Shown here: positions 1 to 35,070 of the stretch, piece by piece
Layout of the letters: the number at the start of each line of letters is the position of its first letter
Numbering within the stretch: position 1 is the first letter of the stretch
Assembly: GCA_001896725.1 (NCBI GenBank)
Contig: MPPA01000036.1
Coordinates: 1-35,070, forward strand
Source: Methanococcoides sp. EBM-47
Lineage (GTDB): Archaea > Halobacteriota > Methanosarcinia > Methanosarcinales > Methanosarcinaceae
Reading direction: 5' to 3'
Length of the DNA: 35,070 bases
Notes under the pieces: model-generated
The model's database searches: none
What the model was told of the DNA's origin: nothing
What the model saw: the letters and a program-made list of their open reading frames with translations, nothing else
Made by a program: the position numbers and the translations under genes

Positions 1-148
1 TTATCAAGAAGCGATATGAGTTCGGCTCTGTATTTTTCTTGCTCTACGACAGATATAACAAAGCTGCCTATGAGGTCATTGACAGCCTTTTCGCTTTTAC
101 GGATAAGTTTGCAAACTTTTTTCCCCGCACTTTTAATCTTCCTACCTT
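1..148. other. Unassigned sequence at window edge
   Basis: This stretch precedes the recombinase remnant. It is open in plus frame 3 (running to about 190) and also on the minus strand from about 142 to the window edge. The minus reading is lysine-rich and looks slightly more protein-like, but a stop lies just upstream of it and no ribosome binding site or start is convincing. The catalytic N-terminal part expected for a tyrosine recombinase is not encoded here in any frame I read. I cannot assign a gene; it may be the cut end of something extending left of the window. Confidence 0.3.
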
Positions 149-561
149 AAAGAAGAAGACCTGGAAATATCGGATAGGAAGGGCTTGCTGAGGATAACCG
201 GAAAGGGCAGGAAGGTAAGGGAGGTTCCGGTAAACTCCGAGACGAGAAAATACCTCAAGGAATACCTTAAGGTAAAGCCTAATTCACCGTACCTTTTTGT
301 AAGCCAAAAAGGCGGCAAGATGGAAAGGAGCACCATATTTAGGATCATAAAAAATACGCAGCCCTTGCAGGCATAGAAAAGCCCGTACACCCCCACACCC
401 TGCGGCACACCTTCGCTCAGACATTAATAGACAGCGGAGTTGACATCTTCACCGTTCAGCACCTTTTAGGGCATGAGGACATCACGACTACCCAGCGGTA
501 CCACAGGCCGAAAAAAGAGGTCGAGGAACGGGCGGTAGAAAATATGTACGCAAGCTTATGA
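149..561 (+). pseudogene. Tyrosine recombinase (XerC/D-like integrase) remnant, frameshifted
   Basis: This is the C-terminal catalytic half of a phage-integrase/Xer family site-specific recombinase. The first part reads in plus frame 2 from about 149 (KEEDLEISDRKGLLRITGKG, then an EVPV strand) up to the TAG at 374. After about 350 the family reading continues in frame +1, with the HTLRHTF motif (H-x-x-R), LLGHEDI (H) and TTQRYHR (nucleophilic Tyr), ending at TGA 559-561. The switch lies near the A-rich run at 348-355. The N-terminal core-binding domain and the first catalytic Arg motif are missing, because stops appear upstream of 149. The protein is therefore both truncated and frameshifted and should be inactive. 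It points to a former integrative element here. Confidence in the family is high; the exact breakpoint is inferred. Confidence 0.8.
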
Positions 562-581
562 AAAAACAAAAATAGAGCGCA

Positions 582-624
582 AAAATACCCTTAAAATCCT
601 TTGTGGGAGTTTTAAGGGTATTTT
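582..624 (+). terminator. Hairpin terminator after recombinase remnant
   Basis: A perfect 15-bp inverted repeat (AAAATACCCTTAAAA and its reverse complement) flanks a 13-nt loop, and the right arm ends in a T-run. It lies 20 bp after the recombinase stop. The stem is AT-rich, so its strength is uncertain. Confidence 0.65.
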
Positions 625-757
625 ATAATGCGAAGATTTTCTCAAAGGCTATAAGGGCTATTTTTGAAGGTCAGCTTCTAACCTTCTTGCGAAATCATCG
701 TATAAAAGTATGTGCACTTGAGCATCCCTGATATTGCTATGTATTGCTATGTTTTGC

Positions 758-786
758 TTGATATTGATAGTGAAATGCTATATAAT
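758..786 (+). promoter_or_regulatory. Sigma-A type promoter of the orphan relB-like gene
   Basis: TTGATA at 758-763 and a consensus TATAAT at 781-786 are separated by exactly 17 bp. They lie about 40 bp upstream of the ATG at 826. The placement rules out the longer reading that would start at 712, since that would begin upstream of the promoter. Confidence 0.7.
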
Positions 787-825
787 AATAGGAGATGTAA
801 GCAATACACGAAAGGAGCTTTTGAA

Positions 826-1095
826 ATGGCACAAGTCAATATTCGCATAGATGATGAGTTAAAGAAAAAAGGCGAAGAACTGTTTAATGAACTTGGAATG
901 AGCTTTTCGACGGCTGTAAGCATATTTGTCAGTCAAGCTGTGCGCCAAGGCGGAATACCGTTTGAGATTACAACCAAAGATGATTTTTACAACCCTGTAA
1001 ATATAAGGCACCTGAAACATTCTATTAAGCAGATGAAGCGAGGCAACGTAGTTGTCAAAACAATGGACGAATTAGAGAAAATGGCCAATGAATAG
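826..1095 (+). CDS. RelB/DinJ-family antitoxin (orphan)
   Basis: This encodes an 89-residue protein with a ribbon-helix-helix N-terminus (MAQVNIRIDDELKKKGEEL). The next segment, LGMSFSTAVSIFVSQAVRQGGIPFEI, is typical of RelB/DinJ antitoxins, and the acidic tail (VKTMDELEKMANE) normally wraps a RelE/YafQ toxin. Such antitoxins bind their own promoter and neutralise a ribosome-dependent mRNA interferase. The start is chosen at 826 because AAAGGAG lies 8 bp upstream and a consensus promoter precedes it. No RelE, YafQ or HigB reading frame follows: the next 90 bp contain only a terminator. It is therefore an orphan here, either a remnant of a type II module or an antitoxin for a toxin encoded elsewhere. 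Confidence 0.85.
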   Translation: MAQVNIRIDDELKKKGEELFNELGMSFSTAVSIFVSQAVRQGGIPFEITTKDDFYNPVNIRHLKHSIKQMKRGNVVVKTMDELEKMANE

Positions 1096-1144
1096 CATAA
1101 CATTAACCCAGTGGTAGGGTTTTCTGCTAAGGCATACGTAAGAT

Positions 1145-1172
1145 TATAGCCCTATCGAAAGATAGGGCTATA
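1145..1172 (+). terminator. Rho-independent-type hairpin after relB-like gene
   Basis: A perfect 12-bp stem (TATAGCCCTATC and its complement) is closed by a GAAA tetraloop and followed by a T-containing tail. It lies 50 bp after the antitoxin stop. Confidence 0.75.
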
Positions 1173-1183
1173 GTTTATAATTT

Positions 1184-1279
1184 TCGAGCCGTTCACTTAT
1201 ATAGCCGCCAACGGTGGGCGGACAATATTTGTCGGGCCGTTCACTTATATAGCCGCCAACGGTGGGCGGACAATATTTT
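1184..1279. repeat. Two tandem copies of a 48-bp repeat with GC-rich hairpin
   Basis: Units at 1184-1231 and 1232-1279 are almost identical. The core from GCCGTTCAC to ACAATATTT (43 bp; 1188-1230 and 1236-1278) is exact. Each copy carries a small GC stem, CCGCC...GGCGG, around a 7-nt loop. The pair sits 77 bp upstream of the interrupted small gene at 1356, so it could be part of its promoter region or a remnant of a mobile-element end. No further copy was seen in the window. Confidence 0.85.
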
Positions 1280-1355
1280 CAGTGTTTTTATTCACTCACA
1301 TTATAGTTCATCAATAGCGATTAAGCAAGTATATTGTCGAAAAAGAGGTGATTAT

Positions 1356-1461
1356 ATGCTTTATTTATCTGGAATTCACGCACTAAACCTGCCTTGTAAC
1401 TTATTAACCTGCGGCGACTGGCATACATTAGGCATTAACTGGGAAAATATAGTCCTTTTAG
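1356..1461 (+). pseudogene. 5' part of small conserved gene interrupted by the IS element
   Basis: AAAGAGGTG precedes an ATG at 1356. The first 35 codons (MLYLSGIHALNLPCN..., with TCGDWH and a WENIVL segment) match a family of about 130-residue proteins of unknown function that I recall from anaerobic Firmicutes. After codon 35 the frame runs into the left end of the IS and stops artificially at 1500-1502, giving a 48-residue chimeric product. The rest of the gene reappears beyond the element at 3347-3639. Joining base 1461 to base 3347 restores one continuous frame (TTA GAA AGC GAT) of about 132 residues. The function is unknown. The family match is from memory; the split is read from the sequence. 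Confidence 0.75.
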
Positions 1462-1478
1462 GAGTGGCGGCGGGAATC

Positions 1479-1498
1479 CTCTCCAATTTATTGGAGAG
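1479..1498 (+). repeat. Left-end hairpin of the IS
   Basis: A perfect 8-bp stem (CTCTCCAA/TTGGAGAG) surrounds the loop TTTA. In IS200/IS605 elements such subterminal imperfect palindromes are bound as single-stranded DNA by the TnpA dimer. It is the partner of the hairpin at 3319-3336. Confidence 0.75.
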
Positions 1499-1594
1499 AT
1501 GAGAGCCGATTTTTAATTACATTGGCTACTATGTGAATATGATAAATATACATAAACACTTGTATTTACACAATATCTATGGTACACTATATGT

Positions 1595-2005
1595 ATGGAT
1601 AAGAATAGCTTAATTCATGCCAGAACATGCGTATATAACGTTAATTATCATATTGTATGGTCGGTTAAATATAGAAAGCCTGTTTTAACTGAAGATATAC
1701 AGGAATTCCTTAAAGACCAGTTTATAAAAATAGGCAATGAAAAGGGATTCTCCATAGCTGCTATGGAGGTAATGCCTGATCATGTCCATGTATTTGCTTC
1801 AGCCCATCCCCAAATTGCGCCTTCCTATATTGTTAAGATGCTCAAGGGCATTAGCGCACGAAGAACGCTGATGCAATTCCCGCATCTTGCACAGCAACTT
1901 TGGAAAGGGCATTTATGGAACTCGTCGTTTTATATAGAGACCATAGGTTCAATATCCGAAGATGCAATCAAAAAATATATCGAACACCAAAAGACAAGGG
2001 GGTGA
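1595..2005 (+). CDS. tnpA: IS200/IS605 family Y1 HUH transposase TnpA
   Basis: The 136-residue protein has the usual length of the IS200-like Y1 transposases, which cut and rejoin single-stranded DNA at the element ends. Visible motifs are the N-terminal strand HIVWSVKYRKPVL and the metal-binding HUH motif in PDHVHVF. The C-terminal helix KKYIEHQ carries the catalytic Tyr, with the Gln four residues later. No inactivating change is seen. The start at 1595 has no good ribosome binding site; a TTTACA/TACACT-like promoter lies just upstream. It precedes tnpB by 4 bp and the two are probably co-transcribed. Confidence 0.92.
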   Translation: MDKNSLIHARTCVYNVNYHIVWSVKYRKPVLTEDIQEFLKDQFIKIGNEKGFSIAAMEVMPDHVHVFASAHPQIAPSYIVKMLKGISARRTLMQFPHLAQQLWKGHLWNSSFYIETIGSISEDAIKKYIEHQKTRG

Positions 2006-2009
2006 AATA

Positions 2010-3341
2010 GTGAGATTAAAGAAAAATGAACCCAACGCAAAACAGAGGGTTATACAATTCGAGTTAAATCCCAATAAAGAACAATACATTATATTAAGCG
2101 CTCTGACATATGCCTCATCAAAGCTCTGGAATGTGGCAAATTACGAGCGAATTACCTGGACAAAAGAAAGCGGCAATCCCTACCCGGACTGGTATGAACA
2201 AAAAGCGAGGCTAAAAGAAAGCTTTTGGTACAAAAACCTGCCATCACAAACGGCCCAGGAAGTGCTCAAACAGCTGGACGAAGCCTGGAATTCATTTTAT
2301 AAGCTAAAAAAGACCAATGGTATAGAAAATCCAAGGCCACCCAGATACAAGCACAGCAACTTCAATATACGGTATCTGAACAAAGGCTTTATTATATCAG
2401 ATGGAGTCATAAGGCTTACAGTACCAAAACAGCAGAAGGTGTATATAAAACAAAAGTATGAACCGGACACAGACTTTCTATATATACGCATACCCGATAG
2501 ATATAAAAACCTTGCCGGCAAAACAAAAGTCATTGAGATAATACCCATACCAAAAAGCAACAGGTATAAGGTTAATATTATCGTCGATTTACCGGCAACA
2601 CAATATCAACAGGATAACGCTATATACATGGCCATCGACTTAGGAATTAACAACCTTATGACATGCTATACATCCAAAGGCAAAAGCATGATTATATCAG
2701 GTAGGCAATTACTGAGCATAAACCGCTACTTCGACAAAAAGATAGCATACTATCAATCGATAACACATGCGCAGCAGGCAGCATCTAAAGCAAAACACAA
2801 AAAGAGCAGCAGGCGTATACAGCAACTATACACAAAACGCAAAAAGCAGGTACATCATCTTCTGCATACAGCCACTAAACAGGTAATAGACTTTGCCGAG
2901 CAAGAAGGTGTGACTGCTATTATTATCGGTGATTTATCACATATTCGTTATGATAAAGACATGGGCAGAATTAACAATCAGAAATTTCACAAATGGCCGT
3001 TTAAGAAAGTAGAAGAACTGCTTGCCTACAAAGCCGCTGACAGAGGTATACATATTGACAAACAAGAAGAGAGCTACACCAGCCAATGCAGCCCATATGC
3101 AACAGAGGTATCAGAAGCGAGCGCCCAAAAGAGCAATCGCAAATACAGGGGCTTATATATAGTAGACAATAAGGTCTATAACGCTGATTGTGTTGGAGCG
3201 TACAATATACTGAAGAAGTATCTGTGTAGGGTTGGCAAACCCAACCCAGCAGTAGTGGCGTTGGACACGCCGGAGATGTACCGATGGGATGGATATAGTT
3301 TCATTGGGAATCCGAAGCTCGCCAATTTATTGGCGATGTAG
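2010..3341 (+). CDS. tnpB: TnpB, RNA-guided nuclease family, atypical RuvC-II
   Basis: From a GTG start at 2010 (AAGGGGGTG ends 5 bp upstream) the gene encodes 443 residues, a normal TnpB length. TnpB proteins use an RNA from the element's right end to cut DNA next to the insertion motif, favouring retention of the element. RuvC-I Asp is D210 (MAIDLGINNL) and RuvC-III Asp is D393 (NADCVGAYNIL). In RuvC-II the usual Glu of the IEDL motif is Gly (IIIGDL, G307-D308). The segment EESYTS (E353/E354) is the best candidate for an alternative acidic residue. The four-Cys zinc finger is absent; only the Cys of YTSQCSP remains. The stop at 3339-3341 lies inside the right end of the element, so the guide-RNA scaffold should overlap the 3' coding part. 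The gene shows no frameshift and may be active. Confidence 0.9.
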   Translation: MRLKKNEPNAKQRVIQFELNPNKEQYIILSALTYASSKLWNVANYERITWTKESGNPYPDWYEQKARLKESFWYKNLPSQTAQEVLKQLDEAWNSFYKLKKTNGIENPRPPRYKHSNFNIRYLNKGFIISDGVIRLTVPKQQKVYIKQKYEPDTDFLYIRIPDRYKNLAGKTKVIEIIPIPKSNRYKVNIIVDLPATQYQQDNAIYMAIDLGINNLMTCYTSKGKSMIISGRQLLSINRYFDKKIAYYQSITHAQQAASKAKHKKSSRRIQQLYTKRKKQVHHLLHTATKQVIDFAEQEGVTAIIIGDLSHIRYDKDMGRINNQKFHKWPFKKVEELLAYKAADRGIHIDKQEESYTSQCSPYATEVSEASAQKSNRKYRGLYIVDNKVYNADCVGAYNILKKYLCRVGKPNPAVVALDTPEMYRWDGYSFIGNPKLANLLAM

Positions 3342-3366
3342 TTCACAAAGCGATGACAGCATTTTT
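3200..3366 (+). ncRNA. Candidate TnpB guide (omega/right-end) RNA
   Basis: Established TnpB biology places the guide-RNA scaffold in the 3' end of tnpB and the right end of the element, with the guide being the flanking DNA just outside. Here that would be scaffold up to 3346, including the hairpin at 3319-3336, and a guide starting AAAGCGATGACAGC at 3347. The 5' boundary is arbitrary. There is no direct evidence of transcription, only position and family knowledge. Confidence 0.4.
3319..3336 (+). repeat. Right-end hairpin of the IS
   Basis: A perfect 7-bp stem (TCGCCAA/TTGGCGA) surrounds a TTTA loop and overlaps the last codons of tnpB. It shares its inner core with the left-end hairpin at 1479-1498, which supports both as TnpA recognition structures. 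Confidence 0.75.
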
Positions 3367-3639
3367 TTGAATTATGGAATAGAGAAAAACCGGACTATAC
3401 CGTTTCATAGAGGCAAATATAATGTCGCAAATCATATAAGAGCTTTACTTGACCTTCTAGCAGAAGGAAAATACAGCATAGCTCAGGGCATGAAGGAAGA
3501 TTATATATGCAATGATATATACACGGAAGAGATTTTCCAAAAAGTATCTTTAATGCAAGAACTTGACAATTGGCCGAATATCGATCGGTTTATGGAGAAG
3601 GAATACGGAATTGAATGGACTGAATTTAATTTATCTTAA
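3347..3639 (+). pseudogene. 3' part of the small conserved gene interrupted by the IS
   Basis: Reading in plus frame 1, this segment continues the family begun at 1356: SDDSIF, NYGIEKN, then YNVANHIRALLDLLAEGKYS, IAQGMKEDYICND, and a C-terminal DRFMEKEYGIEWTEF, ending at TAA 3637-3639. It contributes about 96 residues of the restored protein of about 132. It has no start codon or ribosome binding site of its own. The reading frame has stayed open since the insertion, which suggests that the transposition was fairly recent. Function unknown. Confidence 0.75.
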
Positions 3640-3662
3640 CAAAAAGACTTTTGTATCTCATG

Positions 3663-3887
3663 CTAGATTTCCAATCTTTTTTTGACATCATCAAAAGAAA
3701 TATGCTTAACTTCATTATTTTTAAGTCTTTCTTCATAAGTAAGGATTGCTCTTAAATCAATCTCATCTTCAATTTTTTCTTCCAAAGCTTCTTTCATCAA
3801 AGTAGATAAGGGAACATTTTTGAACTTAGCATATTCCTTGTAAGCTTTGGCTTCATCACTGTTCAATCTAATAGTAATAGTACTCAT
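3663..3887 (-). CDS. Ribbon-helix-helix antitoxin (RelB/DUF6290-like), orphan
   Basis: This 74-residue protein begins MSTITIRLNSDEAKAYKEYA, the beta-strand and helix of a ribbon-helix-helix DNA-binding domain. The LSTLMKEALEEKIEDE helix and the acidic C-terminal tail are typical of type II antitoxins that pair with RelE-type toxins. The ATG at 3887 has AGGTGAGG just upstream. An inverted repeat at 3906-3930 in its leader is the probable operator. No toxin frame follows downstream (3640-3662 is the end of the convergent host gene), so the partner is missing or lies elsewhere. Confidence 0.75.
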   Translation of the reverse strand: MSTITIRLNSDEAKAYKEYAKFKNVPLSTLMKEALEEKIEDEIDLRAILTYEERLKNNEVKHISFDDVKKRLEI

Positions 3888-3905
3888 AAAGACCTCACCT
3901 TTCAT

Positions 3906-3930
3906 GTATACATCGCAACACAATGTATAC
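3906..3930 (-). promoter_or_regulatory. Inverted-repeat operator of the orphan antitoxin
   Basis: GTATACAT and ATGTATAC form a perfect 8-bp inverted repeat with a 9-bp spacer, about 20 bp upstream of the antitoxin start. Ribbon-helix-helix antitoxins usually bind such repeats in their own promoter. The repeat overlaps the stop codon of the hfq-like gene. Confidence 0.65.
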
Positions 3931-4213
3931 TAGTCTGGTTTTGCAGTGCTTGCTGCCTTCTTACTTTTACCAAGAAATTTACTGCTTATTTTTTTGTAGA
4001 TGTCCTGCCCCTTAGGCACTGAAAGCGTAGAAATGGCGCTCTTGTATATCATCTGGCTCTTATCGCCGCAGTCCACGAGTACAGTGAAGTTGTCGAAGTC
4101 TATTATCTTTCCTTTTACAGGTACACCGTTTGCAAGGTATATGGTTATTTGCAGCTGCTTTTTCTTAATTTCGTCGAGAAAAAATCCTGAAGGCTTGCTG
4201 TTTGATTTGTCAT
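3930..4213 (-). pseudogene. hfq: hfq-like RNA chaperone gene with a one-base frameshift
   Basis: The minus strand encodes an Hfq-type Sm-like protein. After GGGAGAGG, the ATG at 4213 reads MTNQTASLQDF. The family reading then continues one frame over as FLDEIKKKQLQITIYLANG, then VKGKIIDFDNFTVLV and MIYKSAISTL, ending with a basic tail at TAG 3932-3930. The break is in an A6 run on the plus strand (4179-4184): one more base would give a continuous 94-residue protein. As written, the ATG frame stops within about 20 codons. In the Sm2 motif the usual Lys-His pair is Lys-Ser (YKSA), and a poorly conserved tail follows. Hfq normally sits beside miaA; here it is alone in an accessory region, so it may be a second copy. 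A homopolymer sequencing error cannot be excluded. Confidence 0.8.
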
Positions 4214-4349
4214 TTTTACCTCTCCCATTCTTATTCTTGCTCAGAACAAGTATATTGAGTATATCATGATCAACCTCAAATTTCTATGAATCTTCACAGC
4301 GCTGAGCAGCTGACATTCAACAAAAATTGTAGTATTCCTTCTCTGCTTC

Positions 4350-4442
4350 TTACGTGCAAACGTCCATTTCTTTCGGTATGTAGGCTTCAAGCTGTTCTAT
4401 GGTTTCTGTATCAAGATTTGCACGTTTTGCTGCTTTTGTCAT
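4350..4442 (-). CDS. Short hypothetical ORF, coupled to the one upstream
   Basis: A 30-codon frame (MTKAAKRANLDTETIEQLEA...) starts in the sequence TAATG, overlapping the stop of the preceding 36-codon frame. Its amino-acid make-up is plausible for a real protein fragment (helical, charged). It has no recognisable family and no clear ribosome binding site. It may be the remnant of a larger broken gene or simply chance. Confidence 0.25.
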   Translation of the reverse strand: MTKAAKRANLDTETIEQLEAYIPKEMDVCT

Positions 4443-4552
4443 TATACTTTTGGCGTGGGTAGTTCACGTCCTTCTGCTATGGTAGAAAGCTTTGTTTTAA
4501 ACCCCAAAAATCTGACATGGTAGGTATAGGTTTTGGAAATGGTGAGGTTCAT
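4442..4552 (-). CDS. Short hypothetical ORF after mazF
   Basis: A 36-codon frame (MNLTISKTYTYHV..., ending GRELPTPKV) starts 9 bp after the mazF stop on the same strand and overlaps the next short frame in an ATAATG arrangement. No Shine-Dalgarno sequence is seen and I recognise no family. The tight coupling of two small frames behind mazEF is the only argument for reality. Decayed coding DNA is equally likely. Confidence 0.25.
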   Translation of the reverse strand: MNLTISKTYTYHVRFLGFKTKLSTIAEGRELPTPKV

Positions 4553-4561
4553 GAGAAAAAG

Positions 4562-4897
4562 TTAATCTGAAACTATTTCTATTTCAGCCGAAACAATATC
4601 AATCACTGTTTGCAATAAATCAAGAGGTAGGCTCTCTACTAGATGATACTGCCGAGAATTAATATCAAGAGCTTTCACGTGTTCACAAAGAACGACACCG
4701 GTTGTAGTTGTGCGGGTATCAAGCGGGACGTGCAAAGGAAATTTGTTATCGGTATTTGTAATCGGGCAGACAATTGCCATGTTAGTCTTATTATTAAAAA
4801 CATCGTTGCTTATGACTACCGCAGGCCTATAACCTGCTTGCTCATGACCGGCTTGAGGAGTGAAATTAACTATAATAATGTTCCCCTGTTTTACCAT
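4562..4897 (-). CDS. mazF: MazF/PemK-family mRNA interferase toxin
   Basis: This 111-residue protein has the MazF fold signature: N-terminal KQGNIIIVNFTPQAGHEQAG, the strand GYRPAVVIS with its conserved Arg, VCPITNT with the conserved Thr, and the later VLCEHVKALD segment. MazF toxins cut single-stranded RNA at short specific sequences and are held inactive by MazE. The length is normal and no motif is missing. The start overlaps the end of the upstream antitoxin by 7 bp, so translation is coupled. Target sequence specificity cannot be read from the protein. Confidence 0.93.
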   Translation of the reverse strand: MVKQGNIIIVNFTPQAGHEQAGYRPAVVISNDVFNNKTNMAIVCPITNTDNKFPLHVPLDTRTTTTGVVLCEHVKALDINSRQYHLVESLPLDLLQTVIDIVSAEIEIVSD

Positions 4898-5142
4898 ATT
4901 TCTCTCCCAACCGATTTACCCCAATCAATTTCTTCTGGTTGGTATTCACCTTTAAAATCAGCAAATAATTCCTTGATAGTTTTATGTTTTTGCTGTTTTA
5001 TATTTGCTTTTTTTATGATAATTTTTCCATCATTAGTAATTATTTCAACCTGTTCATTTTCATGCCAGTTTAATTCATCCAAAATATATTTTGGAACTCT
5101 GATACCGCAGCTATTACCCCATTTATTAATTACAGTAATCAC
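4891..5142 (-). CDS. mazE: MazE-type AbrB/SpoVT-fold antitoxin
   Basis: This 83-residue antitoxin has an N-terminal swapped-hairpin AbrB domain (ITVINKWGNSCGIRVPKYIL, then VEIITNDGKIIIKK) and an acidic, Trp-containing C-terminal tail (ELFADFKGEYQPEEIDW) of the kind that occupies the MazF groove. The start is set at the GTG 5142, with GGGAGG about 8 bp upstream. The longer in-frame reading to 5217 would run through the operator and promoter and is rejected. It is followed by mazF with a 7-bp overlap. Autoregulation through the palindrome at 5162-5187 is likely. Confidence 0.92.
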   Translation of the reverse strand: MITVINKWGNSCGIRVPKYILDELNWHENEQVEIITNDGKIIIKKANIKQQKHKTIKELFADFKGEYQPEEIDWGKSVGREIW

Positions 5143-5161
5143 TTCTAACGCCTCCCTCTGT

Positions 5162-5198
5162 ATATACTTAGTATATACTAAGTATATCTTTTCAGCAA
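5162..5198 (-). promoter_or_regulatory. mazEF promoter with 26-bp perfect palindromic operator
   Basis: The palindrome at 5162-5187 (half site ATATACTTAGTAT) is perfect. On the minus strand a TTGCTG -35 (5198-5193) and a TATACT -10 (5175-5170) are spaced by 17 bp, so the -10 lies inside the palindrome. Antitoxin binding would block RNA polymerase directly. Confidence 0.8.
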
Positions 5199-5253
5199 TG
5201 TTTTTATTTTGTTCCACGAAATTAGCAAATATATAATATAAACCCTTTCTTGT

Positions 5254-5361
5254 CTATATGCATATTTCTTCCTCCTGCATTTCCTGCAATTTCCCAAGGT
5301 ATATGACGGCAATATTTTTATAGCTGTCAAAGCCTATTTTACCGGTTAAATAATGCCGCAT
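5254..5361 (-). CDS. Short hypothetical ORF (35 aa)
   Basis: The frame MRHYLTGKIGFDSYKNIAVIYLGK... ends at TAG 5256-5254. It reads in the same frame as the gene remnant just upstream, separated from it by two stops and the hairpin at 5349-5384. The start has only a weak AGG-like ribosome binding site. I recognise no family. It may be the last piece of a decayed gene. Confidence 0.25.
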   Translation of the reverse strand: MRHYLTGKIGFDSYKNIAVIYLGKLQEMQEEEICI

Positions 5362-5384
5362 AGGAAAACCTATACGGCATTATT
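5349..5384 (-). terminator. Hairpin after decayed gene
   Basis: A 16-bp stem with one mismatch (AATAATGCCGCATAGG and CCTATACGGCATTATT) surrounds an AAAA/TTTT loop, immediately after the stop at 5383-5385 of the remnant. It has a short T-rich tail on the minus strand. Confidence 0.5.
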
Positions 5385-5580
5385 AACGCTCCGGCCCCGC
5401 CTGCCGACTGCCGGCCATTATGCGGTCTAAAATTTCTTGAAGTTCGGGGCTTAGTGCAGATATAACCCATCCGGCCTGTGATTTCATGGGGTGCTGCGTG
5501 CCTGCTAGGCGCTTTTTTTCTATGTAGCTGCTTGCCAGCGCATCCTTGACTGCCTGTGCGGTATAGGTTTTAATAAGGTG
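5383..5580 (-). pseudogene. C-terminal remnant of an unidentified gene
   Basis: The minus strand reads about 65 residues of well-composed protein (LIKTYTAQAVKDALASSYIE, then LAGTQHPMKSQAGWVISALS, then ELQEILDRIMAG) ending at TAA 5385-5383. No start codon with a ribosome binding site precedes it, and the frame simply runs back into the vapC 3' end. The base composition is clearly more GC-rich than the neighbours, which suggests an origin in transferred DNA. It vaguely recalls the C-termini of plasmid replication proteins, but I would not assign it. Confidence 0.4.
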
Positions 5581-5586
5581 AGCTGT

Positions 5587-5604
5587 TCGGCACTTTAGTG
5601 CCGA
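5587..5604. terminator. Small hairpin between vapC and the gene remnant
   Basis: TCGGCACT and AGTGCCGA form an 8-bp inverted repeat around a TT centre, 15 bp after the vapC stop. There is no T-run on the minus strand, so its role as a terminator is doubtful. Confidence 0.35.
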
Positions 5605-5618
5605 GCTTTGTAATTTTG

Positions 5619-6008
5619 CTACTGAAATTTCACAAGCCCATCGATAAGGTCAAAGTGTTTGTCAAGCGAATATACGCAAAGATGATTTTTAATCGCCATG
5701 CAAGCTATCACTGCATTGGTAAATGGGATGGCGATACCCTTTTTTCTTAATTCCAGTGAAAAAAAACCTATGTCAGACCAGTCTGATTTCCTGATATCAA
5801 CATATGGTAAAGCCTTTAGGCTTGCAAGAAGTTCCTCCGCCTGTTTCTTATTCTTGACACCATGAATCAGTTCTGCCATTATCGGTCCTGTTATATATGC
5901 GCTGCTGGCATCTATCAGCAAATCTACGGCTTCGCCAATTTGAGCATTGCCGCGAAAATATTCTATCCATATGGACGTATCGATTAAAACCTTACTCTGG
6001 AGTTCCAT
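5619..6008 (-). CDS. vapC: VapC-family PIN-domain toxin
   Basis: This 129-residue PIN-domain ribonuclease has the first catalytic Asp in VLIDTSIWIEYFRG and a Glu in MAELIHG. The C-terminal acidic pair region reads IPFTNAVIACMA...SLDKHFDLI. VapC toxins cleave tRNA or rRNA and are silenced by VapB. The third acidic residue, normally Asp in a DA(L/I)IA motif, is Asn here (N98, AAT at 5717-5715), one transition away from GAT; activity may be reduced. The gene overlaps vapB by 17 bp, the usual arrangement. Confidence 0.9.
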   Translation of the reverse strand: MELQSKVLIDTSIWIEYFRGNAQIGEAVDLLIDASSAYITGPIMAELIHGVKNKKQAEELLASLKALPYVDIRKSDWSDIGFFSLELRKKGIAIPFTNAVIACMAIKNHLCVYSLDKHFDLIDGLVKFQ

Positions 6009-6210
6009 CGTCTAAACTCCTCATCTTTTCAATATCTTCAGGTTCAACTTCGAAATCTATTTTTTTCTTAAGGCTTTTTAATGCGCTCATTCTTTTGTTC
6101 CTTATAGCGTCCTTTAATGCTTCTTCTACGGCCTTTGACTTGTTCTTTTTATTGTAAATTTCCTCTACTTCTTTTAAGATGTCGTCTGAAATGTTAAGGG
6201 TCGTTCTCAT
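5992..6210 (-). CDS. vapB: VapB-type ribbon-helix-helix antitoxin
   Basis: The 72-residue protein opens MRTTLNISDDILKEVEEIY, a ribbon-helix-helix DNA-binding domain. NKSKAVEEALKDAIRNKR is the second helix, followed by an acidic C-terminal segment that would cover the PIN active site. The ATG at 6210 is preferred because AAAGGAG lies at a good distance (about 9 bp). An in-frame ATG at 6216 sits too close to it. Its 3' end overlaps vapC, giving the classic vapBC operon. No strong palindrome was identified upstream. Confidence 0.88.
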   Translation of the reverse strand: MRTTLNISDDILKEVEEIYNKKNKSKAVEEALKDAIRNKRMSALKSLKKKIDFEVEPEDIEKMRSLDDGTPE

Positions 6211-6315
6211 ATACATCACTCCTTTCATCAAGATTATACATTACTTTTTGATGCTATGCAAGCGCATAACTGTATTAACTATTACTAAAATGAAATAAGT
6301 AATATTACCATTTTA

Positions 6316-7917
6316 TTAAAAGTAATCCAACTGTGTTTTAGTAATAGTTGACTGTGTTTTAGTAATAGTTGGCACTTCGATTTTTTCGGTAATCTTGTTG
6401 TTGGCGTATGTAGTCTCGTTTGAAGGCTTGTTTCTTGAGGGGTTTACTTCAACTTCAAGTGAAACACTTGCGCTTGAAGTATTCGGCATTGTAAGGTTTA
6501 CCCTATCTATCGCGCTTGACTTTGCCGGAACCGTTATATTTGCCTTTCTTACCTGCTTTCCTGCAAATTTCCATACGATATCGGTCGTTATGGGCTTTTC
6601 GGATGTGTTGTACACCCTTGCGCTGAAAAGATCGGTTTCATTGGTGTAAAGGGCGTCCGTCCATGCCGCAAGCTGAACCGATAGGTCTACTTTATCCTCC
6701 TGCATCGGGATAAATACCTGCTTTTTGTTGTTGTCATACGTGGTCTCGATAAGCCTGTTTTCTCCCAGCTTTTCAGGATTTATCTCGGCTACAACCGTCA
6801 CCGGCTTTGATTTATCGCTTCCCGCCTGAAAGTCGAAGGGAACAGTTCTTATTTCGCCCGGCTTTAAGCCGTTTACGGGAATATCTGTGCTGCTGGTTAT
6901 CTTGCCGTTTGCGGCGGTAAGGTAAATAGTCGTATTTATTGGGTTCGGCATACTGTCAGATGCTCTGTAAAAGGTTATTTTCCCGCTGTAATTTGTGCCC
7001 GGTTTTGCGCTTTGAGTGCCGGCATCGAGCTTATCTAAAACGATGTCCATATCCTCCTTTTTCCCGCCTTCTATGATCTCAATCTTACCTGTGTTAAGGT
7101 CTATTATCTGCATACGGCTTTGAATATCTTCCTCATAGCTTTTAAAGCGGGCAGGGACGTGGATGTCTGTAGAAAAGCTGTTTTCCAGCACATTGTAATA
7201 TACCTTTGTGCCTGTAGCATCTAGCGCAGGTCCCTCGCCGCCTTTAGCGTCCGCCTGGAAAAACTCTACCTCGCCGCACCTTAAAAGGTATCTTGCCTCG
7301 TCTAAAAGGTGCTCTTTTCCTTCAAGCCCCAGGGCTTTTATGATGTATTCCCTGCTTAAAACGGTCGACGTAACGCAGGGCTTGTTAAAGCCCGCGCTGC
7401 CGTATTTGCTTTTAATATAGGCTGCTACATTGCTGTTTGACTCCGCGCGAAACTCCTTTGTATTTTCATACTTTGTATTTACGAAGGCGTACTGAAAATC
7501 TATCCTGCCCTTGTCCGGAAAATAAACAAAGCCCCCGGGAAGGGGGACTCTGCTTTCATTTACAGGAATAAGGCCGTCCGATATTGCTATGCGATTTGAA
7601 TTTAGAAGGGCTACCTTGTATCCCACCGTCCTGTAGTAAAAACCGTTGGGAACCTTCGGCCCGTATGTGGACTGCTCGTATATGGTTAAACTGTCAAGCT
7701 GAGCCTTGCCGTCAGGGCCGCCGGAACGCTTAGGGTCGGCTTTGTCTTGAGTGGTATCAAGTGACCCCAGACGAATAAACCTCATTTGTAATCCGTTTTT
7801 ATCATAAACTATCTGGCGGTCGCGTGTATCGTTAGCTTTTGCAGAAAGCGCTGCCATTCCCATAAGCATAACAACCACAAGGAAAACAGACAACCTCTTT
7901 ATTCTATGCTTACTCAT
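6316..7917 (-). CDS. Secreted protein with CARDB-like domains, co-transcribed with an SLH protein
   Basis: This 533-residue protein starts with a signal peptide (basic start, hydrophobic core about residues 8-25, cleavage near SAKAN). The first 280 residues match no family I recognise. The second half contains two repeats resembling CARDB-type extracellular beta-sandwiches: the first around GTNYSGKITFYRA to LIETTYDNNKK, the second around LYTNETDLFSARVYN to NETTYANNKI. It probably acts outside the cell, possibly as a surface or adhesion partner of the SLH protein encoded 18 bp upstream, with which it shares an operon. GGAG precedes the ATG. The last codons hold a 21-bp tandem duplication (6330-6371), so the C-terminus ends with ITKTQ twice. 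The function is not known. Confidence 0.7.
   Translation of the reverse strand: MSKHRIKRLSVFLVVVMLMGMAALSAKANDTRDRQIVYDKNGLQMRFIRLGSLDTTQDKADPKRSGGPDGKAQLDSLTIYEQSTYGPKVPNGFYYRTVGYKVALLNSNRIAISDGLIPVNESRVPLPGGFVYFPDKGRIDFQYAFVNTKYENTKEFRAESNSNVAAYIKSKYGSAGFNKPCVTSTVLSREYIIKALGLEGKEHLLDEARYLLRCGEVEFFQADAKGGEGPALDATGTKVYYNVLENSFSTDIHVPARFKSYEEDIQSRMQIIDLNTGKIEIIEGGKKEDMDIVLDKLDAGTQSAKPGTNYSGKITFYRASDSMPNPINTTIYLTAANGKITSSTDIPVNGLKPGEIRTVPFDFQAGSDKSKPVTVVAEINPEKLGENRLIETTYDNNKKQVFIPMQEDKVDLSVQLAAWTDALYTNETDLFSARVYNTSEKPITTDIVWKFAGKQVRKANITVPAKSSAIDRVNLTMPNTSSASVSLEVEVNPSRNKPSNETTYANNKITEKIEVPTITKTQSTITKTQLDYF
6330..6371. repeat. Perfect 21-bp tandem duplication at the 3' end of a secreted-protein gene
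   Basis: Units at 6330-6350 and 6351-6371 are identical (ACTGTGTTTTAGTAATAGTTG). They are in frame and add seven residues to the C-terminus of the protein encoded on the minus strand. Confidence 0.95.
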
Positions 7918-7935
7918 CTTTATACCATCTCCTTT

Positions 7936-9096
7936 TTAGTTAAAAATGTCTGAAGCATCCCTGCTTGCAAAAAACACCTTATGCTCCTTGCCTGTAAACC
8001 CTACCTCTACTCCCCAATCCTCTCGACCGTTAACTATTACCCTAAAAAATTGTGAATTAATTGACTTCCCAGGGTCTGTCTCCCAGTACAAATCTTTGCA
8101 CACTACAACCGATCTTGCATCAACCTCATTTGTATTTTTAAAGTATTCCTCTATAGACGCCTTATACTTTTTAAATAAATCATCGTCAATCACAGTCCAT
8201 CCCCCAGCAGGAGTCCCCTCAGGGTACCTCGTTATCATTGGCCCTAAATCCTTTATCTTTTGGATTATCTCGGGAGTAAGCTGGGATTCGCTTGTAATTC
8301 CCCCCGACTTATCAAGGCTTTCCCAAAGCTCATCGACATTTTCGCTTTTAGGGGGATTTTCTATTCCCTTATCCTCTGCAAGTTCATCGAACATCTCATC
8401 GGTAATTACGGTGGTATCCTTAGGCACGTCTACAATTCCTATAATCTCATTTGCCTCTGCGCCGCCTTTTTCCGAAGGCTTGCCCATGAAGGTAGTTATG
8501 CCCTTGTCGTTTAAAAGCATTATGAATTGGGTCACCTGATCCCTTTGGAGGGGCTTGTCTTTTTCGTAGGACTCGAAGGTGAGCCTGCCGGGTATCATTC
8601 CGCTTGAAAGGTCGTTTTCATACATGTAGTATATAGCCTGACGCTCGTCTAGATTAAATCCGTTCTTTGCGGCCACAATCCTTGCAACCTGTCCTCTTGT
8701 AATAGCGGAGTCCTTTATCTTGTCATTTGTATATCCGTTAAAGGGCAGCTGCCATTTTATCAGCTCGTCGTATATTGCCTGGGCCCAGTGCTTTCCTTCT
8801 TCCTTTTGGTTTATCCTGTCTTTGTCGGTGTTTTTGGCATACCTTGCAAGTATTGCGGCAAATTCCGCTTCCGTTACATTTTGGAAAGGCTTGAATGTCC
8901 CGTCGGGGAATCCCTCCACTATGCCTTCTTCAGACGCCCAAGTTATTGCGGATGTTGCCCAGTAAAGGTCTACGTCCGAAAAGGGAGGGTTTAAGAATAT
9001 AACATCGAATTCCTTTGCTTGCGCAATAGCGGAAACCGAAAAAATCGATAAAAACAATAAAACGGCAAGTAATACGCTTATTGATTTTTTAAACAT
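7936..9096 (-). CDS. S-layer homology (SLH) domain surface protein
   Basis: This 386-residue exported protein has a signal peptide (MFKKSISVLLAVLLFLSIFS, cleavage near AIAQA). SLH repeats follow: PFSDVDLYWATSAITWASEEGIVEGFPDGTF with NVTEAEFAAILARYA is a clear first repeat. HWAQAIYDELIKWQLPF to ITRGQVARIVAA is a second, and a third is degenerate. SLH domains bind pyruvylated secondary cell-wall polymers and hold proteins on the cell surface. The C-terminal 170 residues match nothing I know. It is the first gene of an operon with the secreted protein downstream. AGGAGG lies upstream of the ATG. Confidence 0.85.
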   Translation of the reverse strand: MFKKSISVLLAVLLFLSIFSVSAIAQAKEFDVIFLNPPFSDVDLYWATSAITWASEEGIVEGFPDGTFKPFQNVTEAEFAAILARYAKNTDKDRINQKEEGKHWAQAIYDELIKWQLPFNGYTNDKIKDSAITRGQVARIVAAKNGFNLDERQAIYYMYENDLSSGMIPGRLTFESYEKDKPLQRDQVTQFIMLLNDKGITTFMGKPSEKGGAEANEIIGIVDVPKDTTVITDEMFDELAEDKGIENPPKSENVDELWESLDKSGGITSESQLTPEIIQKIKDLGPMITRYPEGTPAGGWTVIDDDLFKKYKASIEEYFKNTNEVDARSVVVCKDLYWETDPGKSINSQFFRVIVNGREDWGVEVGFTGKEHKVFFASRDASDIFN

Positions 9097-9147
9097 GCGA
9101 TTGTCCTCCTTAAATTTTGTTTTTCAAATATATATACAACAAAAAAA

Positions 9148-9164
9148 CCGGCAATTCCTGCCGG
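9148..9164 (-). terminator. Rho-independent terminator (minus strand)
   Basis: CCGGCA/TGCCGG surrounds a 5-nt loop and is followed on the minus strand by seven T residues. It lies upstream of the SLH operon, so it would end a minus-strand transcript coming from 9200-9450. Confidence 0.75.
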
Positions 9165-9234
9165 GTAGTTTATTGTGATCAACTTTTTATATATATCCAG
9201 GTTATTGCACAACAACTTTCGGATTGGAGTAAAA

Positions 9235-9269
9235 AGCCTGAAACCTTTGATATATAGGAGGTTCAGGCT
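9235..9269. terminator. Bidirectional terminator-like hairpin
   Basis: AGCCTGAAACCT pairs with AGGTTCAGGCT (one bulge) around a 12-nt loop. T-runs follow on both strands (TTTTTT after 9270 on plus, TTTTT on minus). Confidence 0.7.
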
Positions 9270-9455
9270 GGTTTTTTAAGGGGTTCGGTGTAAAAGTTAA
9301 GGTATGGGCAACCCGTGATTTAATACATGTGCAAAAATTATCTATTTTCATGATATAATATTCTTGAAAAAGCACTGTTGCTTTTTCCATAAGCATTTAA
9401 ATAAAATGCTTTCTGAATACATTAAAACATAAACTTCAATGAGAGGGCGGATACT

Positions 9456-9866
9456 ATGTCAGTTGAGAAGAAGAGTCAATTATCCGATAAACAGCTTTCA
9501 ATTCTAGAAAGTGAAATGAAAAAATATGGTAAAAGTGTTGGCGTTGCATATCTTTTGCTAATTTTTCTAGGGACTTTAGGTATTCATAAGTTTTATTTAG
9601 GTAAAACCTTATGGGGGACAGTCTATCTTTTACTAGGTATTATAGGTTTGGGATCTTGGTTTGCCGGCAGTCTAGTAGCTTTTGGAGGAATTCCGGAACT
9701 TGCCGGCAGTCTTGGTGCAATCGGTAGTCTGTGCTTAGGTATTCTTTCTATATTAATTCTGATTGACCTTTTTACACTGCCCCGACAAGTTAGAAAAATT
9801 TATGAAAAAGCAGAGGAAAAAATAACAAATGAACTTCTACTAAGCCAAAAAAGTCAAGAAAGCTAA
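9456..9866 (+). CDS. TM2-domain membrane protein
   Basis: This 136-residue membrane protein has a TM2 domain. A first transmembrane helix (about residues 29-45) is followed by the diagnostic LGIHKFYLGK turn and helices around residues 52-72 and 82-105. Then come a charged C-terminal tail and a probable short amphipathic end. TM2 proteins are widespread but their function in bacteria is unresolved. The start is supported by GAGAGGGCGG about 8 bp upstream. It stands alone, with no gene on the same strand within 350 bp upstream or downstream. Confidence 0.85.
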   Translation: MSVEKKSQLSDKQLSILESEMKKYGKSVGVAYLLLIFLGTLGIHKFYLGKTLWGTVYLLLGIIGLGSWFAGSLVAFGGIPELAGSLGAIGSLCLGILSILILIDLFTLPRQVRKIYEKAEEKITNELLLSQKSQES

Positions 9867-10044
9867 AATGTTTCTAGGATATTTAATCGTTTCAAGTCAT
9901 TTAGAATATTAGAAGTGCATGCAACAGCAACCTTAAGCAGGTGGCAAAAGTTGTATTACATTAACAATTTAAAAGCTCGAGACTTTTATTTGTCTTAAAA
10001 GGCCAATCTGCAAGTGTGTAGAAATTTTTATGTATTGTCGAAAT

Positions 10045-11823
10045 TTATGTTCTAAATGTATTGATTTTGTTTTCTAGGACATCTACAACGTCCTTAAGTA
10101 TTGAAGTAGATGCCTTTAGTTCTTCGCTCATCGCTGCCTGCTCTTGAGCTGTTGCGGCAATGACTTCCATTTTTCCGGAAAATTCTTTTATCAGTTTGTT
10201 TATTTCATTAAACCTTTTCATAGCTTTATCCAATTCGTCCTGTATCATAGCATATTCCTCAGATATCTTACTTATATTGTTTACATTATCTTCTGCATTA
10301 CCTGTTACATACTTTAGATAATCCTGCATACTTTTAGATAGATTTACACCTTCGTCTACCGTATTTATTGTAAGATTCATGTTAGCAATAGTCTCATTTG
10401 CTTTCGAGTCAATGCTGTTGGCTATTTCATTTATGTTTTGAGCAGATTCTTTTGTGCCTTGTGAAAGTTTTTGAATTTCTCTGGCAACTACAGCAAAACC
10501 CCTCCCCGAATCGCCTGCTCTTGCAGCTTCAATACCTGCATTTAGTGCAAGTAGGTTCGTTTGTTCGGCTATATCATTCATGGTTTGAGTAAAAATATAA
10601 ATATTTTTGATTTCTGCTAGCAGTCTGTTCAAATTTTCATCCGTCGTTCTAGCTATATCGCTTAAAAGAGATATGCTCTCTTCAAATTTGCTAATCTCAT
10701 CTTTTCTCGTCAAAGATGCCTCTTGTTCTAATTTCATATCTTTATAAATAGCTTTTAATTTTTCTACAGCAGTATCAAGTTTTTCTTTTATTTTATCCAT
10801 ATTTCCAACGGCTTCATCTAAAATCTTTTCTTGGCTAGACGCGCTGTTTGCCGCCTCTACAATATTTGCTGATACATCCTGAGCTGCGGAGCTTGATGCA
10901 TCTGCATTTTCTAACAATTGGCTGTTGAAATTGAGTAGTTTACTTACCGAATCCTTTATAGAATTTATTATGCTGGCAGTATTCTTTATCATCACAGAAA
11001 ACGCGCTATATATTTCGCTGATTTCATTGTTGCTTTTTGTTGAATTTTCAACGTTAACAGATAGATTTCCATTTGAAATTTCTAATGCATAATCTTTTAT
11101 TTTGATTATGGGGCGAAGTATGCCTGAAATCAGGGCGGCAATAAGAGTTGTAATAGCGGCAAAGCCTAAAAAGATTACCGAAACAACCGTGAAAGTAATG
11201 GAGTCTATCATACTTTTAACATCATTTGCCGGAGCATCTGCGCCCACAATTCCTACTATCTTTCCTTCCGAATTATATATTGGAGCAAATGCAGAAAAGA
11301 GCATTCCCCATTCTTCCGTCTCATAAAAATCAGTATACCCTCCCACGCCTTCAGTAAGAGCCTTTATAGTTTCTTCGGTATCAATAGTTTCATTTTCTGT
11401 ATTGACAGATGTGCCTATAGGGCTAAAGTCTTCTTTATTTGTCTCATTTCCATCGACTATGTAGGCTGTAGTTTTTCCATCCTTAAGATAGCTCTCAGTA
11501 AAAAGAAAGCGCAAACCTGTGGTATTTTTTACTTTTATCAAGTATTGCCTCAGTTCCTCGTAGTAGGGATCTTTATCATTCAAATTTTCAACTAGGCTCT
11601 CGTATTTATCGCCGTCAATGCTAGCAGAAACCGTTTCAAGAACTGAAAGGATTTTTTCACCTTCTTTAAGCTTTAAGGTATCCTGGTAATTGTTTACAAT
11701 AATCAAACCCAAAATAGTTCCAATTACAGCAAGCACAATTATGCACCAAACAATAGCAGTTCGCTTAATTGAGCTGGTACGTAGTTTGCGAGTGTTTTTA
11801 CTATTTGATAAATTATCAACCAT
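10045..11823 (-). CDS. Methyl-accepting chemotaxis protein
   Basis: This 592-residue transmembrane chemoreceptor has TM1 at about residues 21-43 and an extracytoplasmic sensor at about 44-208 (Cache-like, with [21 protein letters not shown] and the later [12 protein letters not shown] strand). TM2 is at about 210-233 and HAMP at about 236-290. A long coiled-coil signalling domain carries the conserved tip [20 protein letters not shown]. The tip departs slightly from consensus after the turn ([11 protein letters not shown], where VADEIRKLAE is usual) but the CheA/CheW contact surface looks intact. Its ligand cannot be told from the sequence. The ATG has GGGAGG just upstream. No other chemotaxis gene is near, so it is a stand-alone receptor. 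Confidence 0.93.
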
Positions 11824-12166
11824 AAGATTGCCTCCCGGATAATGGTAAATATGAACATGTGTTTGTTTTCTAAGTGCTGAGGGGATGAATCTTCAAAAAC
11901 GTTTCCGTAAATATGTTACAATACAAATATTTACCATAAGATACATGTTTTTCTAGTCATAAGCAAATTATATCGAATTATTAAAATTAAATCAACTTAT
12001 TACAATCTATATGTCAAAAATTGAATAATGTCTAGTCTTGTACAAAAACCCGCAATTATTTTATAGATCGAAGATCTGCAGAATGTTCCTATTTAAAATC
12101 AAGATTTGGCATAGAATTTAATTCGCAAAGGCAAGATAAAAATCTATCCTTAGCTTTTCCAAAAAA
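11824..12166. other. Intergenic region with an 11-bp inverted repeat upstream of the chemoreceptor
   Basis: No gene is seen. ATGGTAAATAT (11842-11852) and its complement ATATTTACCAT (11927-11937) form an inverted repeat 74 bp apart in the leader of the chemoreceptor gene, each followed nearby by ACATGT. This could be an operator pair or chance. No known riboswitch fold was recognised. Confidence 0.4.
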
Positions 12167-12194
12167 TATGGTCCTATCATCTGATAGGACCATA
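12167..12194 (-). terminator. Terminator of the FN3/CuAO-N protein gene
   Basis: A perfect 13-bp stem (TATGGTCCTATCA and its complement) surrounds a 2-nt centre and is followed on the minus strand by six T residues. It lies 35 bp after the stop at 12229. Confidence 0.85.
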
Positions 12195-12228
12195 TATATA
12201 TATATATGAAAATTTATGATATTTATCT

Positions 12229-13575
12229 TTATTCTTCATATACTATTACAGCTTCCTGTGTGCTGTTTATCCAGTCTACCTTACAGTTTAGGTTTTCAGC
12301 AGCAAATCTTATAGGTACAAATGTTCTTTCATTCTTTAAAACAGGCACCACATCCATCTTCTTGCTTGCCCCATTTACTTTAATGTCTGTCTTTCCAAGC
12401 CACATCTCAACTATGTTTCCCCTTGCATTAAGAGTTATCTTGTTTGTAGCGTTGTCCCAATCTGCAGTTCCTCCCATGGCTTCAACAATTGCCCTTATGG
12501 GCACCATAGTCCTTCCTGATATCGTAACAGGGGCTGTTCCTCTTCCGGGATCTACTTCTTTTTGCACTCCGTCAACACTCATATAGGGACTGTCCAGTTT
12601 AAGAAGGATAAAGTGCTTAAAGCTTCCTGGCTTATAAATCTGGCTTCCCGTTGTAACAGTAAAGGTTGCAATAGGATCGCCAAGCTTTTCGTCTATTCCT
12701 TCAAAGGGTTTTGCTTCTGCAAGTACAGGTTTTACCGTATAGTAGTATGTTGTATTAGGTTCTACGTTTACATCTGCATAAGAGGTACTTGTAATGTAAA
12801 AGTCGGTTACGGATATTCCAAGTTCGTCAGGAGAAGTTGACCTATAAAGTCTATACCCAAGGCAGTTTGATACTGGGTTCCACATAATCCTTGCACCTGA
12901 TTCAAAAGCCTCTGCGTTGGTTGCGCTTATACCAGTAGGAGTAGTGGGAGCGGGTGCGGCAGGTGGTGCCTCCTCCCGCCATTCATAGGTATAAGTATAG
13001 CCATAGCCTTCACCTAAGCGCAAATATATAGACTTTTTGTCTCCCGGCGAGCCTTCCGGAATTGGGGCTTCGCTTTCAAAATAGACTTTTTTATCTACTA
13101 TATTTTTTTCGCCATCTTCAGATACAAAAGATATAGAACCTACTGTAACGCCAGTAGGAATACCCACAATATCAAAGGTTGCAGACACACCGCTTGGACT
13201 CCAAAGTTGTGATTCGAGTGTCTCTGCCTCAACATTAAATCCCACTTTTTGCCCTGCAGGAAGATATTCAGGGGGGCTGTCCCATGTTACTCTTGTAACT
13301 ACGCGGGCAACTAGATCGCCTCCGGGGGTTGTGCATTCATTTGTAATTTTCATGTCTCCTTCAGAACCTTCACAGGCATAAGTCGTAAGTACATAGCCCC
13401 CACCCATTACATTGCTTTTAAATGTGCCGTCTGATGGAGAATTCTCAAAATGTTTTTCTACAAGATACCAACCGCCTGTTGCGGCATTAGCCTTTACTGG
13501 AATAAAGGCAACTATTGCTAGCATAAGTGTTACAGCCAGGGCAACTGAGGCAAAAACTGATAACCTTTTTTTCAT
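12229..13575 (-). CDS. Secreted protein with fibronectin III and copper-amine-oxidase-N-like domain
   Basis: This 448-residue exported protein has a signal peptide (MKKRLSVFASVALAVTLMLA, cleavage near VKANA) and then an N-terminal beta-rich region of unknown type. A fibronectin type III module follows (TPTGISATNA through RIMWNPVS, GYRLYRSTS to YYYTVKP). The C-terminal about 115 residues resemble the copper amine oxidase N-terminal/stalk-like domain (GRTMVPIRAIVEAMGGTADW, then ERTFVPIRFAAENL). That domain is common in surface proteins of Clostridia and is not itself an enzyme. The start at 13575 has AGAGGGGG upstream and gives a proper signal peptide. A second in-frame start at MICRY, about 70 bp upstream behind GAGGTG, would bury the signal peptide. 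The gene is divergent from the ECF sigma operon and may belong to its regulon (inference). Confidence 0.8.
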   Translation of the reverse strand: MKKRLSVFASVALAVTLMLAIVAFIPVKANAATGGWYLVEKHFENSPSDGTFKSNVMGGGYVLTTYACEGSEGDMKITNECTTPGGDLVARVVTRVTWDSPPEYLPAGQKVGFNVEAETLESQLWSPSGVSATFDIVGIPTGVTVGSISFVSEDGEKNIVDKKVYFESEAPIPEGSPGDKKSIYLRLGEGYGYTYTYEWREEAPPAAPAPTTPTGISATNAEAFESGARIMWNPVSNCLGYRLYRSTSPDELGISVTDFYITSTSYADVNVEPNTTYYYTVKPVLAEAKPFEGIDEKLGDPIATFTVTTGSQIYKPGSFKHFILLKLDSPYMSVDGVQKEVDPGRGTAPVTISGRTMVPIRAIVEAMGGTADWDNATNKITLNARGNIVEMWLGKTDIKVNGASKKMDVVPVLKNERTFVPIRFAAENLNCKVDWINSTQEAVIVYEE

Positions 13576-13867
13576 TATTATCCCCCTCTTGATTTTTTTG
13601 ATAATAGCAGACAACTTTAATTCGCTATATCGGCAAATCATCACCTCTTTCCCGCAAAAAGATATTCTTTGTAATTTAGATTTTATTACCATTCTAATAA
13701 CAATTCTGATATCATCTAAATTATATAGTGAAACTACTCATAAGGCAATAAAAAGTTAATTTGCATGCCGCTAAACTCCAACTTTTTTTGAGTTATTGTA
13801 TTATAAAATCTTGCAGGGTTTTTTATTTTTTTCACGTCTTTATAAATAGGGCGGAAGGAGGGGAGCA

Positions 13868-14422
13868 ATGGATCATGATGCAAAGCTTGTTCAAGAATGC
13901 CTTCTCGGCAATGAAGATGCGTTCTTTGAAATCGTAGAAGCTTACAAAGGATATGTTTTTGCAATTATTTTAAATTTTATAAAAGACTCTTACATAGCTG
14001 AGGACATTGCCCAGGAAGTGTTTTTACAGGTCTACCGCTCTCTTCCTCAATTTAAAAATAGGAGTTTCAAGGCATGGATTGGGAAAATTGCTGTAAATAA
14101 AGCTATCGACTTTAAGAGAACTCAAAAGAAATTTTATGAAAATGAAGTTATGCAGGAAAAAGAATCAATTTCAATAGCAGAAAATAAAATACCAACACCT
14201 GAAGATGCCCTGCTTGATAAAGAGCAAAAAACTAAGGTAGATGAAGCTGTGGCAGGCCTTCCGGAAATTTACGGCAGAGTCCTTAGAAAATATTATTTTG
14301 AAGGTAAAACTTATCAGCAGATAGCATTAGAAGAAAATATTACCGTAAAAGCGGTTGAATCAAGATTGTATAGAGCAAAAAAACTCTTTAAAAAAAGTTG
14401 GGGGAGGGAGAATATAACATGA
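13868..14422 (+). CDS. ECF-type RNA polymerase sigma factor
   Basis: This 184-residue extracytoplasmic-function sigma factor has region 2 at about residues 8-75, including the -10 recognition segment DSYIAEDIAQEVFLQVYRSL and FKAWIGKIAVNKAIDFKR. Region 4 is at about 122-178, with the helix-turn-helix KTYQQIALEENITVKAVESRLYRA for -35 recognition. The linker is short, as usual for ECFs. GGAAGGAGGGG precedes the ATG. The stop overlaps the anti-sigma start (ATGA), so the two are translated together. It is the first of four co-oriented genes for membrane proteins, which suggests it answers envelope conditions. Its own promoter motif was not identified. Confidence 0.93.
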   Translation: MDHDAKLVQECLLGNEDAFFEIVEAYKGYVFAIILNFIKDSYIAEDIAQEVFLQVYRSLPQFKNRSFKAWIGKIAVNKAIDFKRTQKKFYENEVMQEKESISIAENKIPTPEDALLDKEQKTKVDEAVAGLPEIYGRVLRKYYFEGKTYQQIALEENITVKAVESRLYRAKKLFKKSWGRENIT

Positions 14423-14880
14423 AACATTACAGCAAGGAAGAACTAGCAAGTTACAAAGCAGGCACTCTTTCCGAAAAAGATTCGGATATTCTCGAAGAAC
14501 ACCTTACAAAGTGCGATATGTGCTGCGAGATGTTTTTATCGATGATTCATAATGAGGAGATACGCCAAGCCCAAAGCAAAATTTCTCTTGATTTTCCAAC
14601 AAAGGTACTGTGTCAAGTAAAAAAACAGCGCAAAGTGGAGCCTGTTTGTAAAAAGAAGGTTGAGATCACAAGAAAAAGAAATCTTTTCATGTATTACATC
14701 GCAGCCTCCATAGTTACATTTATGCTGATGAACTTTGGAATGTTCAATAAGATTGCAAACATTGTACCTGTAGCAAATGCCACGTCTTACCGAGCAGAGT
14801 GCAGTATGAATATAGATTTTCCAGAAAAAATAGTCAGCGGAGCACATGAATGGATTCAAAATTTTGAGGAATATAAGTAA
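14419..14880 (+). CDS. Zinc-binding (ZAS) anti-sigma factor, membrane-bound
   Basis: This 153-residue protein has an N-terminal anti-sigma domain with the H-x3-C-x2-C zinc motif in EEHLTKCDMCCEMFL (about residues 30-45) and one transmembrane helix (about 97-117, MYYIAASIVTFMLMNFGMF). A short extracytoplasmic segment of about 36 residues follows. Such proteins hold the adjacent ECF sigma at the membrane until a signal or proteolysis releases it. The ATG overlaps the sigma stop by 4 bp. The start at 14419 is chosen over an in-frame position at 14398 because GGGGGAGGGAG fits it. Confidence 0.88.
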   Translation: MKHYSKEELASYKAGTLSEKDSDILEEHLTKCDMCCEMFLSMIHNEEIRQAQSKISLDFPTKVLCQVKKQRKVEPVCKKKVEITRKRNLFMYYIAASIVTFMLMNFGMFNKIANIVPVANATSYRAECSMNIDFPEKIVSGAHEWIQNFEEYK

Positions 14881-14895
14881 AGGAGAATTTAAACA

Positions 14896-15717
14896 GTGAA
14901 TAAAAAAAGCAAACTTGTGACATTTATACTATCTTTTATTCCCGGCCTGGCTCATATTTACCTTGGATACCTTGACAGGGCATTTGTCTTTTTTCTTCTT
15001 TTCTTCGGTATAATACTGGGCACGGGAGGGCTAGCCCTTGTCTTGCATCAACATGAATTTATATTTATTTTGGGTTTACTGCTCCCCATAATATGGCTTA
15101 TTTCATTGGTAGATGCTATCTCTTTAGCCGATAAGTCAGGATATAACGGCAATAATTCCGAAATACCGCAAGGAGAAAAGGAAGAAGTAAAAAGTTTTAA
15201 AGATGAAAATAAAAAAGTTATAGCAGTAGGTCTTTCGGTTATACCCGGAGCAGGCCACATGTACTTGGGCCTTCAAAGAGAAGGCCTGATATTGATGAGT
15301 ATGTTTTTCTTTGACATTTTTTTGATGAGCTGGCTTAACATGAGTTTTTTCTTGTTCCTTTTGCCTGTTATATGGTTTTACAGCATATTTGACACGCTCC
15401 ACAGCCTTGAAGGAAAATCGGAGGAATACCGTACAGACAGTTACCTTTTTTCCTTACTTGACAACAATCCCAAAATTGTCGGCTGGAGCCTTATAGGACT
15501 TGGCATATTAGCTATATTTAACAGGATAATCATGCCGCTTTTGCCATGGAGGTTTCAGAGTTATTTGCAAACGATAATTGTAGCCGCAATTTTAATCGCA
15601 ACAGGTATAAGGTTGCTAAAAGGTCCTAAGGAAAACAGTGAAAATACCGAGAAAGATCATGATTGTGATGATTATCTTGAAGAAAGAAGTGAAGATACAT
15701 GCAGCAAAGAAGAGTAG
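14896..15717 (+). CDS. Multi-pass membrane protein with duplicated TM2-like motif
   Basis: The 273-residue protein begins at GTG 14896 with AAAGGAG upstream. It contains a duplicated module: LSFIPGLAHIYLGYLDRA and, about 100 residues later, LSVIPGAGHMYLGLQREG. Each is followed by two hydrophobic helices, and a further hairpin of helices lies near the C-terminus before an acidic, charged tail. The pattern resembles the TM2/DUF6677-like families found beside sigma/anti-sigma and LiaF-like genes. The function is unknown. It sits 15 bp after the anti-sigma gene and overlaps the next gene by 19 bp, so it is part of the ECF operon. Confidence 0.7.
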   Translation: MNKKSKLVTFILSFIPGLAHIYLGYLDRAFVFFLLFFGIILGTGGLALVLHQHEFIFILGLLLPIIWLISLVDAISLADKSGYNGNNSEIPQGEKEEVKSFKDENKKVIAVGLSVIPGAGHMYLGLQREGLILMSMFFFDIFLMSWLNMSFFLFLLPVIWFYSIFDTLHSLEGKSEEYRTDSYLFSLLDNNPKIVGWSLIGLGILAIFNRIIMPLLPWRFQSYLQTIIVAAILIATGIRLLKGPKENSENTEKDHDCDDYLEERSEDTCSKEE

Positions 15718-16619
15718 GCACTTTTACAATGGGCATAGTACTTATATTTTTTGGATTTATTTTGCTCATATCACAGCTCAAGACACAAAATGCTGCAATT
15801 ATATTAATAAAAGGCTGGCCGTTGATCTTGGTTCTTTTAGGTCTAGAAGTTTTATGGCGCTACTATACTTTAAAAGATGAACAAACCAAAATAAAGTATG
15901 ATATCCTCAGCATAATTATAATTGGCGCAATATGTGCTACAAGTCTGGGATTGTACGTTTTTACCCAGGTCGGTGTCGTTTCTCGTATATCAGATATGAT
16001 TTTAAACCAAAGCTATAAGATGGATGCTAAAGTCAGCGAATTTATAGTAGATGATACAGTAAAAAAATTAGTTATAGACGCATCAGGCCTACAGCTTAAT
16101 GTCAGAACGTCACAGAATAATAAAGTTACCGCACAAGCTAAGGCTTGTATAAGGGCAAATTCAAAGGAAAAAGCTCAAGAGCTTCTGCAAGAGCAAGAAG
16201 TCGTCTATGAAAAGGAAGGAAATACTGTACATATGTCGTTTAACCGCCCAATTTCCGGGAATATCAGTGTTAACGAATATGATATTATTGTTCCCGCAAA
16301 CCTGGAGGTCGAAGTTTATGAAACATCTGCTATAAAATTTATATGTCAGCAAATCCAGTCTGACTGGTATATATTTGATACAGGCAATGTAGATATAACT
16401 ATTTCTGAGAATACAAATGTAAAACTTATTGCTTTAGTTGAAAATCAAGAATCACTGATGGGAAATGTCGATTGGGATATTGCCGATCAAGACCCATCCG
16501 GCAACAAGGATCTTCCCGGCAATAGCAAAAGCCTTAGGTATGAGGCAACCTTCGGCAGCGGTAAAAATAACATTTATATACTCGAATCCGGTGATATAAC
16601 AGCAAATAAGTTGTTGTAA
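15699..16619 (+). CDS. LiaF/DUF4097-like membrane protein of the ECF operon
   Basis: This 306-residue protein has an N-terminal LiaI/LiaF-type membrane part (helices at about residues 8-25, 33-50 and 70-92). That part includes ILIKGWPLILVLLGLEVLWR, typical of LiaF-TM (DUF5668-like) domains. The extracytoplasmic C-terminal half is beta-rich, with segments such as KLVIDASGLQLNV and NEYDIIVPANLEVEVYE that recall DUF4097/LiaF C-terminal domains. These families occur in cell-envelope stress circuits. The gene begins inside the previous one (19-bp overlap), supporting translational coupling. The domain match is moderate; the role is inferred from context. Confidence 0.7.
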   Translation: MQQRRVGTFTMGIVLIFFGFILLISQLKTQNAAIILIKGWPLILVLLGLEVLWRYYTLKDEQTKIKYDILSIIIIGAICATSLGLYVFTQVGVVSRISDMILNQSYKMDAKVSEFIVDDTVKKLVIDASGLQLNVRTSQNNKVTAQAKACIRANSKEKAQELLQEQEVVYEKEGNTVHMSFNRPISGNISVNEYDIIVPANLEVEVYETSAIKFICQQIQSDWYIFDTGNVDITISENTNVKLIALVENQESLMGNVDWDIADQDPSGNKDLPGNSKSLRYEATFGSGKNNIYILESGDITANKLL

Positions 16620-16763
16620 CAACTATAAAACTTTACCAATTTTTTCGTCTTCCTCTTTATAGGTAAAAGATATATTCTGAAGATAGGTTAATTTTAAGTA
16701 ACCTGTGATGAATTTGAACCGGATTTTAAGAAGTAGTTGCAAATTAACAATGATTTTCTATGC

Positions 16764-16801
16764 AATAAAAGACACTGATTATATCTTCAGTGTCTTTTAT
16801 T
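16764..16801. terminator. Bidirectional terminator between the ECF operon and mnmA
   Basis: A perfect 15-bp stem (AATAAAAGACACTGA and its complement) with an 8-nt loop and T-rich ends on both strands lies between two convergent transcription units. Confidence 0.85.
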
Positions 16802-16887
16802 TTGACCGCAAATATAACTTATTTGTTGCTTAAATTTGAGATTACAGTGTAATAATAAACCGGGAAATTATTTTAATGTAGGTCTTT

Positions 16888-17988
16888 CTAAAAAGATTTT
16901 TCAGGAAGGCAGCGCCGTTGTATAACACCACCGCCTAAAACTAAATCGCCTTTATAAAATACTGCTGATTGGCCGGGAGTAACGGCTTTTTGGGGATTTT
17001 CAAAAATTACTTTTACCGTATCGCCATTAAGTGGTATGATTTCGGCCGGCTTTTCGATAAAATTGTACCTTATTTTTACATTTGCATTAAACTTTTCACA
17101 AGGTGTATCTATTGATACCCAGTTAGTTTGACTTGCTACAAATTCCTTTGTATAAAGGTCTTTTTCGTCCCCTAGAACTACGGCATTATTCTCGGCATCT
17201 ATATCGACTACATAAAGAGGTTTACCGGCAGATATGCCCAGGCCTTTCCTCTGGCCTATCGTGTAAAACGGAATACCCTTATGCTTTCCTATTACCTTGC
17301 CGTTTGTATCTATAAATGGTCCTTCTTTGATTTTATCCGGGGCTTTCTTATATAGAAAATCACGGTAATTGGTATCGATAAAACAAATCTCTTGGCTGTC
17401 TGGTTTATCCGAAACAGATAAGCCTATTTTTTGAGCTATTTGGCGAATTTCCTTTTTTGTATAACTCCCCAACGGAAAAAGGACATGCTCAAGTTGTTGC
17501 TGAGTCAAACCATATAAAACATAAGATTGGTCCTTGTCGCTGTCGACAGATTTTTTTAAAATATATCGGCTTAGAGCATCATCATATTCTACCCTAGCAT
17601 AATGACCGGTTGCAAGATAAAAAGCGTCAAGTTTAAAAGCTTCTTTTAGAAGTTCGGTAAATTTTAGATATTTGTTGCAAACAATGCAAGGATTCGGCGT
17701 TTTGCCGGATAAATACTCGCTTATAAAATACTTTATGACTTTTTCATTAAAGCAGTGTTTCAGATTTACCACATAATGCGGTATGCCCAGATTTTTTGCT
17801 ACAAGTCGTGCGTCCTGCACAGCTTCGGTGGAGCAGCTGCCTTCTTTAGCTTTGCTTTCGCCTGATGCATCATCAAATATTTGCATAGTTATTCCGATTA
17901 CTTCATATCCCTGCTCTTTTAGCAGATATGCGCAGACAGAACTGTCTACTCCCCCGCTCATCGCTACTGCAACTTTATTTTTGTTCAA
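16888..17988 (-). CDS. mnmA: tRNA-specific 2-thiouridylase MnmA
   Basis: This 366-residue enzyme adds sulfur to U34 of tRNA for Lys, Glu and Gln, using ATP and persulfide sulfur from a cysteine desulfurase. The PP-loop SGGVDSSV is at residues 11-18. The catalytic Cys pair is C104 (NPCIVCNKYLKF) and C202 (DSQEICFID). The GQRKGLG motif is present. The length is that of normal MnmA. The start is TTG 17988 with AGGGG about 7 bp upstream. It lies directly after a truncated nifU/iscU remnant, which fits the common clostridial order iscS-nifU-mnmA and suggests a deletion upstream. Confidence 0.95.
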   Translation of the reverse strand: MNKNKVAVAMSGGVDSSVCAYLLKEQGYEVIGITMQIFDDASGESKAKEGSCSTEAVQDARLVAKNLGIPHYVVNLKHCFNEKVIKYFISEYLSGKTPNPCIVCNKYLKFTELLKEAFKLDAFYLATGHYARVEYDDALSRYILKKSVDSDKDQSYVLYGLTQQQLEHVLFPLGSYTKKEIRQIAQKIGLSVSDKPDSQEICFIDTNYRDFLYKKAPDKIKEGPFIDTNGKVIGKHKGIPFYTIGQRKGLGISAGKPLYVVDIDAENNAVVLGDEKDLYTKEFVASQTNWVSIDTPCEKFNANVKIRYNFIEKPAEIIPLNGDTVKVIFENPQKAVTPGQSAVFYKGDLVLGGGVIQRRCLPEKSF

Positions 17989-17990
17989 TA

Positions 17991-18089
17991 TTAACCCCTA
18001 CTTTTTTTATAATCATTTATCGCTTCCTTAAGCGCGTCTGCAGCAAGATTTGAACAATGCATTTGCTTAGTAAGGTTTTCTGAACTTAA
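17991..18089 (-). pseudogene. C-terminal remnant of an iron-sulfur scaffold gene (nifU/iscU-type)
   Basis: The minus strand reads SENLTKQMHCSNLAADALKE and a further AINDYKK, ending at TAA 17993-17991, three bases before the mnmA start. MHCSNLAADAL is the conserved C-terminal end of IscU/NifU N-domain scaffold proteins, carrying the last cluster-ligand Cys. An in-frame TAA at 18092-18090 and no start or upstream coding part show that the rest of the gene, about 100 residues, has been lost. The fragment cannot work alone. Confidence 0.8.
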
Positions 18090-18204
18090 TTATAGCATAA
18101 ATTACATCATTGTAATAATAAATTAGGAAGGGCTCCAAAGGAGATTGCTTGATTACTTTGCTGTGATTAAATCCTTTTTCTTTGACTAAATTCAGATTGC
18201 CCTC

Positions 18205-19047
18205 TTACAGACCGAGGAGTCGGCAGGCGTTTTGTCCGCAAATAAGCTCTTGTTCCTCTTGACTTAAACCGGATTCTGATATTTCTTTAAGGTATCTTTT
18301 CATAGGCAGCAAGGGAAAATCACTTCCAAATAGCACTTTATGCAAAACTTCGATATCACCGGCTGTTTTGTATATGTTTTTATTGTAAAGTAGTGGAGAT
18401 GCGGCAGTATCATAATATACGTTTTGATTTTGTTTTTTTATCTCAGGCATTAATTCATAGAACATAAGCCCGCCACCCCAATGGGCAAATATAACTTTAA
18501 CATCGGGAAAATTTTGAGCAAAGGCACCGGCTTTTTCCGGTGTGGTGTCAGTCTTTCCGGCATAGTAATGGCCTACAGGCTCATTTGTATGGATTATCAG
18601 GGGAAGGTTTCGCTCTATACATAAGTTAGCCAGGTTTGACATCTCTTTAGAATCTGCTATATCAAATCCCTGTCCTTGAGGAAAAAGTTCACCAATGCCT
18701 TTGAGTCCGGCAGCTCTGCATCTGTCAATTTCTTTTTCCAGCTCCCTCGATGTAGGCATTGCTACCATATATCCTATTAGTTTTTCAGGATATTTTTTTA
18801 TAGCTTGGGCCGTATAGTCGTTGACATAACGGCAAAGCCCCATATCTTTAAAAGCAAACCCGAAGATAACTGCCTTGTCAATTCCTGAACTTTCAAGCTC
18901 TTCTACAACATCATCAGCCGTAGCAAACTTATTTACAGGGCTTTCGCTGAGAAGTCTAAAATAGTCCTCCTTTTCAGCTATTTTTTTCCAGTCTTTTATA
19001 ATATCCGGTGGTGTTATATGTACATGAAAATCTATCTTCAATTTCAT
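18205..19047 (-). CDS. Amidohydrolase-family (amidohydrolase_2) TIM-barrel hydrolase
   Basis: This protein of about 280 residues has the metal-ligand pattern of the amidohydrolase_2 family: DFHVH near the N-terminus, a mid-barrel IIHTNEP, the FAHWGGG motif with the second His, and FGSDFPLLP with the catalytic Asp. Members hydrolyse or decarboxylate small carboxylic or cyclic compounds; the substrate is not predictable. The ATG at 19047 directly follows AAAGGAGTG; a GTG at 19050 and a TTG at 19041 are alternatives. It is separated from the pre genes by a strong terminator, so it is probably its own unit, although its position suggests a possible link to pyrimidine or amide breakdown. Confidence 0.8.
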   Translation of the reverse strand: MKLKIDFHVHITPPDIIKDWKKIAEKEDYFRLLSESPVNKFATADDVVEELESSGIDKAVIFGFAFKDMGLCRYVNDYTAQAIKKYPEKLIGYMVAMPTSRELEKEIDRCRAAGLKGIGELFPQGQGFDIADSKEMSNLANLCIERNLPLIIHTNEPVGHYYAGKTDTTPEKAGAFAQNFPDVKVIFAHWGGGLMFYELMPEIKKQNQNVYYDTAASPLLYNKNIYKTAGDIEVLHKVLFGSDFPLLPMKRYLKEISESGLSQEEQELICGQNACRLLGL

Positions 19048-19123
19048 CACTCCTTTAATTTGCTTTCTATGACTACATTCTATTACATTTTTTTATGTCT
19101 CTCAATGAGTCATTAAGGTAAGC

Positions 19124-19153
19124 AAAAAAGAAGGGTTTTAGGCCTTCTTTTTT
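19124..19153 (-). terminator. Terminator after the DUF1097 gene
   Basis: An 11-bp stem (AAAAAAGAAGG/CCTTCTTTTTT) surrounds an 8-nt loop, with T-rich flank on the minus strand. Confidence 0.8.
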
Positions 19154-19197
19154 CTAAGGGTATGTTTTGTTTCTGTATCATAAAAATTTAAAACTTA

Positions 19198-19668
19198 TTA
19201 GTCTAGATTCTCTGCGCGTTTTCTGTTTAACATTTCATAAATCCAAATTCCCAAAGACTCTGACGTATATCCTAAAACTGCTCCGCACAAAAGCGCAGGA
19301 ACTACTTGCATCCAATTTCCTTGAGCGGCAAAGGTAGCGCAGCTTCCAACAAATGCACCTGGAATAAAATCAAATGATTTAAATTTCGCTTGAGCGCACA
19401 TTATAAAAGAAATAATGCCTGTCATTAAAGCTGCGACACCATCAAAACTTGATATGCTGCTAACTTTAATCGCAATTACTGCCCAGATAACACCTGTAAT
19501 ATTAGTCATTATGGCTTTTTTAAATCCTTCTTTTCTCCCTCCGGCGGCAAAGTAAGTCGTGCAGCCCAAGAATCCTGCCCAAGTAATAAGTCCAAAGGCA
19601 GAACTTAGATAGGCCCATATTCCCGAAAAAACGCCTACGCTAATTGCAGTAGTCATAAGAGCATCCAT
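19198..19668 (-). CDS. DUF1097-family membrane protein
   Basis: This 156-residue, very hydrophobic protein has about five transmembrane segments and matches the pattern of DUF1097 (Escherichia coli YcdZ-like): GIWAYLSSAFGLITWAGFLG, the CTTYFAAGGRKEGF turn, and a GNWMQVVPALLCGAVLGYTS segment near the end. Its function is not established; a transport role is possible. GGAGG lies upstream of the ATG. It lies 57 bp after preA on the same strand with a modest hairpin between, so it may be partly co-transcribed with preTA. A pyrimidine-related role is only an inference from position. Confidence 0.75.
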   Translation of the reverse strand: MDALMTTAISVGVFSGIWAYLSSAFGLITWAGFLGCTTYFAAGGRKEGFKKAIMTNITGVIWAVIAIKVSSISSFDGVAALMTGIISFIMCAQAKFKSFDFIPGAFVGSCATFAAQGNWMQVVPALLCGAVLGYTSESLGIWIYEMLNRKRAENLD

Positions 19669-19690
19669 TAATTATCCTCCTTGCTTTAGG

Positions 19691-19717
19691 AAAAGGGTGC
19701 CGATTTGACACCCTTTT
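19691..19717 (-). terminator. Hairpin between preA and the DUF1097 gene
   Basis: AAAAGGGTG/CACCCTTTT forms a 9-bp stem with a 9-nt loop. The T-run is short (4), so it may be a partial terminator or an mRNA-stabilising end for preTA. Confidence 0.6.
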
Positions 19718-19725
19718 CTCTTGAA

Positions 19726-20961
19726 TTAAATAACTAATTTACGTTCTGCGGCACCTGATTTAAATTTGATTTCTCCCTTTTCTATGCACTGCACAGGGCA
19801 TACATTGGCACATAAATGGCATCCCACGCATCTATCTTCTATTAAAATTGGTTTACGCTCTTTTTCATCCCATTCTATCGCCTGGTGTCCGCCATCATAG
19901 CAGGATATATAGCATCTTCCGCATTTAACACATTTTTTATCATCGAATTTCGGAAATACTATATAATCCCTATCTAATTTATCAGGAGGTATAATATTTT
20001 GAGTAGCAAGTCCTACCATATCGGAAATTTTCTTAAAGCCCTTTTCTTCCATGTAATAGGACATACCGCTTATCATGTCTTCAACGATCCTATATCCGTA
20101 CTGCATTACTGCTGTAGTTACTTGTAAGTTTGAAGCACCTAAAAGTATAAATTCTGCCGCATCCTCCCATGTTTCTATTCCACCTATTCCGCTTATGGGC
20201 ACATTTTTTAATTTTGGATTTGATGCAAGTTCATATATCCATCTAAGTGCAATAGGCTTGACTGCCTTTCCAGAGTATCCGGAGACACTTGACTTTCCAT
20301 TTATAATGGGCACGGCTGTATAGTGATTCAGGTCGATTTTTGTAAGAGATTTTATAGTATTTATTGTAGCAATGCCTGTTGCTCCGCCTTCTATGCTAGC
20401 TAAGGCAGGAATTGCCATATCTGATATATTTGGTGTCATTTTTGCTAAGATAGGAAGACTGGTCCCTTTTCTGACAGCCTGACAGTATTTTTTAACCAAA
20501 TCCGGATTTTGTCCAACATCTGAGCCCATCGCACCGCTCGTCATCTGCGGACATGAAAAATTACACTCTATCATATCGGCTCCGGCTTCGGTTACTAGTT
20601 TAGCAAGTTCTGTCCACTCTTTTTCGTTTTCTCCCATTATCGATGCCACTAGTACCTTGTCGGGATAGTTCTTTTTTAGTTTTCTCATAGCTTCCAGGTT
20701 TTCTTCTAAGGGATGTTCCGCTATTTGCTCCATGTTTCTAAATCCAACAAAAGGTGTGCATTCCTTTTGCAAATGGTCAAACCTTGGAGAAACCTCATTG
20801 GCTACAAAAAATCCTACTGTTTTGAACACTATTCCGCCCCAACCGGTATCGTATGCCTTTGCACACATTTCATAGCAGTTTCCCACCGGCGAAGAAGACA
20901 GAAAGAAAGGATTCTCGCAATGAACACCGCAAAAATCTATAGATAGGTCTTTCTTAAACAT
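19726..20961 (-). CDS. preA: NAD-dependent dihydropyrimidine dehydrogenase, PreA subunit
   Basis: This 411-residue protein closely follows E. coli PreA from start ([35 protein letters not shown]) to end. With PreT it interconverts uracil or thymine and their 5,6-dihydro forms using NADH. The N-terminal FMN-binding barrel contains the conserved [20 protein letters not shown] loop. Two 4Fe-4S motifs lie in the C-terminal ferredoxin domain ([11 protein letters not shown] and [12 protein letters not shown]). The start at 20961 has AGAGGGTG upstream and overlaps the preT stop by 8 bp; an in-frame extension to 20982 is less likely. No dihydropyrimidinase or beta-ureidopropionase gene is in the window. 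Confidence 0.93.
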
Positions 20962-22195
20962 TATAAGCACCCTCTTTCTCAAGATATTCCATAATGGCTT
21001 TAGCTGCTTCTTTTCCAGTTTTTACTGAATAAACCACTGTTTTATCGCCTTCAATTATGTCTCCGGCAGCAAAAATACCTTCTTGAGATGTCATATAATT
21101 TTTCACAGGCAAAGTATTATTGTCCAATTTTAGCCCTAATGATTCTAGATTTTCAGGCTCCTGTCCAATTGCAAATATTATTGTATCAGCAGGCAGATCC
21201 AATGTAGAATCATCAAACATGCCTTCGGCTTTAAAGCGGACTGCTCTACCGTTTTCACCCACTATTTGTTTTGGTTTAAAACCTGTAAAAATCGGGATAT
21301 CTAATTTAAAAACTCGCTCTTTTTCTTCAGGATCCGCCGGCATTTTATCTATGGTTCTGCGGTAAACTATTTTAACATCTTTTGTTCCTAAATCCTTGGC
21401 TACAGACGCGCAATCCATTGCTACATCTCCGCCGCCTATTACTATAACTTTATCTCCTATATTTATGTTTTCTCCCGCTTTTATTCGAGATAAAAATTCC
21501 GTTCCTTTGAAAACACCTTCAAGATTTATACCGTCAATATCAGGCAACTTGCTGCTCTGAACTCCTACCGCAACTAAAATTGCTTTATAGCCCTCTTTTT
21601 TTAGCTCATCTAGTGTAATATCTTTTCCAACGCTGCAATTTGTCTTAAATTCTACGCCTAGTTTTTTCACATACGAAATATCCTGCTCAACTGCTTCTCG
21701 AGGCAATCTGCTATCTGGGATGCCGTATGTCAGCCAACCGCCGGGTTTATCTTTTTGCTCAAATATAGTTACTTTGTATCCGTTTCTGGCAAGTTCTGCT
21801 GCTGCTTGCAGCCCGCTGGGGCCAGAACCTACTATGGCTACTTTTCCCTTATCTGATGTAACGGGTTTTAGTATTTCCAAATCAAGGGACTTTTCATAGT
21901 CTGTCAAAAACTGCTGTAATTTAGCAATGCGAATCGGCTTATCTATTTCTGTGCGGCTGCATGCACCCTCGCAATAGCGGGAAGTTGGGCATACTCGTGC
22001 ACATACACTTCCTAATATATTATTCGTCCTTATGGTTTCTACAGCGCCTTTTAGGTTTCTAAAGCGCAATGACCGAATAAACTTTCCTGGATCGGTTCCA
22101 GCCGGACAAGCTTTGGAACATGGTGAATCATGGCAAAGCAAGCAACGTGCCGCTTCTTCAATAGCAACTTGTGGTGTAATATGCTCTTGTTGCAA
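20954..22195 (-). CDS. preT: NAD-dependent dihydropyrimidine dehydrogenase, PreT subunit
   Basis: The 413-residue flavoprotein supplies electrons from NADH to PreA. The N-terminal cysteine-rich iron-sulfur domain shows [19 protein letters not shown] and [16 protein letters not shown]. An FAD-binding Rossmann motif follows ([14 protein letters not shown]), then [14 protein letters not shown] and a second nucleotide-binding motif, [14 protein letters not shown], with the C-terminal AAGDI flavin segment. It is related to the small subunit of glutamate synthase, but its pairing with PreA settles the call. The start is TTG 22195 with AAGGAGG about 9 bp upstream. It heads the preT-preA transcript. 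Confidence 0.93.
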
Positions 22196-22304
22196 TTTAA
22201 ATTCCTCCTTCTGATGCTAATACTGGTTGTTTTATTGTTTATTTTTTAACGAACATGTGAAAATTATAACATACTTTGCAATAATCGTCAAAACCCATTA
22301 CAAA

Positions 22305-22331
22305 AAGGGATGCTTTAAAAGCACCCCTTTA
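22305..22331 (-). terminator. Terminator of mtnA
   Basis: AAAGGGATGCTTT pairs with AAAGCACCCCTTT (one mismatch), with five T residues following on the minus strand. It lies 32 bp after the mtnA stop. Confidence 0.75.
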
Positions 22332-22362
22332 AGGTTTTAAATATCGATTTATCTGCTATTTT

Positions 22363-23412
22363 TTACTTCTTTCCATCTCTAAGCCTGCTTAAATTTTCCA
22401 AATACGGTGGTCTTATAATACCTTTCTCCGTTATTATTCCGGTTATGTTTTCATGAGGCGTTACATCAAAGGCGGGATTGTAAACATCTATACCTTCCGG
22501 TGCAATTCTTACGCCGTTTATATGAGTAACTTCTGTGGCGTCTCTTTCCTCGATTATGATATCTTTGCCGCTTTTTGTTTCAAAATCTATTGTGGAGATA
22601 GGCGCTGCAATATAAAAAGGAACATTAAAATCCTTTGCCATCTGTGACAGCATAAATGTGCCTATTTTATTGGCTGTATCGCCATTTAGCGCAATCCTGT
22701 CAGCTCCCACAATAATTATATCAATTTTTCCATCTCTAATTAGTACAGGAGCTACGCTGTCAGGAATTAGCTTTGCAGGAATCCTCTCCTGCACCAGCTC
22801 CCATGCTGTAAGCCTTGCCCCTTGAAGCCGCGGTCTTGTTTCATCAGCAAAGACTCGTATGTTTTTGCCTGTGTAATGAGCTTCCCTTATAACGCCAAGA
22901 GCCGTCCCGTATCCTGCAGTAGCGAGAGCCCCTGTATTACAGTGAGTTAAAATAGTAGCTCCCTTTGGAACAATCTCGTTTCCATATCTTGCTATAGCTT
23001 TATTTGTTTCTAAGTCTTCCCTTTCTATATTTTTTGCCTCATTTAACAAAATCTCACAGATTTCACTGTTTGTTTTATCTTTATTTGCCTCTAAAACATT
23101 CATCATTCTTTTTACAGCCCACATTAAATTTACCGCTGTGGGTCTGGCATTTCCTAAAATTGCAGCGCTTTCCTTTACTTTACTAATAAACTCTTCTTTT
23201 GACAGATCTAAAAAGTTTTCAGCTGCAAGAACTATGCCGTAAGCTCCCACAACCCCTATGGCCGGAGCTCCTCTTACCACCATGTCCTTTATGGCAAATT
23301 CTACATCTTTGTGGTCTTTACATTCAAACATAGAAAGCTTTTCCGGTAATTTTCTCTGATCGATTAAATAAAGTTTTCCGTCCTTAAATTCTATACTTTT
23401 TATCAAAGTCAT
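22363..23412 (-). CDS. mtnA: S-methyl-5-thioribose-1-phosphate isomerase
   Basis: This 349-residue enzyme of the methionine salvage pathway converts 5-methylthioribose-1-phosphate to the ribulose form. It has RGAPAIGVVGAYG near residue 48, the catalytic Cys C158 in THCNTGALATAGYGTA, and the catalytic Asp D238 in GADRIALNGDTANKIGT. Related eIF2B-fold ribose-1,5-bisphosphate isomerases exist, but the spacing and motifs fit MtnA. GGGAGG lies upstream of the ATG. No other methionine-salvage gene is adjacent, and no SAM riboswitch was recognised in its leader. Confidence 0.93.
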   Translation of the reverse strand: MTLIKSIEFKDGKLYLIDQRKLPEKLSMFECKDHKDVEFAIKDMVVRGAPAIGVVGAYGIVLAAENFLDLSKEEFISKVKESAAILGNARPTAVNLMWAVKRMMNVLEANKDKTNSEICEILLNEAKNIEREDLETNKAIARYGNEIVPKGATILTHCNTGALATAGYGTALGVIREAHYTGKNIRVFADETRPRLQGARLTAWELVQERIPAKLIPDSVAPVLIRDGKIDIIIVGADRIALNGDTANKIGTFMLSQMAKDFNVPFYIAAPISTIDFETKSGKDIIIEERDATEVTHINGVRIAPEGIDVYNPAFDVTPHENITGIITEKGIIRPPYLENLSRLRDGKK

Positions 23413-23670
23413 TATCGTAAACCTCCCAGTTAATATCCTTGTAATTTGACTACTTCACCGTTCTAACTGTGCTTTCTGTGAAATCTTGCCATTTGTAATT
23501 ATGTGTTCCCATTATGTAGTAGTTTATTAAATACGCTTTATGTTATATTTGTCTTATGCTCATTTAATCTATATTATAGCATAAGTCAATGACCATGTGC
23601 ATATATGTTTCCATCCTAAGATTTTGTCAATTAATAAGGTTTTAAAAGCATAACCGTTTAGTGAATATAA
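23413..23670. other. mtnA leader region, no riboswitch recognised
   Basis: No gene is seen between mtnA and the cstA terminator. An 8-bp inverted repeat, CTTATGCT (23553-23560) and AGCATAAG (23578-23585), overlaps TATAAT-like sequence and could be an operator or chance. I found no S-box (SAM-I) or SAM-II signature. Confidence 0.35.
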
Positions 23671-23701
23671 AAGGAGCTGTCGCAAATAAGAACAGCTCCT
23701 T
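23671..23701 (-). terminator. Terminator of cstA
   Basis: AAGGAGCTGT pairs with ACAGCTCCTT around an 11-nt loop, with a T-rich tail on the minus strand, 44 bp after the cstA stop. Confidence 0.8.
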
Positions 23702-23744
23702 AATTTTAGCTTTTAACTTCTTGTTAGTGCTATCTTATAATTCA

Positions 23745-25175
23745 TTAGGCCGCCTTTGAATCAGCAACACTTTCTTTTATTTTATTTATGTTAAAAACGA
23801 AATAAAAGAAAGCTGCTGCTGCCGCAATAATCCCCGACGGATAGGATATGGCAGTTGGCAGGTTAAATCCTTCACTTGCCTGTAAAATATACGTTACGCT
23901 TACCGCAGTCATAAAAGTTGCGGGCAAAGTAGAAATCCAATGGTTTTTATTGTGTTTAACCAAATATGCAGATCCGGTCCAAAGCACTATCATAGCCAAA
24001 GTCTGATTTGCCCACGCAAAATATCGCCACAAAATATTGAAATCCATTTGGGAAAGAGCTATTCCGACGATAAAAAGCGGGATAGCTATTTTGTAACGGT
24101 TTGCAGGGGATTTTTGATCAATATTAAACCATTCAGCCAGAGTATATCTGGCAGCTCTAAAAGCTGTATCGCCTGAAGTTATGGGAAGAACTACGACTCC
24201 AAGTATTGCTAGTACTCCGCCAACGGTACCCATCATGGTAAATGCTGCATCTTTTACCACACCGGAAGGACCTGCCGGGTTTGCAAGGGCTTGGCCCAGT
24301 CCTTCAGTTCCGCCATAAAAGCTCATAGCTGCTGCTGCCCAAACCAATGCTATCAACGATTCAGCAATCATCATACCATAAAATACAAATCTGCCTTCTT
24401 TTTCGTTTTTTAAGCATCTTGATATGATAGGCGATTGTGTTGAGTGAAATCCGCTTATGGCCCCGCAAGCTATAGTAACAAACAAGAGCGGCCATAAGGG
24501 CACACCTTCAGGATGTAGATTTTGCAAAGTAATTTCAGGAATTTCATATCCTTGAGCAAAGAGTGCTCCCCCGATGCCGACAGCCATAACAATAAGAATT
24601 GCTCCAAATATAGGGTAGATTTTTCCTATAATCTTATCAATAGGCAAAACTGTAGCTAGGAAATAATAGGCAAATATTATCCATACCCAGACCTGTTTAG
24701 TTAAAACTTCCGGTGTCAATATGGCAAGTAATCCGGCTGGACCTGTAACAAAAACAACTCCGACTAAAACCAAAAGCAGCACTGCAAAAATATTTACTAT
24801 TATTTTTGCTTTTTCTCCCAAATATTTTGATACCAATACCGGCACATTTGCCCCGCCGTTCCTAAGAGAAATCATCCCGCTCAAATAATCGTGAACCGCT
24901 CCTGCAAAAATTCCGCCGAAAACAATCCATAAAAAAGCCGCAGGACCCCACATAGCTCCTTGTATAGCTCCGTATATGGGTCCAAGACCCGCAATATTTA
25001 ATAATTGTATGAGGGCACTTTTATTTTGACTAAGTGGGACATAGTCTACGCCATCTTGCATAGTATAAGCAGGTGTTTTCCGGTTTGGATCTGCTCCAAA
25101 AATCCGTTCTACAAAACGGCCATAAATAAAATAGCCTAGTAATAATACAATGATAGAACCGATAAAAGAAAACAT
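23745..25175 (-). CDS. cstA: CstA-family carbon starvation protein / peptide or pyruvate transporter
   Basis: This 476-residue membrane protein is of the shorter CstA type, with about 12 hydrophobic segments. The conserved N-terminal block GLGPIYGAIQGAMWGPAAFLW and GAVHDYLSGMISLRNGGANVP is intact, as is the mid-protein CGAISGFHSTQSPIISRC. E. coli relatives are CstA (peptide and pyruvate uptake) and BtsT (pyruvate/H+ symport). The gene lies 128 bp downstream of a LytS/LytTR pair, with a terminator in between. That mirrors BtsSR-BtsT and suggests pyruvate uptake under LytTR control. The substrate is inferred from context. Confidence 0.9.
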   Translation of the reverse strand: MFSFIGSIIVLLLGYFIYGRFVERIFGADPNRKTPAYTMQDGVDYVPLSQNKSALIQLLNIAGLGPIYGAIQGAMWGPAAFLWIVFGGIFAGAVHDYLSGMISLRNGGANVPVLVSKYLGEKAKIIVNIFAVLLLVLVGVVFVTGPAGLLAILTPEVLTKQVWVWIIFAYYFLATVLPIDKIIGKIYPIFGAILIVMAVGIGGALFAQGYEIPEITLQNLHPEGVPLWPLLFVTIACGAISGFHSTQSPIISRCLKNEKEGRFVFYGMMIAESLIALVWAAAAMSFYGGTEGLGQALANPAGPSGVVKDAAFTMMGTVGGVLAILGVVVLPITSGDTAFRAARYTLAEWFNIDQKSPANRYKIAIPLFIVGIALSQMDFNILWRYFAWANQTLAMIVLWTGSAYLVKHNKNHWISTLPATFMTAVSVTYILQASEGFNLPTAISYPSGIIAAAAAFFYFVFNINKIKESVADSKAA

Positions 25176-25266
25176 TACAAAGCCTCCCTTATTAAAATTA
25201 TTCGCGTATTATAATTGTATGAATATATTGATAAATTTTCACTATTTTCCTGCTAAAAGGTAAAAA

Positions 25267-25299
25267 AATAGACCTCATCGGTTAAATACGAGGTCTATT
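25267..25299 (-). terminator. Terminator of the LytTR regulator gene
   Basis: A perfect 10-bp stem (AATAGACCTC/GAGGTCTATT) with a 13-nt loop is followed by T7 on the minus strand. It separates the regulator pair from cstA, so cstA must have its own promoter. Confidence 0.85.
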
Positions 25300-25303
25300 C
25301 GGC

Positions 25304-26068
25304 TTAGATTTGTAAACGTTCCCTTAACTTTTTAGCGCATCTGCGACTTACTGGCACTTCATTTTTCTCATAATCTTTCAAAGAAAGTATATATGTGCCA
25401 TTAAACCAAGGCACTATTTCTAAAACCTTATCCATATTCACAAGAAAGCTTTTATGAGTCCTAAAGAAGTTCAAATCTTTTAATCTGTCCTCTAGCTCTG
25501 AAAGGCAACAATTTGTCTCAAACTCTCCTTGCAAGGCCATTACCTTGCTGCCTTTTTCGCAAGCCTCAAAATAGTTTATGTCTTGCGGATTTAATAAATA
25601 AATTCTATTATTTTTCCAAACAGGAATTTTGATATTCTGGGACTTGTTTATTGTTTCAATGCACTCAACAAATCTATAAATATCAAGACTATTTTCATTG
25701 TTTTTCGACAGATTGATAATGCGGTTTATGGTTTTGTCCAATCTTTCTTTTGAAAAGGGCTTTAAAATATAGTCTATGGCATTTATCTCAAAAGCTTTTA
25801 TTGCATATTCATCATAGGCCGTAGCAAAGACTATAAATGGCTTTATTCCCCTTTGGAAAATTATTTTCGCAGTTTCAAAACCATTTAAATCCCACATCTT
25901 AATATCTAAAAAGATTACATCCGGCTTGAGTCTCTCGGCTAATTCTATTGCTTCCTTTCCAGAAGCCGCTTCACCGATCACCTTGACATTAGGATAAGAT
26001 AAAAGAAGAAAAGAAAGCTCTTCTCTTGCCGGAGTTTCATCATCAACAATAAGTGTTCTAAGCTCCAT
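25304..26068 (-). CDS. lytT: LytTR-family response regulator
   Basis: The 254-residue regulator has a receiver domain (IVDDE acidic pocket, phospho-acceptor D55 in VIFLDIKMWD, Lys in YILKPFSKERL). A C-terminal LytTR DNA-binding domain follows (about residues 145-254, VWKNNRIYLLNPQDINYFEA to KSFLVNMDKVLEIVPWF). Phosphorylated LytTR regulators bind paired direct repeats upstream of target promoters. The ATG at 26068 overlaps the last codons of the sensor gene; a GTG at 26077 is an alternative. The likely target is cstA immediately downstream (inference); no repeat pair matching the LytTR consensus was confidently seen. Confidence 0.92.
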   Translation of the reverse strand: MELRTLIVDDETPAREELSFLLLSYPNVKVIGEAASGKEAIELAERLKPDVIFLDIKMWDLNGFETAKIIFQRGIKPFIVFATAYDEYAIKAFEINAIDYILKPFSKERLDKTINRIINLSKNNENSLDIYRFVECIETINKSQNIKIPVWKNNRIYLLNPQDINYFEACEKGSKVMALQGEFETNCCLSELEDRLKDLNFFRTHKSFLVNMDKVLEIVPWFNGTYILSLKDYEKNEVPVSRRCAKKLRERLQI

Positions 26069-27785
26069 GGTTCTCACATCCTATTGCAGGTATTTGGCTA
26101 CAAGGGATAAAGAATTTTACTACAGTTCCATGTTTATATTTTGAGTAAATTTCAAGACAGCTTTTCTTTCCAAAATAACTTTCAAGACGGCCATTTACAT
26201 TCCACAAACCAATTCTATCTTTGCAAGCTTTATATTTTTTGACGTCTTCCAGTATTTCCTCGCTCATTCCAATACCGTTATCTTCTACGCTGACAATTGT
26301 ACCCTGATTTACGCTTTCAATCTTGACTGTTACTTTTCCACCTTCTTTTTTTGGCATAATTCCGTGTTTTACCGCGTTTTCTACCAAAGGCTGAAGAATT
26401 AAGGGAGGTACTAATATACTAGAGGCCGCATTAGGTTCTATGATAAATTCTGTTTTAAGTCTTTCGCCAAACCTAGCCTGCTCAATAGACAAATATGCCT
26501 TTACATGCTCTATTTCCTGTTCCAGCGGAACCATTTCCATGCCGGCTGAAAGATTTTTTCTGAAAAACTCGCTTAAATCCATCAATAGCTTTCTGGATTC
26601 GTCTGGATTCTTCCTAGACACAGATATAATTGTATTTAGTGCATTAAACAGAAAATGAGGATTTATTTGGGCTTGAAGAGCTCTTCTTTCGGCATTAGCC
26701 AAAAGTTTTGCCTGATTCTCAGCTTTGGCCAGCTCCAATTGAGTAGCAAACATACGTGCAAGGCCCTGGGCAAGTTTTACATCAATGCTTGTTATACTGT
26801 TTGGTCTGACTTTATATAATTTTAGGCAGCCAATAACCTTATCTCCTTCAAGTAATGGAGCTACTACAGCTGACTGTAAGGGGCAAGATGGCTCGGCACA
26901 GTTAATTTCCTCTTTTGATGTAGCTATTTTATATTCCTTAGAACTAATAACATCTTTCGTAGTCTTTGTCATAAAACTATAGCCGGCTTTGTGGTGATCT
27001 TCTCCCTTGCCCACATGTGCCAATATTTTCTCTGTATCCGTAACGGCGACAGCATCATAGTCGGTTTTATCAAAAATTATCTTTGCAGCCTTATATGCCG
27101 AAAGTTCATTGAGTCCTTTGCGTAAATACGGAAGGGTTTCTGAGGCAATATCAAGAGACAGTTTGGCTTGCAAGGCTCCTACTTGCTCCTGTTCCTTGAA
27201 AATATTATCTATTATTAATATAAAAATGGCGATGCCGCAAGAATTTACAAAAGTCATGGGAAACCAAATTACCTTTACCAATTCTAAAGCTGCTGAAAAT
27301 GGTTTTGCAATGGTAACAATAATTACCATTTGTAAAAGCTCCATGGCTATTCCTACTGCAAAGCCATGCCACCAGCAGATTTTTTTGCCGTTTTCAAATT
27401 TTTTATGTATGAATCCGGCCAAGGTTGCCTCAATAAATGTTGAGATTGCACATGCCACAGCGGTAAACCCACCAATGTCGATACTCCATCGGTGTAAAGA
27501 TGCTATAAGACCTGATAATACCCCTACAAAAGGTCCTCCCAATAAACCCCCTATAATTACGCCTACGGCTCTGGAATTCGCTAAAGCTCCATAGACCGGT
27601 ATGCCCATATAAGTGCCCAAAATTCCAAAAGAACCAAATATAGCTGAAAGAATAATTTTTTCGCCTAAGGAAACTTCTTTTTTTAAAATAAGTTTCTTAA
27701 AGGGTGTAAATTGGGATAGTAGAAATGCTATTATAACAAATATACCAAGTCGGTTAGCAAGATCAAGAAGGATCTGAAAAGTCAT
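26058..27785 (-). CDS. lytS: LytS-family sensor histidine kinase (5TM-5TMR_LYT)
   Basis: The 575-residue kinase starts with about five to six transmembrane helices of the 5TMR-LYT domain (residues about 1-195, with GIPVYGALANSRAVGVIIGG and GGPFVGVLSGLIASLHR). A GAF domain is at about 220-355. The LytS-type phosphotransfer motif is QINPHFLFNALN, with His377, followed by an HATPase domain (LVENAVKHGI, DNGIGM). The E. coli relatives BtsS and YpdA sense pyruvate and B. subtilis LytS controls pyruvate uptake. The LYT fold and the neighbouring cstA point the same way. The stop overlaps the regulator start, so they form one operon. Confidence 0.93.
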   Translation of the reverse strand: MTFQILLDLANRLGIFVIIAFLLSQFTPFKKLILKKEVSLGEKIILSAIFGSFGILGTYMGIPVYGALANSRAVGVIIGGLLGGPFVGVLSGLIASLHRWSIDIGGFTAVACAISTFIEATLAGFIHKKFENGKKICWWHGFAVGIAMELLQMVIIVTIAKPFSAALELVKVIWFPMTFVNSCGIAIFILIIDNIFKEQEQVGALQAKLSLDIASETLPYLRKGLNELSAYKAAKIIFDKTDYDAVAVTDTEKILAHVGKGEDHHKAGYSFMTKTTKDVISSKEYKIATSKEEINCAEPSCPLQSAVVAPLLEGDKVIGCLKLYKVRPNSITSIDVKLAQGLARMFATQLELAKAENQAKLLANAERRALQAQINPHFLFNALNTIISVSRKNPDESRKLLMDLSEFFRKNLSAGMEMVPLEQEIEHVKAYLSIEQARFGERLKTEFIIEPNAASSILVPPLILQPLVENAVKHGIMPKKEGGKVTVKIESVNQGTIVSVEDNGIGMSEEILEDVKKYKACKDRIGLWNVNGRLESYFGKKSCLEIYSKYKHGTVVKFFIPCSQIPAIGCENHGA

Positions 27786-27887
27786 GATTTATCCCCAACT
27801 TTCGCAGAATCTGTCTACTGTTAATTTAATTCTATCATTTGCTTTTTTTATGTCAAATTAGTGTGATTTTATTAAAAAGTACATAGT

Positions 27888-27918
27888 AAAAGACTCGCAA
27901 ATAATTTGCGAGTCTTTT
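27888..27918 (-). terminator. Terminator of groESL
   Basis: AAGACTCGCAAA and its complement form a 12-bp stem with a TAA loop, with T-rich ends on both strands, just after the groEL stop. Confidence 0.85.
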
Positions 27919-27930
27919 TGTTTGCTTCTA

Positions 27931-29553
<1,623 letters not shown>

Positions 29554-29580
29554 TCAAAGTCCCTCCTCAATGTTTTAATG

Positions 29581-29865
29581 TTATTCTAATATCGCAAGTA
29601 CATCGCTTTGTCTTAATATCAAGTATTCTTCCTCGTCAAGTTTTACTTCTGTTCCTGCATACTTGGAGAAAATAATTTTATCTCCAACTTTTACTTCCAA
29701 GGGAACCTTTTTACCATCGATTATTTCTCCTGAACCTACTGCTACGACTTCACCTTTTTGAGGTTTTTCCTTTGCGGTATCAGGAAGAACTATGCCGCCT
29801 TTTGTTTTTTCTTCTTCTTTTAGAACTTTGATAACAATCCGATCGCCTAATGGCTTAATATTCAT
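29581..29865 (-). CDS. groS: 10-kDa co-chaperonin GroES
   Basis: This 94-residue protein caps the GroEL ring. It has the N-terminal [13 protein letters not shown], the mobile loop [17 protein letters not shown] that docks into GroEL, and the C-terminal [18 protein letters not shown]. The length is standard. GGGAGGG lies upstream of the ATG. It is first in the operon, preceded by the CIRCE element and promoter. Confidence 0.98.
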
Positions 29866-29980
29866 TTTGAACCCTCCCTGTTTATAATTTGTTTATTGAT
29901 GCACACATGAATGCATAATAGTATGAAAGATATCTTTCTTGCATTCTTACTTAATTGGAAAATAGGCTTTCGCCTTGTTG

Positions 29981-30007
29981 TTAGCACTCCACTTCGATGA
30001 GTGCTAA
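29981..30007 (-). promoter_or_regulatory. CIRCE operator of groESL
   Basis: TTAGCACTC-N9-GAGTGCTAA is an exact match to the consensus HrcA binding site. It lies between the promoter and groES, as in other Firmicutes, so heat-shock control by HrcA is expected. Confidence 0.97.
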
Positions 30008-30018
30008 CTTCATTTAAT

Positions 30019-30047
30019 ATGATATACAAAGGGAATGCTAAAATCAA
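30019..30047 (-). promoter_or_regulatory. Vegetative promoter of groESL
   Basis: On the minus strand, TTGATT (30047-30042) and TATCAT (30024-30019) are spaced by 17 bp and stand just upstream of the CIRCE element. Confidence 0.75.
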
Positions 30048-30524
30048 TTTCTTCTATTCGGTCTCTTACTTGAATAACTAGCATTTTTATAAGATATTCT
30101 TGCTTTTTCTTGTTATTTCTCGTTATTTAAACAAAATGTATTTTGTATTAGTAAAATTATGTTAGAACCATTCTGGTAAAAATTATGTATTATTTATGCA
30201 ATTGTAGTTATAATATCTCATTTTCTTAGTGACATTTTGCTAAAATTAGATTATAATAAAATACAAAATTCAATGTTTTATTTAGTGAAAAGGAATTGCT
30301 TATTATATTTATATTATACAAACTTTCAAAGCGACAGATTCCATTTATGGTGTTGTCGTAAATAATCTGTCGCATTTCTATACTTATGAAAATACGGAGG
30401 TGGTATATAATTTAGGTTTGTAGTGTGACTATGATATTTACGAATTGCGTTAATTGCTTGAAAAATTTCATTCTTATTTTATGTATATTCTAACTAAAAG
30501 TATGGTTTGGGAGGTATTTAAAAG
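30048..30524. other. AT-rich intergenic region between groESL and livJ
   Basis: There is no convincing gene. The region contains one hairpin (30331-30373: GCGACAGATT/AATCTGTCGC, loop 23 nt) and a GGAGGTGG near 30397 that is not followed by any open frame. A weak TTGAAA -35 near 30458 may belong to the livJ promoter. No riboswitch was recognised. Confidence 0.5.
30331..30373. repeat. 10-bp inverted repeat upstream of livJ
   Basis: GCGACAGATT and AATCTGTCGC can form a perfect 10-bp stem with a 23-nt loop and a short T-rich tail. It may be a leader attenuator or a terminator for an unseen short transcript. The function is unknown. Confidence 0.5.
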
Positions 30525-31703
30525 ATGGGTACATTTAGAAGATCACGGTTTTTAGTTATGCTTTTAATCCTTGCTCTTTCGCTTTCTCTTCTTGCAGGTT
30601 GTGGTCAAAGCCAGTCAAAACAAGAAAGTTCCGGTGACGCTTCCTCACAAGAAGCTAAGCCTGAAGAAACTATCAAAATCGGCACCATCGGACCACTTAC
30701 GGGGAATATAGCAACTTACGGAATAAGCACAAAGAATGGCGTCGAAATAGCAGTAGAAGAATTTAATCAAAATGGTGGAATAAACGGACGCCCTGTTAAA
30801 CTTATATCCGAGGATACTCGCGGCGATCAGACCGAAGCAGCTAATGCCGCTTCCAAGCTTATAGAACAGGATAAGGTTGTGGCAATAGTAGGAGGGGTAA
30901 TAAGCTCAGAAACTCTTACAGCAGGTCCTATAGCGAACGACGCAAAAGTTGTGATGATTTCATCTTCATCTACAGCAGCCGGAGTTCCTGAAATAGGCGA
31001 TTATATCTTTAGAAACTGCCTTTCTGATGAAGTTCAGGCGGTGCAACTTGCTGAATATGCTGCAAAAGAGTTAGGACTTAAGAAATTTGCCATAATGTAT
31101 ACAAATAATGATTATGGGCTTTCGCTTAAAAATGCATTTGAGGCTAAGGCTAAGGAGCTTGCAGAAGTAACAGCAGTAGAAACTTACAATGATGGAGAAA
31201 AAGACTTTAGGGCACAGCTTACAAAAATCAAGGGAACAAATCCTGATGCGCTTTATATAGCAGGCTATTATACCGAAGCCGCCAAAATAGCCCAGCAGGC
31301 GAAAGAACAAGGCTTAAATGTACAAATCCTAGGAGCCGACGGCTTCTATTCACCAGTCCTAATCGAACTTGGCGGAGATGCTGTAGAAGGGGCAATCTTT
31401 ACAGCCGGATTCTTCACAGATGATCCTTCTGAAAAAGCTCAAAATTTTGTTAAGGCATATAAGGAAAAATTCAATGCAGAACCTGATATGTTTGCAGCCC
31501 AGGCATATGACGCCGCTATGATTTTGCTTACCGCTCTTAAGAATACCAACGGCGAAGGCGGCGAAGCATTACAGAAAGAAATGGCAAAAACTAAGGATTT
31601 TCCAGGCATTACCGGAACTACATCCTTTACTGAAACCGGAGATGCTATAAAGAACATTATTATCTTAAAAGTTGAAAACGGCAAGTTTACAAAACTTCGT
31701 TAG
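30525..31703 (+). CDS. livJ: Branched-chain amino-acid type ABC transporter substrate-binding lipoprotein
   Basis: This 392-residue lipoprotein is exported and lipid-anchored: the lipobox LLAGC has its Cys at residue 26, followed by a Ser/Gln-rich linker. The mature part is a type I periplasmic-binding fold of the Leu/Ile/Val family (IKIGTIGPLTGNIATYGIST, then EDTRGDQTEAANAASKLI). It would capture leucine, isoleucine and valine or related ligands, but amides and urea are also bound in this family, so the substrate is not certain. GGGAGG precedes the ATG. It heads the five-gene importer operon. Confidence 0.93.
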   Translation: MGTFRRSRFLVMLLILALSLSLLAGCGQSQSKQESSGDASSQEAKPEETIKIGTIGPLTGNIATYGISTKNGVEIAVEEFNQNGGINGRPVKLISEDTRGDQTEAANAASKLIEQDKVVAIVGGVISSETLTAGPIANDAKVVMISSSSTAAGVPEIGDYIFRNCLSDEVQAVQLAEYAAKELGLKKFAIMYTNNDYGLSLKNAFEAKAKELAEVTAVETYNDGEKDFRAQLTKIKGTNPDALYIAGYYTEAAKIAQQAKEQGLNVQILGADGFYSPVLIELGGDAVEGAIFTAGFFTDDPSEKAQNFVKAYKEKFNAEPDMFAAQAYDAAMILLTALKNTNGEGGEALQKEMAKTKDFPGITGTTSFTETGDAIKNIIILKVENGKFTKLR

Positions 31704-31727
31704 TAATTTTGCCAATTAAGCAACTCT

Positions 31728-31756
31728 GTCAATGGGTGGCATAGCCATCCATTGAC
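31728..31756 (+). other. Strong hairpin between livJ and livH
   Basis: GTCAATGGGTGGC pairs with GCCATCCATTGAC (13 bp, one G-U pair) around an ATA loop, 25 bp after the livJ stop and 19 bp before the livH start. The T-run after it is weak, so it more likely stabilises the livJ message or reduces read-through than stops it fully. Confidence 0.8.
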
Positions 31757-31774
31757 TTTGCCCTTTGGAAAGGA

Positions 31775-32656
31775 ATGGATTTAGAAATGTTTTTCGAACA
31801 ATTGATAAACGGTTTAACACTTGGAAGCACATATTCACTAATTGCTTTAGGATATACAATGGTATACGGAATTTTAGAGCTTATTAATTTTGCCCACAGT
31901 GAAATATATATGGTTGGAGCTTTTGTGGGACTTGCAATGGTTACAGTTTACAAGCTTCCTTTTGCAGTAGCTCTCGTTGCAGGCATGTTAGGTTCTTGTT
32001 TACTAGGCATAATAATCGAAAAGGCCGCTTACAAGCCTTTACGCAAAGCAAATCGCATAGCTCCCCTTATCAGTGCAATCGGTGTTTCGATCTTTTTGCA
32101 AAACGCGGCATTGATGATAGCAGGTCCCCAGGCTAGATCCTTCCCATCAGGGCTTAATATACGGACTTTGAGCGTAGGCAGTGTTCATATCTCGACTTTG
32201 CAGCTTTTGATTTTAGTTATTTCAATTGTTCTTATGGTAGGGCTCCAATTTTTAATACAGAATACCAAATTGGGACAGGCAATGAGGGCTACAGCTCAAG
32301 ATAAGGAAGTCGCACAACTGATGGGCATAAAAATCGACAGTATAATTACCTTTACTTTCGCTATTGGTTCGGCATTAGGCGGTGCCGCCGGAGTTCTTGT
32401 AGGGGTTTATTTCGATTCAGTAGATCCGACAATGGGATTTTTCCCGGGTTTAAAGGGATTTGTTGCAGCAGTGCTCGGAGGAATCGGAAATATACCTGGT
32501 GCGATGCTGGGCGGGTTGATACTCGGCTTAGTTGAAATGATAGGTGCAGTATATATGTCACGTTATAAAGATGCAATTGCTTTTGCTGTTCTTATAATTA
32601 TCTTGTTAGTAAAGCCCACGGGATTGCTGGGACGAAATGTGCAGGAAAAAGTGTAG
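31775..32656 (+). CDS. livH: Branched-chain amino-acid ABC transporter permease LivH
   Basis: The 293-residue inner-membrane permease has about eight helices and the LivH pattern (INGLTLGSTYSLIALGYTMVYGI, then ELINFAHSEIYMVGAF). The typical cytoplasmic loop TKLGQAMRATAQDKEVAQLMGIK contacts the ATPases. It forms the channel with LivM. GGAAAGGA lies directly before the ATG at 31775; an in-frame ATG at 31787 would give the more usual MFFEQ start and is equally possible. Confidence 0.93.
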   Translation: MDLEMFFEQLINGLTLGSTYSLIALGYTMVYGILELINFAHSEIYMVGAFVGLAMVTVYKLPFAVALVAGMLGSCLLGIIIEKAAYKPLRKANRIAPLISAIGVSIFLQNAALMIAGPQARSFPSGLNIRTLSVGSVHISTLQLLILVISIVLMVGLQFLIQNTKLGQAMRATAQDKEVAQLMGIKIDSIITFTFAIGSALGGAAGVLVGVYFDSVDPTMGFFPGLKGFVAAVLGGIGNIPGAMLGGLILGLVEMIGAVYMSRYKDAIAFAVLIIILLVKPTGLLGRNVQEKV

Positions 32657-32667
32657 GTGATACAGAA

Positions 32668-33531
32668 TTGAATTATTATTTGCAGATATTGACAGTCATA
32701 ATGATAAACTCTATACTAGCTGTAAGTCTTAACCTGATTACAGGATATACCGGGCAGCTTTCCTTGGGCCATGCAACTTTTATGGGGCTGGGTGCATATG
32801 CTGCAACCCTTTTTACGTTAAAGCTGCACTTTCCTTTTTTAGCAGCTCTTATTGCAGGCGCGCTTGTAGCTGCTTTCTTCGGTTTTATAATAGGGGTGCC
32901 TACATTAAGATTAAAAGGCGATTATCTCGCAATAGCCACTCTAGGATTTGGCGAGATTACCAAGAATATACTCATGAACCTTAAAATAACAGGCGGGCCA
33001 ATGGGACTTCGCGGAATACCAAAAGTAACTAATGTTTATATAGCCGCTGTGGCTTTATTTCTTGTGATATTTTCATTAAACCGCATAATGAATTCCCGCG
33101 TGGGAAAATCTTTTATTGCAATCAGAGAAGACGAATTGGCGGCAGAAGCCATGGGAATCAATACGACACAATTCAAGATTCTCGCTTTTATAATCGGTGC
33201 TTTTTACGCCGGCTTAGCCGGTGGTTTATACGCCTTTTTATTTAGATATATAAATCCGAAAGATTTTGGCTTTATGAAGTCAATTGAAATACTTTGTATG
33301 GTAGTTCTCGGCGGAATGGGCAACACATATGGTGCTGTTCTTGGCGCATTTATAATAACGATTTTGCCTGAACTTTTGCGATCGGTGTCTCCTGTCATAG
33401 CACAATATAGGATGGTTTTCTATGGTTTATTACTGGTTATAATGATGATAGTAAGACCTCAAGGGATCATGAGCGCTCAAGCTTTGGAAAAGAAAAAATA
33501 TAAAAGTTCATTAGAGAAGGGAGGGTTATGA
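32668..33531 (+). CDS. livM: Branched-chain amino-acid ABC transporter permease LivM
   Basis: The 287-residue permease has about eight to nine helices, the N-terminal LNLITGYTGQLSLGHATFMG block, and the ATPase-contact loop SRVGKSFIAIREDELAAEAMGIN. It pairs with LivH. The start is TTG 32668 with AGGTGAT upstream. It is shorter than E. coli LivM, as usual in Firmicutes. The stop overlaps the following gene region (ATGA), supporting coupling. Confidence 0.93.
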   Translation: MNYYLQILTVIMINSILAVSLNLITGYTGQLSLGHATFMGLGAYAATLFTLKLHFPFLAALIAGALVAAFFGFIIGVPTLRLKGDYLAIATLGFGEITKNILMNLKITGGPMGLRGIPKVTNVYIAAVALFLVIFSLNRIMNSRVGKSFIAIREDELAAEAMGINTTQFKILAFIIGAFYAGLAGGLYAFLFRYINPKDFGFMKSIEILCMVVLGGMGNTYGAVLGAFIITILPELLRSVSPVIAQYRMVFYGLLLVIMMIVRPQGIMSAQALEKKKYKSSLEKGGL

Positions 33532-33533
33532 TT

Positions 33534-34316
33534 ATGGAAATTTTAGAAGGACATGATTTGACAATGGTCTTTGGCGGCCTTGCAGCTTTGACCTCGGTCG
33601 ACATCAAAATAGAGGAAGGCGAAATTTTAAGTGTTATAGGTCCGAACGGAGCCGGCAAAACTACTCTGTTTAATCTTCTGACGGGTGTTTATTCGCCTAC
33701 CTCCGGTAAAATATACTTCAAAAAAAAGGAAATCAAAAATCTCAAGCCTTATCAAATAACAAAACTGGGTATTGCCCGCACATTTCAAAATATAAGGCTT
33801 TTTGGGGAAATGAGTGTCCTTGACAATGTAATAATCGGACAGCATTGCCGGACTAAGACCGGTATCTTTGGGGCAATACTTAGAACTCCCTCCGTAAAAA
33901 AAGAAGAAGCTTCCGTTAATGAAAAGGCCATGGATATTCTTAAATTTGTGGGTCTGGAAAAAGTTTACAATGAAAAAGCAAAAAATTTACCCTACGGAAA
34001 GCAGCGCCGCCTTGAAATGGCAAGGGCATTGGCCACTGATCCTGAGCTTATACTTTTGGATGAGCCGGCAGCAGGCATGAATCCCTTCGAGACTAATGAG
34101 CTTATCGAACTTATAGGAAAGATTAATGAAATGGGTAAAACCATTCTTCTAATTGAACATGATATGAAGCTAGTAATGGGTATATCTAAACGAATAATGG
34201 TGCTGGACTACGGCAAAAAAATAGCTGACGGACCGCCAGAAGAAATAAAGAATGATGAAAGAGTTATCAAAGCTTATCTCGGAGAGAGCTCCCGCAGGGA
34301 GGGCCGCGCATGTTAA
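33534..34316 (+). CDS. livG: Branched-chain amino-acid ABC transporter ATPase LivG
   Basis: The 260-residue ABC ATPase has Walker A GPNGAGKTT, the Q-loop region ITKLGIARTFQNIRLF, the ABC signature YGKQRRLEMARALA (LSGGQ equivalent: LPYGKQ), Walker B LILLDEPAAGMNP, and the H-loop IEHDM. It energises LivHM together with LivF. The ATG at 33534 is chosen because GGGAGGG is 8 bp upstream; the ATG at 33528 is too close. The overlap with livF is 7 bp. Confidence 0.94.
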   Translation: MEILEGHDLTMVFGGLAALTSVDIKIEEGEILSVIGPNGAGKTTLFNLLTGVYSPTSGKIYFKKKEIKNLKPYQITKLGIARTFQNIRLFGEMSVLDNVIIGQHCRTKTGIFGAILRTPSVKKEEASVNEKAMDILKFVGLEKVYNEKAKNLPYGKQRRLEMARALATDPELILLDEPAAGMNPFETNELIELIGKINEMGKTILLIEHDMKLVMGISKRIMVLDYGKKIADGPPEEIKNDERVIKAYLGESSRREGRAC

Positions 34317-35014
34317 AACTTGAAAATGTTGTAGCACACTATGGAAATATACAGGCACTTAGCGGCATTTCTTTGGAAGTCAGCGAAGGCGAGATAGCAA
34401 CCATTATAGGCGCAAACGGAGCAGGAAAAACCACCACATTAAAAACTATTTGCAGCCTTATATCCCCTACATCAGGCAAAATCTATTTTCAAGGCAAAGA
34501 TATTACAGGAAGGCCTACTTATGAGATAGTTGAAGCAGGAATATCTATGGTGCCTGAGGGGCGGCGGGTTTTCCCCCGAATGACCGTCTTAGAAAATCTT
34601 CAATTAGGTGCATATCTTAACAAAAACCGGCAGCAGGTAAAAAGTTATCTTGAAGAGGTTTTTACGCTTTTTCCCGTGCTTAAGAGTCGCGCAAAGCAAG
34701 TGGCAGGCACTCTTTCAGGCGGAGAGCAGCAGATGCTGGCCATCGGTCGTGCCCTAATGGCAAAGCCTAAGCTTTTGCTTTTAGATGAACCTTCAATGGG
34801 TCTTGCTCCTAAAATCGTTGAAAGTATTTTTGACATAATAACTAAGATAAATTGTGAGGGCACTACCATCTTGCTCGTTGAGCAAAATGCCGGAATGGCT
34901 TTGTCTATCGCCAATAAAGGATATGTACTTGAAACCGGAAAAATCGTAATGAGCGATACTGCAGAAAATCTTCTTGAAAATGAAAAAGTAAAAACGGCTT
35001 ATCTAGGAGAATAA
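34310..35014 (+). CDS. livF: Branched-chain amino-acid ABC transporter ATPase LivF
   Basis: The 234-residue second ATPase has Walker A GANGAGKTT, the characteristic SMVPEGRRVFPRMTV, the signature LSGGEQQMLAIGRAL, Walker B LLLLDEPSMGLAP, and H-loop replacement VEQN. The length is normal. AGGGAGGG lies upstream of the ATG inside livG. It is the last gene of the operon, followed after the stop by a strong terminator. Confidence 0.94.
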   Translation: MLKLENVVAHYGNIQALSGISLEVSEGEIATIIGANGAGKTTTLKTICSLISPTSGKIYFQGKDITGRPTYEIVEAGISMVPEGRRVFPRMTVLENLQLGAYLNKNRQQVKSYLEEVFTLFPVLKSRAKQVAGTLSGGEQQMLAIGRALMAKPKLLLLDEPSMGLAPKIVESIFDIITKINCEGTTILLVEQNAGMALSIANKGYVLETGKIVMSDTAENLLENEKVKTAYLGE

Positions 35015-35062
35015 AAAGAGTATCTTAAAATTATTTGCAAATAATTTTAAGATACTCTTTTT
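35013..35062 (+). terminator. 50-bp perfectly palindromic terminator of the liv operon
   Basis: A perfect palindrome centred at 35037/35038 (arms of 25 bp, from AAAAAGAGTATC to GATACTCTTTTT, centre TTTGCAAA) begins at the livF stop codon and ends in a T-run. Confidence 0.9.
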
Positions 35063-35070
35063 ATTCTCAG

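What the first reader, a model, noticed from the sequence alone, without database searches (positions are those of the whole stretch)
2010..3341. TnpB with Gly in RuvC-II and no zinc finger: candidate rearranged active site
D210 and D393 are in place, but the RuvC-II Glu is replaced by G307 (IIIGDL) in an otherwise intact gene. An acidic pair, E353/E354, stands in the conserved EESYTS segment. A subset of TnpB proteins related to eukaryotic Fanzors is reported to have a rearranged catalytic Glu. This protein may belong to it, or be catalytically dead.
Basis: partly seen in the sequence, partly recalled or inferred. Interest (0 to 1): 0.65.

Follow-up and report, generated by a model that had tools for sequence, protein, structure and literature searches.

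The report
TnpB nuclease with relocated catalytic glutamate
This is a normal-looking, probably working RNA-guided DNA-cutting enzyme of a small jumping gene, whose catalytic glutamate sits in an alternative place already described for a branch of bacterial TnpBs related to eukaryotic Fanzors; the less ordinary point is that this lineage has also lost its zinc finger.

Summary
Window 2010-3341 encodes an intact 443-aa TnpB with D210, G307 in place of the canonical RuvC-II Glu, E353/E354 in QEESYTS, D393, and no CxxC pairs. It lies with an intact Y1 TnpA in a complete IS200/IS605 element (1462-3346) that splits an AbiEi-like gene just 3' of TTTAG. The RE encodes a conserved, covarying structured RNA ending at the insertion junction. 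It is not a dead TnpB. Across 37 relatives, Glu at the 307 column and Glu at the 354 column exclude each other and are separated by one fully supported branch. E354 is invariant in the alternative-Glu set, while E353 is D, N, S or T elsewhere. dN/dS is 0.12 against an 82% relative. An AlphaFold model puts E354 directly after the fifth RuvC strand, where Fanzors carry theirs. So the catalytic set is most likely D210/E354/D393. This is the 'Ealt, DΦG' TnpB clade of Yoon et al. 2023: a relative of Fanzors, not a pro-Fanzor (DLG not DPG, Y1 not IS607). New here: zinc-finger loss in this lineage separate from the larger zinc-finger-less Ealt clade, a predicted TTTAG TAM, and an ωRNA with a guide pseudoknot. 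New member of a known kind.

The parts
1457..1461 (+). TTTAG target pentanucleotide left of the element; predicted TAM
   Evidence: TTTAG directly precedes LE in all six copies whose LE could be read: window, L002, L003, L006, L008 and L055, in unrelated flanks
1462..3346 (+). complete IS200/IS605-type insertion sequence, 1885 bp
   Evidence: LE and RE boundaries from comparison of copies and from the split host gene
1471..1507 (+). left-end imperfect palindrome (GGGAATCC-TCTCCAATTTATTGGAGA)
   Evidence: conserved in five copies; shares GGGAATCC with RE
1595..2005 (+). tnpA, Y1 HUH transposase, 136 aa, with DHVHV and KKYIEHQ motifs intact
   Evidence: PF01797 1.2e-40; NF033573 4.6e-44
2010..3341 (+). 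tnpB, 443 aa; RuvC D210 / E354 / D393, G307 at the canonical Glu position, no zinc finger
3195..3346 (+). ωRNA (reRNA) scaffold, overlapping the 3' end of tnpB and RE
   Evidence: fold z-score -3.2; 13 pairs with two-sided changes in the consensus fold
3257..3271 (+). ωRNA hairpin GGCGU-UGGAC-ACGCC whose loop (3262-3266) pairs with 3341-3345
3317..3339 (+). right-end terminal hairpin of the ωRNA
   Evidence: 9 pairs, 100% of cells paired, 3 pairs with compensatory changes
3341..3345 (+). GUUCA, predicted guide-adjacent pseudoknot strand
   Evidence: pairs with loop 3262-3266 in 7/7 copies, one pair varying C-G to U-G
3347..3366 (+). predicted native guide, host sequence 3' of the element (AAAGCGATGACAGCATTTTT)
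   Evidence: sequence after RE is unrelated between copies
1356..1461 (+). 5' half of the disrupted AbiEi-like host gene
   Evidence: PADLOC PDLC02284 positions 1-34
3347..3639 (+). 3' half of the disrupted AbiEi-like host gene
   Evidence: PADLOC PDLC02284 positions 37-129; 59% identical to a 136-aa plasmid protein of Megamonas that also matches the 5' half

Best explanation
This is the TnpB of a complete IS200/IS605 element and most likely an active RNA-guided DNA endonuclease. Its RuvC metal site is D210, E354 and D393; the glutamate is supplied from the loop right after strand β5 (entering the TNB domain) instead of from β4, where G307 now stands. It binds the ωRNA made from the right end of its own element, whose 3' end is the flanking host DNA, and cuts the empty site (TTTAG followed by the guide match) left after TnpA excises the element, which favours its retention. 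Shown here: the gene, the Glu swap, its conservation, selection, the element ends, RNA covariation, the split host gene. Inferred: metal binding by E354, cleavage, TAM use, retention of the element.
For: Glu swap: the 307 column is Glu only in the six Ecan relatives, and the 354 column is Glu only in the 31 Ealt ones (alignment; tree, branch support 100/100). E354 is invariant while E353 becomes S, N, D or T. In the solved AsCas12f the catalytic-position Glu aligns with G307 and a Pro with E354. Model: pLDDT 83.5, D210 in strand 206-211, G307 in strand 303-308, E354 right after strand 348-353, D393 at the start of helix 392-407; Fanzor's Glu is described on the loop between β5 and the TNB domain (PMC11423790), and SpuFz1 D383/E541/D606 bind two Mg (PMC10432273). 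The fold matches AsCas12f, ISDra2 and ISFba1 TnpB, and mimivirus Fanzor2. dN/dS is 0.117 for TnpB and 0.081 for TnpA against L002. RE RNA: covariation. The element splits one gene cleanly. ISDra2 precedent for TAM = target site and for the retention role: PMC8612924.
Against: No direct activity data. The side-chain distance of E354 to D210/D393 was not measured, because no coordinates were available. pLDDT is lower (block means 67-86) in the 361-390 stretch that replaces the zinc finger. TAM and guide are inferred from only six copies, two of them from one genome. No empty site of this locus was found in relatives.
Confidence: 0.85

Rival explanations
1. Catalytically dead TnpB kept as an RNA-guided DNA-binding protein (TldR-like), with the Glu simply lost at position 307.
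For: The canonical RuvC-II Glu is absent; no activity was measured.
Against: Loss of the canonical Glu coincides with an invariant Glu at 354 across a whole clade; both Asp are invariant; the element keeps an intact tnpA and ends, unlike domesticated regulators as I know them.
Confidence: 0.08
2. E353, not E354, or D308, supplies the third acidic residue.
For: E353 is adjacent and conserved among the closest relatives; D308 stands next to G307.
Against: E353 is S in L006, D in L043, N in L045/L050 and T in L055, and D308 is Y, K, H, L or R in other Ealt members, while E354 never varies.
Confidence: 0.04
3. True pro-Fanzor, i.e. a member of the DPG + Ealt clade ancestral to eukaryotic Fanzors.
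For: Ealt; the 82% identical Mahella copy L002 has DPG; the model matches mimivirus Fanzor2.
Against: The window protein has DLG, a Y1 rather than IS607 transposase, Bacillota relatives and no zinc finger; DPG in L002 looks like a single recent change, since its other near relatives have DLG or DMG.
Confidence: 0.03

Closest known systems
Ealt DΦG clade of TnpBs (Yoon et al. 2023, PMC10711439)
   Same: RuvC-I D-hydrophobic-G, no Glu at the canonical place, Glu just before the former zinc-finger position
   Different: no zinc finger in this lineage; the paper's RegEx for Ealt required CxxC pairs, so members like this one would not be caught by it
ISDra2 TnpB / IS200-IS605 (PMC8612924, PMC10097598)
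   Same: Y1 TnpA next to TnpB, palindromic ends, target pentanucleotide, RE-derived guide RNA, same fold
   Different: ISDra2 uses D191/E278/D361 with Glu on the canonical strand, a CCCC zinc finger, and TTGAT instead of TTTAG
Fanzor1/Fanzor2 (SpuFz1; mimivirus Fanzor2 9b0l)
   Same: alternative Glu after β5; similar overall fold (TM 0.51-0.53 to 9b0l)
   Different: DPG motif, zinc finger, eukaryotic or IS607 context
Zinc-finger-less Ealt TnpBs (EESYTSKCSFLD ... KRIKRGLFRS type, L009-L014, L040-L054)
   Same: Ealt and no zinc finger, same RGLY/NAD frame
   Different: separate fully supported clade; zinc finger apparently lost independently

Membership tests
TnpB RNA-guided endonuclease family (NF040570) | full-length profile match above cut-off | tested here: met
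   171.3 bits vs 100, residues 16-403
TnpB RNA-guided endonuclease family (NF040570) | three acidic RuvC residues | tested here: met
   D210, E354, D393 invariant in the Ealt alignments
TnpB RNA-guided endonuclease family (NF040570) | RNA-guided DNA cleavage | not testable with these tools
   needs biochemistry
IS200/IS605 element | Y1 HUH TnpA and subterminal palindromes, insertion 3' of a short fixed sequence without duplication | tested here: met
Ealt DΦG TnpB clade (Yoon 2023) | D-hydrophobic-G in RuvC-I | tested here: met
   DLG at 210-212
Ealt DΦG TnpB clade (Yoon 2023) | Glu at the alternative and not at the canonical position | tested here: met
   G307 / E354
Ealt DΦG TnpB clade (Yoon 2023) | zinc finger following Ealt (used in their search pattern; not stated to be universal in the clade) | tested here: not met
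   no CxxC in the protein; the paper says many, not all, TnpBs carry it
pro-Fanzor / Fanzor | DPG motif together with Ealt | tested here: not met
   DLG in the window; DPG only in L002
pro-Fanzor / Fanzor | IS607 or eukaryotic transposon context | tested here: not met
   Y1 TnpA upstream
TldR-like inactive TnpB | loss of RuvC catalytic acids | tested here: not met
   all three acidic positions present and conserved

The most novel reading that the evidence does not exclude
Alternative-Glu TnpBs have discarded the zinc finger at least twice, and the metal-free TNB segment (NRKYRGLY...NAD) takes over its role next to the relocated Glu. This would give a family of active, compact RNA-guided nucleases with a structurally different active-site lip, possibly with altered strand order or collateral cleavage. 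Existing zinc-finger-based search patterns would miss them.
Probability: 0.35. Interest if true: 0.5.

Novelty: new member of a known kind. Interest (0 to 1): 0.28.

Why it matters
It shows that missing the canonical RuvC-II Glu does not mean a dead TnpB, and it names the residue (E354) to mutate. It gives a testable compact nuclease with a predicted TAM (TTTAG), guide RNA and pseudoknot. It also suggests that the zinc finger is dispensable in alternative-Glu TnpBs, and that the DPG+Ealt 'Fanzor fingerprint' can arise in unrelated IS200/IS605 TnpBs (L002).

Tried and rejected
Rfam search of 1000-4200 gave nothing at E<=1. Relatives of the host-gene 3' half: none in 99 other genomes, so no empty site was seen. 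RE DNA search of 238 genomes of the class: only the window's own copy. Direct viral-contig scan with P0001: no relatives. E353 and D308 as catalytic residue: rejected on conservation. A TldR-like dead enzyme: rejected. Aligning the L055 right end with the others failed 5' of the terminal hairpin, so it was left out of the pair counts. The profile alignment to ISDra2 is shifted around E278, so the residue mapping of the canonical Glu rests on AsCas12f and on the Ecan relatives. Two key papers (PNAS 2023 TnpB/Cas12 classification; Sci Adv 2023 Fanzor) are not held, so priority on zinc-finger-less Ealt TnpBs could not be checked.

Full report
Observation. The frame 2010-3341 translates into 443 residues without a stop. 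Cysteines occur only at 219, 360, 394 and 406, so the CxxC...CxxC zinc finger of other TnpBs is absent. NCBIfam guided_TnpB, Pfam OrfB_IS605 and Cas12f1-like_TNB all match above their cut-offs.

The element. A Y1 transposase gene (1595-2005) lies directly upstream. Comparison with copies in other genomes (L002 82%, L003/L008 about 60%, L004 62%, L006 50%, L007 62% identical) and a gut-phage scaffold copy (L055, 42%) shows a conserved left end preceded by TTTAG in six of six readable cases, and a right end finishing in GATGTAGTTCAC in the window, L002-L004, L007, L008 and L055, and in GAGTAGTTCAC in L006. The element is therefore 1462-3346. It interrupts one gene: the sequence to its left matches positions 1-34, and that to its right positions 37-129, of the same PADLOC profile labelled AbiEi. 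Both halves also align to one 136-aa Megamonas plasmid protein next to a HipA-domain gene. TTTAG read into AAAGCG continues the frame. Only one copy exists in this genome, and no close copy in the other genomes searched in the family or class, so it looks like a horizontal arrival.

The active site. In an alignment of relatives, proteins with Glu at the 307 column (GLEDL type) have no Glu at the 354 column (DPSYTS, NPEYTS), and proteins with Gly at 307 all have Glu at 354 (EESYTS, DESYTS, SEEYTS). On a maximum-likelihood tree of 37 proteins the two states are separated by one branch with 100/100 support. In 16 alternative-Glu proteins D210, G307, E354 and D393 are invariant, while E353 is not. 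In the solved AsCas12f, the Glu of QMEDL aligns with G307 and a Pro aligns with E354. The AlphaFold2 model (pLDDT 83.5) places D210 on a strand (206-211), G307 on a strand (303-308), E354 immediately after the strand 348-353 and D393 at the start of helix 392-407. This is the position described for Fanzor, on the loop between β5 and the TNB domain (PMC11423790). Foldseek finds AsCas12f, ISDra2 TnpB, ISFba1 TnpB and mimivirus Fanzor2. The side-chain distance could not be measured, because no coordinates are released.

Function retained. TnpB shows dN/dS 0.117 and TnpA 0.081 between the window and L002. The region upstream of the right end folds better than shuffled sequence (z -3.2). Its terminal hairpin keeps 100% pairing with three pairs changed on both sides. 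A 5-bp pseudoknot between a hairpin loop UGGAC (3262-3266) and GUUCA (3341-3345), just before the guide, is kept in all seven copies, with one pair varying. The pseudoknot itself has little covariation and is a prediction. It resembles the guide-adjacent pseudoknot reported for TnpB and Cas12 guide RNAs (PMC10097598).

Mechanism. By analogy with ISDra2 (PMC8612924), where the target pentanucleotide is also the TAM and the RE-derived RNA carries flanking DNA as its guide, this TnpB should cut the donor joint TTTAG-AAAGCGATGACAGC... left after excision and so favour keeping the element. This is inference.

Comparison. Yoon et al. 2023 (PMC10711439) already separated TnpBs into canonical-Glu and alternative-Glu groups, the latter split into DΦG and DPG clades; only the DPG clade, with IS607 transposases and mostly cyanobacterial, leads to Fanzors. 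The window protein is DΦG (DLG) with a Y1 transposase. Its nearest relative L002 has DPG, which looks like an independent change and a caution against using that motif alone.

Zinc finger. The window's clade groups with zinc-finger-bearing L006 (100/100) and, less surely, with L043, while the large zinc-finger-less alternative-Glu group (L009-L014, L040-L054) is a separate clade (100/99). The tree therefore needs two losses if zinc fingers are not regained; L043 is on a long branch. This is the least ordinary feature, and I could not establish whether it has been published, because the main classification paper is not held.

Verdict. Observation confirmed, interpretation partly supported: a rearranged active site with E354, known as a kind, most likely active.

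Noticed in passing
L002 (Mahella MAG) TnpB, RuvC-I: The 82% identical copy has DPG with Ealt, the combination called the Fanzor fingerprint, in a Y1 IS200/IS605 element.
   Followed up: partly
L002, L003, L006 element flanks: Left and right flanks do not read as one gene (for example ArsC-like vs helicase-like in L002; two distant parts of a helicase-like gene in L003), suggesting deletions next to the element or assembly joins.
   Followed up: no
window 1177-1272: Tandem 48-bp direct repeat, two copies 94% alike, with TATATAGCCGCCAACGGTGGGCGGACA, upstream of the disrupted AbiEi-like gene.
   Followed up: no
window 712-1095, 3663-3923, 4562-5217, 5619-6008: Several small genes that look like toxin-antitoxin parts (RelB/DinJ-like, CopG-like, MazE/MazF-like, PIN-domain) cluster around the element; names from reading the translations only.
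   Followed up: no
L055 (gut phage scaffold MT835844.1): Related element with TTTAG left flank and the same right end, but tnpA is shortened by an internal deletion while tnpB is open across the match.
   Followed up: partly
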